A stretch of 64,000 nt of DNA from Roseibacillus persicicus. GTDB taxonomy: Bacteria; Verrucomicrobiota; Verrucomicrobiia; Verrucomicrobiales; Akkermansiaceae. The notes beneath the pieces were generated by a model. It did no database searches, had not been told where the DNA came from, and worked only from the letters and a program-made list of their open reading frames with translations. Location of the stretch: NCBI RefSeq assembly GCF_014651675.1, contig NZ_BMXI01000002.1, positions 215,695-279,694 of the forward strand. The letters run 5' to 3'. The translations under genes and the position numbers were made by a program. Position 1 is the first letter of the stretch. Each line of letters opens with the position of its first letter. Positions 1-64,000 of this stretch are shown one piece after another.

Positions 1-195
1 GAAGATGATTTCGTCGGGACGCGCGTTGATGAGAGTCGCGACCTGTTCCCGGGCGGTGGCGAGGGCGTTTTTGACAGGCTTGGATGCTCGATAGCCGGAG
101 GAGGGATTGTGAAAGTGGTCCGTTAGAAAGGGCATCATCGCCTCCAGGACCTCGGGGTGAACCGGAGTGGTGGCGTTGTTATCGAGGTAAATCAT
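1..195 (-). CDS. cysteine desulfurase (NifS/IscS type), N-terminal part
   Basis: This is the first 65 residues of a PLP-dependent cysteine desulfurase, which removes sulfur from L-cysteine for Fe-S clusters or tRNA thiolation. The start ATG is at 195-193 and the frame stays open to the window edge. The N-terminus reads MIYLDNNATTPVHPEV, the classic opening of the NifS/IscS family, followed by FHNPSSGYRASK and a helix ending ARPDEIIF, as in the fold-type I aminotransferase N-terminal arm. The catalytic lysine and cysteine lie outside the window. IscS, NifS and SufS-like subtypes cannot be separated from this part, so no symbol is given. Family assignment is firm. Confidence 0.92.
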   Translation of the reverse strand, partial: MIYLDNNATTPVHPEVLEAMMPFLTDHFHNPSSGYRASKPVKNALATAREQVATLINARPDEIIF

Positions 196-292
196 GCCGG
201 AAGATTAACCCCGAAGATCGCGGAGAGCACGAAGGATTTTTGAGTCTTTGGCCAGAGACTGGTTGTGTCGTGGTCGGGCCTTCAGTAGCCTG

Positions 293-517
293 ATGGCGAT
301 GGAATCGACATTATATCTACTCCCCGGAGTAGGGCTGGGCGTGCTCACGATCTGGAGTCTGGTCACGCGGTCTGTCTTGCTTCCGATTCCTGCCCTTTTC
401 GACCATGGGCTTCGGGTGGAGGAGAACGAGTCGCCGAAGCTCTTTTGGTTTTTCACCACTCTTTACGGAAGCCTCGGGGTGACTTTCCTCATTCTTTTTG
501 TGATGGGTTCTTTTTGA
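293..517 (+). CDS. small two-TM membrane protein of unknown function
   Basis: This gene encodes a 74-residue protein if it starts at ATG 293; ATG 299 is equally possible. The open frame continues upstream to 248, but that extension (MARDWLCRGRAF...) is not hydrophobic and looks artificial. Two membrane segments are visible, around residues 8-25 (LYLLPGVGLGVLTIW) and 50-70 (FWFFTTLYGSLGVTFLILF), separated by a charged stretch (DHGLRVEENESP). No ribosome binding site stands out. It is followed by a strong hairpin at 534-563. I do not recognise a family. It lies divergent from the cysteine desulfurase gene, with no functional clue from context. Confidence 0.55.
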   Translation: MAMESTLYLLPGVGLGVLTIWSLVTRSVLLPIPALFDHGLRVEENESPKLFWFFTTLYGSLGVTFLILFVMGSF

Positions 518-533
518 AGGTAAATACAGAAAA

Positions 534-563
534 CCCGTGCCCTTGGTTCACAAGAGGCACGGG
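534..563. terminator. hairpin between convergent genes
   Basis: CCCGTGCC (534-541) pairs perfectly with GGCACGGG (556-563), with a further TTG/CAA pairing inside the loop. It lies between the plus-strand small gene ending at 517 and the minus-strand gene ending at 607. It could serve as a bidirectional terminator, although neither side has a strong T-run. Confidence 0.6.
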
Positions 564-606
564 CTCTGACTCAACAGTTTATCGTTCCAATGAAAACAGT
601 ATCCCG

Positions 607-1557
607 TCAGAATTTGTAGACCGCATCCAGGGTGAAGCGGTCCTTGGTGATGTTGTCTTCTTCATCACTCAAAGCGAATTCGTAGCAAAAACCTAAAGAG
701 AAGTTGTCGTTCAGCTTGCTGCGGAAGCCGACTCCGAGGGTCACGTAGTCCTCCGAACTGCCTGCGCCCCAGTTGAGTAGGTCCGCGCCTTCGGATGGCG
801 CCACTACTGGGACCACTCCGCCCGCCTGACTGGAAAACGCCGCGTTGCCAGCGCCTTCGTCAAAGACGTAGAACCAGTTGAGTTCCACCAAGGGGATGAA
901 CCAAGGGTGGACCTCGTAGCTGAGGTGGGCGCTCAGGAATCCTTGGGTGGAAAAGTCGTCGTCCAAGGGGATTTGAATTCCGGTGCCCGCCGCAAACTGC
1001 AGGGCGTCCCAAGCTTTGACGGTTTGGAGGGTGAGGTTGATGTTGCCATCGCCGTCTCCTTGGAAGACCTCGTCGCTTCCCCATGGGAATTCGAACATCG
1101 CACTGACGCTGGCGGCGAAGGCGTTGGCGGGGTCGTAGATGAACGCGTATTTCAGTCCGCCGCCGATGTTGGCAGAGCCTTCTTCCTCGGAAAAGACAGC
1201 GGTGTTGTCGGGATTGAAGTCCACGTAGCCGTCCTTCATCGCCACGATGGAGAGGCGTTCGGTGAGGGCGTATTCGAACTGCAAGGCGTAGAGCTGGAGG
1301 TCGCCGCCGAAGTCGATTTGTCCTCCCCCAGCGAGATTGAGCTGGTTCGGAAATTGGTGGTGCATCGCGATGAAGTGCAACTGGGTCCGGGGCACCGCGA
1401 GGTCGAACAAGGTCGGGTTCGTCATGGGACGAATCAGGCCGGAGAAGGCATCGGCGTCGCCTGTGAGGGGGGTGAGGGCGGGTGCTTCCACGAAGTCCAG
1501 AGAGCCCGCGCCTGCTACCCCGGCGAGGGCGAGGCTGAGGAGTGTTGTCGTTTTCAT
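607..1557 (-). CDS. outer-membrane beta-barrel protein, porin-like
   Basis: This encodes a secreted protein of about 316 residues. The start at 1557 is chosen because MKTTTLLSLALAGVAGAGS is a good Sec signal peptide; an ATG 10 codons upstream (1587) would add a polar extension. The mature part alternates hydrophobic and polar residues (FEYALTERLSIVAMKDGY, GGGLKYAFIYD) and ends DRFTLDAVYKF. A C-terminal aromatic residue after a beta strand is the usual Bam insertion signal. It resembles outer-membrane channels annotated as transporters of the phenol MetA-degradation type, but the substrate cannot be read from sequence. It stands alone and convergent with the small gene to its left. Confidence 0.75.
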   Translation of the reverse strand: MKTTTLLSLALAGVAGAGSLDFVEAPALTPLTGDADAFSGLIRPMTNPTLFDLAVPRTQLHFIAMHHQFPNQLNLAGGGQIDFGGDLQLYALQFEYALTERLSIVAMKDGYVDFNPDNTAVFSEEEGSANIGGGLKYAFIYDPANAFAASVSAMFEFPWGSDEVFQGDGDGNINLTLQTVKAWDALQFAAGTGIQIPLDDDFSTQGFLSAHLSYEVHPWFIPLVELNWFYVFDEGAGNAAFSSQAGGVVPVVAPSEGADLLNWGAGSSEDYVTLGVGFRSKLNDNFSLGFCYEFALSDEEDNITKDRFTLDAVYKF

Positions 1558-1718
1558 AGCGTGTTTACTTGTCACGGAAAACAGCATGCCTGAGTTGACG
1601 AATTCTGGCTCGGCAGGGCTTGGGAAGGACTGCGCAAATTTTGCTTTTCATGCGTTTTTGACGATTTTGAGCACAAAATAGGCAGGAAAGTCGATTTTGC
1701 GGACGTAGTTCTGCTGAA

Positions 1719-4574
1719 GTGAAGAAAGCGACATCCTTATCCATCCTTCTGATTGCCCCCGCATTGATGGGGCAACCTAGCGATGCTGAACTGGAATTCT
1801 TTGAGCGTGAGGTGCGTCCGGTGCTGGCGAACTCTTGCTACGAGTGTCACAGCGTGGAGGCCAAGAAGGTGAAGGCCGGGTTGTGGCTCGACTCGCGCGC
1901 AGCCATTCTCGAAGGAGGCGACAATGGTCCCGCGATTGTGCCTGGTGATCCCGAGGCCAGCTTGCTGATCGAGACCATTCGCTATCAGAATGTCGAGCTC
2001 GAGATGCCGCCCAAAAGCAAGTTGGCGGACAATCAAATTGCCGCTTTGGAAAAGTGGGTGGAGATGGGGGCGCCCTGGCCAGAGGAAGAGGTGAAGGTCG
2101 ACGCTCGCAAAAAAGCATTCGATCTGGAAGCCCGTCGCGCGGAGCACTGGTGCTGGCAGCCGCCGGTCCACCGGGCCACTCCGGAGGTTCAGCAGACTGA
2201 CTGGCCGCTCAATCCGGTGGACTCCTTCATCTTGGCCAAGTTGGAGGAGGGGGGGCTGAAGCCTGCTCCCGATACCGATCGGCGCTCATGGATTCGGCGA
2301 GTGACGTTCGACCTCATCGGCTTGCCTCCTTCTCCGGAAGAGGTGAAAGATTTTCTAACAGATGAAGATGAGGGGGCTTTTGAGCGTGTGGTGGAGCGCT
2401 TGTTGGCATCGCCTCATTACGGGGAAAAGTGGGCTCGTCACTGGATGGACCTGATGCGTTATGGAGAGGGCTATGGTCACGAGTTCGATTACTCTATTCC
2501 GCACGCCTGGCGCTATCGCGATTACCTGATTCAGGCCTTTAACGAGGACGTGCCTTACGATCAGTTTCTGATCGAACACGTGGCAGGAGATCAGATCGAG
2601 AAGCCCCGGGTCGATCCCGAGAGCGGGATCAATCAATCCCTGGTGGCGACTGGTTCCTGGTGGTTGGGTGAATCCGTCCATGCGCCCACCGATGTGCGGG
2701 GTGACGAGGTCTTGCGGATGGACAACCAGATCGACGTTTTTTCGAAAAGCTTCCTCGGCTTGACGGTCTCCTGTGCCCGTTGTCACGATCACAAGTTCGA
2801 TGCCATTTCGACCGCTGACTTCTATGCCCTGGCTGGCTTTCTCCAAAGCAGCAGGCGCACCGAGGCTCTGATGGATCCGCATGGGAAGATCGCGGCCGGA
2901 GTGGCGCAGTTGGAGCAGATTCAGAGTGAAGCTTCCCACCTTCTAGAGGATGCTGGCATTTTCGACCTGCCGCCAGGATCGCCCGACGCCATCGCCAATT
3001 TCGATGGCGGGCTGCCGGCGGGATGGTCGACGGAAGGATTTGCCTTTCCCTCTGCTCCAACCAGTTCTATCGCTGTCGCTCTTGGGGACGCGGAGAATCC
3101 GATCGTTCCCCGGGGAGTGGTTCACAGCGGATTGTTAGCGGATAGGCTCAGTGGCTACTTGCGTTCACCCACCTTCACCCTGACCGAGCCGGAGATTCAC
3201 CTTCGCGTGGCGGGCAAAGGCAACGTTTCAGCCCGTGTGGTCATCGATGGATACTATATGCATAGTTTCCACCAGCTCCTCTTCGGAGGAACCATCCTAC
3301 AGAGCTCGGCCTTGGATACGGGCGGGAAGTATGAGTGGAAGACCCTGGGAGGAGATCTTCGCAAGTATGTCGGTCATCAGGTATACCTCGAATTCGAGGA
3401 CAAGGGCGAGGGATACCTGGCCATTGATGAGGTCAGCTATGGGCGGGCGGAACATTCCTCTTTCAATCTCTTGGTTCCCGACCGCTTCGATGCCAGTTCT
3501 TTGCAACCCTATCAGAAAAAGGCTGCCGCGATTGCAGAAGGCCTGCCCAATGCGGTGCGGACTCTTGCGCTAGTCGACGGTACTCCCGAGAATGATTATG
3601 TCCACATCAGGGGGAGCCACCGGAGTCTGGGGGACGAGGTCACCCGGCGAGGACTGTCCGCCTTGGATGGAGAAGAACTCTCGGTGCCTTCGGATGCCAG
3701 TGGGCGATTGCAACTGGCAAAGAGCTTGGTCAGCGGAGGACATCCACTGACCGCCCGCGTCTACGTCAATCGCCTTTGGCACTATTTATTCGGGGTCGGC
3801 ATCGTGCCCTCGGTTGATGACTTCGGGGTGATGGGGCAGGAGCCGAGCCACCTCGAACTGCTCGATTGGCTGGCCCTTGATTTTGCGGAAAAAGGTTGGT
3901 CGACCAAAGAGATGATCCGCCAGTTGGTTCTCTCCCGAACCTATCGTCAATCCTGTGTGGCAGATCCCGCGAACTCTCCTTCTTTGATCGAACAAGTGGA
4001 CCCCTCCAACATTCTTTTGCACAAGGCTCGCGTGCGACGCTTGCCCGCGGAATCGATTCGCGATTCGATCTTGTCTGTCTCGGGAACTCTCAATCCCAAA
4101 GTGGGTGGAGGCAGTGTTCCGGTCTATCTCACTTCCTTCATGGAAGGACGCGGGATGCCGCAGAGCGGGCCGCTGGATGGAGGGGGGAGGCGTAGTCTCT
4201 ATCTGGCGATCAAGCGCAACTTTCTCTCGCCCTTTGAAGCTGCCTTTGATCGCCCCATTCCCTTCACGTCGATTGGCCGTCGTAGTGTCTCCAATGTGCC
4301 CGCCCAGTCTCTTACGCTCATGAACGATCCCTTTGTGATTCAGGAAGCAGCCCGCTGGGGAAAGCAATTGTTAGAGGTGTCGGGCGAAGACAGAATTGCG
4401 CGCGCCTTCGAGCAGGCCTTTGCCAGACCTCCTTTGGAAGTCGAGGTTGAGGTCTTTCGGGAATTCCTGACAACCCAGCAGGAGAGCTATCAATGCGGGC
4501 CGGATGACGAGCGGTTGTGGGCCGACTTTTGCCACCTGTTGATCAACAAGAAGGAATTCATTTATCTCAAATAG
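1719..4574 (+). CDS. PSCyt1-DUF1549-DUF1553 exported cytochrome protein
   Basis: This is a 951-residue protein of the type found in large families in Planctomycetes and Verrucomicrobia. It starts at GTG 1719 with a signal peptide (MKKATSLSILLIAPALMG). The order is: an N-terminal planctomycete-type cytochrome c domain with haem motif C40-Y-E-C43-H44; DUF1549 (about residues 160-370), which carries a second CxxCH at C352-A-R-C355-H; a middle beta-rich carbohydrate-binding-like stretch (about 420-580); and DUF1553 (about 690-930, including ARVYVNRLWHYLFGVGIV). The family has no settled biochemical role, though these proteins sit in polysaccharide-utilisation contexts. It lies 9 nt upstream of the DUF1501 gene, the standard pairing, so the two are surely co-transcribed. 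Confidence 0.93.
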   Translation: MKKATSLSILLIAPALMGQPSDAELEFFEREVRPVLANSCYECHSVEAKKVKAGLWLDSRAAILEGGDNGPAIVPGDPEASLLIETIRYQNVELEMPPKSKLADNQIAALEKWVEMGAPWPEEEVKVDARKKAFDLEARRAEHWCWQPPVHRATPEVQQTDWPLNPVDSFILAKLEEGGLKPAPDTDRRSWIRRVTFDLIGLPPSPEEVKDFLTDEDEGAFERVVERLLASPHYGEKWARHWMDLMRYGEGYGHEFDYSIPHAWRYRDYLIQAFNEDVPYDQFLIEHVAGDQIEKPRVDPESGINQSLVATGSWWLGESVHAPTDVRGDEVLRMDNQIDVFSKSFLGLTVSCARCHDHKFDAISTADFYALAGFLQSSRRTEALMDPHGKIAAGVAQLEQIQSEASHLLEDAGIFDLPPGSPDAIANFDGGLPAGWSTEGFAFPSAPTSSIAVALGDAENPIVPRGVVHSGLLADRLSGYLRSPTFTLTEPEIHLRVAGKGNVSARVVIDGYYMHSFHQLLFGGTILQSSALDTGGKYEWKTLGGDLRKYVGHQVYLEFEDKGEGYLAIDEVSYGRAEHSSFNLLVPDRFDASSLQPYQKKAAAIAEGLPNAVRTLALVDGTPENDYVHIRGSHRSLGDEVTRRGLSALDGEELSVPSDASGRLQLAKSLVSGGHPLTARVYVNRLWHYLFGVGIVPSVDDFGVMGQEPSHLELLDWLALDFAEKGWSTKEMIRQLVLSRTYRQSCVADPANSPSLIEQVDPSNILLHKARVRRLPAESIRDSILSVSGTLNPKVGGGSVPVYLTSFMEGRGMPQSGPLDGGGRRSLYLAIKRNFLSPFEAAFDRPIPFTSIGRRSVSNVPAQSLTLMNDPFVIQEAARWGKQLLEVSGEDRIARAFEQAFARPPLEVEVEVFREFLTTQQESYQCGPDDERLWADFCHLLINKKEFIYLK

Positions 4575-4583
4575 TTTTAAGTT

Positions 4584-6011
4584 ATGCATTGCAATCGATT
4601 CACCGCGAGACCCATCACCAGGCGAGAGCTCCTGCAACAGGGAGCGCACGGCATTGGCGCGGTCGCGTTGGCCAGCCTCATGAATGATCGGGCCTTTGGC
4701 GCGCAAGGAGGGACAGGCTTGCAACAACTGCCTCATTACCCGCCCAAGGCGAAGAATGTGATCTTTCTCTACATGGATGGCGGGCCTTCCCACATCGACA
4801 CCTTCGACTACAAGCCCGCGCTGGAGAAATACAACGGACGCAATGCCTCGGAGGTGATGGGCAAGCTGGAGCCGACCCAGTTTGACAACGTGGGAACCAT
4901 CATGGGCTCTCCCTGGGACTTCAAGCAACATGGTGAAAGTGGGCACTGGGTGAGCAGTCTCTTTCCCCATGTGGCCAAACATGCTGACAAGTTGGCAGTC
5001 ATCAAATCCTGCACCTCCCTCTTTTCGGAGCACACCGCTGCCAATTACTTTCTCCACACGGGATCGGGCCTGCAAGGACGTCCCAGCATGGGAGCGTGGG
5101 TGGGCTACGGCTTGGGTAGTAGTAATCAGAATTTACCGGGCTTCGTGGTGCTCAATGGCGGTCTCATTCCGCCGGGCGGCTTGGACAACTTCAACTCCAG
5201 CTTTTTGCCAGCAACCTATCAGGGTTCGATCTTCAAGGCAGGAAAGGAACCGCTGGCGAACATTGTCCCCATGGAGGAAAAGTCCGTCCTGCAAAGAAAC
5301 AAGCTGGATGCCTTGCGTTCGCTGGATGACCTGGCCGCAGGGCACTTCAATCGGGATCGAGCCATTGAGGCCGCAGTGGCCAATTACGAGACGGCCTTTC
5401 GCATGCAAACGGCAGTTCCCGACCTGATGGATCTCCGGGGAGAGAGCGAAGCCACCCGTCGTCTCTATGGTCTGGAGGACCCCTATGATAAGACGCAAAT
5501 CTTTGGCCGGCAGTGCCTGGTGGCGCGGCGCCTGGTGGAGCGCGGGGTGCGCTTTGTCGAGCTGACTTGTCCCGATGTCGGCGGTGACCGTTGGGACCAG
5601 CACAGTGAACTGCGCGAAGGGCATGAGAACAATTGCAAGGCCGTTGATCAGCCCATCGCCGGCTTGTTGACAGACCTGCAGGCCCGGGGTCTGTTAGAGG
5701 ATACTCTAGTAGTTTGGGCGGGCGAGTTCGGACGCACTCCTTTCGCGCAAGGGGCCAATGGACGCGATCACAACCCCTTCGGTTTCACCGTGTGGATGGC
5801 TGGCGGGGGAGTGAAGGGCGGAGTCTCCTATGGCGAGACCGACGAGTTCGGTTACAAGGCGGTGCAAGATCGGGTCGAGATGCACGACCTGCACGCCACC
5901 ATCCTCTACCTTCTGGGTCTGGAACACGAGAAGAGCACCTTCCGCTTCGGTGGGCGCGACATGCGCCTCACCGATGTGCACGGCCGGGTCATCAAGGAGA
6001 TATTAGCCTGA
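4584..6011 (+). CDS. DUF1501 exported sulfatase-like protein
   Basis: This is a 475-residue DUF1501 protein, partner of the DUF1549/DUF1553 gene 9 nt upstream. The N-terminus carries a Tat signal with the twin arginine in ITRRELLQQG, followed by a hydrophobic stretch (GIGAVALASLM). Alkaline-phosphatase-superfamily features are visible: FLYMDGGPSHIDTFD near the mature N-terminus, then GRDHNPFGFTVWMAGGG and the C-terminal DLHATILYLLGL typical of the family. Export in folded form by Tat fits a metal-dependent hydrolase. The true substrate is unknown; a link to sulfated polysaccharide breakdown is inference from phylum context. Its stop codon directly abuts the stop of the convergent GH2 gene. 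Confidence 0.93.
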   Translation: MHCNRFTARPITRRELLQQGAHGIGAVALASLMNDRAFGAQGGTGLQQLPHYPPKAKNVIFLYMDGGPSHIDTFDYKPALEKYNGRNASEVMGKLEPTQFDNVGTIMGSPWDFKQHGESGHWVSSLFPHVAKHADKLAVIKSCTSLFSEHTAANYFLHTGSGLQGRPSMGAWVGYGLGSSNQNLPGFVVLNGGLIPPGGLDNFNSSFLPATYQGSIFKAGKEPLANIVPMEEKSVLQRNKLDALRSLDDLAAGHFNRDRAIEAAVANYETAFRMQTAVPDLMDLRGESEATRRLYGLEDPYDKTQIFGRQCLVARRLVERGVRFVELTCPDVGGDRWDQHSELREGHENNCKAVDQPIAGLLTDLQARGLLEDTLVVWAGEFGRTPFAQGANGRDHNPFGFTVWMAGGGVKGGVSYGETDEFGYKAVQDRVEMHDLHATILYLLGLEHEKSTFRFGGRDMRLTDVHGRVIKEILA

Positions 6012-9221
<3,210 letters not shown>

Positions 9222-9411
9222 CTACAACCATTTGTTGACTATTTTGACACACGTTCAGGCTTTGGTTTTGCATCCGCGAGTCCAGAGTCGCGGGCGGCGG
9301 CTTCACGTCTTACGGCCCAATCACCTGAGGGTCGGAAGTTCCTGACAGTTCGTCTCGGAGAGGCACGTTTTCTCTCTCTTCGATCCACCTTTTAGAATCA
9401 GCACCACCAAC

Positions 9412-10809
9412 ATGAAGCTCAACCGTCGTCAACTCCTCCAAGCCAGTCTCACCGCAGGGGCAGGAAGCCTGTTTTTTTCCCAATCATCGAAGGGACAGAG
9501 CGAGCCCAAGCCGGTGCGCCCCAAGGGCATCGTCTTCATGGTTTCGGATGGCATGAGCCAGGGGGTGCTGCCTTTGACGGAAGCTTTTTCCCAACAAATC
9601 CGCGGAACAGGAACGGCCTGGTGGCAATTGCTGCAGGAGCCCAACGCGGTGCTGGGATTGATGGACACCCCGTCTTCCAATTCCCTCGTGACCGATTCGG
9701 CCGCTGCTTCCACCTCCTGGAGTGCCGGAAAACGCGTCCCCAATGGTCAGATTTGTGTGGATGAAAAAGGCGCGAGCCTCGAGTCCATCGGGGAGACCCT
9801 CGCGAAGGAAAAGGTGCGTCTCGGTCTCGTCACCACAGCGCGGGTGACGCACGCCACCCCGGCAGGTTTCGCCACCAACTCGCCCAACCGCGATGACGAG
9901 GACTTTATTGCTCCGCAGTTCATCAATCGGGCGGAAATCGTCTTGGGCGGGGGTTCCGCGCACTTCGATCCCAAGAGACGCCGCGACAAGAGAGACATCT
10001 TTGGCGAATACCGGAAGGCTGGCTACGAGGTCCTGGGCAATCGCGACGAGTTTCTCAAGGCGGGGAACGGCAAGCTCTTGGGCACCTTTTGGAAAGGTCA
10101 CTTGCCCTACACCATCGACCAAAAGCATAGTAAGAGCCTGCAAAAGACCGTCCCCACCCTGGCGGAGATGACGACCGTGGCTCTCGAACGTTTTCTGCAA
10201 GGCGACCAGCCATTTCTCCTGCAGGTGGAAGGCGCTCGCATCGACCATGCGGCCCATGCCAACGACATCGGCGGCATCCTCCATGACCAGTTGGCCTTCG
10301 ATGATACCGTGGCTAAGGTTTTGGCGATGGTCGGTGACCGCGACGATATCCTGGTGGTGATGACCAGTGACCACGGGAACTCCAACCCCTCTCTCAACGG
10401 AGTGGGGGCCCGCTATGCGCAAACCAACAAGCACTTTGCTCGCATCGCAGGCCTGAAGTCTTCCCACGAGAACCTCATTTCGAAGTGGAAAAAGAATCAG
10501 GGAGGCCTCCAGAAGTGGCAGGCTTTCGTGATGGAGAACTACGGATTCAAGCCCAGTGCCGAAGAAGCGGAAGCCGTGCTGGATTCCATCGCAGGGAAAG
10601 AAATCGTGGAATGGAGTCACCAGCTCGACAACCCCCAGGGATTGATGGGGCAGATGGTTGGCAACTATACCAGCACCGGTTGGACCGGCATCAGCCACAC
10701 CGCCGACCCCACCCAGTTGACCTCGGTAGGACCAGGCGCAAGCGAGTTCGCTGGGTTGGTGCGCAACGACAGCGTGCGCGAGAAACTCTTGAACCTACTA
10801 TTGGGATAG
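9412..10809 (+). CDS. Tat-exported alkaline phosphatase
   Basis: This is a 465-residue alkaline phosphatase. It begins with a Tat signal (NRRQLLQASLTAGAGSLFF), so it should be exported folded with its metals. Catalytic features are visible: the metal-binding aspartate in VFMVSDGMSQG, the nucleophile S96 in VTDSAAASTSW, VEGARIDHAAHAND and MTSDHGNSNPS for zinc ligands, and a late histidine in SHTADPTQL. It hydrolyses phosphomonoesters to release inorganic phosphate in the periplasm or outside. The 256-nt upstream gap separates it from the divergent GH2 gene and should hold its promoter; I see no clear Pho box. A 10-bp inverted repeat overlaps its stop codon. Confidence 0.93.
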   Translation: MKLNRRQLLQASLTAGAGSLFFSQSSKGQSEPKPVRPKGIVFMVSDGMSQGVLPLTEAFSQQIRGTGTAWWQLLQEPNAVLGLMDTPSSNSLVTDSAAASTSWSAGKRVPNGQICVDEKGASLESIGETLAKEKVRLGLVTTARVTHATPAGFATNSPNRDDEDFIAPQFINRAEIVLGGGSAHFDPKRRRDKRDIFGEYRKAGYEVLGNRDEFLKAGNGKLLGTFWKGHLPYTIDQKHSKSLQKTVPTLAEMTTVALERFLQGDQPFLLQVEGARIDHAAHANDIGGILHDQLAFDDTVAKVLAMVGDRDDILVVMTSDHGNSNPSLNGVGARYAQTNKHFARIAGLKSSHENLISKWKKNQGGLQKWQAFVMENYGFKPSAEEAEAVLDSIAGKEIVEWSHQLDNPQGLMGQMVGNYTSTGWTGISHTADPTQLTSVGPGASEFAGLVRNDSVREKLLNLLLG

Positions 10810-10815
10810 TAGGTT
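10792..10815 (+). terminator. 10-bp perfect inverted repeat across the phosphatase stop codon
   Basis: AACCTACTAT (10792-10801) pairs perfectly with ATAGTAGGTT (10806-10815) around a TGGG loop. The stop codon TAG (10807-10809) lies in the 3' arm. Only three T residues follow, so it is either a weak terminator or a 3'-end stabilising hairpin. Confidence 0.55.
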
Positions 10816-10921
10816 TCGGCCGAAGGCGAGAGGTTGGTGAGAGCGCTCTCAACCTGCTGCTAGGCTCACTTCTTTTGTGTGCCGCAGACCCTCCACTGAA
10901 GCTCTAGAGTGACGACCATGA

Positions 10922-11422
10922 TTGAAACGGGAGCTTGAAGATATGCGTGGCTCGGTCGGTCTGAAAAGAAGTGAGAGTCTTTGGACTCTTCTGGGTATGA
11001 CCCAAAAGTACCGTGCGGAAATCGAAAGCGATGAGGGCGGCTTCACGATTCACTGGACCCAGAATCTGACAAATCGGAATACGAACTACGAACTTCGTGG
11101 GATGGACGGGGGATTGCAACGGTGCGCTCTTTTGTTCGACGGTTCAACCTATCGCATGAATCTGTCGCTTCGAAGTGGTCGGTTTTTGGAGTATCAAGTG
11201 GACACCTCGGGCAGCGCGTTATTCCGAACCCGAGATGACGAGGTTTCCACGGCTATAAGGGTGACAGGGAACAAGCGCACTTACTTGATCGACGACATGA
11301 AATTCGAGCACGCGGATTACCAATCAAATATGAGATTCCAGTGCTCTCCAGATCGCTTGAGTCAAGCAGCCTTCGTGGCCAACCTCCTTTTCAATCCGCC
11401 GCTGCTCAATCAGGATAGCTAA
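10922..11422 (+). CDS. hypothetical protein, 166 aa
   Basis: This open frame of 166 codons starts at TTG 10922, or at ATG 10943 for a 159-residue product; an ATG at 10919 is in another frame that soon stops. There is no signal peptide or membrane segment. The product is mostly polar, with beta-strand-like segments (GGFTIHWTQNLTN, STYRMNLSLRSGRFLEYQVD) and a C-terminal stretch rich in hydrophobics (QAAFVANLLFNPPLLNQ). I do not recognise a family. The coding character looks reasonable, but base composition is somewhat more AT-rich than the neighbours, which could indicate a lineage-specific or acquired gene. Confidence 0.55.
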   Translation: MKRELEDMRGSVGLKRSESLWTLLGMTQKYRAEIESDEGGFTIHWTQNLTNRNTNYELRGMDGGLQRCALLFDGSTYRMNLSLRSGRFLEYQVDTSGSALFRTRDDEVSTAIRVTGNKRTYLIDDMKFEHADYQSNMRFQCSPDRLSQAAFVANLLFNPPLLNQDS

Positions 11423-11617
11423 CAAGTTTCTACCTGCCAAGTGAGTGGTGGCATTCCGTCCGACGCTCTCATTCGGTGGGGAGAGGCGGACTATTTCTTT
11501 AACCCCAAAAGTGACCCTTTGAGCCCCACCTTCATTGACATGCCGATCGGATGCTGGTAACGCTCATTGAGGTCTTCTGGGCGTGCCGTTCGAGAGGATA
11601 AAGACGTTCGAATACGA

Positions 11618-11884
11618 ATGATAGCGTTAGTGAAAGAACACCCGATTTGGTTCGGCTTGATACTTCTCACCACGATCTGTTCCTTAAGGTTGGCCATTGG
11701 CTTGTGGGTGCTCCCTCAGCACAAGGAATCCAGTGTGGCGAAGCGTCTATTTTGGACTGTCGCAGTCCTCTTTCCTTTCTCTGGGCCGATGTTTTACTTG
11801 GCGTTCTATCGGCTCCCTACGAGACACCGACACGGAGGAGCATCGGTCAATAGTGATGCTTTTTACGGCGGTGGTCATTTGTGA
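11618..11884 (+). CDS. small two-TM protein, PLDc_N-like
   Basis: This is an 88-residue membrane protein if translation starts at ATG 11618 (MIALVKEHPIWFGLIL); the frame also runs back to 11567 without a better start. Two hydrophobic helices are seen at about residues 8-28 and 45-65, followed by a basic, histidine-rich tail (RLPTRHRHGG). The pattern FWTVAVLFPFSGPMFYLAFYRLP resembles the short phospholipase-D nuclease N-terminal membrane domain (PLDc_N), here without a nuclease. That resemblance is tentative. It stands alone between an unknown gene and fabV. Confidence 0.5.
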   Translation: MIALVKEHPIWFGLILLTTICSLRLAIGLWVLPQHKESSVAKRLFWTVAVLFPFSGPMFYLAFYRLPTRHRHGGASVNSDAFYGGGHL

Positions 11885-12057
11885 AAAACGAGCTCTGGCG
11901 TGATTCGTGCCGAGAGCGTGTTTCGCTGGAGCTTAGAATTCTCCGCTGGGCAACTCCAGACCGAAAGGCATAAAAAAGCCGAGAAGTTGCGAAGGGGACA
12001 GGCTGGATGGGCTTGTGGGCTTCGCTGTTTTCGCGGCTTGGGAAGGGGTTTTCGGCC

Positions 12058-13242
12058 TTAGTTGGGCAGGGGACGCAGGGTCTCGGTTTCGGCGTCGTAG
12101 TCGATGCCTTCGAGCCCGAAGCCGAAGAGCTTTAGGAACTCCTTCTGGTAGCCGGCGAAGTCTGTTTCGCTGGCGAGCTTTTCGGTGGAGATGCTTTCCC
12201 AGACTTTGAGTACGGCGGCTTGCACGTCTTCTTCCATTTCCCAGTCGTCGATGCGGATGCGGCCTTTTTCGTCGAGCTTGGGTCCGTCTGCCGAACAGTA
12301 GTGGTCGGTGAAGAGGCGCTGAATCTGTTCGATGGTGCCCTCGTGGTTGCCCTTTTCCTTCATGATTTTATAAAGGATGGAGATGTAGAGCGGGACGACG
12401 GGGATGGCGGAGCTGGCTTGGGTGACGAGGGCTTTGTTGACGGAAACAAGAGCGGTCTTTTCGCCGAACTGGTCGTTCATGGCGGCCGCGGTTTGTTCGA
12501 GGTGCTCTTTGGCCCGTCCGATGGTTCCGTCGGTGTAGACGGCCCAGGTGATTTCCGGTCCGATGTAGGAGTAGGCCACGGTCTGGAAGTTGTCGGCGAG
12601 GACTCCGGCCTCCTGCATGGCGTCGATCCACATCTTCCAGTCTTCGCCGCCCATCACTTTGACGGTGTCGGCGATTTCCTGTTCGGTGGCGGACTCGATG
12701 GAGACCTCTTCCACGGTGCCTTTGTCGGTATTGAGAGTGTGCTGGGTGTAGGTGTCGCCGGTGGGCTTGAGCACCGAGCGGTAGGTCTGGCCATCGGTGG
12801 GGTCGGTGCGGCGGGGGGAGGCGAGGGAGTAGACGACCATGTCGACCTGCCCGAGGTCCTCTTTGATGGCGGCAATGACCTGCTCCTTCATCTCGTTGGA
12901 GAAGGCGTCGCCATTGAAGCTGCGGGCGTAGAGACCCTCGGCCTTGGCTTTTTCCTCGAAGGCCACGCTATTATACCAACCGGGGGAGCCGGGCTTGGCC
13001 TCGGTGCCTTCTTTCTCGAAAAAGACTCCCATGGTCGCTGCGCCCCCTCCGAAGGCGGGCACGATGCGGGAGGCGAGGCCGTAACCGGTGGAGGAGCCAA
13101 TCACGAGGACCTTCTTGGGCGCGTTCTGGAGCGCGGGCTGGCTCTTTACATAATCGATCTGCTCCTGCACGTGGGCAGCGCAGCCATCGGGGTGCGAAGT
13201 GGTGCAGATGAATCCACGGATTTTCGGCTTCAGAATAGGCAT
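12058..13242 (-). CDS. fabV: trans-2-enoyl-ACP/CoA reductase FabV
   Basis: This NADH-dependent enoyl reductase catalyses the last step of each fatty-acid elongation cycle. It is a triclosan-tolerant alternative to FabI. The start at 13242 gives MPILKPKIRGFICTTSHP, matching the family's conserved N-terminus; the longer frame to 13284 is not needed. Visible motifs are the cofactor loop KKVLVIGSSTGYGLASRI, YSYIGPE, and the catalytic Y-x8-K in YTDGTIGRAK. At about 394 residues it has the usual FabV length. It lies 60 nt downstream of the metal-transport operon on the same strand, so read-through is possible, though no functional link is obvious. Confidence 0.95.
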   Translation of the reverse strand: MPILKPKIRGFICTTSHPDGCAAHVQEQIDYVKSQPALQNAPKKVLVIGSSTGYGLASRIVPAFGGGAATMGVFFEKEGTEAKPGSPGWYNSVAFEEKAKAEGLYARSFNGDAFSNEMKEQVIAAIKEDLGQVDMVVYSLASPRRTDPTDGQTYRSVLKPTGDTYTQHTLNTDKGTVEEVSIESATEQEIADTVKVMGGEDWKMWIDAMQEAGVLADNFQTVAYSYIGPEITWAVYTDGTIGRAKEHLEQTAAAMNDQFGEKTALVSVNKALVTQASSAIPVVPLYISILYKIMKEKGNHEGTIEQIQRLFTDHYCSADGPKLDEKGRIRIDDWEMEEDVQAAVLKVWESISTEKLASETDFAGYQKEFLKLFGFGLEGIDYDAETETLRPLPN

Positions 13243-13302
13243 AGGCGGGGGACTTTGAGCGAGCGGGAGGGCTTTTGCAAGCATAGGGCGGTCCCCGGGG
13301 CG

Positions 13303-14253
13303 CTATCGGCTGGCCGTGGGGCGGGCCTTCTTTCCCTGACTGGGGAGGTCCGGCAGATCGGTGCGTTTGTGGAAGAATTGCGCCACCAGTCCCGTGCGGG
13401 GAGCCACGATCCAGACGATGAGAAAGAGGAAGCCGGCCGCGGTGGCCATCATGCCGGAGGTGTTGGTATCCTGAAAGCCGAACCAAGTGGGCACCGTGAT
13501 GGCTCCGAGGTGTCCGAGGAAGGCGGAGCTCGCCCCAAAGAGGCAGGCCAAAAGGAGCACCAGCCCCAGTCGATGGGTCAGCAGGAGGGCGGTGGCGGCG
13601 GGAACGATGAGCATGGCGATGACGATCACACTGCCCACGGCTTCGAAGGCCGCCACGGTGGTGACCGCGACCATGACCATGAGAAGGTAGTGGAGAAAGT
13701 GGGAGGAAAACCCGAGGGTGTCGGCGAGCCCCGAGTCGAAGGCGCTGAGACGGAACTCTTTGAAAAGAGCGACAATAATCCCGAGATTGAGAAGAAAGAC
13801 GATCCCCGAGACCAAGGTGGCGCGGGGGACGAGGTAGCCGAAGAGGGTCACGGTATCGAGGGGGGTGAGCTCGATGGCTCCGTAGAGAACACAGCTGGGA
13901 TCGAGGTCCACCTTGTCGGCGGCGGATCGAATCAAGACCAGGCCGAGGGCGAATAAGGTGGTGAACACAATGCCCATGGCCGCTCCTTGATCGACATTGC
14001 CCAGTCGGGTGATCCATTGGGTAAAGACGGCGGTGAGCACGCCCACCACGGCCGCTCCCAGAAACATGGTCAAGCTGGCGCGGGAGCCGGTGACGAGAAA
14101 GGCGGTCGCGAGCCCGGGAAGCACGGCGTGGCTGATGGCGTCGCCCATCATCGACATCTTGCGGAGCACGAGGAAGCAACCGGGCAGGGCGCAGGCCATG
14201 GCGCAAAGTGCTCCGGTGAGCACGATCCAACTGTCTTCGGGTATCCAGGTCAT
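13303..14253 (-). CDS. metal ABC transporter permease (YtgD/ZnuB family)
   Basis: This is a 316-residue ABC-3 family inner-membrane permease with about eight hydrophobic helices. The start ATG 14253 (MTWIPEDSW) follows the stop of the upstream permease-repressor gene by 1 nt, implying translational coupling. Conserved family features are LRKMSMMGDAISHAVLPG near the N-terminus and the long glycine/alanine-rich helices after it. It should pair with the upstream permease to form the channel for Mn, Zn or Fe. Gene order (binding protein, ATPase, permease-repressor, permease) matches ytgABCD of Chlamydia, which makes this the YtgD position. Confidence 0.92.
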   Translation of the reverse strand: MTWIPEDSWIVLTGALCAMACALPGCFLVLRKMSMMGDAISHAVLPGLATAFLVTGSRASLTMFLGAAVVGVLTAVFTQWITRLGNVDQGAAMGIVFTTLFALGLVLIRSAADKVDLDPSCVLYGAIELTPLDTVTLFGYLVPRATLVSGIVFLLNLGIIVALFKEFRLSAFDSGLADTLGFSSHFLHYLLMVMVAVTTVAAFEAVGSVIVIAMLIVPAATALLLTHRLGLVLLLACLFGASSAFLGHLGAITVPTWFGFQDTNTSGMMATAAGFLFLIVWIVAPRTGLVAQFFHKRTDLPDLPSQGKKARPTASR

Positions 14254-14254
14254 C

Positions 14255-15616
14255 TTAGTGGTTGGGGATGGTGTGGGGGCTGGGCGGCATGGCGATCCAG
14301 GCCTCGCGCTCGCGAAGCACGCGTTCCAGTTCGAGCACCAACTCGGGCTCCAAAACGTGCTCGACCATATCGGCATCGCGGTCCACATGGCTGGGGGCGA
14401 TGTCGGCGTGGGTGATGAGGTAGGCTTCCCAAAGCCGGTGATTGCGGGTCACGCGGGCGGCTTCGCCAAAGCCGGCCTCGCTGAGCAAGACGGTGCCGTC
14501 GGGTCGCAGGGTGAGGTGCTCGAGCTTTTGCTCGGCGCGCAAAGTCTTGTGGAGAGAACGGCGGGACCAGGTTCTTTTCGCCAACAGGGTCTCACTGCGG
14601 AACGGCTTGTTGTCGACCAGATGCGCGCCGGGGCTTTCGTGATGCTCGTGGTCGCACTGAGTTTCCAGAATCTCGTAAGCGGCGCGTAGCACGTGTTGGC
14701 GCGCGACCTTGTGGCGCAGGCGGCGTTGACGCAGGGAGCGTGGAACGACTCCCCGGGCGGGGGCAAAGAGCATGCTGGCAATGAAGAGAGCGGCAGCCAC
14801 CAGCACGATGAGAGCTCCGGCGGGGAGGTCCTGATAGAGAGCGCTCACGGTCGCACCCAGCCATCCGCTCAAGGCCCCAAAGACGCCCGAGAGAATGGCC
14901 ATGTGGGAGAGGTTGTTGGTCCAGAAGCGGGCGGTGGTGGGGGGAGTGATGAGAAAGGCGATGATGAGAATCAGGCCCACCGACTGCAGCCCGATGACGG
15001 TGACTGCGGTGACGAGTCCCAGCAACGCGATGTCCAGCCACAGCGCGGGCCAACCTTGGGAGGCGGCAAAGCCGTCGTCGAAACAAAGGAGGGTGAACTC
15101 TTTAAAAAGGAGAATGGTGGTCAAACAGATAGCGACCGAAACCACCGCGATCAGGATGAAGTCGGAGAGAATGATGGAGGCGGGCTTGCCGTAGATGAAG
15201 GACTCCAGGCCAGCGGCACTGACCCCGGGAATCTCCTGCACCATGGTTAGCAGGGCGATGCCGAGCCCAAAGAAAACCGAGAGCACCAGCCCCATCGCGA
15301 CATCGTCGCGCAGTCTGGTGGTGTGGCGAATGGCCAGCATCAGCAAGACCCCGAGGACCCCGGAGATGGAGGCCCCCGCGAGCAGGACGGGCAGGGATTT
15401 GCCATCGAAGCCCCAGCTCGTCATCAGCCCGAAGGCGATGGCGATTCCCGGCAAGGTCGCGTGCGAAAGGGCGTCGCCCATGAGGGAGCGCTTGCGCAGC
15501 AGGAGAAAGGAACCAACCAAACCAGTCGCTATACCCAAAATGGTGGTCGAGAGAACCACCACGCGGGTGTTGTAGTTTTGGAGGGACAGGATTTCCCAAA
15601 GATCGGAAAGGTTCAT
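14255..15616 (-). CDS. metal ABC permease fused to a DtxR-type repressor (YtgCR-like)
   Basis: This is a 453-residue fusion. Residues 1 to about 280 form an ABC-3 metal permease (LLRKRSLMGDALSHATLPG and multiple TM helices). A basic linker follows (RSLRQRRLRHKVARQ), then a winged-helix region (about 325-390, with TWSRRSLHKTLRAEQKLEHL and LSEAGFGEAARVTRNHRL). The C-terminal part is a DtxR/MntR metal-binding and dimerisation domain with H393, E397, E419 and H420 in typical ligand positions (DMVEHVLEPEL). Chlamydia trachomatis YtgCR has this same architecture and is cleaved to release the repressor YtgR; whether cleavage happens here is inference. The gene sits 5 nt after the ATPase gene. Confidence 0.9.
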   Translation of the reverse strand: MNLSDLWEILSLQNYNTRVVVLSTTILGIATGLVGSFLLLRKRSLMGDALSHATLPGIAIAFGLMTSWGFDGKSLPVLLAGASISGVLGVLLMLAIRHTTRLRDDVAMGLVLSVFFGLGIALLTMVQEIPGVSAAGLESFIYGKPASIILSDFILIAVVSVAICLTTILLFKEFTLLCFDDGFAASQGWPALWLDIALLGLVTAVTVIGLQSVGLILIIAFLITPPTTARFWTNNLSHMAILSGVFGALSGWLGATVSALYQDLPAGALIVLVAAALFIASMLFAPARGVVPRSLRQRRLRHKVARQHVLRAAYEILETQCDHEHHESPGAHLVDNKPFRSETLLAKRTWSRRSLHKTLRAEQKLEHLTLRPDGTVLLSEAGFGEAARVTRNHRLWEAYLITHADIAPSHVDRDADMVEHVLEPELVLELERVLREREAWIAMPPSPHTIPNH

Positions 15617-15621
15617 CGCTG

Positions 15622-16449
15622 CTATTTGCCGATCGATTGCAGGGCTTGCACTGCTTGGTTGAGGAGGTTGAGTTGTCCGCCGTAGGTTTTCTCAAGATTC
15701 TCCGGGGTAAAGATTTCCGCGGTGGGTCCCGAGGCCACGACCCGCATATTGAGAAGGATGACCCAGTCGAAGTATTTGGCCACGGTGGCGAGGTCGTGAT
15801 GGACCACGAGGCAGGTCTTGCCCTGGCTATTGAGCTCCTGCAGCAGCTTGACGATGGCTTGCTCGGTCGCGGCATCGACTGCGGCGAAGGGCTCGTCCAT
15901 GAAGTAGAGTTGCGCATCCTGCGCGAGGGCGCGGGCGAGAAAGACCCGCTGCTGCTGACCGCCGGAGAGCTGGGAAATCTGACGGTCGGCGAGGTCGCCG
16001 ATTCCGACCTGCTCCAGAGCGTGGCGGGCGAGGTCGCGCTCCTTTTTCCCCACCCGCTTCAGCCAGCCCAGCTTGCGGTAAGTGCCCATCGCCACCACGT
16101 CGAGCGCGCTGACCGGGAAGTCCCAGTCCACGCTTTCGCGCTGCGGCACATAGCCCACGAGGTGGCGCTGGTTCTTGTAGGGCTCACCATAGATGGCCAC
16201 TTCGCCCGAGGTGCGGGGGATGAGCTCGAGGCAGGCTTTCAGCAAAGTGGATTTGCCGGCTCCATTGGGACCGACGATGCCCACGAGCTTGCCATCGGGG
16301 ATGTCCAGATCAACATCCCACAGCACCGGCTTGCGATGATACGCCACGGTGAGATCGTGCACCGAGAGGGGATGGCCGGCCGGGTGGTCGGACAGGTTCT
16401 CGACCGCCGCATCTCCGGCGGGGGACATTTTCTTAAAGATGCGATTCAT
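15622..16449 (-). CDS. metal ABC transporter ATPase (YtgB/ZnuC family)
   Basis: This is the 275-residue nucleotide-binding subunit that powers the two adjacent permeases. Walker A is GPNGAGKS, the ABC signature is [14 protein letters not shown], Walker B is LYFMDEPF, and the switch histidine is in [11 protein letters not shown]. The N-terminus has an extra 25 or so polar residues before the nucleotide-binding domain ([17 protein letters not shown]). It lies 16 nt after the outer-membrane barrel gene and 5 nt before the permease-repressor fusion, so it belongs to one transcript with them. Metal specificity (Mn, Zn, Fe) cannot be decided from the ATPase. Confidence 0.95.
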
Positions 16450-16465
16450 CGGGGCTGGGTGGTGG

Positions 16466-17239
16466 TTAGAGCCGGAGGGTGAATCCGGTAAAGAGCGAAA
16501 GGTCTTCCGCAGAGGAGTTGAGCCCGAATTGGGCGCCGAGGTCCAGCACGAGATTTTCGTGCACGGTATAGGTCAGCCCGCCTCCGAGGTAGGCTTCGTA
16601 GTGATCCTCGGTCACGATGCCAACATATTCGGTAAAGGCTCCGAGCCGCTCCGTGAGGTCGAAACCCAGGACGGCGCTGTGGAGAAACTCCGGCTCGTGG
16701 TCTTGCGAGTCCTCGTCGAACACGTAGTCGAACTCCGCCATCAGCCCGAGTCCAACCCCGTTGTAGAGAGTGGTGCCGTAGGGAACAATCAGTCCGCCTT
16801 CCCACTCGTCATTGCTCAGGTCGCCGCCGGTCGGGATTTTGACAAAGGGAAAAAGGGCAAGGGAGGAGTCCCCGCCATCGTTCCCCCAAAGGTTGTGCTT
16901 GTAGCGCAGGGTGAGGTCGCCGAAGCCACTGCTGCCGCCCCCGGTGCCGAGGTCTTCGCTGAGGTAGGAGTCGAAGACGAACTGCAGGTCCGAGTGGTCG
17001 GTGAGGCCCAGTTTGAAATTGATAGCACCAAAGAGGTGGCTCTCGTCGTCATCGTTCTTCGCGAAGTTGTAGAGGCTGGCTTCGATCTGGATGTGTCCGG
17101 CATCCACCGTGATGGCGCTCTCGGTGGCGTCGGGCCGATCGGCGGACAGCTCGCGCATTTGGTCGGAAGGGACCGGGTCGAAGAGGTTGAAGCCGCAGAG
17201 AGTCGGAGTGAGCAGGGCAGTTGTTAGAAAAGCTTTCAT
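16466..17239 (-). CDS. outer-membrane barrel protein inside the metal-uptake operon
   Basis: This is a 257-residue exported beta-barrel protein with a short signal ([17 protein letters not shown]). The mature N-terminus [17 protein letters not shown] is the hallmark of the family annotated as transporter / phenol MetA-pathway outer-membrane protein (PF13557-like). Alternating strands run to the C-terminal [11 protein letters not shown]. It sits between the binding-protein and ATPase genes (28 nt and 16 nt spacing), a place not occupied in chlamydial ytgABCD. The likely reading is an outer-membrane channel for the same metal or its chelate, but that rests on context only. Confidence 0.8.
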
Positions 17240-17267
17240 AAGTGTTTTGTTGTTCTGGTTTGTTAGC

Positions 17268-18251
17268 TTATTGGCTAGAGAGCTTTCCGTTTAATCCTTT
17301 CGCAGGCGCCGTGCCACCGAGGGCACGGGTGATGGTGGTGACGTTGTGGTCAATCATGCCGAGGTAGGTGCCTTCGTAGGTGCCGGTCGGACCCATGGCG
17401 TCAGAGAAGAGTTTGCCCCCAATCCGGACCTGATGTCCCCTGGCCTTGGCGCCTTCGAGAAGGGCCTTCACGTTTTGGTCGGAGACTGAACTCTCGACAA
17501 AGACGGCGGGAATCTTTCGCTCCACGAGGTAGTTCACGAGGTTCTCGATGTCCTTAACCCCCGCTTCCGATTCGGTGGAGATGCCTTGGATTCCTTTCAC
17601 TTCGATTCCGTAAGCGCGCCCCAGATAGCCAAAGGCGTCGTGGGCGGTGACGAGCACGCGCTGACCGGGTGGAATGGTGGCCAGTGATTCGCGGGCATAC
17701 TGGTCGAGGGCTTCGAGTTCCTGCGAGAGGGCTTGCGCGTTCTGCGAGTAATTCTCGGCGTGCTTCGGATCGAAGGCGCTCAACTCGTCGGCGACGGTGG
17801 TGACTGTGGTCAGCCATCCGGAAACGTCCATCCAGACGTGAGGGTCGGGGTGGGCGGTTCCTCCCATGAGATAATCATTTTTTTTCTGCAAGTCGCGGGT
17901 GATGGCCACCACCGGTTTGCCTCTTTTCCCCATTTTCATCAAGGTGTCCTCCATTTTCCCTTCCAGTTTGAGACCGTTGTAGAAGATGACGTCCGCGCCG
18001 CTAAGCGCAACCAGGTCGCTGCGGGTGGGCTTGTAGAGGTGAGGGTCGATTCCTTCTCCGATGAGGCCCGTGACCTCCACGTGTTCGCCACCAACCTGGC
18101 GGACGAGGTCAGTGATCATCCCCGTAGTTGCGGTGATTGGGACGGGATACTGCGACGGTCCAGTGTTCCCTGTTTGTTCTGCTTTCCGACATTGGGATAG
18201 CAAAAGGAGGGAGGCGAGTGCCGCGATGAGCGATGTTGTTTTCTGAAGCAT
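17268..18251 (-). CDS. metal-binding lipoprotein of ABC transporter (YtgA/ZnuA family)
   Basis: This is a 327-residue substrate-binding lipoprotein of cluster A-I. The signal ends in a lipobox (LLLLSQC), so it is anchored by lipid. The four expected metal ligands are visible: His in GIDPHLYKP, His in PDPHVWMDV, Glu in AVFVESSVSD and Asp in LFSDAMGPTG. A His/His/Glu/Asp set fits Mn or Fe binding (TroA/MntC/YtgA type) better than zinc-specific ZnuA, which usually has a third His and a His-rich loop; no such loop is present. It is the first gene of the operon, and an inverted repeat lies 8 nt upstream of its ATG with no clear Shine-Dalgarno between. Confidence 0.93.
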   Translation of the reverse strand: MLQKTTSLIAALASLLLLSQCRKAEQTGNTGPSQYPVPITATTGMITDLVRQVGGEHVEVTGLIGEGIDPHLYKPTRSDLVALSGADVIFYNGLKLEGKMEDTLMKMGKRGKPVVAITRDLQKKNDYLMGGTAHPDPHVWMDVSGWLTTVTTVADELSAFDPKHAENYSQNAQALSQELEALDQYARESLATIPPGQRVLVTAHDAFGYLGRAYGIEVKGIQGISTESEAGVKDIENLVNYLVERKIPAVFVESSVSDQNVKALLEGAKARGHQVRIGGKLFSDAMGPTGTYEGTYLGMIDHNVTTITRALGGTAPAKGLNGKLSSQ

Positions 18252-18259
18252 GCCCGAGT

Positions 18260-18275
18260 ATTAGCCTTGGCTAAT
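18260..18275. promoter_or_regulatory. DtxR-family-like operator upstream of the metal-uptake operon
   Basis: ATTAGCC-TT-GGCTAAT is a perfect 7-bp inverted repeat with a 2-bp centre, 8 nt before the ATG of the binding-lipoprotein gene. Its TTAGCC/GGCTAA halves resemble operators of DtxR/SirR/TroR-type repressors. A candidate -35 (TTGCTA on the minus strand) lies just upstream, so a bound repressor would block initiation. A further TTAGGTTTTAGC (18328-18339), which shares a TTAGGTT half with the DtxR consensus, may be a second weaker site. The likely ligand is the DtxR domain of the fused permease gene in the same operon. Confidence 0.65.
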
Positions 18276-18436
18276 TTTAATAGCAAGGAAAAACTTTCAC
18301 CGTTGACTGGGCTTTGATTCTTCTAAATTAGGTTTTAGCTGTTGTTCAAAAAACGTCAGACAACTCCGCTGCACGAAAGGACACTTGAACCTTGATTTGG
18401 AGCTGATTTCGTGCTATCCGGACTCCTCACAAGCTA

Positions 18437-18928
18437 ATGTATTTGACACGAAACGAAGCCGAAGGAACCATTATGGTGCGGATGATGCGCCAAGGAGTGA
18501 AGTATCAGAAAAACTTCTCGAAAAAGAAATACGGGGGTTGGGGCAAGGCGACCAAGGCCGCCAAAGAGTGGCGCGATGAGCAGCTCAAGATTCTTCCTCC
18601 CAAGATCATGAACGAGGAAGGCCGCATGTCTTCCCGTAACTCATCGGGTGTCGTGGGAGTGACTTTGACCCGCGCTGCGTTCACACTTGAGACAGGGAAT
18701 AGCTACGAGTATTGGAGCTGGAAGGCCAAGTGGCCCGGCTGCAAATACAAAGGAGGCATTGGTTGGGCCGTGAAGAAGTATGGCGAGGAAGATGCCTTTG
18801 CCTTGGCCGTGCTGTCGCGCGAACTGCGCACGGTCGACCGGGATGTGATCATGAAGCGCCTCAAGAAGCTGCGCGGCACCAAGAAGCTGGAGAAGATTTT
18901 GGAAAGCCGCATGCTTGTGCTGGAATAA
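18437..18928 (+). CDS. AP2-like DNA-binding domain protein
   Basis: This is a 163-residue basic protein. The middle (about residues 67-125) has the AP2/ERF-type pattern: RNSSGVVGVTLTR, then WSWKAKW, then a strand and a helix with VKKYGEEDAFALAVLS. The N-terminal part (VKYQKNFSKKKYGGWGKATK) also resembles arm-DNA-binding modules of integrases. Bacterial AP2 domains are mostly known from homing endonucleases and mobile elements, but no nuclease or integrase domain is attached here. It is divergent from the metal operon across the operator region and has its own strong terminator. A sequence-specific DNA-binding role is likely; its targets are unknown. Confidence 0.7.
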   Translation: MYLTRNEAEGTIMVRMMRQGVKYQKNFSKKKYGGWGKATKAAKEWRDEQLKILPPKIMNEEGRMSSRNSSGVVGVTLTRAAFTLETGNSYEYWSWKAKWPGCKYKGGIGWAVKKYGEEDAFALAVLSRELRTVDRDVIMKRLKKLRGTKKLEKILESRMLVLE

Positions 18929-18962
18929 GCACGGAGCTGTAATCAGGATTTTAGCATGAGAA

Positions 18963-18989
18963 GGCTGCGGGTTCACCGCAGCCTTTTTT
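18963..18989 (+). terminator. rho-independent terminator after the AP2-like gene
   Basis: GGCTGCGG (18963-18970) and CCGCAGCC (18975-18982) form an 8-bp perfect stem with a short loop, directly followed by seven T residues. Confidence 0.92.
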
Positions 18990-19093
18990 TGTGGTTACTT
19001 AGTTGGCCCCGGGTGTCCAATCGGGCAGGCGGGCGGTAGTGAAAAGGGAGGCGTGTCTGGTGATGAGAACCACATCGGACTAGCCATCCTTTT

Positions 19094-20686
19094 ATGTTGC
19101 GAACAATCATTTCTCTTATTCTGGGGCTTTGGGCCGGGGTGGGCACAGGGCTTTTTGCCGAGGAACAACCGACCGGCGAACAACTCTATGGGCTCTACTG
19201 CGCCGCTTGTCATGGACCGGACGGCAAAGGCGCGGCCGGAGCTCCCTTTCCGCCGTTGGCGGGTAGCGAATGGGTGCGGGGTGACGCGCGGCGCATGGTC
19301 TCGGTGATTCTTCATGGCCTGGAGGAGCCCATTGTGGTGCGAAGCAAAACCTATGATCTGCAAATGCCGCCTCAGGGCTCGGTGTTGAGTGACGAGCAGG
19401 TCGCCTCGATCGTCAGTTTCGTGCGCGGAAGTTGGGGGAATCGGGAAAAACCGGTTTCTCCCGAACTGGTGGCCGGGGTGCGCGAGGCGACCAAGGAGCG
19501 CGAAGGCCTGTGGACCGCACCGGAGCTTTTGATGGAATACCCGCTCCCGCCCTTGCCGCTGCATCGGTGGGGAGTGCACGACCTCACGGCGACGGTTTAT
19601 GAGGGCGAGTGGGAGGAGATGCCGGACTTCAGCAAGCTTTCCCCGATTTCGGAGGAAAAGGAAAAGGGGCCCATCAGCCTGAGTCACGCGGGCGGGCGTC
19701 GGGAAAACTTTGCCATTGTCTGGGAGGGAACGATGGACAGTCCCGGGGACCACGATAGCAACTTTTTCGCCTCTTCGGTGGGCGGTCTTCGCTTCTACTA
19801 CAATGGGCAAGAGGTCTTTGACTTGGTGGGGCAGGGGCAACACTACCGGCACACCAGCGCGCGGGCCAAGGCCTCGCGGGGGAAGAACACCTTCCGCTTG
19901 GAGTATTTTCAAAAGGGTTCCCTGGGCGGACTGGCGATGCAGCGCAGCGGGGGCTCGATGGGAATGCATCCGCTCACCGATACCGACCGCGACCCGGACT
20001 CGGATTCCTTTCCCGATATCCTGCTCAAGCCGGAGGACGGTAAGAGCGCCCTCTATCGCAATACGATAGAAGGCATGAGCCCACGAGCCATCACGGTGGG
20101 GCTGGAAGGGGGCGTGAACTATGGCTTCAGCGCCTCAACTCTGGCCATGGAGCTGGTTTGGACCGGGGACTTCATCAATGCGGGGCAACACTGGACCGTG
20201 CGTGGCACCGGAGCCACAGCTCCCGCTGGCGAGCAGGTGGTCAGTCTGGGACGCGGCCCCGGCTTGGCCAAGCTTGCGAGTCCCGGCGACAATTGGCCGG
20301 GAGGGTTCCATGATGATTGGGAGGCGCGGTTTGAGGGCTATGATCTGGACGCGCAGAACCGACCGACCTTCCGCTATGCAATTGGGGAAATCTCGATCGC
20401 AGATAGCCCGCGACAGCAAACAAGCGAAGGACTCAAAAGTCTGGAGCGGACCTTCGTGGTTACTGTTCCTGAGGGCGCTTCCAGCGAGGGACTCTACCTT
20501 CGTTTGGCCAGTGGAGAGGAGATTGCGAAATCTGAGAACGGCTTCCTTATTAATGGCTCCATGGAGCTTCACGCCGACCAATCAGCGCGCCTGCTACTTG
20601 AGAACAAGTCGCTACTCCTCAGCCTCAGTGACCTTGCGGAAGGTCAGCACACCCTTTCAACTACTTACACCTGGACTGCACCATGA
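19094..20686 (+). CDS. exported cytochrome c with C-terminal beta-rich domains
   Basis: This is a 530-residue exported protein with signal peptide MLRTIISLILGLWAGVGTG. A class I cytochrome c domain (about residues 25-120) carries the haem motif CAACH in LYGLYCAACHGPDG and a distal methionine in YDLQMPPQG. After it comes a PA14-like or carbohydrate-binding-like region (FAIVWEGTMDS, GLRFYYNGQEVFDL, NTFRLEYFQ) and a last domain of unknown type. Its stop overlaps the start of the next gene (ATGA at 20683), so translation is coupled. The cytochrome is the natural electron acceptor for the beta-propeller protein encoded next; that partnership is inference from context. Confidence 0.88.
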   Translation: MLRTIISLILGLWAGVGTGLFAEEQPTGEQLYGLYCAACHGPDGKGAAGAPFPPLAGSEWVRGDARRMVSVILHGLEEPIVVRSKTYDLQMPPQGSVLSDEQVASIVSFVRGSWGNREKPVSPELVAGVREATKEREGLWTAPELLMEYPLPPLPLHRWGVHDLTATVYEGEWEEMPDFSKLSPISEEKEKGPISLSHAGGRRENFAIVWEGTMDSPGDHDSNFFASSVGGLRFYYNGQEVFDLVGQGQHYRHTSARAKASRGKNTFRLEYFQKGSLGGLAMQRSGGSMGMHPLTDTDRDPDSDSFPDILLKPEDGKSALYRNTIEGMSPRAITVGLEGGVNYGFSASTLAMELVWTGDFINAGQHWTVRGTGATAPAGEQVVSLGRGPGLAKLASPGDNWPGGFHDDWEARFEGYDLDAQNRPTFRYAIGEISIADSPRQQTSEGLKSLERTFVVTVPEGASSEGLYLRLASGEEIAKSENGFLINGSMELHADQSARLLLENKSLLLSLSDLAEGQHTLSTTYTWTAP

Positions 20687-23073
20687 TTACCAAACTTGTC
20701 ACTCTTGCGGGGGCTTTGCTCACGACTGCTTCCGCTGTCACGCAGGACGATTTCTACCGTCGCGAAGTCATTCCGCTCCCCGAAGATTCCGTCTGCGAGC
20801 TGGGGAGTATCGCCCTTTTGCCAGACAAGAAGATCGCCTTCTCGACCCGTCGGGGTGAGATCTGGATTGGCTCGGGAGTCTATGAGGAGGACCTTTCCAA
20901 AGTCACCTGGACCCGCTTTGCCTATGGGCTGGAGAGTTCGTTTGGGATGTTTTGGAAAGACGATTCCCTCTACGTCACGACCCGCACCGACTTGAGTCGC
21001 TTGCAGGATCGTGATGGCGATGGCGAGGCGGATCGCTTCGAGATCGTGAGCCAGGACTGGGGTTTCAATGGGAACTATCATCAGTTTGCCTTCGGGTCCG
21101 AGCCGGACCGAAACGGTGATGTCTGGGTCGCTCTTTGCCAACTGGGCGGCGGCGAGAAGTGGCGGGGCTGGGCTGTGAAAGTCAGTCCCGATGGCACGAC
21201 CACTCCGGTGGCCTGTGGAGTGCGGTCTCCGGGGGGGATGGGCTTTAATTCCAAGGGTGACACCTTCTACACCGATAATCAGGGCACGTGGAATGGCACT
21301 TCGTCTCTGCGCCATATCAAGCCCCGGAGCTTTCTCGGCTTCCCGACTGGACTGAACTACTACGACTTGATTCCTGATCTGGACGCGCCGACCCTTCCGA
21401 ATAGTCCCAGTCGTTTTACCGAGGAGATGAAGCGCATTCCAGAGCTCTATCCGCCCAGTGTTCTTTTGCCCCACGGCCGCATGGGAGCTTCCCCGACTTT
21501 TGTGGTTTCAGATGAAAAAGGCGCTTTAGGTCCATTCGCTGGTTCTCTCTTTGTGGGAGAGCAAAGTCACTCTCAAGTTCAGCGCACCTTCGTCGAGGAG
21601 GTCAATGGAGTTTATCAGGGGGCGGCGTGGCATTTCCTCGAAGGTTTCGAGAGTGGCTTGGTTCCGGGTAAGCTTGCAGAAGACGGGACTCTCTTTGTGG
21701 GAGGAACGAACCGGGGCTGGGGCTCGCGGGGGACGCGGGGCTTTACCTTGGAACGGGTTCGTTGGAACGGGAAAGTTCCCTTCGAGACCTCTCAAATGCG
21801 GGCCTTGCCGGATGGATTCGAGCTCACCTTCACCGAGCCGGTGGATCCTGCGACCGCAAGCGATCCGGCCAGCTATGAGATGGCTGCGTGGACCTATATC
21901 TACCAATCCAGCTACGGCAGCCCCGAGGTGGATCAATCTGTCCCCAAGGTGGAAAAAGCCACCGTGTCGGCGGATGGCCTGCGGGTGACTCTCAAGGTGA
22001 AGGGGCTCGTCGAAGGTCATTTGCACCAGCTCAATTCGTCTGGGGTGCGTTCGGAATCCGGGCAGCCGCTATGGCACCCGGTTGGCTATTACACCCTCAA
22101 CCAAATCCCCGAAGCCCCCGCGCCACCAGTCAAACCAGTGGCTGAACGCAAACCGCCGAAGGACTGGGTCCGGTTGCCTTGGCCAGAGAAGAAAGAGATC
22201 CTCACCGGCCTCTTTGCTCCCAGTGAACCGGAGAAGGCACTCATTGCGCAGGCGCTGCCCACGAAGCCGCAGGTGAAGGTCGAGAAACCCGCCAAGGTGC
22301 TCCTTTTTTGGCAATGCCAATATCCCCACACCAGCATCGCGACGGGAAATCACGCTCTGCAGGAGATGGCAAAATCCAGTGGGGCCTATGAGGTGACTCT
22401 CAGTGATGATCCGGCTGACTTTCGGTCCGAGCGCTTGCAGGAATTTGACGTGGTGATTTTTAACAACACAACGAGCTACGACGTCACGATCGGGGCCGAG
22501 GGGCAGGAGGCTCTGATGGACTACCTTCTTGCGGGAGGAGGCATCGTGGGCATTCATGCGGCTTCGGACAGTTGTCGGAGTTGGCCGGAAGGAGTTCAGA
22601 TTATGGGTGGAATTTTCAACTGTCATCCTTGGTCGCCTAAGGGGACCTGGGCCTTTAAACTGGAGAGTCCCGAGCATCCCCTCAATGCCGCCTTTGGAGG
22701 AAAAGGCTTTTGGCATCAGGATGAAATCTACCTCTATCGCAAGGGGACGTTCAGTCGCGATCTCTCGAGAGTTCTAGTGAGTCTCGATATGTCTCATGAA
22801 GAGAACCGTAGTTCGCCGAAGCTCTATCAGCAGCACATCGACTTGATCGAGGATGATGGCGATTATCCGGTCTCGTGGTTGCACACTCATGGAAAGGGGC
22901 GGGTCTTTTACACCAATTTTGGACACAACGCCTCGACGTTTTGGGATCCTGAGGTTTTGCGGCAGATTTTGGGGGGAATCCAGTATGCCGCAGGTGACCT
23001 TGAGGCTGAGGCCATGCCATCCGCAAAGTTAGAAAGCCCGGCTCCCTGTGCCTGTGCAGCGCCTCATGAATAG
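20683..23073 (+). CDS. exported beta-propeller protein with C-terminal ThuA domain
   Basis: This is a 796-residue exported protein with signal peptide MITKLVTLAGALLTTASA. The first 400 or so residues look like the beta-propeller of PVC exported sugar-dehydrogenase-like proteins (RLQDRDGDGEADRFE, GVRSPGGMGFNSKG). A short Ig-like stretch follows, then a ThuA (trehalose-utilisation, glutamine-amidotransferase-like) domain at about 545-770, seen in VVIFNNTTSYDV, GGIVGIHAASDS, FWHQDEIYLY and RVFYTNFGHN. The C-terminus is cysteine-rich (CACAAPHE). In related proteins a cytochrome c domain is fused to the propeller; here it is the separate overlapping upstream gene. A periplasmic sugar oxidation role is plausible but unproven. 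Confidence 0.87.
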   Translation: MITKLVTLAGALLTTASAVTQDDFYRREVIPLPEDSVCELGSIALLPDKKIAFSTRRGEIWIGSGVYEEDLSKVTWTRFAYGLESSFGMFWKDDSLYVTTRTDLSRLQDRDGDGEADRFEIVSQDWGFNGNYHQFAFGSEPDRNGDVWVALCQLGGGEKWRGWAVKVSPDGTTTPVACGVRSPGGMGFNSKGDTFYTDNQGTWNGTSSLRHIKPRSFLGFPTGLNYYDLIPDLDAPTLPNSPSRFTEEMKRIPELYPPSVLLPHGRMGASPTFVVSDEKGALGPFAGSLFVGEQSHSQVQRTFVEEVNGVYQGAAWHFLEGFESGLVPGKLAEDGTLFVGGTNRGWGSRGTRGFTLERVRWNGKVPFETSQMRALPDGFELTFTEPVDPATASDPASYEMAAWTYIYQSSYGSPEVDQSVPKVEKATVSADGLRVTLKVKGLVEGHLHQLNSSGVRSESGQPLWHPVGYYTLNQIPEAPAPPVKPVAERKPPKDWVRLPWPEKKEILTGLFAPSEPEKALIAQALPTKPQVKVEKPAKVLLFWQCQYPHTSIATGNHALQEMAKSSGAYEVTLSDDPADFRSERLQEFDVVIFNNTTSYDVTIGAEGQEALMDYLLAGGGIVGIHAASDSCRSWPEGVQIMGGIFNCHPWSPKGTWAFKLESPEHPLNAAFGGKGFWHQDEIYLYRKGTFSRDLSRVLVSLDMSHEENRSSPKLYQQHIDLIEDDGDYPVSWLHTHGKGRVFYTNFGHNASTFWDPEVLRQILGGIQYAAGDLEAEAMPSAKLESPAPCACAAPHE

Positions 23074-23122
23074 CTGAAATCCCAGACTGGTTTTCTCCGC
23101 GCTCTTCCAGCAGAGTGAGCTC

Positions 23123-23965
23123 ATGAAAAGGCTCCTTGTGCTCCTCTCGCTCCTGTTCGTCTCGTCTTCCGCCGCCGAGCTCCGGGTGGCGACTTTCAAT
23201 ATTCGCTATGCGGCCAGAGGCGACAAGGGTGAGAAAAGTTGGACCTCGCGGCGGGATTTGGTGGTGGAAACCATTCAGCAGATGAATCCGGATGTGCTGG
23301 GGATTCAGGAGGCGCTCGATAGTCAGCTTCGATTTCTTGCCAAGGAGCTACCGGAGTATTCCTTTGTCGGAGTTGGCCGGGATGATGGTCGGAAGAGGGG
23401 TGAGTATTCGGCCATCTTCTATCGCAAGAAGCGCCTTTCCCTGGACGCGAATCAGTCGGGGACCTTTTGGCTTTCGGACACTCCTGATGAGCCGGGTTCC
23501 GTGACTTGGGGCAACGCGGTGACGCGAGTGTGCACTTGGGGGAAGTTCACTGATCGTTCGAATGGAAAGGAGATCTTCGTTTACAATACCCACTGGGATC
23601 ATCGGGGGCAGCCTTCGCGTGAAAAGTCGGCACAGCTGATTCGCGAGCACTTTGCGGGACAAAAGGAAGACAAGGCCCCCGTGGTCGTGATGGGGGATTT
23701 CAACGCGAGTGAGACCAGTGCGGAACTCAAGATTCTCAGCGAGGGAGAAGGAGGGCTTTCCAATAGTTTTCTCAAAGTGAATCCCGATGAAAAAGAGCGG
23801 GGCACTTTCAACGGATGGAAGACCACAGGAACCGGGGGTGCGATGATTGACCACGTCCTCACTTCTTTCGAGTTGGTGATTAGTGAATCGCAAATCGTGC
23901 GCCATCATCGCGGGACCCAGGTCCCCTCAGACCATTTTCCGGTGCTCACAATTCTCAAGTGGTAG
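23123..23965 (+). CDS. exported endonuclease/exonuclease/phosphatase-family hydrolase
   Basis: This is a 280-residue metal-dependent phosphoesterase of the DNase I-like fold. It has a signal peptide (MKRLLVLLSLLFVSSSAAE). Family blocks are LRVATFNIRYAA, VLGIQEAL (metal-binding Glu), YNTHWDHRG, VVVMGDFNAS and the final PSDHFPVLTIL (catalytic Asp-His). Proteins of this subgroup are often annotated as exported nucleases or glycosyl hydrolases; the substrate cannot be told. It lies 49 nt after the ThuA gene and 9 nt before the next gene, probably in the same operon of exported hydrolases. Confidence 0.9.
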   Translation: MKRLLVLLSLLFVSSSAAELRVATFNIRYAARGDKGEKSWTSRRDLVVETIQQMNPDVLGIQEALDSQLRFLAKELPEYSFVGVGRDDGRKRGEYSAIFYRKKRLSLDANQSGTFWLSDTPDEPGSVTWGNAVTRVCTWGKFTDRSNGKEIFVYNTHWDHRGQPSREKSAQLIREHFAGQKEDKAPVVVMGDFNASETSAELKILSEGEGGLSNSFLKVNPDEKERGTFNGWKTTGTGGAMIDHVLTSFELVISESQIVRHHRGTQVPSDHFPVLTILKW

Positions 23966-23974
23966 AAGGTTGGG

Positions 23975-24709
23975 ATGAGAATCATTTTTCTATGCCTAGC
24001 CCTCGTTCTGGGCGTCCATTCTGCGGAGGAGAAGTTCGAGCTTCATGGGAAGAGTTTCCGTGTTTTCAAGGCTCAGCCGGAGGACGTTCGCTTGGTCTGG
24101 AAAGGCGCGAACGACAAACCTCTCTTTAGTTTTCAGCAGGCGAGACAGGCCCTGTTAGAGGACGGGCAAAAGGTTACGATGCTGATGAATGGCGGCATCT
24201 TCGAGCCTCGGCAGATTCCTTCCGGTCTCTATGTGGAAAAGGGTAAGGAGTTGAATCCTCTCAATCTCAAGGACGCTCCCGGGAACTTCTTCCTCAAACC
24301 CAATGCCGTCTTTTGTCTCCGTAAAACTGAGGAAGGACTTCGTGCGGAAGTGGTGGAAAGCAAGGCTCTTTCGCAGTGGTCGGCCGAGAAGAAAGCGACC
24401 CTTTGGTATGCGGTGCAGTCGGGGCCGGCCCTCTTGTTAGATGGCAAGACTCATCCCGCCTTCAATCGCGGGTCGAAGAGTGAGCTTCTCCGCAATGGGG
24501 TGGGAGTGGATGAAACCGGTCAGGTGGTTTTCGTGATTACCGATGGCAAAACCGAGGTCAATCTCTGGACGTTCGCTGATTGTTTTCGCCAGTTGGGTTG
24601 TCGCAACGCCCTCTTCCTCGATGGAGATATCTCCCAAATGAAAGTGGACCCTCCCGCCGAAGTGAAGGGTCATGGATTCGCCACCATCTTCGGCGTTGTG
24701 AAAGAGTGA
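23975..24709 (+). CDS. exported phosphodiester glycosidase-family (DUF2233) protein
   Basis: This is a 244-residue protein with signal peptide MRIIFLCLALVLGVHSAEE. It matches the NAGPA-like phosphodiester glycosidase family: MLMNGGIFEPRQIPSGLYV near the N-terminus, an AVQSGPALLLDGK block, RNGVGVDETGQVVFVITDG, and the closing CRNALFLDGDISQM. The human relative uncovers mannose-6-phosphate by removing GlcNAc; bacterial members probably cleave glycan phosphodiesters in the cell envelope. It follows the phosphoesterase gene by 9 nt, so the two may act on the same phosphorylated polymer. Confidence 0.88.
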   Translation: MRIIFLCLALVLGVHSAEEKFELHGKSFRVFKAQPEDVRLVWKGANDKPLFSFQQARQALLEDGQKVTMLMNGGIFEPRQIPSGLYVEKGKELNPLNLKDAPGNFFLKPNAVFCLRKTEEGLRAEVVESKALSQWSAEKKATLWYAVQSGPALLLDGKTHPAFNRGSKSELLRNGVGVDETGQVVFVITDGKTEVNLWTFADCFRQLGCRNALFLDGDISQMKVDPPAEVKGHGFATIFGVVKE

Positions 24710-24721
24710 GGGTAGTTGTGG

Positions 24722-24745
24722 GCGGGTGGTCTCTATTCCACCCGC
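24722..24745. terminator. perfect hairpin between convergent genes
   Basis: GCGGGTGG (24722-24729) and CCACCCGC (24738-24745) form an 8-bp stem around TCTCTATT. It lies 13 nt after the phosphodiester glycosidase gene and overlaps the last codons of the minus-strand subtilase gene. No T-run is present. Confidence 0.6.
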
Positions 24746-27700
24746 AGGCGGGCAAAGCGCTTGGGTGAACCGCCGACGGGAATGGTGGCCTGGAGGAGTT
24801 CCAAGGTGGGTTGGTCGTTCAAGACTTCAATCGTCACCCCGGTGCTCGACCAGCTGTTCGGCTCGAGGGTGTCCGACCACTCGACAATGCCCGAGACGTC
24901 GGTCGCGGATTTGAGATGCGCGAAAGTGATCGTCAGGGATTCGGTCCCAACGGAGGCCAAAGTGGGGGCAATGGTCGCATCGGTGACGCCAGCCTGACCC
25001 CCGAGATAATACTCTAACAGATTGTCGAGACCGTCGCCATCCGGGTCGTCGTTGGGTCCTGTTAGGGAAACCCCTTCGCCTGCGATCCAGCTCGCGTAAC
25101 CGCCACTGCCGGCAATAACTTCCAGGGTGAAGCTCTGGCTCACGGTTTCCGAGAAAGTGTTGTAGCGCTCAATTGTGATCGGGTAGTCGCCCACGGTGGC
25201 AGAGAATCCAATGGTGCCGCTGATGAGTCCGGTCAAGGGATCCAAGTCGAGACCGCTCGGGAGAACGGAACCGTCTGCCAGCCGGAAGAGCGCGGGCGAA
25301 TTGAAGGCTCCGCTGCGCAAGTCCTCGACGTAGTTGAGGTTGGCGAGATTGTTGCCTGCGGCAGGGGTCACGCCTTCCGGCGAGGGTTCATCGTCGGTAA
25401 TGGTGAGGTCGAAACTTCCATCGCTGTAATCTGGTGCGGAAGCGGTGATGGTTGCGAACTGGGTGCCATCCGCATCGCTGTCGTCAATGGCGGCTACTGG
25501 GAAGGTGACCGAAGTTTGACCCGCAGGAATGGTGACATTGAGGGGCACGGTGGCGGCGGAACTGTCGCTGCTGCCCAAGGTGACTGTTAGAGATTCACTC
25601 AGGCTTTCCGCGATGGAAAGGGTCGCAGTGGCTGCGGTTGCTCCGGCGGATTCCGGGAAGGTTGCCGGAGAGATGGATAGCCCGAGACTATCGGGGCCAC
25701 CCACGTCGCCTGCGGTGAGCGTGACTTGGTCGAGCTGGATATTTCCAGAGGATTTGGTTTCGTAACGAAAGCGAAGGAAGCGCGCCGAGGCCGAAAGGGA
25801 ATCGCTGTAGGCGGTATCAGTAGTCGATTGATCGATGATGGTGCGCAGGGGGCTATAGGTCGTGCCGTCGGTGGACTCCTCCACCACAAAGGTGCCGCTG
25901 GTCGTGGGGGTGCCACCGGTGTTGCCCTTCAACTGATAACTCAGAGTGCTTGCGGCCGCGTCGAACTCAATAGTGAGGGAGTCCCCGCTGTCATCGAATT
26001 TAGCGGATCCCGGGTCGGTGTCGGTGCCCAGATTGCTGCTGTAGGTGCTGGTTCCTGAACTCGTGAAACCAGTAGGCAGGCTGCTCCAGCTTCCGCCGTA
26101 GGCGATAGGCAGACTGGTGGGAATTCGCGTTCCGCGAAGCAGGCGGGCGGTGCCTGAGGTGGTGATTTTCCAAGAGCCAGCCGAACTGGCTTCGGCCTCA
26201 TCATCGCCGATGAAGTAGGCGGACTTGCCTGAACTGATGGCTCCGAGAGAAGGAGAAACCGAAGAGTTGGAACCGTAGGAAAAACCCGCGACCAGTTGCC
26301 CGCTGTCATCGCTGAGCCGCACGGAGTCGCCGCCATTGCCAAAGCTCGGCCAACTGCCGGTGAAGAAAGTCTCATCCGTGCTCGCGAGGACCAGCGTACC
26401 ATCACTGGCATCGAAGTCGTCCGCTGGAAGGAGGCTGTCTTTGCTGGAGCCGTTGTAGATCACGATCAAAGTGCCTGCGGGAATGCTGTCCCAGATGACT
26501 TCGTCGCTGAAGGTCAGGGTGGAGCTGTTAGAATCTGCCAGGCTCCAATTGCGCAAAGAGCTTTCGCGGAGAACAAGAATCTCCACCCACTCGGAGGTGC
26601 CGGAGACTCCCTGGCTGAACTCGTTGATGATGGCATCGCGGGCCAAGGTCGATTCGCTTCCTCGCAGAACAAGTCCAGAGAGGTAACTGAGGGATTGGCC
26701 CGTGCTGGCAGTGGCGGGTGGACGAGTCAGGCTATTGGTGGCGGCGGTGTAAAGTGGCGCGCTCGAGTTCGTGCCATCATTCGCGACCACCACCGCCCGC
26801 CAGAGCAAACCGGCTCGCGCGGGGTCCGCGGGGAGGGTGTCGCCGGTGATTCTGGAGTCGGTCCAAGTGACGCCATCGCTGGAGCTTTCCCAGAAATACT
26901 CAAAGCTCAAGGACGACTCCTCGGGGTCGCTGGCGGTCAAGTTGGTGATGATGATGGCCTCATCGGAATACGCTTGTGAGGCCGGGCTGAGGCTGGCGGC
27001 CGTAACCGTCGGAGCCTGGTCGATTACGCTGAAGCTCACCACGCTGGAGCTTGTGCTTTCCCCTTCGCTATCGATTGCCGTGGCGGTCAGCGAGTGATTG
27101 CCCAGATCGGGCGTGAGAGAGAATTGATAGGGAGCGCTCGTTAACAAGCCTTGGGAGACGCCATTGTCAAAGAGCTCCACACTCGTCACCGAACCCGTTG
27201 AACCGTCGGCGGTGACATCGCTGGCAGAAACGGTGACCGTCACCGTGGCTCCCGGACTGAAGGAACTGCCCGTGGTAGGGGTGTTGATCGCCACTTGTGG
27301 GCCAGGGTTGGTCGGAATGCCCGGGGCACCGTGCGCGGTGAGGGAGAGCGCGGTGAGAGTGCCGGTATCGCTCGCCGCATTGTCCGCGATGCGCACCGTC
27401 CAAGTGCCGGCCGAATTCTCGCCCCAATGGCGAACCGAGGAAAAGGTCCAAGAGCTGTAGTTGCTGCTGGAGTCGCTGCGTTCCTCCGCCAAGCGGCTTT
27501 CCGTGCCAGCGGGGGAGATGAGGGTGATGCTGAGATCGCCTCGGAAGGAGTGGGTGAGGCTGACGGTGAGAGTGACCTGTTCGCAGCGCAAATTTTCGCC
27601 AGTCAGTTCCAAGTTTCGGGTGAGGCCCGCCGGGTTGTTATCCGGGATGGCGAGGGAAAGGCCGGTCTCGCTTGCAGAATCCGAACTGGCCGTCGCGAGA

Positions 27701-29376
27701 TTGTTCCAGCCGTCTGCGAGAGCTACCGCGGCAGTGGCATCAATGAGCCCCGCGCCGTATTTGTGATTGAAGTGAAAGCCCGCTCCATTGTCGGTCCAGT
27801 CCCCATCGGAGGAATCGATTTTGGCCGCCGACTGGATGAGGATTTCCTGCACATCACGCCAACCGAGACTGGGATTTTTTTCTAACATCAAGGCCACAAT
27901 GCCAGCTGCCGTGGGGGTGGAGGAAGAAGTGCCACCAAAGTCATCGGTGTAGTCTTCGTCCGAATAGCCGTTGATTCCGGTCCGGTCGGTGGTGGTGATT
28001 CCGAGCGCGGAACCTTGTCCGCTGGAGGGTGCGGTGATGACCAGATTGGCACCGGGCTCGGAGTAGTAAGATTGTCGCCCCAAGCTGTTGGTCGCTCCCA
28101 CCGCGATGGTGTGGATGTTGTTGGCGTAGCCGTCATAGTTGGAGTTGTCGTCGACCTCGCCGCCATTTCCTCCCGCCCAGAGAAAGATGGAACCCAAGCC
28201 GCCGCGACCTGTTTGGGCTGCGAAGCTCAAAGCGCCTTCGGTAAGAGAGCCGGGGGCTTCCAAGGTGCTGCCATCGTCATTCGGGCCCCAAGAGTTCGAC
28301 TTGATTTCGATCAGGTCGGGGAGATAGGCGAGGGCTTGGGCCTCTTGGCTATCGGTTGCCCCCGCCGCGATCAATCGCATGCCGACGAGGGTCGCTTCGG
28401 GAGCAGTACCGGAGACTCCGAGGTTGTTGTTGCCCACTGCCCCCGCATTTCCCGCGCAGGCGGTTCCGTGGTCATCGTCGCCTTCGGGTTCCGGGCTGTT
28501 GTCGTCTCCGTTCCAGTCTTTGTCGTTGGTGGTATCGACATTGGCGGCCAGATCCGGATGGGCGGTTTGCAGGCCGTCGTCGACGATGCCAATGCGCACG
28601 CCACTGCCTCGCACTCCTCCGCTCGCGCCATACTGCCAAGCGTTCTCGACGTTGACATCACTGTCACTGGAGGCCGAGCCCGAGGCTTTCAAATGCCATT
28701 GGTCGCCAATGAAGGTGTCGTTGGGCAAAGTCTTTTTCTGACGTTGCACCGCCAGTTGCAGCTCTGCGTTTTCGACTCCCGGCGCTTGCTGCAATTCCTG
28801 CAAGGCCGCCATCGCGGCAAAGGCATCGGTCGCCGAGACCACCACATGCCCAGGGGCGTAGACCGGTCGTTCGGTCACCACGAGGCCAGCTGGCAAATCG
28901 ATTTCGTCCTCGCCTTTTTCCAATTTCAAGGTCAGGTCCGAGGTGATGATGTGGCGGTAGGCTGCGGTGTGGGGCTTCCCTTCCTCGTAACAAACCGGCC
29001 ACACGGGATTCGCCGCTCCAGTTTCGCTCAAGCGCTCGGCGAGAGTCTCCAGAGTCGCGGGAGGGTCGAGGGGGACGACCACATCTGTACCCTCGGGACG
29101 GCGCTCCATGCCCTCGGTCAAAGAAAGGACGAAGTTCCGGTCTTGGCCCTTGGAACGGGTCGAAAAGGTCGCAAACGGCGCTGGGGTGAGGACCACTGCG
29201 ACTTCTTCGGTGACGAGCGACCCTGATTTTGCCGCCTTTTCGGTAGAAGATGCTTGGGTGGCTTTCTGTGGCTCGGCGGAAGCTTCCTCAGACTTCGAGT
29301 CCAAGCAAAAGGTGAGGATGAGAGCGAGAGTGACAACGGCGACAATCGAGCCGGAGAGGAGGGGGCGGGAGTTCAT
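24733..29376 (-). CDS. giant secreted subtilisin-like protease with P domain and Ig-like repeats
   Basis: This is a 1547-residue exported S8 protease with signal anchor MNSRPLLSGSIVAVVTLALILT. After a propeptide of about 220 residues comes the catalytic domain with D266 (GIVDDGLQ), H303 (DDHGTACAG) and S484 (GGTSSSTPTAAG). Then come a proprotein-convertase P domain (about 570-700, LTHSFRGDLSITLISP), Ig-like domains, a lamin-tail-like domain (INEFSQGVSGTSEWVEI), a Calx-beta domain (TFPESAGATAATATL) and a putative-Ig domain. It ends with the verrucomicrobial C-terminal module DDPDGDGLDNLLEYYLG...RFARLRVE. It should work on extracellular protein. Codon-level repeats of YTGTTAG are frequent in it. 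Confidence 0.92.
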   Translation of the reverse strand: MNSRPLLSGSIVAVVTLALILTFCLDSKSEEASAEPQKATQASSTEKAAKSGSLVTEEVAVVLTPAPFATFSTRSKGQDRNFVLSLTEGMERRPEGTDVVVPLDPPATLETLAERLSETGAANPVWPVCYEEGKPHTAAYRHIITSDLTLKLEKGEDEIDLPAGLVVTERPVYAPGHVVVSATDAFAAMAALQELQQAPGVENAELQLAVQRQKKTLPNDTFIGDQWHLKASGSASSDSDVNVENAWQYGASGGVRGSGVRIGIVDDGLQTAHPDLAANVDTTNDKDWNGDDNSPEPEGDDDHGTACAGNAGAVGNNNLGVSGTAPEATLVGMRLIAAGATDSQEAQALAYLPDLIEIKSNSWGPNDDGSTLEAPGSLTEGALSFAAQTGRGGLGSIFLWAGGNGGEVDDNSNYDGYANNIHTIAVGATNSLGRQSYYSEPGANLVITAPSSGQGSALGITTTDRTGINGYSDEDYTDDFGGTSSSTPTAAGIVALMLEKNPSLGWRDVQEILIQSAAKIDSSDGDWTDNGAGFHFNHKYGAGLIDATAAVALADGWNNLATASSDSASETGLSLAIPDNNPAGLTRNLELTGENLRCEQVTLTVSLTHSFRGDLSITLISPAGTESRLAEERSDSSSNYSSWTFSSVRHWGENSAGTWTVRIADNAASDTGTLTALSLTAHGAPGIPTNPGPQVAINTPTTGSSFSPGATVTVTVSASDVTADGSTGSVTSVELFDNGVSQGLLTSAPYQFSLTPDLGNHSLTATAIDSEGESTSSSVVSFSVIDQAPTVTAASLSPASQAYSDEAIIITNLTASDPEESSLSFEYFWESSSDGVTWTDSRITGDTLPADPARAGLLWRAVVVANDGTNSSAPLYTAATNSLTRPPATASTGQSLSYLSGLVLRGSESTLARDAIINEFSQGVSGTSEWVEILVLRESSLRNWSLADSNSSTLTFSDEVIWDSIPAGTLIVIYNGSSKDSLLPADDFDASDGTLVLASTDETFFTGSWPSFGNGGDSVRLSDDSGQLVAGFSYGSNSSVSPSLGAISSGKSAYFIGDDEAEASSAGSWKITTSGTARLLRGTRIPTSLPIAYGGSWSSLPTGFTSSGTSTYSSNLGTDTDPGSAKFDDSGDSLTIEFDAAASTLSYQLKGNTGGTPTTSGTFVVEESTDGTTYSPLRTIIDQSTTDTAYSDSLSASARFLRFRYETKSSGNIQLDQVTLTAGDVGGPDSLGLSISPATFPESAGATAATATLSIAESLSESLTVTLGSSDSSAATVPLNVTIPAGQTSVTFPVAAIDDSDADGTQFATITASAPDYSDGSFDLTITDDEPSPEGVTPAAGNNLANLNYVEDLRSGAFNSPALFRLADGSVLPSGLDLDPLTGLISGTIGFSATVGDYPITIERYNTFSETVSQSFTLEVIAGSGGYASWIAGEGVSLTGPNDDPDGDGLDNLLEYYLGGQAGVTDATIAPTLASVGTESLTITFAHLKSATDVSGIVEWSDTLEPNSWSSTGVTIEVLNDQPTLELLQATIPVGGSPKRFARLRVE

Positions 29377-29511
29377 TTGGGGGTTGGGAGCGGACCTAAG
29401 CTACTGGGCGAAAAGAATAGCACCAGCCTGAAGGCCAACTCGCTACGCTAACAGTGATTTCGCGTAACAAGAAAGTTGCGTGCCAGCTTTCACTCCAGCT
29501 TCTCCCAAGGT

Positions 29512-29988
29512 CTACTGAATCTTGCCCAAGCTGCGCAGAATTCCCTCGCAGCCGTCGACCATCATGTCCGCGACTAGTTCGAAGCCTTCGGGCCCACCGT
29601 AGTAGGGGTCAGGGACATCGGGGCCTTCGAATTTCTTGGAAAAGCTCAGGAAGGTCCGGACCTTGGCCCGGTCTTCGTCCGTCTTGGCCAGCATGAGCAT
29701 GTCGTCCTGATTTTCCTCATCCATGGCGAGAATCAGGTCGAATTTGCCAAAATCTTGTGCGCTGAACTTCCGGGCTCGTCCCGTTACGGTGACCCCCCGG
29801 TTCTCCAAAGTGGTCGTCATCCTCGGATCGGGGGCCTTTCCAATGTGGTAGCCTGCGGTGCCGGCTGAATCCAGGGAGATCGAATCAACCCCGTGCTTTT
29901 GCAACAGGTTTCGCATGGTGCTCTCGGCTGCGGGAGAGCGGCAAATGTTACCAAGGCAGACAAAGAGGATTCGAGTGTGGCGGGCCAT
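29512..29988 (-). CDS. low-molecular-weight protein tyrosine phosphatase
   Basis: This is a 158-residue LMW-PTP. The catalytic P-loop is VCLGNICRSP near the N-terminus and the general-acid loop is VPDPYYGG near the C-terminus. It is cytoplasmic, with no signal. Bacterial members dephosphorylate tyrosine kinases that control polysaccharide export, or arginine-phosphorylated proteins; no BY-kinase gene is close by, so the target is unknown. It is monocistronic. Confidence 0.95.
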   Translation of the reverse strand: MARHTRILFVCLGNICRSPAAESTMRNLLQKHGVDSISLDSAGTAGYHIGKAPDPRMTTTLENRGVTVTGRARKFSAQDFGKFDLILAMDEENQDDMLMLAKTDEDRAKVRTFLSFSKKFEGPDVPDPYYGGPEGFELVADMMVDGCEGILRSLGKIQ

Positions 29989-30199
29989 CTGCCTGTACTA
30001 TGGACTAGGAAACGATTTAAACAAGTTCAGTAAAACTTGGTAGAGGCATTGATTGGAGGTCGGAAAAGGATGGTCCGCAGGGTGTTCTCTGGACGCGGAG
30101 GGAGCGGGTTGATAAAATGCGCGGAATCGGCTGGGAGCGAAAGTGATTCGGTATTCGGTGGTTTCGGAAACTTGAGTTCAGGTGAGAGATGAAAAATTA

Positions 30200-30502
30200 A
30201 TGAGAGAAGTTGGAGATGTCCCAGTTCGGTTTCTAGTTTGTCCGCACTGCGAACAAACGACCCCGCGTGTGCCGGTGAGAAAGAAAGAGGGGCCTTCAGC
30301 TAGTGACGTGCTGTTTCTGGGCCATCTTGCGTATCTCCTGCCTCGCAGTCCGAAGGAGGTTTGTCTTTGCCAGAATTGTCGCACGATCTTCGACCCTGGG
30401 GAGAAACGAATTCCGCGTAGCCACTATCGCTGGATTTTTCTGGGCCTGTTTTTGCTGACAGTCGTGGTGGTGCTGACTTTGGTTCTGGCGGTTGAGTGGT
30501 GA
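30200..30502 (+). CDS. zinc-ribbon protein with C-terminal TM helix
   Basis: This is a 100-residue protein from ATG 30200; GTG 30182 would add six residues. Two CxxC pairs (VCPHCEQT at the N-terminus and CLCQNCRTIFDP in the middle) form a probable zinc ribbon, followed by one membrane helix (FLGLFLLTVVVVLTLVLAVEW). The ribbon should face the cytoplasm. I do not recognise the family. It is convergent with the helicase gene (23-nt gap). Confidence 0.65.
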   Translation: MREVGDVPVRFLVCPHCEQTTPRVPVRKKEGPSASDVLFLGHLAYLLPRSPKEVCLCQNCRTIFDPGEKRIPRSHYRWIFLGLFLLTVVVVLTLVLAVEW

Positions 30503-30525
30503 GGATCGCGAGTTCGTGAGCCTTG

Positions 30526-33060
30526 CTACTTCGCGGAAACCTCCAACGAGGTCAGCATCGCTTCCAAGCGGGTGGCGTAGTCCTTGCCGGTGGTGTTGGC
30601 CTGCAAACGGTCGGCCCAGAGAGGGAAGGCGAAGGGGGTGAGGCGCTCGGTGGAGATGATGGTGAGGGGAAGGGTTTGCAAGGTGAGTAGGACGGCTTGC
30701 AGGCGGGTGAGCTCGAGCTGCTTTTCGAGAATCTCCTGCTGGGCTTGGCCGAGGAGGAGGTTATGGGGGTCGTAGTTGGTGAAGACGTCGAAGAGGAGGC
30801 TGGCCGAGGTCTGGAGCTCGCGCCCGGTCTTCCGCTGACCAGGGTAATTGGCGACCACCAGTCCGGCGACGCGGGCAATGTCGCGAAACTGGCGGCGGGC
30901 GAGCTCGGTGGCATTGAGGCAATCGAGCAGGTCATCTACTAGATTTTTAGTAGAAAAAAGTTCCCGCCACTCATCCTCGCTGGTGGGCAGTTCGGCGGGG
31001 GAGGAGAGCGAGAATCCGTAGTCGCTCTGGGTGGCCTCCACGGTGGCCCCGGTGTCGCGGGTAATGCGCCAGGCGAGGAGCGCCCCCAGACCTTCGTTGG
31101 CCGACCGTCCTGCGAGGGTAAAGGCGAAGAGGTTGTGGAGTCGCTCTTTTTCCAGATAGGTGTGCTCGATGAGGAGCTCGGTGTCGTCGGGAAGCTGGGA
31201 CCACTTTTTCTGAATCTCTAACAGTGGCTGGAGAGCGCGGGTTTCCGGGCTTTCCGCTGGGTCGCAGTGCAGGCGGTGGGCGATGGCGTGGGTGAGCTCG
31301 GTGGAAAGCGACATCTTGGCCCCGTTCCAGGTCGCGACTTGGCCTTTGTGATTCTTGGAGGCGGGGCGAACGGTGGCGGTGTGGGCACGTAGACGAACGA
31401 ACTCCAAGCGTCGTCCCGCAAAGATGAGCTGCTGCCCGGGCTTCAGCCGCGAGATGAACCCTTCCTCGATGGTGCCAAGCAACTTGCCATTGCCCATCTT
31501 GACGAGGATGCCTTGGTCAGAGGTGATGGTGCCGATGGACATGCGGTGGAGTTGAATCTTTCGCTTGTCGGTGACAGTCAGGGTGCCGTCTTCTAAAAGT
31601 TCGGCCTTCTGGTAGCCGGGGTAGGCCTTCAGGGCGTCGCCGCCGTGGGTGATGAAGCCCAGCGCCCATTCCCATTCCGCGTCGGTGAGGTGACGATAGG
31701 CATGGGTGGTCTCGATCTCGGCGCGAAGCTCATCGGGGTGAGCAGGCTCCCCAATCAATAGGGTGACGAGATGTTGCACGAGGAGATCGAGGGGCTTGCG
31801 GAGAGGAGGGCGCGATTCGATGTGTGAGTTCGTGGAGTGGACGTCTCGTCCACTTTTGTTATTGGTGAACGGGACGTCCACCTCACGGGCAGATTCGATG
31901 GCATCGCGGGCAGCGGCGAATTCTAACAGTTCCAAGGCGTTGGTGGGGACGCAGATCAGTTTGGAGGTGGAGCCGGGGGAATGACCGGAGCGGCCCGCGC
32001 GTTGCATCAGGCGGGCAATGCCTTTGGGTGAACCGACTTGGATGACTAGATCGACGGGAGAGAAGTCGACCCCGAGGTCGAGCGAAGAGGTGCAGACCAC
32101 GCACTTGAGAGAGCCCTCGCGCAGGCCTTGCTCGACTTTGTCCCTGACCTCGCGGTCGAGCGAACCATGGTGCATGGCGAGTTGGTCTCCCCACTTTTTC
32201 CGAAGGGAAGCCAGCTCTTGGTACCAGATCTCGGTCTGGGAACGGGTGTTGGTGAAGAGGAGAGTAGATTTATGTTTGTCGACTTGTTGGGCGACCTGGC
32301 GGGCCAGTCGGGTGCCAATGTGGCCAGCCCAGGGAAAGCGTTCCACGTCCTTGGGCAGGAGGGTGCTGATGGAAAGGGCTTTGCGCTCCTTGCTATGAAT
32401 GATGAGGGGCTGGGAGGTGGGGGCAGAAGTCGGCACCAGCACCTTGGCCGCCTGCTCCAGATTGCCCAAGGTGGCGGAGAGTCCCCAGACCCTGAGCTTC
32501 GGATTGAATCGGCGCAGGCGGGCGAGGCAGAGCTCGGTCTGCACCCCGCGCTTGTTGCCGATGAGCTCGTGCCACTCGTCGACGACCACGCAGTCGACGC
32601 TCTCGAAGTAGCTACGAGAGTCCTCGTAGGTCAGCAGGAGAGAGAGGGACTCCGGGGTGGTGACAAGGGCGAAGGGAGGCTTTTCGCGAATCTTCTTTTT
32701 GCGGTAGCCCGAGGTGTCGCCAGTGCGGGCCTCGACCTCGAGATGGGGGGCCAATTCGGCCACTGGCTCGCGCAGGGACTCAAGGGTGTCGGCTGCTAGA
32801 GCGCGCAGAGGAGTGAGCCAGATCACGCGGAGAGTGTTCTTCGGGCTGGGGTTTTCCACTTCTTCGGCGAGGGGACCGAGGAAGGCGGAGAGGGTTTTGC
32901 CGAGACCAGTGGGCGCATGAATCAATCCGCTCCGCCCTTCCGCAAAGGCAGACCATGCCTCTTGCTGAAAGTCGAAGGGCTTCCACTTGCGGGTTTTAAA
33001 GAAGGGCTGGAGGGAGGTGTTCAGTTGGGTGAACTGAACCGCAATCTGGCGTGAGCGCAA
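30526..33060 (-). CDS. Lhr-like DEXH helicase (ligase-associated type)
   Basis: This is an 844-residue superfamily 2 helicase of the ligase-associated DEXH-box group. Walker A is APTGLGKT, motif II is VVDEWHEL, motif III is LSATLGN and motif VI is QRAGRSGHS. The C-terminal half has the Lhr-specific winged-helix and DUF4145-like region (GEPAHPDEL through AGLVVANYPGQRK). In many genomes it forms a DNA-repair operon with an ATP-dependent DNA ligase, a metallo-beta-lactamase exonuclease and a phosphoesterase. None of these is adjacent here, where it stands alone and convergent. It probably unwinds RNA:DNA or damaged DNA. Confidence 0.9.
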   Translation of the reverse strand: MRSRQIAVQFTQLNTSLQPFFKTRKWKPFDFQQEAWSAFAEGRSGLIHAPTGLGKTLSAFLGPLAEEVENPSPKNTLRVIWLTPLRALAADTLESLREPVAELAPHLEVEARTGDTSGYRKKKIREKPPFALVTTPESLSLLLTYEDSRSYFESVDCVVVDEWHELIGNKRGVQTELCLARLRRFNPKLRVWGLSATLGNLEQAAKVLVPTSAPTSQPLIIHSKERKALSISTLLPKDVERFPWAGHIGTRLARQVAQQVDKHKSTLLFTNTRSQTEIWYQELASLRKKWGDQLAMHHGSLDREVRDKVEQGLREGSLKCVVCTSSLDLGVDFSPVDLVIQVGSPKGIARLMQRAGRSGHSPGSTSKLICVPTNALELLEFAAARDAIESAREVDVPFTNNKSGRDVHSTNSHIESRPPLRKPLDLLVQHLVTLLIGEPAHPDELRAEIETTHAYRHLTDAEWEWALGFITHGGDALKAYPGYQKAELLEDGTLTVTDKRKIQLHRMSIGTITSDQGILVKMGNGKLLGTIEEGFISRLKPGQQLIFAGRRLEFVRLRAHTATVRPASKNHKGQVATWNGAKMSLSTELTHAIAHRLHCDPAESPETRALQPLLEIQKKWSQLPDDTELLIEHTYLEKERLHNLFAFTLAGRSANEGLGALLAWRITRDTGATVEATQSDYGFSLSSPAELPTSEDEWRELFSTKNLVDDLLDCLNATELARRQFRDIARVAGLVVANYPGQRKTGRELQTSASLLFDVFTNYDPHNLLLGQAQQEILEKQLELTRLQAVLLTLQTLPLTIISTERLTPFAFPLWADRLQANTTGKDYATRLEAMLTSLEVSAK

Positions 33061-33162
33061 AGGATTTTAGGTCAGACAGGCCTCGCCCTGAATCCTTCCA
33101 ATCTTTTTTGTAGTTTGGTGGGAAAGGATCTTTCGACAGAAGAAGGGAAAGCGCTGAACACG

Positions 33163-33199
33163 AAAAACCCCGGGGCCGCGAGCGACTCCGGGGCTTTTT
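33163..33199 (-). terminator. rho-independent terminator after the beta-helix gene
   Basis: On the minus strand a CCCCGG/CCGGGG stem (33193-33188 with 33173-33168) and GC-rich loop are followed by five T residues (33167-33163). A T-run also follows on the plus strand (33195-33199), so it can act both ways. Confidence 0.8.
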
Positions 33200-33221
33200 G
33201 GATTGTCCGGGAAAGACTAAA

Positions 33222-36200
33222 TTAGTTGCTCACTTTGATGCGGGCAAAGAGCTTCGCGAACGCGCTGCTATCCAATGTGAGGGTGATGTTCTCGCTGCCA
33301 GCACCACCAGGTTTGCTGTTGCGTGTGGGCATCACCGAGTCATCCCAAGAGACGAGGTCTTCGGAGACTTCCAAGACATCAGCGCTAGGTGGCACGGACT
33401 TGCTGCGAGGATAGCTCAGGGAAAGAGCCGAGCCGTCGGAGGTGAATCCAAAGGGGGAGCCGTCGGAGGCCTCGGGGTTCAAGCCCGTCAACCACTCGAT
33501 GCCATTGCTCAGTCCATCGCCGTCGGGGTCGCCCATCAATCCACGCTGGGAAAGGGGAGTCGCTGCGGTAAAGTTATTATCCGCCCATTCCGCGAAGGTC
33601 TGGAGGAAGAACTCGGTGGCACCGATGTCAACCGCATTGCCTAACAGACGGGCGAAGCCCATGCCACGTTGGTCAGTGGTTAGACCCGAGGAGGCCGCAC
33701 TGTCGCCAGCATCAACTGCAGGGCTTCCGCAGTCGGGCAGGTGGGTGAGGGTCGCGCCGCCATTGTCGGAGAGTGGGGCCAGCAGTGGATCGACTCCGGT
33801 CAAGTTGCTCGCATCCAAGCCCGAGGTTCCGGAGGAGTCCTCCACCAGATTTGAGTTGGCCATCGCAAAGGCACCATTGACGTCGGGGCCATTGCCTCCT
33901 GCCGTATTGTCGCCGAAGAGGCTGTTGGCTGCGACGAGGTCGCCCGTCGTGACATTGACGCCTCCGCCATCGGTGGTTGCCGAGTTGTTAGCGAGGGTGA
34001 CATGCAGGAAGCTCATGGAGCCGCCTTCAATTTGCGCGCCTCCTCCATTGGTGGCACTGTTGCCGGAAACGGTGGAGTTGGTGACGGTGGTGACGCCGGC
34101 TCCAGCCTGGTTGAAAAGGCCGCCGCCGTCGGGGGCCATGTTCGCGCTCAGGGTGGAAGTGGTCACTTCCAACGTTCCTGCGCCGGAGTTCCAGAGACCG
34201 CCTCCTTCGTTGCCCGCGCTGTTGGAGTCGTAGGTCGAACCCGAAGTGGTGACTTTGCCAGAACCCGAGATATGGATGGCGCCACCGTTACCGGGGGCCG
34301 CTGTTCCAGATGGTCCCGCAACGTTTTCGTTGACGATGCAGTCTGCCAAGGTGGACTCGCTGTTCGCGGTCACCTCGAGGGCTCCTCCTGCGCGGTTGGC
34401 CACATTGCTCATCAGGACTGCTCCCGTGACGGTGAGGATTCCACCATCGTTGAAAATGCCTCCACCACTTCCCGATGCGCCATCGGCCACGTTGTCCGCG
34501 ATGATGGTATCACCTTCGACCGTGAGGGTTCCGCCCGCATTGAAGAGCGCTCCACCACCTTGGTCCGCACCGGCGCCACTTGCGATGTTTTCCAAGAGGG
34601 AAACATTGCTCACGGTCATTGTGCCGGTTCCGTTCCAGAGTCCACCACCTTCGGAGGCGGCGGTGTTGAGGATAAGAGTTCCGCCTTCGACAGTCGCGTC
34701 GCCAGGACCCGTGATGTGCATTGCACCACCGCTACCGGGAGCTGCAACCGCAGGGGCGACTCCGGCGTTGTTAGCCTCGAAAGTCACATTGTTCAGCACC
34801 ACGCCGAGACCCATTCCCGAGTTGTCTTCGATGCCTCCACCCGCGCGGTTGGCGACGTTGTTGCTCAAGATCGAGCCGGTCACGGTGAGAGAACCGCCCG
34901 CGTCATTGAGGATACCGCCACCACTACCGGCTGCGCCATCGGCAACGTTGCCGTCCAGGGTTGAGTCAGTGACTTCGATGATTCCGCCGGCGCTGAAGAG
35001 ACCTCCGCCCCCTTGGTCAGAGGCGTCACCGCTTGCGATGTTGGCCGTGACCATCACGCCGTTGACGGAAAGGATTCCAGAACCGATCCAGAGTCCGCCG
35101 CCTTCCGCGGCAGCCACGTTGGCATTCACAGTGCCGCCTTCGACGGTTACGTTGCCGGGGCCGGTGACGTGTAAGCCGCCACCATTACCGGGGGCTGCTG
35201 TCGCAGGGGCGACTCCGGCGTTGTTCTCGCTCAAGGTGGTGTTGGTCAAAAGAATGGCCACTCCCGAGGTGAGGTCGGACTGGTCTTCAATGCCTCCGCC
35301 CGCGCGATTGGCCACATTGCCAGTCAGGGTGGAATCTGTCACGGAAACGGTTCCGTTGGTGAGGTTCAGAATTCCACCTCCGCTGCCTGCGGTTCCTGTT
35401 GCGCTGTTGCCGGTAAGCATTGCGCCGTTCTGAACGATCAAGGTGCCCCCGTTGTTGAAGATGGCTCCTCCGCCGTCGTCCAAGGCTGGACCTTGTCCAA
35501 TGTTGTTAGAAAGAGTGCTGCCGTCGACCGTCAGGGTGCCGACGCTGTTCCAGAGGCCACCGCCTTCGCGTGCTGCCACGTTGCCATCGATGACTCCTCC
35601 GGTGAAGAGGGCGCTGCCGCTGCCACTGATGTGCAGGCCGCCTCCGTTGCCGGGATTGGCTGTGGCAGGTGCTGCTCCCGCGTTGTTGTTAGAAAGGGTG
35701 GTATTGGTCACGGTGAGCCCCAGCCCGTCACCCGAGTTGTCCTCGATTCCTCCTCCCGCGCGGTTGGCGCGATTGTTTGTGATGGTCGAGTTGGTGATTG
35801 TGACCGTTCCGCCGGCATCGTTTAAGATTCCCCCGCCACTGCCGGAAGTTCCGTCCGCCACGTTGAGGTCGATCAAGGTGGAGAGGGTAATGTCGACCAC
35901 TCCGCCAGCGTTGAAGACTCCGCCGCCGCCTTGGTCCGCACCGGCTCCGCTGGCAGTGTTGGCTGTGATGGATGGGCCTACCAGATTCATCCGGCCGGTT
36001 CCGTTCCACAGTCCGCCTCCTTCGGAGGATGCGATGTTGTTAGAAATTGTGCCGCCGGTGATATCGATGTCGCCAGGGCCGGAGATATGCACTCCTCCGC
36101 CGCTTCCGGGCGCGCCCACTGCGGGAGCTACTCCTGCATTGTTAGAGTCAAGCGTGACTCCGACCAAGGTGATGCCCAGGCCCGCGCCAGAGGCATCTTC

Positions 36201-37916
36201 GATCGCGCCTCCCGCCCGGTTGGCCAAGTTGCCGGTGAAGGTGGCCCCATTGATAGTGACCACGCCTCCCACTTGGTTGTGGAGCCCGCCGCCACTACCC
36301 GAAGTGCCCGATGCGATATTGCGAGAAATTTCGACCACGCCACCAACCGCGTTGATCTCGACTTCGCCGCCATTGTTAAAGATGCCACCACCGCCGTCGT
36401 CAGCAGCATCACCAGATGCGGTGTTGTTAGCGACGAGAGTTCCTGCGGTCAAAGTCATCACGGAATTCGCCTGGTTCCAAAGACCACCTCCTTCGAGGGC
36501 GGCTTGGTTAAACTGGACCGTGCCTCCGGTAATCGTGGTTGTGGTGGAACCGGAGATGTGGATACCGCCCCCGTTTCCGGGAGCGGCACTACCGGACGGG
36601 CCTGCGATGTTTCCATCCGCCGCAGAAGCTCCGCCCAAGGTGACTCCATCGAGGCTCAGTTCACCATCAATCGCCTCGATGCCGCCACCGGCGCGGTTGG
36701 CGGTATTGGAGGAAATGATCACGCCACTCAGCGTGACCGCACCATCCTTTGTGAGAATAGCTCCTCCGCTACCTGCTGAACCATCCGCGAGATTGTTAGA
36801 AAGTGTTGTGCTCGTGACGGTCAGGGTTCCGCCATTGTTGAACAATCCACCGCCGCCGTCGTGGGCATCTGGTCCACTCGCCGAGTTGCTGGAGATGGTG
36901 GTGTCGCTGATGGTCATCAACCCTTTGTCATTCCAATAGGCTCCTCCCTCGCGGGCAGCCATGTTCTCACTGGCCGAGCCACCCGAGATGTCGATCGAGC
37001 CTGAACCGGTAATGTGAATGGCCCCTCCGTTACCAGGAGCGGCTGTTGCGGGGGCGACTCCGGCTTTGTTGCCGATAAAGGTCGCGTTGGTGAGCGTGAT
37101 ATCGAAGCCGCTCGTTCCTGCCGACTGGTCCTCAATCGCGCCACCCGCGCGGTTGGCGACGTTGTTTTCAAATCCGGTGTCATTCACCGCGAGTGTTCCG
37201 CCGGCGGCATTGAAGAAAGCACCTCCGCTGCCAGCAGCCGCCGTGGCCGCGTTGCCATCGAAGGATGAGTCGATGATCGAGACGCGGGAGCCATCACTAT
37301 AGATCGCGCCCCCGTTGTCGGCCACGCAGTTGCGAAGCCGAACCGAGTCCAGCGCCAGTTCGTCACCGGGGGAGGTGAGAATCGCTCCGCCGTTTCCTGA
37401 TACCGTTCCGTTGAGAAGATTCAGGTTGGTGAGCAACACCAGATTGTCAGCGCCTGCGAGAGGGGTGGTATTGGTGACGAAGAGACGGGTGGCGGAAGCC
37501 CCGTTGATGGAAGCGGTGCCTCCAAGAGTGAATCCATCGATAGAGAGGTCATCGGTAATCGTGATCTCGGAGGTGAGGGTGAGATTGGGAGCGGAGATGA
37601 GGTAGCCCAATCCACCGAAGGTGATGGTGTCGCCATCGAGATCGCCGCTATCGGGAGAGCCGCCGTTCTGATTGGCCAAGGCGACTGCTTCGCGGAGGGA
37701 CAGACCGGTGCCGTCCATCATCTCGTCGGAAAGAGTGCCGCCGTCGTAGGCTTCGTCATCATTAGTATCAACTACAAAGTTGGTGGCCGAGGCGTGCGAT
37801 ACAAAGAAGCAGAGCGGGAGGGCGAAACAAAGCGACCCGACGGAGCGAAGGCTGCGAGGGGACGTGAAGATATTTCTCCGGAGGGGAGAGCAAGGGGATG
37901 GTTTTGGTTCTTTCAT
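33222..37916 (-). CDS. giant secreted parallel beta-helix protein, Pmp-like, seven internal repeats
   Basis: This is a 1564-residue exported protein. After a long signal region (SLCFALPLCFFVSHASA) comes a CSLREA-like motif (GTGLSLREAVALAN), then right-handed beta-helix rungs rich in GGG, SNN and NNxA turns. Seven long repeats of about 150-159 residues each carry the blocks AGVAPATAAPGNGG, HISGSG, EGGGLWN, ADQGGGGLFN and GSGGGILND. Then follows a choice-of-anchor-like segment (DAGDSAASSGLTTDQRGMG) and the DPDGDGLSNGIEWLTG module ending FARIKVSN. The layout recalls chlamydial polymorphic outer-membrane proteins but lacks an autotransporter barrel. A surface adhesin or polysaccharide-binding role is a guess. 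A terminator-like hairpin lies in its 5' leader. Confidence 0.88.
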   Translation of the reverse strand: MKEPKPSPCSPLRRNIFTSPRSLRSVGSLCFALPLCFFVSHASATNFVVDTNDDEAYDGGTLSDEMMDGTGLSLREAVALANQNGGSPDSGDLDGDTITFGGLGYLISAPNLTLTSEITITDDLSIDGFTLGGTASINGASATRLFVTNTTPLAGADNLVLLTNLNLLNGTVSGNGGAILTSPGDELALDSVRLRNCVADNGGAIYSDGSRVSIIDSSFDGNAATAAAGSGGAFFNAAGGTLAVNDTGFENNVANRAGGAIEDQSAGTSGFDITLTNATFIGNKAGVAPATAAPGNGGAIHITGSGSIDISGGSASENMAAREGGAYWNDKGLMTISDTTISSNSASGPDAHDGGGGLFNNGGTLTVTSTTLSNNLADGSAGSGGAILTKDGAVTLSGVIISSNTANRAGGGIEAIDGELSLDGVTLGGASAADGNIAGPSGSAAPGNGGGIHISGSTTTTITGGTVQFNQAALEGGGLWNQANSVMTLTAGTLVANNTASGDAADDGGGGIFNNGGEVEINAVGGVVEISRNIASGTSGSGGGLHNQVGGVVTINGATFTGNLANRAGGAIEDASGAGLGITLVGVTLDSNNAGVAPAVGAPGSGGGVHISGPGDIDITGGTISNNIASSEGGGLWNGTGRMNLVGPSITANTASGAGADQGGGGVFNAGGVVDITLSTLIDLNVADGTSGSGGGILNDAGGTVTITNSTITNNRANRAGGGIEDNSGDGLGLTVTNTTLSNNNAGAAPATANPGNGGGLHISGSGSALFTGGVIDGNVAAREGGGLWNSVGTLTVDGSTLSNNIGQGPALDDGGGAIFNNGGTLIVQNGAMLTGNSATGTAGSGGGILNLTNGTVSVTDSTLTGNVANRAGGGIEDQSDLTSGVAILLTNTTLSENNAGVAPATAAPGNGGGLHVTGPGNVTVEGGTVNANVAAAEGGGLWIGSGILSVNGVMVTANIASGDASDQGGGGLFSAGGIIEVTDSTLDGNVADGAAGSGGGILNDAGGSLTVTGSILSNNVANRAGGGIEDNSGMGLGVVLNNVTFEANNAGVAPAVAAPGSGGAMHITGPGDATVEGGTLILNTAASEGGGLWNGTGTMTVSNVSLLENIASGAGADQGGGALFNAGGTLTVEGDTIIADNVADGASGSGGGIFNDGGILTVTGAVLMSNVANRAGGALEVTANSESTLADCIVNENVAGPSGTAAPGNGGAIHISGSGKVTTSGSTYDSNSAGNEGGGLWNSGAGTLEVTTSTLSANMAPDGGGLFNQAGAGVTTVTNSTVSGNSATNGGGAQIEGGSMSFLHVTLANNSATTDGGGVNVTTGDLVAANSLFGDNTAGGNGPDVNGAFAMANSNLVEDSSGTSGLDASNLTGVDPLLAPLSDNGGATLTHLPDCGSPAVDAGDSAASSGLTTDQRGMGFARLLGNAVDIGATEFFLQTFAEWADNNFTAATPLSQRGLMGDPDGDGLSNGIEWLTGLNPEASDGSPFGFTSDGSALSLSYPRSKSVPPSADVLEVSEDLVSWDDSVMPTRNSKPGGAGSENITLTLDSSAFAKLFARIKVSN
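33950..37290 (-). repeat. seven tandem coding repeats of ~446-478 bp in the beta-helix gene
   Basis: The conserved block encoding PGNGG/PGSGG followed by HI/HV recurs near 34273, 34727, 35173, 35642, 36092, 36570 and 37026, giving periods of about 454, 446, 469, 450, 478 and 456 bp. Each unit also repeats EGGGLWN and RAGGGIED blocks at fixed offsets. Copies have drifted at silent sites, so these are old internal duplications rather than recent identical ones. Several carry TTGTTAG at the start of a TCT-AAC or similar pair. Confidence 0.85.
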
Positions 37917-38334
37917 GGCAAATCAGAGTTTGGTGACAGGCGACTAAAAACCCCGTCCTGAAGAGCAACGCCTGTCCTCAAATGGCAGATGCATCCTTTT
38001 CTGATTTTTTTGGAAAGGGGGAAAAGGCTCTCGAAAGGAGGTCTTTCGCAGAGGAGCAGTCTCATGCTGATAGGGAGCATGAAAACGAGGTCTCGTTTTA
38101 AAAAGATGAGGGCCCCCGGAGACCAATCCGGGAGCCCGCATGGATTGCTTGCGGTCGAGAAAACCCATCGGTTCTCCCATCCGTCATTTTTAGCAACCGG
38201 ATCCTGCGCTCGCGATTCTCATAAATCAATACGGCATCTCAAAAACTCACGGATCTGACGATTTTCGTTAAGTTCGAGAAAAAATTCGCCATTCTCTTGC
38301 AAAGTCAATCACCTGAAGGCGGTATCTCGCTTGG
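37917..38334. other. 418-nt non-coding region with a terminator-like hairpin
   Basis: No convincing gene lies between the divergent beta-helix and DUF1080 genes. The main feature is a hairpin at 38110-38137: GGGC-C-CCCGGA pairs with TCCGGG-A-GCCC around GACCAA, with one mismatch. On the minus strand it is followed after 5 nt by TTTTT (38104-38100). This would place an attenuator or the end of a small RNA in the 5' leader of the beta-helix gene, about 185 nt before its start. I could not match any known riboswitch. Confidence 0.5.
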
Positions 38335-39006
38335 ATGAAAAATCAGATTGCCACCTTTCTATTGTCTGCCGCCCTCGTCAATGCCGCTGAAAAGTCGCCG
38401 GCGGAACCTCTCTGGAAACCGCTCTTTGACGGAGAAACTCTCTCCGGTTGGACGAACGCCAAAGGGAAAGAGGTGAAGGAAGGGAATTGGGTAGCTGAAG
38501 ATGGAATTCTCACCCGGAAGTCGGGAGGGTCCGGTTCCCTGGTTACCGAGAAGGAGTTTGGAGACTTCGAGTTCGCCTTTGAGTGGAAGATTTCAGAAGG
38601 CGGAAACTCCGGAGTGAAATACCGGGTTCAGAACTACGGAAACCAAGTGCTAGGTCTTGAGTATCAGGTTCTTGATGATTCCAAGCATCCTGATGGTAAA
38701 AATGGTGGAGTTCGCCAGACCGCAGCTCTCTATGATTTGAAGGCCGCCAACGAGAAAAAGAAGCTCAAACCGGCGGGCGAATGGAATCAATCCCGAATTT
38801 TGGTCAAAGAGGGCGTTGTGACTCACTATCTGAACGGCGAAGAAGTGATGCGCTTGGAAATCCCTTCGGAAGAGTGGGAGAAGCGCTTCAAAGCCAGTAA
38901 GTATAAGAAAAACGAAGGGTTTGGAGTGAATGTGCAAGGACGGATCATGCTGCAGGATCACGGGAATGAGGTGTCCTTCCGCGAGCTAAAGATTCGGGAG
39001 TTTTAG
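38335..39006 (+). CDS. exported DUF1080 (3-keto-disaccharide hydrolase-like) protein
   Basis: This is a 223-residue exported protein with signal MKNQIATFLLSAALVNA. The DUF1080 concanavalin-like fold is clear from WKPLFDGETLSGWTN, the EGNWVAEDGILTR strand, FEFAFEWKISEGGNSGVKYR, GLEYQVLDD and the final GRIMLQDHGNEVSFRELKI. Members hydrolyse 3-keto-glucosides or other sugars in the periplasm and are massively expanded in this phylum. It is a single gene with its own upstream region. Confidence 0.92.
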   Translation: MKNQIATFLLSAALVNAAEKSPAEPLWKPLFDGETLSGWTNAKGKEVKEGNWVAEDGILTRKSGGSGSLVTEKEFGDFEFAFEWKISEGGNSGVKYRVQNYGNQVLGLEYQVLDDSKHPDGKNGGVRQTAALYDLKAANEKKKLKPAGEWNQSRILVKEGVVTHYLNGEEVMRLEIPSEEWEKRFKASKYKKNEGFGVNVQGRIMLQDHGNEVSFRELKIREF

Positions 39007-39119
39007 TCTCCTAGGTCCTCAGGGTAAGGGGGCAGCCACCTGTTCGGGGGAGGGTTGGATGATTTGCGGGGTTCTGCCAAGCTGGTCATCTTGCCCAACA
39101 CGCGCTAGTTTCCCGCTCC

Positions 39120-40379
39120 GTGATCACTTTCAGCGAAATGGGGCGCTTGGACAAATGGCGCCCGTTCCTTCTCCAGTTTGCCCTCATAGCGTGGGTTACT
39201 GGATTCTGGTGGTGTCGTGGTCGTTGGGAACAGGGTCTTTTGTTGCAATGGGTTGTTCTTCCGGCCTTCGCTCTCAACGCGGACCACGCTTGGAACTTGT
39301 GGAAAGAGTGGTTTGGGGCGGGGGTGCGACGGTATTTCTGTTGGTGGAGTTTGTTCTCACTCATCGAATGGCAGTTCTGGGTGACCGGTGCTCGAGCCGG
39401 CGATTGGTGGGGAGGCGCGGGCAGTGGCAAGGACTTTGTGGTGCTTTCCATCTTAGTCACCTCACTAGCTCTCTTGGGTCAAAACCCGTCCGCCAGGCTG
39501 CGGCTCTGGTGGTCGGTGATGGTGGTGGCGTTGGTTGCGATTGGGGCGAGCTTTTTCCATTTCTATCAAGACTATGGGATTTCCGAGCAGCGATTCCGTT
39601 TGGTTTGGCGCTACCGGGCGGGTTTCAACGCGGTTACTACGGGAATTCTAGTAGGTTTCGCGCTGGTGGTGTGCTGGGGTCCTTGGGCGCGCCACCGTCG
39701 TATCCCAGTGTGGGGGCAATACCTGGCTCTCATCTTTTTAGGCGCAGCGCTTGCGGCTTCGGAATCCCGGGGCGCCCTTTTGGCTGCCTTGGTTGCAGGA
39801 GGAGGGCATTTGCTGCAGGGGATTTTGTTGGGAAAAAGTCCTTTCAAGCTCCGCCTTGCCCCCGCTTATGTCTGGCAGAATCTGCTGGTGCCTGTGGCGG
39901 GATTTGTCGCCTACTGGGCTATGGCCCTTCAGTTTGGAAAAGCGGAGGGAGATGATTTGATGAGCCGGGGGTCAGCAGGAAGATTGGATGTTTATCAGGA
40001 GTACTTGAAACAGCTCTCGGGGTGGGACTGGGCTGTTGGAACGGGGGAGGTCTTCAGTCTGCCTCCCGAAGAACTGGGCTGGTTGGTTCATCACCCCCAC
40101 AGTGCCTATTTGGGGCAATTGGCGGGCTATGGCGTTTTGGGTTCTTTATTGTTGTTAGTTTTTCTTGGGGTCGCGTTGTGGACGATCCGTCGGCGACCGG
40201 AATTGCCGCTTGTTCTTTTTGGACTTGCCGCCGGACTTTTCGATGGGGGGCAGTTCTTCAGCGCCTTTTCAGTTGCGCGCTGGGAGATTCTGGTAGTGTT
40301 TGTTCCGCTGGTTGTCGCCTTGAGTGCCCATGAGAGTTTGCATCCCAGCCTTTCGTCTGAAATTGAAGACTTCCAGTGA
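39120..40379 (+). CDS. O-antigen ligase / polymerase family membrane protein (Wzy_C)
   Basis: This is a 419-residue integral membrane protein with about ten helices, from GTG 39120 (ATG 39138 is an alternative). The family signature is a periplasmic loop with [19 protein letters not shown] after an [16 protein letters not shown] stretch, as in WaaL and O-antigen polymerase proteins. It would join a lipid-carried polysaccharide to its acceptor. Its stop overlaps the next gene's GTG (GTGA at 40376), so the two are translationally coupled. Strain-specific glycan type is not predictable. Confidence 0.85.
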
Positions 40380-41371
40380 CTGCTCTCTCATCGTTCAATT
40401 CCTTTATCTTAAGAAGAACCGGAGCGAGAGCTTTCGCGGTCGTGGACGTGATGCAGGAGCTCTGGAGTGGCTACGGTCAGATTCTTCGTCTGGGGCTGGA
40501 GGGAGGAGATCTGAAGACGGTAGTTGCCAAGCACATCGCTCCCCCCGCTGCGGGCAATCATCCTCGTGGCTGGAACACCAGTCTTTCCCATGCGAGAAAG
40601 GTCAGATCCTATCAGGTTGAGGACAATTGGTATGGTGACTACAACCCGAAGCACGACCCCAATTGCCGTACTCCCGCAATGTTGGGATCTACTTGCGTCG
40701 GGGGGCATACTCTTTTGCTTCTGGAGGATCTGGATGCCGCCGGATACCCTGAACGATTGGATTCTGCCGGATGGGGTGAGGTGAGTCTTTGCCTCCATTG
40801 GCTTGCCGAGTTTCATTCGATTCACCTCAGTGAGAGTCCGAAATCATGGCCCGGTCTGTGGGAAGTTGGAACCTACTGGCACCTCGATACGCGTCCTGAT
40901 GAGCTTGCGGCGTTGCAGGATGACGCCCTCCGCGCCGCCGCTCCTTCGATAGATGAACGGCTGCGAGAGGCCCGGTTCCAAACCCTTGTTCATGGTGATG
41001 CCAAGTTGGCCAACTTCTGTTTCTCGAAGAGTTCGGAACAGGTGGCGGGGCTGGACTTTCAGTATGTAGGAGGCGGTTGTGGGATGAAGGATGTGGCCTA
41101 CTTTCTCGGGAGCTGTTTGGACGAAGGCACGATGGAGCTCCGCGAAGACGAGCTGCTTGACAGCTATTTTCGCTTTCTAACAGGAGCCTTGCAGCGCAGG
41201 AGAAGCGGGATCGATTCTGCCGCGGTTGAGGCAGAATGGCGCGAACTTTTCCCGCTCGCTTGGACGGATTTCCATCGTTTTCTCAAGGGCTGGTGCCCGA
41301 CCCATTGGAAGCTCAATCACTATAGTGAACGAACGGCAGCCGAGGTGGTCGGGGCCATGTTGGCGGAGTGA
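40376..41371 (+). CDS. small-molecule kinase-like protein (APH/EcKinase fold)
   Basis: This is a 331-residue cytoplasmic protein with the aminoglycoside-phosphotransferase/ecdysteroid-kinase fold. The catalytic loop is [14 protein letters not shown] and the metal-binding segment is [22 protein letters not shown] nucleotide-binding lysine lies in [10 protein letters not shown]. It starts at GTG 40376, overlapping the ligase gene's stop, so a role in phosphorylating a sugar or precursor for the same surface glycan is reasonable. The natural substrate is unknown. Confidence 0.82.
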
Positions 41372-41377
41372 AATCTT

Positions 41378-42166
41378 CTATTCCTTGCTCGTGAAGAGCG
41401 ATGAGAAGAGGTTGTCCATATAGGTGAATGCCCGTTTGGAGGAAGTTTCATTGTATTCCGCCTTACCCGTCATCTTGGCCTCGGGATCGGTGAAGGAGTG
41501 GACGGTATTGCTGAACTGAACCAGTTGCCAGTCGACCTCGGTTGCCAGCATCGCTTGCTCGAATTGGGCGACGTCTTCCTGGGGGACGAAGGGGTCGGCC
41601 GCTCCGTGGAGAACCAGGACTTTCGCTTTGGTCTTGGCCGCATCATCTTCCAGGGTGGGGGAAACGAGGTCGCCGTGAAAGGACACGATGGCATCCAGGT
41701 CAGCTTCGGTGCGACCGAGTTCGAGAACAGTCCCTCCACCGAAGCAAAAGCCGATCGCGGCCGTGCGCTCTTTGTCCGTGGGCGCTTCTTGCTGGAGAAA
41801 AGTGTCGAGCGCCAGCTGGGCACGCGACCGCATCATCGCCCGGTCGGCGCGGACCGCGCCAGCTGCTTTGCCTGCTTCTCCAGCATCTGCAGGTCGGACG
41901 TCGACGCCATACATGTCAGCTACAAAAACCACTCGATCTTGGCCAGCGACTTCGATTGCTTTCTCGATGGCTGCCTCGGTGACTCCCATCCAATTGGGAA
42001 CCATGAGAATAGAGGGAGAGGGCTCTGTTAGAACGTCATCATAGACGAGGACGCCTTCGAACTTGGTCTCGCCGCTGGTATAGGAGACCTTCTTTTGAAC
42101 GATGTCGGCAGAGGAGGTGGCTGCCAAAGAGAGAGAAATCAGAGCGATAGTTTGGAGATTTTTCAT
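41378..42166 (-). CDS. exported dienelactone hydrolase-family protein
   Basis: This is a 262-residue alpha/beta hydrolase with signal MKNLQTIALISLSLAATSSA. The nucleophile is the cysteine of AIGFCFGGGT, the acid is the aspartate of HGAADPFVP and the base is the histidine of NTVHSFTDP. The Cys nucleophile is typical of dienelactone hydrolases. It is exported, so the substrate is probably periplasmic and not an aromatic-degradation lactone. It is divergent from the rtcR gene (151 nt). Confidence 0.9.
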   Translation of the reverse strand: MKNLQTIALISLSLAATSSADIVQKKVSYTSGETKFEGVLVYDDVLTEPSPSILMVPNWMGVTEAAIEKAIEVAGQDRVVFVADMYGVDVRPADAGEAGKAAGAVRADRAMMRSRAQLALDTFLQQEAPTDKERTAAIGFCFGGGTVLELGRTEADLDAIVSFHGDLVSPTLEDDAAKTKAKVLVLHGAADPFVPQEDVAQFEQAMLATEVDWQLVQFSNTVHSFTDPEAKMTGKAEYNETSSKRAFTYMDNLFSSLFTSKE

Positions 42167-42317
42167 AGTTCATTATGAAAGTAGATGGCATCCCTGATTT
42201 CGCAAGTCGGTTGGATGGGGGCTTCGACTGACTCGTTCGAATCGGAGAATTGCGAAGGTCCCAAGGCTTGCGAAAAAAAGAGTGCTCTCGAAAATTGGCG
42301 AGTGGTAGCCTGTGGCG

Positions 42318-43922
42318 GTGAAGAAGACGGTGGCGATGGGATTGCTGGGGACTCGCTTGGATCGGGGCTCGAGCGCAGGGCGTTGGAGTGGCTGGCGTCC
42401 GACGGTGTCGCTCTTTCAGCATGAGGACCTTCTGATCGACCGCTTCGAGCTCTTGACCGAGCCGCAGTTCGCAGAAATGGCGCAAGAGGTGGCGGCGGAT
42501 ATCAGGCTCGTCTCGCCCGAGACCGAGGTGCGTATTCACGAGTTGTCCTTTGGTCGCGATGCCTGGGACTTGGCGGATGTTTATGGAGCTCTCTTTGACT
42601 GGGCCAAGCAGCAGGACTTTCGCCTCGGGGAGGAGGACTATCTTCTCCACATCACCACGGGCACCCACGTGGCCCAGATTTCGCTCTTTCTGCTCAATGA
42701 GGCGGGCTACTTGCCGGGGCGCATGATTCAGACCGCGCCTCCCTTTGGCAAGTTGCGGCGGGGGGACTCGGGGGTGGGACGGTATTCCTTCATCGACCTT
42801 GATCTCTCGCGCTATGACGAGTTGACCAGTCGCTTTGCGAAAGAGCTGTTAGAGACGACGGACTTTCTGAAAAGCGGAATCGCGACTCGAAATGAGAAGT
42901 TCAATCGCCTCATTGAGCGTATCGAGCAAGTCGCGCTTCGTTCCAAGGCCCCCATTCTGTTGACCGGTCCCACGGGTGCGGGAAAAAGTCATTTGGCCAA
43001 GCGCATCTATGAGTTGCGGCATGAGCGGGCGGGCTTGGAAGGAGAGTTTGTGGAAGTCAACTGTGCCACCCTCACTGGCGACACGGCGGCCTCGACTTTG
43101 TTCGGTCATCGTAAAGGGGCGTTCACTGGAGCGCAGGCCAATCGGCCCGGCCTCTTGCGCACCGCCCATGGGGGCATGCTCTTTCTGGATGAAATCGGGG
43201 AACTGGGACTGGATGAGCAGGCGATGCTGCTACGGGCTTTGGAGGAAAAAACCTTTTTGCCAGTGGGGGCGGACAGTCCGGTGAAGAGCGACTTTCAACT
43301 GATTGCTGGAACGAATCGGGATTTGGGTGCAGCGGTTAGTGAGGGGCGGTTTCGGGAAGACCTCTTGGCGAGGATTCAGCTATGGACTTTCTCTCTGCCC
43401 GCACTCGCCGAGCGGCGGGAAGATATTCCGCCCAACCTGGACTACGAGATTGAACGCTTCACCCAGTCGGAAGGGCGGAGTTTGACTTTCAACAAGGAGG
43501 CGAAAGAGGCTTTCCTTCGCTTTGCGCTTTCCGCCGACACCCCGTGGCGGGGAAACTTCCGCGACCTGAATGCCGCCGTCATCCGTATGGGTACTTTGGC
43601 GCCCCGCGGCCGAGTGCGGGTCGAAGATGTCGAAGAGGAGGTCGCCCGTTTGCGTGCCAGCTGGCATCGTCCCGTGCAGGAAGAATCCGTTGAGCTCGTT
43701 GACCTCACTTCCTTGCTCACCCCGGAGCAATTGGCGGAGATCGATCCTTTCGACCGCATCCAGCTCGCTCACGTTCTCGCGGTCTGCCGGCGCAGTAAAA
43801 CCCTCGCGGAAGCTGGCCGCGAACTCTTTGCCGCCTCGCGGCTGAAGAGGGCCAAACCCAATGATTCCGACCGCTTGAAAAAGTATTTGGACAAGTTCGG
43901 TTTGAGCTTTGAGGGCAATTAG
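42318..43922 (+). CDS. rtcR: sigma-54-dependent regulator RtcR
   Basis: This is a 534-residue activator of RNA-repair genes. GTG 42318 is chosen because it gives MKKTVAMGLLGTRLD, which aligns with the start of E. coli RtcR; GTG 42312 and ATG 42336 also exist. The N-terminal CARF-like ligand domain includes YLLHITTGTHVAQI. The AAA+ domain has Walker A TGPTGAGKS, the sigma-54 contact loop GAFTGA, and FLDEIGELGLD. A helix-turn-helix lies near the C-terminus (KTLAEAGRELFAASR). RtcR normally sits beside rtcBA (RNA ligase and cyclase), which are not in this window. It overlaps the stop of the convergent PEP-CTERM gene. Confidence 0.95.
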   Translation: MKKTVAMGLLGTRLDRGSSAGRWSGWRPTVSLFQHEDLLIDRFELLTEPQFAEMAQEVAADIRLVSPETEVRIHELSFGRDAWDLADVYGALFDWAKQQDFRLGEEDYLLHITTGTHVAQISLFLLNEAGYLPGRMIQTAPPFGKLRRGDSGVGRYSFIDLDLSRYDELTSRFAKELLETTDFLKSGIATRNEKFNRLIERIEQVALRSKAPILLTGPTGAGKSHLAKRIYELRHERAGLEGEFVEVNCATLTGDTAASTLFGHRKGAFTGAQANRPGLLRTAHGGMLFLDEIGELGLDEQAMLLRALEEKTFLPVGADSPVKSDFQLIAGTNRDLGAAVSEGRFREDLLARIQLWTFSLPALAERREDIPPNLDYEIERFTQSEGRSLTFNKEAKEAFLRFALSADTPWRGNFRDLNAAVIRMGTLAPRGRVRVEDVEEEVARLRASWHRPVQEESVELVDLTSLLTPEQLAEIDPFDRIQLAHVLAVCRRSKTLAEAGRELFAASRLKRAKPNDSDRLKKYLDKFGLSFEGN

Positions 43923-44719
43923 AAGTCTTTGCTTTCAGCGCGGCGTCTTTTCGCGAGCAAGAAGGAGGAAGAAAGTAAAAGAAAGATAGAGCTGGGCTCG
44001 GGAACAACTTGAAGTGAGAAGCCTTCGAATTGATTGCCGGATAGGTCAAAAAACGCGGAGGAATATTCGGGTATGACCGGGGCCTCGTTGGTGCCATGTG
44101 GGTCGATCCAGACACCGTTTTCGAATCGGCTGACGAGGTGGCTTCCGCTGGGTTCTACTTGTAGAACCGCATCGCCCTCTGAAGGGCTTCGGCCGATTAG
44201 GGTTGAAAAGTCTGCTCCGAAAATGGGGTTCGGATTGGCGACAAAGTGGATGTCGTTGCTGTAAGGCCCACCTCGGGATTGAGTCGGTTGGACAGCGGTG
44301 GTCGACGAATTCTTTAAGTCGGATAAGAAATCGGTAATAACCAACTGACCGGAGGTGATAAATTGGAAAGACTCTGGGACCCAGAGAACCACTCCTTCCC
44401 ACGGGAGAATTGAGAGGGAATGCGAAGGGTCATTCAGTTCATCATCTGACCATCCTGAGCCATCGTACTGAAATGTTTCAAATTGCCCGTTTTTCCAAAG
44501 GAAAAACTGCGTGCCTGCGGGCCAAAGTTCGGTTAAGAGTTGTTTTTCCAGAACGCTGGCAGTGGGAGAGTCTTTTTGGTGGAAAGGGGAGGCGATCAGA
44601 TTGTAGCCGGCTTCCAGATCCGAGGTGACATATCCGACCACTGGGGAAATTGCTTGGCCCAGTAGTTGAAAGGTCGTAATTGCATACACGGACAGCAAGG
44701 TGTTTCGGGTGCGGGACAT
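43919..44719 (-). CDS. PEP-CTERM exported protein
   Basis: This is a 266-residue exported protein with an N-terminal signal-like helix (LLSVYAITTFQLLGQA). It ends with a complete PEP-CTERM sorting tail: VPEPSSIFLLL, a hydrophobic stretch, then AKRRRAESK. Exosortase would cleave at PEP and the protein would reach the cell surface or the exopolysaccharide. The middle (about residues 30-230) has repeated short strands (GYNLIASPFHQ, GTQFFLWKNGQFETF, GVVLWVPESFQF) of unknown fold. It is probably a surface or matrix protein. It overlaps the stop of rtcR by 4 nt, convergent. Confidence 0.8.
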   Translation of the reverse strand: MSRTRNTLLSVYAITTFQLLGQAISPVVGYVTSDLEAGYNLIASPFHQKDSPTASVLEKQLLTELWPAGTQFFLWKNGQFETFQYDGSGWSDDELNDPSHSLSILPWEGVVLWVPESFQFITSGQLVITDFLSDLKNSSTTAVQPTQSRGGPYSNDIHFVANPNPIFGADFSTLIGRSPSEGDAVLQVEPSGSHLVSRFENGVWIDPHGTNEAPVIPEYSSAFFDLSGNQFEGFSLQVVPEPSSIFLLLSSSFLLAKRRRAESKDF

Positions 44720-44816
44720 ATAGAGGAAGATTTCATCTTCTCTATATTAGGAATAGGAAAAAAATTCGTTCAGCCCTGTTTAGTGGCGGGGATGGGGAGT
44801 CACCAAGTGGCGGGAG

Positions 44817-45854
44817 GTGTTGACCAATCCGGATCGCTTGCAGGAGGCGATGCAGTGGGCCGAGAGTTTGCGAATCGAATCGCCGGGGGAGAATTGGGAG
44901 GTCGAAAAGGGGATCTTGCGCTTGGGGTCTCAGCTTCCCGGTGCCTTGAGTGGGGAGGACATTGATCAGCTCCAGTTTGATCGAGGGGCCTTGCGTTTGC
45001 AGAGACAGTGGCTGTGGGGATGGCAACAGCTTCTTGATCGCCTCAGTGTTTTGGCGAAGAACGAAGGCGTCTTCATGTGGAGCTCGGGCTTATCGATCGG
45101 CAAACTCTTCGATAAGGTTCTTTGCCATTTTCTTTTCAATAATGGCAATATTCCTCGTCCGAGAGGAGTGGCTTATTCGCCAGAAAACTTAGCAGGCGTT
45201 CTCGCCAAAATGTCCGAGACGAACTGCTTGCGCGTCTTCATCAAGCCTCGCTCGGGGTCGTCGGCTTCGGGCGTGATCGCTCTGCAACGTCGGGGAGAAG
45301 AACTGCGAGCGACCGCGCCGATCGAGATTGAGAATGGGCTTTGCTACAATTCGCTGCGGGTGCGGACTTACACCAGGCGTAAGGAGGTCGAGCTGATCGT
45401 GGACACGGTCTGTTGGCAGGACGCGATTGTGGAACGCTGGTTTCCAAAAGCAGGGTTCCGGGGGCGGACTGTGGATCTGCGCGTGGTGACGATCGCGGGG
45501 GAGCCGACCCATTGGATATTGCGCGCTAGCAAAGGTCCGCTGACCAATCTGCACCTCGGAAACGAGCGAGGAGAAACCGCAGCCTTTCAAGAGGCGATGG
45601 GCGAGGCCTGGGGGGAGCTGTTAGAACTTTGTCGAAAGACCGCTTCGCTCTTTCCTGACATGCTGACCCTGGGGATCGATGTGCTGGCCGCGCCCTCGTT
45701 GGACCACTTCGTGGTGGCCGAGGTGAATGCCTTTGGAGATCTCTTACCTGGCATTCTCGATGAGCAGGGCCTTTCGACCTACGAACGTCAAGCGGCTGAG
45801 ATGAGAAGCAGGGAGCCTAGGAGGCTGAACGGCGCAGAATCACAATCTGCATGA
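44817..45854 (+). CDS. ATP-grasp family protein (STM4014-like), 5' end probably damaged
   Basis: This is a 345-residue frame from GTG 44817. The ATP-grasp signs are FIKPRSGSSASGVIAL, RTVDLRVVTIAGEP, LTLGIDVLAAPSLDHFVVAEVN and NAFGDLLPG. The start is doubtful. The residues just upstream in this frame, from a stop at 44781 (GWGVTKWREVL), look like a continuation of the protein, while similar N-terminal content (RNRKKIRSALFSG) lies in another frame at 44749-44790. A one-base loss in GGGG at 44787-44790 would explain the break. Either the gene is decayed at its 5' end or the assembly has an indel. Function is unknown; STM4014 relatives occur in small clusters with radical-SAM genes. Confidence 0.65.
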   Translation: MLTNPDRLQEAMQWAESLRIESPGENWEVEKGILRLGSQLPGALSGEDIDQLQFDRGALRLQRQWLWGWQQLLDRLSVLAKNEGVFMWSSGLSIGKLFDKVLCHFLFNNGNIPRPRGVAYSPENLAGVLAKMSETNCLRVFIKPRSGSSASGVIALQRRGEELRATAPIEIENGLCYNSLRVRTYTRRKEVELIVDTVCWQDAIVERWFPKAGFRGRTVDLRVVTIAGEPTHWILRASKGPLTNLHLGNERGETAAFQEAMGEAWGELLELCRKTASLFPDMLTLGIDVLAAPSLDHFVVAEVNAFGDLLPGILDEQGLSTYERQAAEMRSREPRRLNGAESQSA

Positions 45855-46650
45855 AACCTCCCGCAGCCCCGTCGCTTGAAAGGAAGTAAGAGTTGTCGCT
45901 TTTCAGCACGATGAGTTGAGTCTGCTCGGTGGGGCGAACGGGGATCACATTGTTTTCTTGGATTTCCCATCCCTTGGGACCTTTGTAGGAGAGCTCGTAG
46001 ACGGCTCGTCCATTGGCTGCATTGATGACGCTGTCCCGGCCGGGCTTGAGGTCTGCTTTTTGTTTGCCGCTAAACCGCATCGAGATGTCGAAGGGTGAGA
46101 GGTTGTGAACCCTTAGCTTACCTGGGGGAAGTTTGCTGGGGTCGTCGTTGATCACGTAGGGTTGATAGAGTCCTCCTCCCGCAGGAGCCAAGAGGACGGT
46201 GGCGCGTTTGGTGTTGGTGGGGAGCTTGACGAGGGCGACGAGACTGGGCTCGGTTTCGCGGCGTCGGAATAGTTCGCGGACGATGGGATCTTTACTTTTC
46301 GAGAGGTCTTCCAAGTCTTCGGGCTTTTGTTCCACCACCAGAGGTTTGGACTCGTGCTCGGCATCTTCCGCCGAGATTTCCTCGTCATTTCCAGAGCTGT
46401 TTGAACCGCCTTTTTGATGGACTTCCATCAGGGCAGGTCCCGTGTATCTGGCAGGTGTTGAGTAGGTAAAGGGAAGGGCAGTGAGGGTTTCTCCTTTGCC
46501 TTCGGTCTTCAGGCTAAGTCCTTCGATGGTGTCGCCCCAAGCGACGAGGTCGACGGTCATGGCGACCTTGGCTTCACCCTGTGCGGAGAGAGGGAGCAAG
46601 GAGGCGGCGAAGAGAGCAAGGAATGCCGGGAGTGCGACGTTAAATTTCAT
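45817..46650 (-). CDS. exported protein coupled to Verru_Chthon cassette A
   Basis: This is a 277-residue exported protein from ATG 46650 (MKFNVALPAFLALFAASLLPLSA). The open frame reaches 46695, but those residues overlap the gene upstream and carry no signal. The N-terminal mature part has beta strands (KVAMTVDLVAWGD), then an acidic low-complexity stretch (about residues 85-115), then a fold with FDISMRFSGKQKADLKPG and YELSYKGPKG. No family is recognised. Its start overlaps the last 11 nt of the Verru_Chthon A gene, so the two are co-translated. It also overlaps the convergent ATP-grasp gene by 38 nt. Confidence 0.75.
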   Translation of the reverse strand: MKFNVALPAFLALFAASLLPLSAQGEAKVAMTVDLVAWGDTIEGLSLKTEGKGETLTALPFTYSTPARYTGPALMEVHQKGGSNSSGNDEEISAEDAEHESKPLVVEQKPEDLEDLSKSKDPIVRELFRRRETEPSLVALVKLPTNTKRATVLLAPAGGGLYQPYVINDDPSKLPPGKLRVHNLSPFDISMRFSGKQKADLKPGRDSVINAANGRAVYELSYKGPKGWEIQENNVIPVRPTEQTQLIVLKSDNSYFLSSDGAAGGFMQIVILRRSAS

Positions 46651-49600
46651 TTTCGGAAAGCCAGCGGAAAGAGATGATTTTGAATTTGCGTCCAAAGGTT
46701 ATGTTTGTGCCGTTGAGTTTGGAAGGTGCGGTTTCGGGTGGATCGGATGGGTCCAGATATTCGATCTGTCTCTGCACGGTAGCTTCCGCATAGGCGGTGG
46801 CGAGGATTTTTCCTGCAGGGCTGTAGGAACGACCACAGGTTCGAATGGTGAAGGTGTCCGAGCGGACTGCGAGAGAAGGGGCTAGCACTTGCAAGAGGTC
46901 GCCTTGGGTCATCCAGCCGGGAATGGCGGTCGAGCGGTAGCCCTGCTCATTGCTGGTGGTGGAGTCGTAGAGCATTTCATCATCCGCGAGGATGCTGGCT
47001 ACGGCGCCGAAGTTGTTGTCCCGCGAGGTGACGGCCCAGTCCTTTTTCCGACGGCTGAAATCCGAGGGGCGGTCCGAGGTGTCACTACCATCGAGGTCGG
47101 CGCGGGGAGCTCCATTTTTGTGCGCGAGGGTAACCCGGTCCTGATTGGCCGAGATGCCGGAAAAGCCATTGCGTGCTCCAGTGTGACTGATGTTGACGCC
47201 GCTCTCGTCCAGGGCCTGCTGCAGGGCTCCACTTCGGCTCAGGGCCGGTTTATCGGAGATGTCAGCCAAGGCGCGGTTGACGAAGTGTGACATGGAAAGA
47301 AAGGGTCCACGCATCCGCACCTGGCGAGTGATCTCTGTGGCGAGTTCTTCGACCTCGCTGTTGGTGAGAACACGGTAGCCGGCGTACGAGTCATCCGAGT
47401 TTCCGGTTGGAGGGGTAGAGGGCCTTTCAATTTGTTCCAGGCTTCGAGGGAAGCTGGCTTCACTGGATTCTTCTCCGGTGGTGGGATGGACCCGATAGCG
47501 GGTGGAGGAAAGCAAGGCCTTCCAAGCATTGACGTTTGTAGAGCTGACGTTGAAGGCACCTTCCACGAGCAATTCTTTTGCTACCAAAGACGGATCGGAA
47601 AGGGCGCTGCTATCTTGCAATGAGTCAGCAAGAATCAAGTTCGGATTGCGGGGAGTACTCGACCTCTGATCCAAGGTGGAAAAGTAGTATCGGTCCCACA
47701 AGCAGGAGTTGAGAATGTGAGCCATGTCGAAGTAGGTGCGTCGCAGCTGGGTGGCACCGCTGTGATTGGGCGCGCCGACGAGCTCGTAATCCGCTCTCAA
47801 CTCGCTGATGGAATCGCGTTTGACGAAGGGGGTGGCGTAGGAGTTGCCAACAGCATAGGCAGGTTGGTGCCCGATCGAGACCCGTTCTTCATCATTGGTG
47901 AGATCGGCGTGTTGGAACTGGGCAAGAGAGGAGAAGCTACGGGGGACGGTGTAAAGGATCGTGGACTCGGAGCCCCGCACGTTGGAGTAACCCCAGCGGA
48001 CCGGGTTGAGCCCCAGGTTGCGGGTGAAGCCGGTTCCCGTGTCGCCACCTGGGGCGACAAAGGGGAGTAGGGCTGCGCTATCGTTACTTTCCATAAAGAA
48101 AGGAGGGGGATTGTAACTGGCAATGGGCTTGCTGAAGTTTGTGGCTTGCAGGTTGAAGTCTGCGAAGGTGCGCAAGGTCGATCCTCGTTGGCCGAGCTCG
48201 TAGTCACGAGGCATCAGGTTGATATAGTCCATCCCCGGCTGGCTAATCTGGAAGGCATAGAGCATCAAGGGGACCGGACCGGTGAGGTTGGGGGTGACGC
48301 TGCGGTCAAAGTTGCGGGCGGTCGGATTCCAGTAGCCGTTGTCGAGCTCGAAGCGTTCGATGCGTTTCAGGAATGTGCCGCGGGAGTTGTCTTCGGTCCT
48401 CATCTCGAGGGCAACAAGTGTGGTCTGCCAAGACTCGCGGATATCGAGCTTCTGAGGCAGGGTCATGACGGCGGTAGTTTGCAGCTCAAGACAACTATTG
48501 AAGTCGAATGGATTGACCGAGTCGACCGGGGCCATGGGTACACTGATTGCGCGTGTGGCGGTTCTGGCAGTTCGCACGACCTTGCCGGAATTGGTGAAAG
48601 CGTAGGCTTCTCCCGGGGCCAAGCTCCCGGCCGGAATGGTGAAAACCGCCTGGTTAAAGACTGCTGCCTCGCGGCTTGTCCGGGTCAGGGTTTCATCCGC
48701 AGGGAAAAATATACAGGTGGAGTTGTGCTGCCAGATCCGGGCGGGCAAGTTGCCGGTTGGAGTTTGGCTTTTGAATTGAAACTGGAGATCATCTTCCCAC
48801 TTCAATGGCACGGAGTAGGGATTGGCGATGGTGATGGCAACTTTGGCGCAAGGATAGACGCGATATTGGGTCTCGGATTGCTTGACCGTTCTGACGCCTA
48901 ACAGAAGGCGCACGTCGATGATGGAGGGAGCTATGCTGATGGAATCGTCGCCGCCATCGCCGCTTACGATCAAAGCGCCTCCGTCGAGGTTTTCAGCTCG
49001 ATTCACAAAGTCACTGATGTGGTCCCAGGTCAGGTTATCGAGACGGGAGAAGGGCGTGCCGGTTGCCTGGGGAATCACTCGTCCGCCTTGGATGGGGTAA
49101 TTGTCGTAGGCGTCGGATGGAGGGCTGGAAGAGAGCCCGTTGACCAAGCCGGTGGTGAGGTCGACCTTCAACCCTCCTTCGAGAGTATTGGTCAGCAAGC
49201 CGCGGCTGGTCGTGGAGGCCGAATGAAAGAGAGTTTCCCCGCCGGATTGACCCGCCTGGGGCTTGCCTAGCAAAAGCTCGCTGGACGGCAGGGTGATGAT
49301 GCTGGTGAGACGGCTTTGCTCGGCATCACTCGGGGTGGGGTAACCGGGAAGTTCATCGGTTGACTCCCAACCCCGGCGCTGGGCGGTCAGGGTGTCGTAA
49401 TCGTCCGGAAACTCGGTTTGTTCGCTGATGTTGATGCGGGATTTCACTCCCTCATCGCCGACCCACCAGGCATAGGCTCCCGTTCTGACCGTTCCATCGT
49501 TTGAACGAATGGGAACCAGCGGCGCAGAGACGTAGGAATCCATGGTCCCGCCGTTGTTGCCAAAGGTATTGGCTCCCACCAGGACAATTGCGGCGTCCGA

Positions 49601-50140
49601 ATCGGCGGGCGATCCGTTGTTGCCGACCTGATAGCGTGAGTTGGCAGGATTGACATCCGCGTTGTTGCCATTGTCGGTAGGGGAGCTGACCAACCACCGA
49701 AGCAGTTCGGGGCTGGGGGTCTTTTCATAGATGAGAGAGGGGTCGTCATTGTTGGCAAAGACGCCGGTCCAATAGCGGGTCCCCGCCTGCACGCCAGTTA
49801 GCCCCTTCGAAGTTCCGTCCAGCGAAGTGTTGTTGCCCGGGCTGGCGCCATTGGCCAAGGGTTCGCCCAAAGCTGTTCCGGCGATATCGGCGGTCGCGGT
49901 CACTCTCTGGTCGGGGCCGGCATATTGCTGGAGTTCACCAACCGCTATCATCAGTGCCATACGGGCGTTTGCCCGGGCCTCTGCTCTCGCGGTCCCATTT
50001 TGAGAGCTTCGGATGGAGGTTGAAGACAGTGACAGGAGCCCAACTGCAATCAATGAGAGTAAAATCAACATCGTGATAGTCACCACCAGAGAAAATCCGG
50101 ACCCCTGTGCTGGGCGGGTTGATTTATTTTGTAAATTCAT
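46640..50140 (-). CDS. Verru_Chthon cassette protein A (pseudopilin-like)
   Basis: This is a 1166-residue protein with a type IV pilin-like N-terminus: GSGFSLVVTITMLILLSLIAVGLLSL is the prepilin cleavage site and hydrophobic helix. The RAEARANARMALMIAVGELQQYAG segment that follows is the standard mark of Verru_Chthon cassette protein A. The rest is a long globular part with no clear enzyme motif. In other genomes it heads a four-gene cassette (A-D) of pseudopilin-like proteins; here only A is recognisable, followed by one unrelated exported protein. It is probably displayed or secreted by a type II or type IV pilus-like machine. Confidence 0.88.
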   Translation of the reverse strand: MNLQNKSTRPAQGSGFSLVVTITMLILLSLIAVGLLSLSSTSIRSSQNGTARAEARANARMALMIAVGELQQYAGPDQRVTATADIAGTALGEPLANGASPGNNTSLDGTSKGLTGVQAGTRYWTGVFANNDDPSLIYEKTPSPELLRWLVSSPTDNGNNADVNPANSRYQVGNNGSPADSDAAIVLVGANTFGNNGGTMDSYVSAPLVPIRSNDGTVRTGAYAWWVGDEGVKSRINISEQTEFPDDYDTLTAQRRGWESTDELPGYPTPSDAEQSRLTSIITLPSSELLLGKPQAGQSGGETLFHSASTTSRGLLTNTLEGGLKVDLTTGLVNGLSSSPPSDAYDNYPIQGGRVIPQATGTPFSRLDNLTWDHISDFVNRAENLDGGALIVSGDGGDDSISIAPSIIDVRLLLGVRTVKQSETQYRVYPCAKVAITIANPYSVPLKWEDDLQFQFKSQTPTGNLPARIWQHNSTCIFFPADETLTRTSREAAVFNQAVFTIPAGSLAPGEAYAFTNSGKVVRTARTATRAISVPMAPVDSVNPFDFNSCLELQTTAVMTLPQKLDIRESWQTTLVALEMRTEDNSRGTFLKRIERFELDNGYWNPTARNFDRSVTPNLTGPVPLMLYAFQISQPGMDYINLMPRDYELGQRGSTLRTFADFNLQATNFSKPIASYNPPPFFMESNDSAALLPFVAPGGDTGTGFTRNLGLNPVRWGYSNVRGSESTILYTVPRSFSSLAQFQHADLTNDEERVSIGHQPAYAVGNSYATPFVKRDSISELRADYELVGAPNHSGATQLRRTYFDMAHILNSCLWDRYYFSTLDQRSSTPRNPNLILADSLQDSSALSDPSLVAKELLVEGAFNVSSTNVNAWKALLSSTRYRVHPTTGEESSEASFPRSLEQIERPSTPPTGNSDDSYAGYRVLTNSEVEELATEITRQVRMRGPFLSMSHFVNRALADISDKPALSRSGALQQALDESGVNISHTGARNGFSGISANQDRVTLAHKNGAPRADLDGSDTSDRPSDFSRRKKDWAVTSRDNNFGAVASILADDEMLYDSTTSNEQGYRSTAIPGWMTQGDLLQVLAPSLAVRSDTFTIRTCGRSYSPAGKILATAYAEATVQRQIEYLDPSDPPETAPSKLNGTNITFGRKFKIISFRWLSENEI

Positions 50141-50418
50141 TGTGTATTCAACTCATTGCAAAATACCCCCCGAAATCGAAAAGTTAAGCTAAATCTGTCG
50201 AAAAACGCATGCTCGACTCAGATCGCAGGCTTGTGGATGGGTTTCTCCCTCTATCTGAACCTTCAACCACCCTTGGCTTCAGCTCTTTACGAGAGATTGC
50301 AAATATTTGGATTTTTGATTCGGAAGATATGTATCTGTTCGGAGTCCTGTGCTGCAAGGACCCGAAAGGGGGGGATCATCCCGACTTCTTTCTGCTCGTT
50401 TCGCGCACCCTGCCCCCC
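50141..50418. other. upstream region of the Verru_Chthon gene, no gene seen
   Basis: This region (with the terminator at 50419-50463 and the 26 nt to the peroxiredoxin stop, 349 nt in all) contains no convincing gene. A plus-strand frame (50209-50472) exists but shows no start context or family likeness. The promoter of the minus-strand cassette gene should lie here. Confidence 0.5.
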
Positions 50419-50463
50419 AAAAAAAATCCCCCATCAAACCCGTGTGCGGGACGATGGAGGATT
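50419..50463 (-). terminator. terminator after the selenoprotein peroxiredoxin gene
   Basis: On the minus strand the hairpin CCTCCATC...GATGGGGG (with an inner CCCG-CACA-CGGG) is followed by eight T residues (50426-50419). It lies 27 nt after the gene's stop codon. Confidence 0.85.
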
Positions 50464-50489
50464 CGTGAGTGAAAGTCGGAAACTCTGCT

Positions 50490-51017
50490 TCAGTTCAGCT
50501 TGCCAGCCCGGTGCTTGGCCACAGCCTCCAGGGCGTGATCAATGTGCTTGGTCGGGGTGACGGAGTGGTCGACCCAGATAAGCTTCTGATTGTGAAAGAG
50601 GTAGCTGAATCGTGCGGGCCTGTTGTTGGGATGCGGCACCTCAAAGGCATCGCACATCGAGCCATCCACGTCGCAGAGCAAGGGGAAGGTCAGATTGTAT
50701 TTGTCGGCGAATGCACGCTGCTTCGAGATCGAGTCCATGGAGACTCCCAAGGCGCGGACGCGGGCGGCGGAAAGTTTCTGTGCTGAAGACTCCAGCACTT
50801 TACACTGCTTGATTCATCCAGGGGTGTCCGCTTCTGGATAGAAGAAGACAAGGAGGTAATTGGTGGCGCCGTAATCCCGCAGGGAAACGAGGCGGTTGTA
50901 TTGGTCGCGCTCGAAGAGATCGGGCAACCGGGACTGCTTCGCCTCGGGGACGAATTTGCCCGTATTCATAGCGCAGCCCACAAGGAGCAAGGCCATGGCG
51001 AGGGAAAGAAGCTTCAT
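50490..51017 (-). CDS. peroxiredoxin lipoprotein with in-frame TGA at the peroxidatic cysteine: probable selenoprotein
   Basis: This is a 175-residue AhpC/TSA-type peroxiredoxin if TGA 50816-50814 is read through as residue 68. The start is ATG 51017 (MKLLSLAMALLLVGCAM, with lipobox LLVGC). Upstream of the TGA the frame has the fold's first half and FFYPEADTPG; downstream the same frame continues IKQCKVLESS and runs to the end (FPLLCDVDGSM, RPARFSYLFHNQK). The TGA stands exactly at the peroxidatic position of the PxxxTxxC motif, and a resolving-type Cys is at residue 72. A hairpin 15 nt downstream fits a bacterial SECIS. Selenocysteine insertion is therefore the best reading; a plain nonsense mutation is the alternative. 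The gene is monocistronic with its own terminator. Confidence 0.82.
50780..50798 (-). promoter_or_regulatory. candidate bacterial SECIS element
   Basis: The coding strand reads GTGCTG-GAGTCTT-CAGCAC: a perfect 6-bp stem, extendable by G-U and A-U pairs to 8 bp with a GUC tip. It starts 15 nt after the in-frame TGA. In E. coli fdhF the SelB-binding hairpin lies at similar distance and has a loop containing GGUC. It lies within the coding sequence, as bacterial SECIS elements must. Confidence 0.7.
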
Positions 51018-51138
51018 GCCGCGGCTTTTAAACTGCGAAGCAGCAATTGGCAATAGGGAGTCGAGGGAGAGTCTGAATTGGGTCTACAGGCTCGAATTGG
51101 GCATTGAGCTTTGTGGGCCCTCGTTCTAAATTGCTCCC

Positions 51139-51360
51139 GTGGAAATCACCTCGGAACAGATTCGCCAGGAAGCGGCGGAGTGCGATGCTCGCAAGGTCGA
51201 GCAGGCGCGCCGAATGAGTGGTGCCGAAAAGCTTCGCGCTGGGGCGGAGCTTTTTGAAGAAGCGTGTGCCATGAGTCTTCGAGGCATTCGCTTTCACCAT
51301 CCAGAATGGACGGACGAGCAGTGTCGAAGAGAGCTTACCCGGCGGGTCTTACTTCAATAG
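51139..51360 (+). CDS. small acidic/basic protein upstream of a nucleotidyltransferase
   Basis: This is a 73-residue protein from GTG 51139. It is highly charged and helical (RQEAAECDARKVEQARRMSGAEKLRAGAELF, then HHPEWTDEQCRRELTRRVLL). The LRGIRFHHPEWTDEQCRRE segment resembles small proteins that often sit just upstream of nucleotidyltransferase-fold genes. It ends 4 nt before that gene. A toxin-antitoxin or regulatory partner role is inference; no known domain is evident. Confidence 0.65.
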   Translation: MEITSEQIRQEAAECDARKVEQARRMSGAEKLRAGAELFEEACAMSLRGIRFHHPEWTDEQCRRELTRRVLLQ

Positions 51361-51364
51361 GAAC

Positions 51365-51922
51365 ATGACGGGAGACGAGGCGCTATTATCTCTGTTGCGG
51401 CTTTTTGCGGAGCTGAAGATCCCTCATATGCTCGTTGGGTCGTATTCGACAAACTTCTACGGGATTCCTCGCGCTACCAAAGATGCGGATTTGGTTCTTC
51501 AAGTTGAGTCCCAGAAGCTGGCGACTCTTTTTAGAAAGTTGCCGCCTGGAATCCGGATGGATGAGCAGAGCTTTTTTGAGATGGTGACGGCCACCCGCAA
51601 GGAGCTGCTCCATGTCGAGGGGAGTTCTTTCCAAATCGAATTGTTCCATCTGAGCGATGATGAATTCGACCAAACACGTTTCGAGCATCGGGTAGCGGTT
51701 GACTATCACGAGGGCGTTTCTACTTACCTCCCGCGCGTTGAAGATGTGATCGTCCAAAAGCTGCGCTGGGCAGAGGGAGGAAAGAGACAAAAGGATTTCG
51801 ACGATGTGGTCTCGGTCCTCAAGGTTCATGAACCCATCGATTTCTCTTACATTGAGGCTTGGTGTGCAAAGCATAACAGTCTCAAATTTCTCGCCGAGGC
51901 CCGCGAGGCTGCCGGAGTGTAA
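51365..51922 (+). CDS. nucleotidyltransferase-fold protein (AbiEii/MNT-like)
   Basis: This is a 185-residue protein. Its N-terminus has the nucleotidyltransferase signature GSYSTNFYGIPRATKDADLVL (GS...RxTxDxD), as in minimal nucleotidyltransferases and AbiEii/DUF6036-type toxins. The rest includes LPRVEDVIVQKLRWAEGGKRQKDFDDV, the conserved helical region where the lysine and arginine should contact the nucleotide. It overlaps the SNF2 gene by 1 nt (TAATG), so they are translationally coupled. Substrate is unknown: it may add nucleotides to tRNA or protein, or it may be a TA toxin. Confidence 0.8.
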   Translation: MTGDEALLSLLRLFAELKIPHMLVGSYSTNFYGIPRATKDADLVLQVESQKLATLFRKLPPGIRMDEQSFFEMVTATRKELLHVEGSSFQIELFHLSDDEFDQTRFEHRVAVDYHEGVSTYLPRVEDVIVQKLRWAEGGKRQKDFDDVVSVLKVHEPIDFSYIEAWCAKHNSLKFLAEAREAAGV

Positions 51923-54903
51923 TGAGCATTGAATTATCGGAGAAGGTCCTGATGGACATGGCGGGGTGGAAGGTGATGAAGGAGGCCCGTGGCGTCTGGC
52001 GGGCGGGGGTCGTGCGCGAGGCGAGCTATCGGGGGGGCATTCTGGAGGGCAAGGTGCCGGGGGCGGGAAAGACGGGCAAAGCCAAGCTTGTGATTCGTTC
52101 TGTTAGTGATGTTGACAACGAGTGCGGCTGCTATGCGGCGCGCAAGATGGGGATTGTGTGTGCGCACGTCGTCGCGGTGGCGTTGGAGACTCTCGACCCG
52201 CAATCCCAACCCAAGGAGGAGAAAGCACCGGTGGCGACCGGACCCAGGATTTCGCCCGATTGGCCGCAGTGGACGGTGGAGGAGAAAGAGGAAGCGCGGC
52301 CCGTTCGCTTGCGCGTGATGCTCCCGCTCAATATCGAGCGCAGCTGGCAGGCGGGGCAACTGATGGTGGGGGTGGAGGTCGAGGACTTGGATTCTGGCGA
52401 AACGGTGATGTTAAATGCATTGGCTGGTTCGGAATTGCTCTTTGTGAGCGAGTCGGACGCTGCGGTGCTGGAGGTCTTGCAAAATCTTTCTCCGCTGGAA
52501 GTTCCTGGGGTAGGCTTTTTGCGCCCGCAGGAGTTTCTGGATTTGCTCGAGGGCTTGGGCGGTCATGGTCGCGTGGGCTTGGGAAAAAAGGAGCCACTGC
52601 GAGTGCAGGTATCCAGACGTCCTCTGCCTGTTCGACAGAAGGGTGACCGGGTCTTTGTCGACTTCGCGGGGGGCGTTCCCTTGTTGGAAGGTCGTCGAGC
52701 CTGGTGGCTGGGACCGGAGGGCGGCACAACGGCGCAGTTGTGGCCCGTGGGGGTGGGGCTAGAGGACGGCTTGGAGCGAGTCTGGGCGGTGGGTCTTTCG
52801 CTGGAAGCGGCGGGAAAGCATCGCGCGGCTCTTGAACGGTGCTTCGACTTGTCGGCGGTGGAGGACTCGCTGCCGGTGGTGGTGACGCCGACCATTCGAT
52901 TGACGCTCGAGGGCTCGCTCAATCACTTGGAGGCGGAGTTGGCCTTTGACTACGAGGAATCGAGTAGCGGGAAAGCGTTTCTTCGCGACGAGGAGGCCGA
53001 GGTCGCGGCACGGCAGTTTTTGCGCAAGTGGGGGTTCGAAAAAGTCCGCTCCAACTTCGCCATCAAAGACAAGGACGACGTTGTGCGTTTCCACGCCTAC
53101 GGGCGGAAAGAGGTGCCCGCCCATTGGCTGGTGCGCGAGGGCGAGCGTTATCGCCATGCCGCCAGCCAGGTGGTGGAGGTTTCGCCGGAGATGAGCTTTA
53201 CCAGCAGCGGGGAGGATTGGTTCGGGGTGAGTCTGGGCTATCGATCCAGCAACGGCAACCCGCTGGCGGCGGCGGAAGTGCGACGAATTTTTCAAGGTGG
53301 GGAAGGCGGGCAGCGCACGCTTCCCGATGGTCGCGTGGTGGTGATGGAGGAGTCCGTCGCGCGCGAGATGGAGGAGCTGCAGCGCGACCTCGAAGGCCAG
53401 CAGACCGGCGGGGGAGTCACCCGAATCAATGCCGCCCAGGCCGGCTACTTGCGCGAGGCGGTTAAGGACGGCGTGCTGCGCGCGGTGGGCGAGGAGCCTT
53501 GGAAGGCTGAGGAGTGGGACTGGGACTTGGGTCCGGGAGAGAAGATTCTACGCAGTTACCAGCGGGTGGGGGTGGAGTGGATGCTCAAGCTTTCCAGCAT
53601 CGGGATGGGTGGCATTCTGGCCGATGATATGGGTTTGGGAAAGACGCTGCAGACCTTGACCTTCCTTCATGCCACCGGTGGTCAATCACTGGTGGTCTGT
53701 CCGTCCTCGCTGGTGTCCAACTGGGTGGCGGAGGCGGAAAAGTTTTTCCCCGAGATGAAGGCGCTCGCCATCGAGGGTCCGAAGCGGAAGAAGGTCTTGA
53801 AGGAACAGGGCGAGGCCGCCGATGTGCTGGTGACCAGCTATGCGTTGCTGCGAATCGATAGCGACCTGTGGCAGGAGTGGGGATTCACTTCCGTGATTTT
53901 GGATGAGGCGCAAACGATCAAAAATCCCGAGGCGCAGGTCTCGAAGGCTGCCTATCGGCTGAGTGGCGAGAACCGCTTTGCGCTCACCGGAACCCCGGTC
54001 GAGAACTCGGTGAAGGACCTCTGGAGTATCATGAACTTTGTCCAGCCGGGCTATCTCGGCAAGCGGGCGGACTTTGCGGAGCGCTATGAAAAGCCCATGA
54101 GCAAAGGCGAGGAGCCTGCCTTGCGGGCGCGCTTGTCCCGGCGTCTGCGTCCTTTGCTTTTGCGTCGCATGAAGACCGAGGTCGCCACCGAGCTCCCCGA
54201 GAAAATCGAGCAAGTGCGCTATGTCGAGCTCGGCAAGCGCCAGCGCGAAGTCTACGAAGCCATCCTCCGCGAAAGCCGTCAGCGGGTTTCCGATGCCCAA
54301 GGCGGCGCGAAGCGCATGATTGCCCTGACCTCCTTGCTGCGCTTGCGCCAAGCCTGTTGTGATCTGCGCCTAACGGGTCTGCAGGAAGAGGAAGTGGGCG
54401 CGAAAATCAAGCTGTTGGAGGAGCTGTTAGAAGAAGCGGTTGAAGGCGGCCACCGTGTGTTGGTCTTCTCCCAGTTTGTGCAGTTCCTGCAAGCGATGGT
54501 TCCGATGTTGGCCGAGCGGGATTGGAAGTCCTGCTACCTTGACGGCTCGACCAAGAATCGGGGCGAAGTGGTCAAGCGCTTCCAAGAAAATGACGACATC
54601 CCCGTCTTCCTGATCTCGCTCAAGGCCGGGGGCGTGGGTCTCAATCTCACTGCGGCCGACACCGTCATTCACGTCGACCCGTGGTGGAACCCGGCAGTGG
54701 AAGCGCAAGCCACGGACCGTGCCTATCGCATCGGACAGGACCGGGTGGTCACCAGCTACAAGCTCATCGCGCGCGGCACGGTGGAGGAGAAGATCCTTTC
54801 TCTGCAGGAGAAAAAGCGGGGACTCATCGACTCCCTCGTCGACGGCGATGCGGGCTCGGCGGGAATCTCGGAAAGCGAAGTGATGGATATCTTGCAAGGG
54901 TGA
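51922..54903 (+). CDS. SWIM zinc-finger SNF2-family helicase
   Basis: This is a 993-residue protein. An N-terminal SWIM zinc finger (about residues 70-85, ECGCYAARKMGIVCAHV) is followed by a beta-rich middle and then the SNF2 ATPase: Walker A DDMGLGKT, motif II ILDEAQTIKNP, motif III ALTGTPVEN, and motif VI with HVDPWWNPAVEAQATDRAYRIGQ. Such proteins translocate on double-stranded DNA and remodel nucleoprotein complexes. They are common in this phylum as housekeeping genes but also turn up in defence clusters. It overlaps its neighbours on both sides (TAATG and TGATG), forming a four-gene operon. Confidence 0.93.
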   Translation: MSIELSEKVLMDMAGWKVMKEARGVWRAGVVREASYRGGILEGKVPGAGKTGKAKLVIRSVSDVDNECGCYAARKMGIVCAHVVAVALETLDPQSQPKEEKAPVATGPRISPDWPQWTVEEKEEARPVRLRVMLPLNIERSWQAGQLMVGVEVEDLDSGETVMLNALAGSELLFVSESDAAVLEVLQNLSPLEVPGVGFLRPQEFLDLLEGLGGHGRVGLGKKEPLRVQVSRRPLPVRQKGDRVFVDFAGGVPLLEGRRAWWLGPEGGTTAQLWPVGVGLEDGLERVWAVGLSLEAAGKHRAALERCFDLSAVEDSLPVVVTPTIRLTLEGSLNHLEAELAFDYEESSSGKAFLRDEEAEVAARQFLRKWGFEKVRSNFAIKDKDDVVRFHAYGRKEVPAHWLVREGERYRHAASQVVEVSPEMSFTSSGEDWFGVSLGYRSSNGNPLAAAEVRRIFQGGEGGQRTLPDGRVVVMEESVAREMEELQRDLEGQQTGGGVTRINAAQAGYLREAVKDGVLRAVGEEPWKAEEWDWDLGPGEKILRSYQRVGVEWMLKLSSIGMGGILADDMGLGKTLQTLTFLHATGGQSLVVCPSSLVSNWVAEAEKFFPEMKALAIEGPKRKKVLKEQGEAADVLVTSYALLRIDSDLWQEWGFTSVILDEAQTIKNPEAQVSKAAYRLSGENRFALTGTPVENSVKDLWSIMNFVQPGYLGKRADFAERYEKPMSKGEEPALRARLSRRLRPLLLRRMKTEVATELPEKIEQVRYVELGKRQREVYEAILRESRQRVSDAQGGAKRMIALTSLLRLRQACCDLRLTGLQEEEVGAKIKLLEELLEEAVEGGHRVLVFSQFVQFLQAMVPMLAERDWKSCYLDGSTKNRGEVVKRFQENDDIPVFLISLKAGGVGLNLTAADTVIHVDPWWNPAVEAQATDRAYRIGQDRVVTSYKLIARGTVEEKILSLQEKKRGLIDSLVDGDAGSAGISESEVMDILQG

Positions 54904-55760
54904 TGAGGGGGAGGTTGTTAGGTTTAGTGATTCGTTCTTTGGAGATTGCTTCCGCAATGATCAAGGGGCCGACTTATAGTGATTTAACTTACGCGGTGGT
55001 CGAGGGGCGGGAGCTCTGTCTCGATCTGTATCTTCCTTTTTGGACCAGAAGCTGTCCTTTGGTGGTATTCTTTCATGGGGGCGGTTGGAGCGACGGGACC
55101 TACAAGCGTCCGGGGCTCGAATGGCTGACCGGCTATGGGTTCGCGGTAGCTACCGTGCAGTATCGTTTGACCAATGTGGCGACCTTTCCCGCCCAACTTC
55201 ATGATGCCAAAGGTGCGATTCGCTGGTTGCGGGCTCATGCGCCAGAGTATGGCTATGATGCGGGGCGGATAGGGACGGTGGGATTTTCCTCGGGGGCGCA
55301 CTTGGCGATGATGGCAGGGCTTGCGCAAGGAGATGATTTTCTTGAGGGAGTCATTGGAGGCAATCTCGAGGCCAGTTCGGTCGTGAATGCGGTGGTGGAC
55401 TATTATGGCGCCACCGACTTCATTCTTCGCGCGCAGAGTCAACCCGAACAAACCGAGAAGCCGGGGTCTGTTGTCTACAAGTTGTTAGGCTCCGCCGTGA
55501 GTGAAAACGAGTCTCTCGCCCAGCAGGCCAGTCCCGCCTATCACGTGGGTGAAAACGCCCCTCCCTTGTTCGTGATTCACGGTGAACAGGACCCGCAGGT
55601 TTGCGTCGACCAGGCGCACCGCATTGTCGCCTATTACCAAGAAAATCAAAAAGAGGTCACGGTCGAGATTCTTCCCGAAGGGGGCCATGGCGGGGCCGAA
55701 TTTTTCTCGCAAAAGTATCGTGAACAGGTCGCCGCGTTTCTGCGTGAGCATTTATGTTAG
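54903..55760 (+). CDS. alpha/beta hydrolase (acetyl-esterase/BD-FAE type)
   Basis: This is a 285-residue esterase from ATG 54903, which overlaps the stop of the SNF2 gene; ATG 54957 (MIKGPTYSD) is an alternative. The oxyanion motif is FFHGGGWSDG, the nucleophile is Ser in VGFSSGAHLA, the acid is Asp in HGEQDPQV and the base is His in PEGGHGGAEFF. This matches bifunctional feruloyl/acetyl-esterase relatives. It is cytoplasmic (no clear signal). Why an esterase is linked to a helicase operon is not apparent. Confidence 0.85.
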   Translation: MRGRLLGLVIRSLEIASAMIKGPTYSDLTYAVVEGRELCLDLYLPFWTRSCPLVVFFHGGGWSDGTYKRPGLEWLTGYGFAVATVQYRLTNVATFPAQLHDAKGAIRWLRAHAPEYGYDAGRIGTVGFSSGAHLAMMAGLAQGDDFLEGVIGGNLEASSVVNAVVDYYGATDFILRAQSQPEQTEKPGSVVYKLLGSAVSENESLAQQASPAYHVGENAPPLFVIHGEQDPQVCVDQAHRIVAYYQENQKEVTVEILPEGGHGGAEFFSQKYREQVAAFLREHLC

Positions 55761-55806
55761 CTTCTTGAAGCTCGACAGCAGTAGTTTGTCTATCCATAGA
55801 TGAGAT

Positions 55807-57084
55807 ATGTCCAAACGTTGGTTAATCGTAGCCGGGTTGGTTTTGCTCTCGGCATTGCTGTTGTTTTTCAAAAGCAGCAGAGACAGGGAGGAGGAAAAGA
55901 ACGTTCGCGCGCCTTCCACCAAGTCTCAGCAGATGACCGCTAGCGGACGGCAGCAGGCATCGAAGACCCGCGCGGACCACCTGCGGGCTATGGTCACTCC
56001 TTCTCCTAACTTCGAGCCTGGAGAGCATAAGGTGGAGGACCTGGGTGATTTCACGCTTCCCGAGTTGAAAGTCCCTCAGGCCACCTTTGAGGAAGCATTG
56101 GATGCCCTGCTGGAGGAGTATACCTTCATCTGTTTGCGGACCCGACAAGAGCCTTTGGATTTTCGGTTCGAGGTTCCGGAGGGGCTTGACCAGCGACAAG
56201 ACATTCACCTCACCAACCGTTCTTTTCAACAGGCTCTGCAAACTTTGGCGATCGCCTACGGGCTGAAGCTGAATTGGAAGGAAGATGGTCAGTTTGATTT
56301 GGTGAAAATCTCAGACTTGCCCCCGTCGAATAAGAGTCCGATTCAGGGACGACAGTGGGCGCTGCCTTCAAATTTCAAGAACTACTTAGAGCCCTATATG
56401 ACGCCGAATGAATCTGTTGCGACGGACGAAGGTTCGACTGATATTTCAACTACATTGAAACGTTTTGGTTGGCTGCGAGGAGACGAAGTTTCGGTCGAGC
56501 TCTTTCCTACTAGTTCGCAATTAATAATGAGATCCAATCGCGTTGAACTTGCAGAGCTGTACCAACTCATGGAGACATTTTATGGCTTAGCTCCGTCCCA
56601 ACAAATCTTTAGCAATTGGATGGTTACTTCTCCTGACGAAATCGCTTTGTTGGAGAAGGGTTTTCTCACCTTGGCGGAACTGGATGAAGCCATGCCTCCT
56701 CACGCGGAGGTTCTCTCCTTGCCCGAAGTAGTTGCTCGTAGGGGCGAAAGCGCCGAGGTGTCCTTGATTCAGGGCGATGTTGAAAGCGATTGGACCGGAT
56801 TGACCTATTCCGTGAGCTCCGAGGGTTACGGTTTCGGGGTTCGTGAGTCGTCGCGCTTTGAGTATCGACCAGGAGGGGAGCCGATTCAGTTGGGCGAGAA
56901 TGGAACGGCTTTTGAGCTCCCGTCCCAAGTGGTGAAAGAGAACTCCGACATCGCGCCACCCCAACGCCACGCCTTGGTCGAGCGCATCCCGACCGATCAA
57001 GGCGTTCTCTACATGGTGACCTCCACCATGGCCATTGATGTGACTGGCCGCGCAGTTTATCCAGAAGACTTGGCTGGCGAGTAG
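55807..57084 (+). CDS. membrane-anchored protein with secretin-N-like domains
   Basis: This is a 425-residue protein anchored by an N-terminal helix (WLIVAGLVLLSALLLFF). The region about 75-170 resembles the STN/secretin N0 fold (LPELKVPQATFEEALDALL, then HLTNRSFQQALQTLAIAYGLKLNW), which is repeated in part at 235-260 (SSQLIMRSNRVELAELYQLM). The C-terminal region (PEVVARRGESAEVSLIQ and DQGVLYMVTSTMAI) recalls the secretin-like domain of verrucomicrobial type II secretion proteins. No barrel-forming secretin end is present, so it is likely an accessory periplasmic protein. It is separated from the esterase gene by 46 nt containing a short AGCTTC/GAAGCT palindrome. Confidence 0.65.
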   Translation: MSKRWLIVAGLVLLSALLLFFKSSRDREEEKNVRAPSTKSQQMTASGRQQASKTRADHLRAMVTPSPNFEPGEHKVEDLGDFTLPELKVPQATFEEALDALLEEYTFICLRTRQEPLDFRFEVPEGLDQRQDIHLTNRSFQQALQTLAIAYGLKLNWKEDGQFDLVKISDLPPSNKSPIQGRQWALPSNFKNYLEPYMTPNESVATDEGSTDISTTLKRFGWLRGDEVSVELFPTSSQLIMRSNRVELAELYQLMETFYGLAPSQQIFSNWMVTSPDEIALLEKGFLTLAELDEAMPPHAEVLSLPEVVARRGESAEVSLIQGDVESDWTGLTYSVSSEGYGFGVRESSRFEYRPGGEPIQLGENGTAFELPSQVVKENSDIAPPQRHALVERIPTDQGVLYMVTSTMAIDVTGRAVYPEDLAGE

Positions 57085-57093
57085 CAGGAAGTT

Positions 57094-59049
57094 CTAAGCT
57101 ACGAACTGATGATGAAGAATGTGGAGACAGAGGAGGTGATTGAGGAGGGCGTCTTTTCTCACGAGAGAAGTGGGATCAGTGTCGGCTCGGTAGTCGTTGA
57201 GGAACTGGGTGACGCGCTCCGGTGAGAGTAATCCCGCGTCGCGCACGGTGTCTTCATTGAGGAAGGAGGAGATGAGTTCGCCGACCTTCGCCTTTTTAGC
57301 TTCATCGGTGTGTGCGGGCGGAGCCATGAAGGCGAATTTTTCGCGTTTGTAAAGGACCTCCGGAAGCACGCCTTTGACCGCTTCCCGCAGTATGTGTTTC
57401 TCGGTATTGCCCTTGATGCGCAGGCTGGGTGGGACGTGCACGGCCGCTTCCGCAAGATGATGATCGAGGAAGGGTGGGCGGGATTCCATGGAGTTGGCCA
57501 TGTCGACGCGGTCGCCGCCCCAGTTGAGAATCTGGCCTTCCAGCTGGCATTTGGACCAGGTGTATTGAGCAATATCGAGAGGGTGGCGGCCTTCTAACAT
57601 GGAGCCGTCGATGCGGTCCGCGATGGCCGCGATGGGGTCGTAGTCGCGAAGCTCGTGCGCGACGTCGTCATGGAGCAGAGGGCGGGCGAGGTCGAGAGTG
57701 TCCATCCACGGCTGCAGCCAGGAGGGGGTGAATCCACACAGCGACATCCACGCGGGATGAATGCGCTCGTTCTCGGAAAGGATGGCCCCTTTGAAAAGCG
57801 AGTTCGTCTTTTCCAAGGCTTGCTGATACTCCGCGCGCACGCTGGCGGGTTCGTGGCTGATGCCGTGCAAGAACATGTCGCGCTTGAGCGCCGGATAGCC
57901 CGCGAAGAGTTCATCCGCGCCTTCGCCGGTGACCACGCAACGATAGCCGGATTCCTGCACCTTTTTCGACATCAGGTTTTTCGCCACTCCGAGGGTGTTG
58001 TAAAATGTCCGTTCGGCGTGCCAGACGGTGTCGATGAAGTTCTGCCCGTAAAGGTCTTCGGCCTTCAGGTTGATCACGTTCTGCTCCGCGCCCATGGACT
58101 CGGCCATCTCTTGGGCGATGGGGGCTTCGTCGTATTGATCGTCGTCGAAGGAGATGGTGTAGGCCTTCACCGGACTCTGCATCGCGCCGCTGGCAAGACC
58201 GAGAATGCAGCAGGAGTCGATGCCGCCCGAAAGGTAGCAGCCCACCGGAACGTCGGCTTCCAGACGAATCACGATAGCATCGATGAGTTCCTCGCGAATC
58301 CGTTCGACCTGATCTTGCTCGTTCACCTCCTTGGGGCGCTCTTCCTCGGTTGGAAAGTCGAAGTCCCAGTAGCGCTCTTCGGTGATGTCGAGACTGCCGT
58401 TGCGCTTGCGGATGCGGAGAAAATGTCCGGGCGAAAGAGAGTGCACCCCGGTGAAGGCGCTCATGCCGGGGACGATGGTTTGCATTAGCTGATGCAGGGC
58501 CGCTTTGGGATCGAGGCGAGCTTCCACTTCAGGGTGGGCGAGCACCGCTTTGGCCTCTGAACCCCAGACGAGGGTGTCCTTGTTACTAGAGACGTAGTAG
58601 AAAAGTGGGCGCACCCCGAAACGGTCGCGCGCGAGGAGGAGTTCGTCCCTTTCCTGATCATAAAGAACGATGGCGAACTCTCCGCGCAGCTCTTGCAGGA
58701 AATCGATGCCGAACTTGCGATAGAGGCCGAGGGCAATTTCGGAATCGGACTTGGTTAGGAAACGCTGGCTCTCCGCCATGAGGTTGGAGCGGTGGCGCTT
58801 GAAGTTATAGAACTCCCCATTGACGGTGAGGTAGTGGCTTTTGTCGGGAGTCGCGAGGGGTTGGGCTCCGTGTTCGAAATCGTTGATGATGAGCCGCGAA
58901 TGCCCGAGCGCCAATCCCCGCTCGCGGTCGAGGTGGGCATTGAAGCTGTCAGGCCCACGGTGCTTGATGCTTTCCAGTTGGGCGTCGACAATTTCGGAGG
59001 TGTTGTCGGGAAGGGGTTTGGTCGAGAAGAAGCCGGCGATTCCGCACAT
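57094..59049 (-). CDS. asnB: asparagine synthase (glutamine-hydrolysing)
   Basis: This is a 651-residue enzyme converting aspartate, ATP and glutamine to asparagine. The start at 59049 gives MCGIAGFF with the amidotransferase nucleophile Cys2, as required; the frame to 59127 would bury it. The glutaminase half has HRGPDSFNAH and NGEFYNFKRHR; the synthase half has the PP-loop SGGIDSCCILG and GEGADELFAGYP. It could also be an AsnO-like relative used for surface-polymer amidation. It is on the same strand as the transcarbamylase gene, 113 nt downstream of it. Confidence 0.92.
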   Translation of the reverse strand: MCGIAGFFSTKPLPDNTSEIVDAQLESIKHRGPDSFNAHLDRERGLALGHSRLIINDFEHGAQPLATPDKSHYLTVNGEFYNFKRHRSNLMAESQRFLTKSDSEIALGLYRKFGIDFLQELRGEFAIVLYDQERDELLLARDRFGVRPLFYYVSSNKDTLVWGSEAKAVLAHPEVEARLDPKAALHQLMQTIVPGMSAFTGVHSLSPGHFLRIRKRNGSLDITEERYWDFDFPTEEERPKEVNEQDQVERIREELIDAIVIRLEADVPVGCYLSGGIDSCCILGLASGAMQSPVKAYTISFDDDQYDEAPIAQEMAESMGAEQNVINLKAEDLYGQNFIDTVWHAERTFYNTLGVAKNLMSKKVQESGYRCVVTGEGADELFAGYPALKRDMFLHGISHEPASVRAEYQQALEKTNSLFKGAILSENERIHPAWMSLCGFTPSWLQPWMDTLDLARPLLHDDVAHELRDYDPIAAIADRIDGSMLEGRHPLDIAQYTWSKCQLEGQILNWGGDRVDMANSMESRPPFLDHHLAEAAVHVPPSLRIKGNTEKHILREAVKGVLPEVLYKREKFAFMAPPAHTDEAKKAKVGELISSFLNEDTVRDAGLLSPERVTQFLNDYRADTDPTSLVRKDALLNHLLCLHILHHQFVA

Positions 59050-59162
59050 GAGTTTGTTAGGGTTGGGGTGGTAGGTCTTGGGTCGGTTGGGAGAAGGAAG
59101 GGAAAAGAACGTGATCCCACCGCGCATCGTCGCGATGGTTCGAGCTCTCTGAGAAGTCAGAA

Positions 59163-60275
59163 TTAGTCTTGGTCTGCCAGTTTGCCGGCATGCTCCAGGT
59201 CGGGGAGGCTGTCGAGGCGGCCGAGGGTGGCGACCAGAAGGGCCTGTCGAATGAAGACCGCGCCATGGGCCTGCGAGAAGTAGAGGTTATGCGGGGTCTT
59301 ATCGAGTGAGGTATCGAGCTCGTTGAGGCGGGCGAGAGGGTGAAGGATGACCGCGTTGGGCTTGAGCGGACTGTTGGAATCCAGCTTGTAGCGCGCATCC
59401 AAGGACTTGTAGGAGTCGCCGAGGAAGGCGATGGAGTTCATGTAGATTACGTCCAGATCCGCGATCGTTTCCTGAATGTCGTTGGTGACCTCATAGGCAA
59501 TGTCCGCTTCGGTCAGGTGACTGATGACGTCTTCGCCAAAGGGGTCGGCCATCTCGGAGATGACGGTGACCTTGGCGATGTGATCTTTGAAAAGGAGGGA
59601 GAGCAGTAGGAAAGACTTCACCGCGCGCATGGAACCCGGGGTGCCGAGAATGCCCAAGTGGAGTTTGGGTTCGTCGGGTAGTTTGGGGGCGGCCAGTTCG
59701 GGTTTCCACTTCAGGAGGGCGAACCAATCGGCGAGAGCCTGGGTGGGATGTTCCCCCGAGCCGTTGCCGGCATTGACGAGAGGGATGCGCATGTTGTCGA
59801 GGATTTGCTCGGGCGCGGTGGTCTCGGTGTGACGCATCACGACCAGGTCGGCGTAGGCGTTGAACATCTCGCCAATGTCGCCGAGTGATTCTCCTTTGGC
59901 CTGTCCGGTGGTGGTACCGTCGGCGATGGAAATCACTTTGCCACCCAGACGATGAACCGCACTTTCGAAAGAGATGCGGGTGCGGGTCGAGGGCTCGAAG
60001 AATGCGGTGACGACGATCTTTCCGTCGAGGGGGTGGTAGGGCCAGATTTCGATTTTTTCGAGAACGGCCGCCAGTTTGCAGAGTTCCGCTACCTGGTCGA
60101 AGGTGAACTGGGTGGCGCTCAGAATATTCTGGCCCGCCAGTTCTCCGAGGACCGCTAGGTTCACGGGATTGTTATTGAACAGGCCGGAGGGCTCGGGCCG
60201 GGTGGCCTCCGAGTCGAGGGGTGGGGACAGGAAGGGCGTCTGCTTGTTTTCGGCAATAGGCTGGGAGTCGTTCAT
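59163..60275 (-). CDS. aspartate/ornithine transcarbamylase family protein, atypical amino-acid site
   Basis: This is a 370-residue transcarbamylase with an unusual 50-residue N-terminal extension. The carbamoyl-phosphate site is complete (FFEPSTRTRISFE, HPTQALAD, and a lysine in GQAKGESL), and Arg in VVMRHTETT and in GSMRAVKS align with E. coli ATCase R105 and R167. The 230s loop, normally RxQxER and binding aspartate, is replaced by YMNSIAFLGDSYKSL, which looks more like the SMG loop of OTCases. HPLPR is HPLAR. So the second substrate may not be aspartate. It is the last gene of the FN3-TM/SSS symporter/peptide operon (3-nt gap). Ordinary PyrB remains possible if no other copy exists. Confidence 0.8.
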   Translation of the reverse strand: MNDSQPIAENKQTPFLSPPLDSEATRPEPSGLFNNNPVNLAVLGELAGQNILSATQFTFDQVAELCKLAAVLEKIEIWPYHPLDGKIVVTAFFEPSTRTRISFESAVHRLGGKVISIADGTTTGQAKGESLGDIGEMFNAYADLVVMRHTETTAPEQILDNMRIPLVNAGNGSGEHPTQALADWFALLKWKPELAAPKLPDEPKLHLGILGTPGSMRAVKSFLLLSLLFKDHIAKVTVISEMADPFGEDVISHLTEADIAYEVTNDIQETIADLDVIYMNSIAFLGDSYKSLDARYKLDSNSPLKPNAVILHPLARLNELDTSLDKTPHNLYFSQAHGAVFIRQALLVATLGRLDSLPDLEHAGKLADQD

Positions 60276-60278
60276 GGC

Positions 60279-60398
60279 TTACCAGAGGTTCTTGTTTTTA
60301 AAGTCGCGAAAGAAGAGGGCCGCTAAGACGACAAAGGCCAAGCCGGTCCAGAGGAGTGAGCCGTAGATGATGAGCTGCAGGGCGGTGGGGGAGAACAT
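60279..60398 (-). CDS. 39-aa single-TM peptide, possible symporter small subunit
   Basis: This is a short reading frame from ATG 60398 to TAA 60279: MFSPTALQLI, then one membrane helix (YGSLLWTGLAFVVLAALFF) and a basic end RDFKNKNLW. It is packed between the symporter (15 nt before) and the transcarbamylase (3 nt after), so it is almost certainly translated from the same transcript. Small one-helix subunits are known for some Na+ symporters (MetS with MetP), which makes an accessory-subunit role likely by analogy. The sequence match to any family is not known. Confidence 0.6.
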   Translation of the reverse strand: MFSPTALQLIIYGSLLWTGLAFVVLAALFFRDFKNKNLW

Positions 60399-60413
60399 GG
60401 AGCGGCGGAGGTC

Positions 60414-61847
60414 TTAGGCTTTTTGAGGAGAGGGGGAGGCGTGTTGAGAACCTCGCGCGGCGAGCTTGGCAGTCAAACAGAAGAGCATGGAAATGGCTGC
60501 TGAAATGAGAGAGGCGGTATACCATCCGAGGGTGAAGTAGGCGATGAGCCCCAAGGTCGCGGCTGCCACGATGCCTGCCAGAACGAGTCCGCGGCGATAG
60601 CTTTTCCAATAAATGCCCGCGATGACCGGCCAGATGAGAGCTGCCACGAGTGGCCCTGAAGCGTAGAGAACTTCGTAAAGAGGCCAGCGTGGAACCGACA
60701 GTCCCCACGCCAGAAAGCCGGTGCCCATGATGACGATGGCGGCGGCGCGGCGGAATTTGGATTCGGGCAGATCGCCTTTACCCAGATGTTTGGGCACGTC
60801 CTTGAGGATGAGGTCCGAGGTGGCCGCGAGGAGGGAGTCGATGGACGAGGCGATGGAGCAAAATAGCACCACCAGAATGAGAATGCCCGCAGCAGGACCG
60901 AATCCGGCCTCGGCGAGAACATGCTGCGCCACGGCGGGGCCGACCTGATTGGTGTTGGTGACATTGAGCCCGAGCGGTCCGGCGGAGAGCGCAATGAAAC
61001 CGGCCGCGATGGGGATGGGGAACCAGCAGAGTCCGGCCAGAATGAAAGCCTTGGGAGCAACGCCCTTTCGCATCGCAAAGGTGCGCGACCACCAGACGTT
61101 GTTGTGAAAGACTTCCCCGAAGCCGAACAACATGATGTTGAAAAAAGACAACAGCGCCACCGGCATGTAGGTCTGCAACAGCATCGGCTGGCGTTGCGCC
61201 AGTTGGGCGTGGGTGTCGTCGAGGTCGAGATTGGTCAGCACCAGCGCCCCAATCACCACGATGCCGAGGAGGATAATGAGGCTTTGGATAAAGTCCGTTC
61301 CCACCACCGCATAAAGTCCGCCGAAGAGGGTGTAGAGAACACAAACTAGCAGAATGATGGACATTCCCGTGAGGTAGGGGATGCCGGTCAATACGTTGAG
61401 CAGCTCGCCCCCTGCCACCGCCATGGTGACCAGCCAAGAAAGGGAATAGGTCAGGGTGATGATGAGGAAAAGGAGCCAACCTGCTTTGCCATACTTCAGG
61501 TGGAAAAAGTCGCCGGCCGTGGTGCCCTTGGGCAATAGCTTGCGGATTCGCATCGCCATCGGGGCGAAGAGAAAGAGTCCGAATGACGCGGTGGCGTAGG
61601 CCAGCACTCCCCATAAGCCCTTGGTGTAGGCGAATTGCGGGGCCAGCATGATGGTGTTGGAGGTGACCCAAGTCGCCATCACGGTCGCGGAGCCGAGCGC
61701 GAGTCCGATGTTGCGCCCGGCCAAAGTGAAGCCTTCCGAGTCCTTGGCCTTTCGCCCCCAATGAATCCCAAGAGCGACCCACAGTAAGCTGAGCAAAATG
61801 ACAACGGTCCACCCGGTAGCGGGGGAGATGGAGGCGGCGAAAAGCAT
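60414..61847 (-). CDS. sodium:solute symporter (SSS family, urea/ureide-transporter-like)
   Basis: This is a 477-residue membrane protein with about 13 helices of the SSS/LeuT-like fold. Family features are WVALGIHWGRKAKDSEGFTLAGRNIG near the N-terminus, GGLYAVVGTDFIQSLIILLG in the middle and CSIASSIDSLLAATSDLI in the Na+ site region. Overall it most resembles DUR3-like and related SSS carriers for urea and nitrogenous solutes, but the substrate cannot be decided. Its ATG follows the stop of the FN3-TM gene with zero spacing, and a 39-aa TM peptide follows, so it is the core of a transport operon. Confidence 0.9.
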   Translation of the reverse strand: MLFAASISPATGWTVVILLSLLWVALGIHWGRKAKDSEGFTLAGRNIGLALGSATVMATWVTSNTIMLAPQFAYTKGLWGVLAYATASFGLFLFAPMAMRIRKLLPKGTTAGDFFHLKYGKAGWLLFLIITLTYSLSWLVTMAVAGGELLNVLTGIPYLTGMSIILLVCVLYTLFGGLYAVVGTDFIQSLIILLGIVVIGALVLTNLDLDDTHAQLAQRQPMLLQTYMPVALLSFFNIMLFGFGEVFHNNVWWSRTFAMRKGVAPKAFILAGLCWFPIPIAAGFIALSAGPLGLNVTNTNQVGPAVAQHVLAEAGFGPAAGILILVVLFCSIASSIDSLLAATSDLILKDVPKHLGKGDLPESKFRRAAAIVIMGTGFLAWGLSVPRWPLYEVLYASGPLVAALIWPVIAGIYWKSYRRGLVLAGIVAAATLGLIAYFTLGWYTASLISAAISMLFCLTAKLAARGSQHASPSPQKA

Positions 61848-62312
61848 TTAGGAAGTCTCTTCAGGTTCGGAGCGGGAGGTGAGGTGGCCGTGCACGATGG
61901 CGGCCCCAGTGGCAAGCACGACCAGGCCGCCGAGAAGGAGCAAAAGGTTCACTTTCTCGCGGGCCATGTAGTGGCTGGTGACTTGAGCTGGCGCGGACCA
62001 ATCGGAGGCCCCCGCCGCTTGCACGCGGAAGCGGTGATCGCCCTCCGCCATGCCAGTGATGACCGTGGAGCGATCTGTTCCGGTGGAAAAAGTAAAGGAC
62101 TCGCCCGAGGGGGGAAGGTGTTCGATGAGGTAGGTCGTGTCTCCTTCTTCGTTGCTGTTAGATTTTGACCAGCTCAGCGAAACGGTGCCGTCAGTGGTTT
62201 CGGAAGGTGGCTCGAGAAAGCTAGTAGGGTTCCCATGGGCCCCGTCCGCGAAGCAGACGATGGCGAGTAATGTGAGGATGACTTTGGGTCGGTAGATAGC
62301 TCGTGGTGACGT
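61848..62312 (-). CDS. FN3-like protein with C-terminal TM helix, no standard start codon
   Basis: This frame encodes about 154 residues. A signal-like helix (VILTLLAIVCFADGAHG) is followed by a fibronectin-III-like domain (SLSWSKSN, TTYLIEHLPPSG, DHRFRVQAAGASDW) and a C-terminal membrane helix (LLLLLGGLVVLATGAAIV). No ATG, GTG or TTG lies between the upstream stop and the signal; ACG 62312, with AGGA upstream, is the best candidate, and the internal ATG 62051 would remove the signal and most of the FN3 domain. A sequence error or a rare start is possible. It ends directly at the symporter start, so it probably is a partner of that carrier. Confidence 0.55.
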   Translation of the reverse strand, partial: TSPRAIYRPKVILTLLAIVCFADGAHGNPTSFLEPPSETTDGTVSLSWSKSNSNEEGDTTYLIEHLPPSGESFTFSTGTDRSTVITGMAEGDHRFRVQAAGASDWSAPAQVTSHYMAREKVNLLLLLGGLVVLATGAAIVHGHLTSRSEPEETS

Positions 62313-62448
62313 CTAAGATTCTGTCCTAACGGAAGAACGCAATGGTCTCGGGCGGAAAGAGCCAAACAAATGTCAGGGCAGGTGCAAGGGATTTTTTCTG
62401 ACGATTCGTTGCCAAGCGCTTCGATTCGTGCGAGGGCTTTGTATAGAG

Positions 62449-63729
62449 ATGGTTGAAACTAAAGAGAGAGCAGAGGTCTCTTTGCCTCGTTTGCAGCGAC
62501 GGTTTAAAGAGTTGAGTGACATCGGGTTGGACCCGGAAGTGGGAGGGCTTTACCGCATGGCTTTCACCCAGGAAGACATGGAGGCGCGCAGTTGGCTGGA
62601 GAAGGAAATGGAGGATGCTGGACTGGTGGTTGCTCGCGATGGCGCCGGAAATGTCAGTGGGGTGTTGGAAGGGCGGGAGCCGGATTTGCCACGTATCTTG
62701 ATTGGTTCTCACCTCGATACCGTACCCTGTGCGGGCACTTTGGATGGCTCTCTCGGGGTGCTTTCCGCCTTGGAATGTTTGCACGCGATGAACGAGGCGG
62801 GTTTCAAGCCGAAGCACTCGCTGGAGGTCATTTCTTTTTCCGATGAAGAGGGTCGTTTCGGTGGCATGTTTGGTTCCCAGGCCGTTACTGGTAAACTCAC
62901 GCCCGAGACGCTGCACAATGCAAAGGACTTAAACGGAGTGAAGCTCGCCGACGTTCTCGAGCGTCGGGGGATGGATCCTTGGAAAGCGCTGGAGGCGGTG
63001 CGGGATCCGAAGAGTTTGGAGTGTTATTTGGAGCTGCATATTGAGCAGGGACCGGTCTTGGATGTCGCTCGCGAGCAGGTGGGATTGGTGGAGGATATTA
63101 CCGGTCTATTCAAGTGGTCGGTGACGCTGCGCGGAGAAGCGAATCATGCTGGCACCACCCCGATGGACATGCGGCAGGATGCCTTTTTCGGAATGGCGGA
63201 GTTTGCCTATCAAATTGATCGCGTGCTGGAGGAAAACGGGAGCGAGCGTTCGCGGGCCACGGTGGGGAAGGCCGAACTGCTGCCCGGTTCGGCGAACACG
63301 GTCCCGGGCGAGGCGAACTTCTCACTCGATGTGCGCGACACCGATCCGGAGATTTTGCGGCAGCTCTCTGATCAGTTCCGGCGCGCGCTTTCCGCCATTG
63401 CGCGGCGACGCAATCTGATGTTCGAGTTCACGGTGGAGAGCGAGATCGAACCCGTGGCGTGTTCGCGTCCGATGCTGGATGTCTTGGAAGAAAAAGCCAA
63501 GGACTTGGGCCTCGCCTATCGCCGTATGCCCTCGGGGGCCGCGCATGATGCCCAGATGATGGCGACCATCACGCCGACCGTGATGCTCTTTGTCCCCTCG
63601 CGGGGCGGAAAGAGTCATTCGCCGCAGGAGTGGACCTCGTGGGATGACATTTTTGCAGGGACCAACCTTCTGATGGAGACCCTGTTAGAGTTGTCCGAGA
63701 CCGGAGTCACCGATAGCCAGGAAGCCTGA
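62449..63729 (+). CDS. M20-family N-carbamoyl-amino-acid/allantoate amidohydrolase
   Basis: This is a 426-residue zinc enzyme from ATG 62449 (a GTG at 62428 is an alternative). Metal-binding motifs are IGSHLDTVPCAGTLDGSLG, SFSDEEGRFGG and ELHIEQGPVLD; the dimerisation domain follows (GEANHAGTTPM), and SGAAHDAQMMA near the end carries further ligands. The family includes hydantoinase/carbamoylase, beta-ureidopropionase and allantoate amidohydrolase: all release ammonia and CO2 from ureido groups. It is divergent from the transport operon and followed 2 nt later by an isochorismatase-fold hydrolase, supporting a ureide-degradation role. Confidence 0.92.
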   Translation: MVETKERAEVSLPRLQRRFKELSDIGLDPEVGGLYRMAFTQEDMEARSWLEKEMEDAGLVVARDGAGNVSGVLEGREPDLPRILIGSHLDTVPCAGTLDGSLGVLSALECLHAMNEAGFKPKHSLEVISFSDEEGRFGGMFGSQAVTGKLTPETLHNAKDLNGVKLADVLERRGMDPWKALEAVRDPKSLECYLELHIEQGPVLDVAREQVGLVEDITGLFKWSVTLRGEANHAGTTPMDMRQDAFFGMAEFAYQIDRVLEENGSERSRATVGKAELLPGSANTVPGEANFSLDVRDTDPEILRQLSDQFRRALSAIARRRNLMFEFTVESEIEPVACSRPMLDVLEEKAKDLGLAYRRMPSGAAHDAQMMATITPTVMLFVPSRGGKSHSPQEWTSWDDIFAGTNLLMETLLELSETGVTDSQEA

Positions 63730-63731
63730 TT

Positions 63732-64000
63732 ATGCTCAATTTAAAAATGGGAAAAGGGGAGCAGCGGGCGGATTACATTGAGGCCTTCCTCTGTCACCCC
63801 GAGCGCACGCGGGCTCTGCGCGAGCGCAAGGCGGCGCTGGTCTGCATCGATGTGCAATATCTCGATGCCGCCCCGGGTTATGGGCTCTTCACTGACCCCG
63901 AGGCTTCGGGAGTTTCCAAGCAGGGCAGGGACTATTACTTCTCCCGGCTGGAGGATTTGGTGATGCCAAATATGCGGAGGCTGCAGGAACAGTTTCGTGA
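63732..64000 (+). CDS. isochorismatase-family cysteine hydrolase, N-terminal part
   Basis: This is the first 89 codons of an isochorismatase-like hydrolase, starting at ATG 63732 and cut by the window edge. ALVCIDVQYLDAAPGYGLF holds the catalytic aspartate (first of the Asp-Lys-Cys triad) at the usual position; the Lys and Cys lie outside. Members include ureidoacrylate, N-carbamoylsarcosine and biuret hydrolases. It follows the M20 amidohydrolase by 2 nt, so the two form an operon for carbamoyl compounds. Confidence 0.82.
   Translation, partial: MLNLKMGKGEQRADYIEAFLCHPERTRALRERKAALVCIDVQYLDAAPGYGLFTDPEASGVSKQGRDYYFSRLEDLVMPNMRRLQEQFR

What the first reader, a model, noticed from the sequence alone, without database searches (positions are those of the whole stretch)
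50490..51017. Selenocysteine peroxiredoxin lipoprotein: TGA replaces the peroxidatic cysteine
Seen: the frame of a lipoprotein peroxiredoxin is interrupted by one TGA (50816-50814) at the exact position of the reactive Cys in YPEADTPG-x, then continues without frameshift (IKQCKVLESS) through the rest of the domain to a normal stop. Known: bacterial peroxiredoxin families include selenocysteine forms, with Sec at this site. Inference: a nonsense mutation landing precisely on the catalytic codon in an otherwise intact gene, with a SECIS-like hairpin after it, is unlikely by chance. A U-x3-C spacing to the resolving cysteine also differs from the usual C-x4-C, and a lipid-anchored seleno-peroxiredoxin would be unusual. 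Most gene callers would split this gene in two.
Basis: partly seen in the sequence, partly recalled or inferred. Interest (0 to 1): 0.88.

Follow-up and report, generated by a model that had tools for sequence, protein, structure and literature searches.

The report
Lipoprotein peroxiredoxin using selenocysteine
In a Verrucomicrobiota bacterium, a probably membrane-anchored peroxide-destroying enzyme is encoded with a stop codon (UGA) where its reactive cysteine should be, and comparison with about 20 relatives shows the codon is almost certainly read as selenocysteine, making this an unusual branch of a known class of selenium enzymes.

Summary
Confirmed. Window 51017-50490 (-) is one 175-codon gene for a PrxQ/BCP-type peroxiredoxin with lipobox LVGC. 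Its only internal stop, TGA at 50816-50814 (codon 68), replaces the peroxidatic Cys. The genome encodes SelA, SelB, SelD and tRNA-Sec(UCA). The codon is TGA in all 20 representative lipoprotein relatives (one cultured: Roseibacillus ishigakijimensis); a second group also has TGA; other homologues have TGC/TGT. A hairpin after the UGA covaries across 40 Sec genes and is absent from Cys homologues. Selection after the TGA is as strong as before it, and TGA alleles track the Sec machinery. So it is a selenoprotein, not a pseudogene or sequencing error (inferred from sequence; selenium was not measured). Sec-peroxiredoxin is a known family. What appears new is the branch: lipobox-bearing, Sec-only, canonical resolving Cys (+5) lost, another Cys (C122, +54) invariant. 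Novelty: new variant of a known kind.

The parts
50490..51017 (-). Selenoprotein gene: lipoprotein PrxQ/BCP-type peroxiredoxin, 175 aa with Sec68
50814..50816 (-). In-frame UGA (codon 68), predicted selenocysteine at the peroxidatic position (T65-x-x-U68)
   Evidence: same codon is TGA in 20 of 20 lipoprotein relatives
50780..50798 (-). Bacterial SECIS-type hairpin GUGCUGG-AGUCU-UCAGCAC: 7 pairs, 5-nt loop, 15-nt spacer from the UGA
50973..51017 (-). Lipoprotein signal peptide ending in lipobox LVGC (C15 codon 50975-50973)
   Evidence: lipobox-like Cys in all 20 aligned relatives of this clade
50652..50654 (-). Cys122 codon (Sec+54), invariant in the lipoprotein clade; candidate resolving Cys (inferred)
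50802..50804 (-). Cys72 codon (Sec+4), among relatives seen only in Roseibacillus ishigakijimensis
50610..50612 (-). Arg136 codon, the conserved active-site Arg of the Prx fold
   Evidence: Arg in 20/20, 26/26 and 83/84

Best explanation
The gene encodes a selenocysteine peroxiredoxin of the PrxQ/BCP fold that is exported and lipid-anchored. The UGA at codon 68 is decoded as Sec by SelB and tRNA-Sec, guided by the hairpin 15 nt downstream; the terminal UGA lacks this context and stops translation. At the membrane the Sec selenolate, activated by T65 and R136, attacks H2O2 or organic (possibly lipid) hydroperoxides and becomes a selenenic acid. Because the canonical resolving Cys at +5 is gone, that acid is resolved either by the invariant Cys122 (intra- or intermolecular selenylsulfide) or directly by an external thiol. 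Shown by sequence: frame, codon, machinery, hairpin covariation, purifying selection, clade-wide conservation. Inferred: Sec incorporation itself, lipidation, location, substrate, and the role of Cys122. The confidence given is for the selenoprotein-peroxiredoxin reading; the resolution step is split among the rivals.
For: Own genome: selB 324 bits, selA 459 bits, selD 374 bits with one in-frame TGA in SSCAG-U-ASK, tRNA-Sec(tca). TGA at the same codon in 20 of 20 non-redundant lipoprotein relatives and in 26 other relatives; Cys in 84 others. 31 of 33 genomes with TGA here have selA, against 50 of 160 others (Fisher p 9e-12); the other two, incomplete, have selB. Hairpin: contiguous pairs closing the loop average 4.2 and 5.0 in the two Sec groups and 0.64 in Cys genes; synonymous-codon null about 1.4. 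Covariation score 0.467 against 0.171 shuffled, 41 cells changed on both sides, signal lost when slid 1-3 columns. dN/dS 0.119 both before and after the TGA against the nearest relative. AlphaFold mean pLDDT 90; best PDB matches are BCP/PrxQ enzymes, Z 22-23. Cys122 is in 20/20 of this clade, 0/26 of the other Sec group and 3/84 of Cys forms, while Cys at +5 is lost in 20/20 and kept in 25/26 and 82/84.
Against: No protein or selenium data. The hairpin of this one sequence is weak against shuffles. Several relatives in the lipoprotein clade have only 3 contiguous pairs next to the loop and need a bulge for more, and three of the second Sec group lack the stem in this register. The synonymous null and the Fisher test ignore shared ancestry. 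Cys122 as resolver rests on one clade (one event), and no coordinates were available to measure the Sec68-Cys122 distance. The lipobox was recognised by eye, not by a trained predictor.
Confidence: 0.95

Rival explanations
1. Pseudogene or sequencing error: the TGA is a nonsense mutation (or miscalled TGC/TGT) in a Cys peroxiredoxin gene.
For: A single TGA one base away from TGC/TGT is what an error would look like, and the genome has an intact Cys paralogue (C8:18878-19294, L083).
Against: The same codon is TGA in separately assembled genomes of many species. dN/dS after the TGA is about 0.12. A covarying hairpin is specific to TGA genes. TGA alleles track the Sec machinery.
Confidence: 0.01
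2. The UGA is read by another route, for example a genome-wide UGA=Trp/Gly code or leaky read-through with an ordinary amino acid.
For: The frame is open on both sides of the TGA.
Against: TGA is the terminal stop of this gene and of several relatives. The recoded codon replaces the catalytic Cys. Full Sec machinery and a SECIS-type hairpin are present.
Confidence: 0.02
3. A Sec protein resolved by C72 (the U-x3-C pair of the first reader), as an atypical 2-Cys-type enzyme.
For: C72 lies one residue from the canonical resolving position and is shared with Roseibacillus ishigakijimensis.
Against: 18 of 20 relatives have Val there, including the third genome of the same genus that has the gene, so it cannot be the mechanism of the clade. 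It could still be a local refinement.
Confidence: 0.15
4. A Sec protein working as a 1-Cys-type (1-Sec) peroxiredoxin: no internal resolver; an external thiol reduces the selenenic acid and Cys122 is structural or a relic.
For: Cys at +5 is lost in 20/20. Three of 84 Cys homologues and the PrxQ of Xanthomonas campestris (ALCRAF, alignment) also have Cys at the Cys122 position, so it need not have arisen to resolve Sec.
Against: Cys122 is invariant across 20 divergent members (down to 34% identity to the window protein), whereas its column is otherwise mostly A/I/V.
Confidence: 0.4

Closest known systems
Selenocysteine peroxiredoxin (Sec-Prx; COG1225, TxxU motif; PMC1088965, PMC13188914)
   Same: COG1225-type peroxiredoxin, Sec at the peroxidatic position in T-x-x-U, bacterial SECIS directly downstream, Cys homologues widespread
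   Different: This branch carries a lipobox, has lost the Cys at +5, has an invariant Cys at +54, and no Cys form was found inside the branch. I found no mention of lipoprotein forms or of Verrucomicrobiota in the papers searched.
PrxQ/BCP peroxiredoxins (M. tuberculosis BcpB 5epf, S. solfataricus Bcp1 3drn, X. campestris PrxQ 5iiz)
   Same: Fold (Z 22-23 over about 146 residues), P-x3-T-x2-C/U motif, active-site Arg
   Different: These use Cys and are mostly soluble and cytoplasmic (own knowledge); resolving Cys at +5 or elsewhere (the C84S mutant of X. campestris PrxQ is among the structures)
Second Sec group seen here (GG-U-TKQ[AV]C, relatives of the same order)
   Same: TGA at the same site, same hairpin register, same bacterial families
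   Different: No lipobox Cys aligned, Cys at +5 kept in 25/26, Cys122 absent
Own Cys paralogue L083 (C8:18878-19294)
   Same: PrxQ domain with N-terminal signal sequence
   Different: C-x4-C, no lipobox, no hairpin

Membership tests
Bacterial selenoproteins | In-frame UGA aligned with Cys of homologues, open frame beyond it | tested here: met
Bacterial selenoproteins | SelA, SelB, SelD and tRNA-Sec in the genome | tested here: met
Bacterial selenoproteins | Stem-loop directly after the UGA with a small apical loop containing G | tested here: met
   criterion as worded in PMC1088965
Bacterial selenoproteins | Selenium in the protein | not testable with these tools
   Needs 75Se labelling or mass spectrometry
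Sec-peroxiredoxin (COG1225, TxxU) | T-x-x-U with Sec at the peroxidatic position of an AhpC-TSA domain | tested here: met
   T65 and U68 invariant; PF00578 E 1e-22
PrxQ/BCP peroxiredoxins | PrxQ fold and closest structural neighbours | tested here: met
   Top PDB matches BcpB, Bcp1, X. campestris and X. fastidiosa PrxQ
PrxQ/BCP peroxiredoxins | Score over NCBI's curated cut-off for thioredoxin-dependent thiol peroxidase (NF006960) | tested here: not met
   71.4 bits against a cut-off of 140: a relative, not an equivalog
Atypical 2-Cys PrxQ | Resolving Cys at +5 (C-x4-C) | tested here: not met
   Lys73 here; lost in 20/20 of the clade
Bacterial lipoproteins | N-terminal signal peptide with lipobox Cys | tested here: met
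   LVGC here, lipobox-like motif across the clade, read from the alignment
Bacterial lipoproteins | Lipid attached to the Cys | not testable with these tools
   Needs labelling or mass spectrometry

The most novel reading that the evidence does not exclude
A distinct subfamily of seleno-peroxiredoxins that became lipoproteins and moved the resolving thiol from +5 to Cys122, giving a membrane-anchored, Sec-dependent hydroperoxidase that may detoxify lipid hydroperoxides at the cell envelope of Verrucomicrobiota.
Probability: 0.35. Interest if true: 0.65.

Novelty: new variant of a known kind. Interest (0 to 1): 0.52.

Why it matters
Standard gene callers would cut this gene at its active site, leaving a 67-residue fragment and a headless domain in place of a working enzyme. 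The branch is always Sec in the genomes searched, which suggests that Sec rather than Cys is needed for this exported enzyme. A cultured relative (Roseibacillus ishigakijimensis) makes this testable. It also raises the question of how an exported peroxidase without the usual resolving Cys is recycled.

Tried and rejected
Rfam scan of the window: no hits, so the hairpin matches no Rfam family at the gathering score. Promoter/terminator scan: nothing useful for the gene. Gene neighbourhood: not conserved across the clade; only the downstream 1166-aa ORF is shared with R. ishigakijimensis, and another group has a BD-FAE esterase and a TauE/SafE exporter beside the gene, so no partner gene was inferred. 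Fold of the selD region after its TGA: inconclusive. Plasmids: only matches below 60% identity. Literature on lipoprotein Sec-Prx, on Roseibacillus and selenium, and on E. coli BCP Cys99: nothing usable. Sequencing error, pseudogene and alternative code: rejected as stated under rivals. Atomic distances: coordinates of the model are not given out, so the Sec68-Cys122 geometry was not measured.

Full report
OBSERVATION. The minus strand from 51017 to 50490 is one frame of 175 codons with a single internal stop, TGA at 50816-50814, and a terminal TGA. Read through, the protein is MKLLSLAMALLLVGC... with a lipobox and an AhpC-TSA/PrxQ domain. Alignments to BCP structures place codon 68 on the peroxidatic Cys.

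SEC MACHINERY. The genome (5.28 Mb, 92 contigs, 97% complete) has SelB (C3:76538, 324 bits, over the curated cut-off), SelA (C21:40942, 459 bits), SelD (C13:136723, 374 bits) and a tRNA-Sec with anticodon UCA (C16:156798, 59.6 bits; ARAGORN agrees). SelD itself has an in-frame TGA in SSCAG-U-ASK. Two further AhpC-TSA/thioredoxin-fold genes have an in-frame TGA in UPFC and UPPC motifs. By this reading the genome uses Sec in at least four genes.

HOMOLOGUES. A search of 193 relatives and a scan of 84,980 species genomes gave three sets at the site: (A) a lipoprotein group, mostly TPG-U-[IV]KQV, 20 non-redundant members, all TGA; (B) a second group, mostly TGG-U-TKQ[AV]C, 26 members, all TGA; (C) 84 Cys members, mostly TPG-C-T..AC. 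Group A is one side of a branch in the tree (SH-aLRT 90). The labels need at least four changes over the whole tree, though well-supported branches do not force more than one per group. All secure members of A are Verrucomicrobiota; one is the isolate Roseibacillus ishigakijimensis KCTC 12986 (L091), 82% identical.

CO-OCCURRENCE. 33 of the 193 genomes carry a TGA-site gene; 31 of these have selA, and the remaining two, 70% and 86% complete, have selB above the cut-off. Of the other 160, 50 have selA (Fisher p 9e-12, not corrected for relatedness).

HAIRPIN. The 42 bases from the UGA align without gaps in 40 Sec genes, and a stem of positions 20-25 with 31-36 (UGA = 1-3) closes a five-base loop. 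Contiguous pairs next to the loop average 4.2 in A and 5.0 in B, against 0.64 in Cys genes and about 1.4 in synonymous recodings of the same proteins. Five of six pairs show changes on both sides; the covariation score is 0.467 against 0.171 (sd 0.025) for shuffles and at most 0.125 when slid. RNAalifold finds the same stem without help. In the window the stem is GUGCUGG-AGUCU-UCAGCAC, seven pairs; R. ishigakijimensis keeps it (GCGCUGG-AGUCU-UCAGCGC) with a U-A pair replaced by C-G. In the window sequence alone the hairpin is only modestly better than shuffles, so the case rests on the comparison.

SELECTION. Against R. ishigakijimensis dN/dS is 0.119 before and 0.119 after the TGA; other pairs give 0.07-0.45 after it. 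dS is near or above 1 in several pairs, so absolute values are rough, but the downstream part is clearly kept as protein.

STRUCTURE. The AlphaFold model (12 sequences, Sec given as Cys) has mean pLDDT 90 and pTM 0.84; the nearest solved structures are M. tuberculosis BcpB (Z 23.4), S. solfataricus Bcp1 (23.1) and X. campestris PrxQ (22.0).

RESOLVING THIOL. In group A the canonical resolving Cys at +5 is absent in 20/20, whereas a Cys at +54 (C122 in ...MCDAF) is present in 20/20. In groups B and C the reverse holds: Cys at +5 in 25/26 and 82/84, Cys122 in 0/26 and 3/84. Cys122 is the best internal candidate, but a Cys is also seen there in X. campestris PrxQ (alignment), the swap reflects one ancestral event, and the distance to Sec68 was not measured. 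A 1-Sec mechanism with an external reductant is about equally likely.

COMPARISON WITH WHAT IS KNOWN. Sec-Prx with TxxU (COG1225) was already the second most frequent known selenoprotein family in the Sargasso Sea set (PMC1088965) and is in a current catalogue of prokaryotic selenoproteins (PMC13188914); repeated Cys-to-Sec change in Prx was reported in PMC1794560. The gene is therefore a member of a known family. I found no mention of lipoprotein forms or of Verrucomicrobiota in the passages searched, but most subscription papers are not in the library.

VERDICT. Selenoprotein status 0.95. The mechanism beyond Sec chemistry is open. Novelty: a new variant of a known kind.

Noticed in passing
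L173 (G000:C17:109401-109757, -): AhpC-TSA family gene of the same genome with in-frame TGA in RGNW-U-PFC, followed by GUCAGC-AGUUG-GCUGAC: a further likely selenoprotein (UxxC type).
   Followed up: partly
L174 (G000:C10:127622-127993, -): Thioredoxin-fold gene of the same genome with in-frame TGA in SASW-U-PPC: likely selenoprotein of UxxC type.
   Followed up: partly
L018:1481-2532 (G000:C13): SelD with in-frame TGA (SSCAG-U-ASK), a Sec-containing SelD of the known kind.
   Followed up: partly
L055-L082 (26 of them): A second Sec-peroxiredoxin group (GG-U-TKQ[AV]C) widespread in relatives; some genomes hold both groups (G028, G032, G040, G093, G108).
   Followed up: partly
L105 (CAKZQE010000174.1): A contig binned as Gammaproteobacteria joins a different N-terminus to a verrucomicrobial-looking Sec region near the contig end: probably a chimeric or misbinned contig.
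   Followed up: no
L046, L048, L106-L108: The active-site loop reads NTFW-U or DTFW-U instead of DTPG-U; T-x-x-U is kept but Pro-Gly is replaced.
   Followed up: no
window 46640-50140 (-): 1166-aa ORF with a pilin-like N-terminal helix (GFSLVVTITMLILLSLIAVGLLSLS) and no Pfam match, downstream of the peroxiredoxin and about 62% identical in R. ishigakijimensis.
   Followed up: partly
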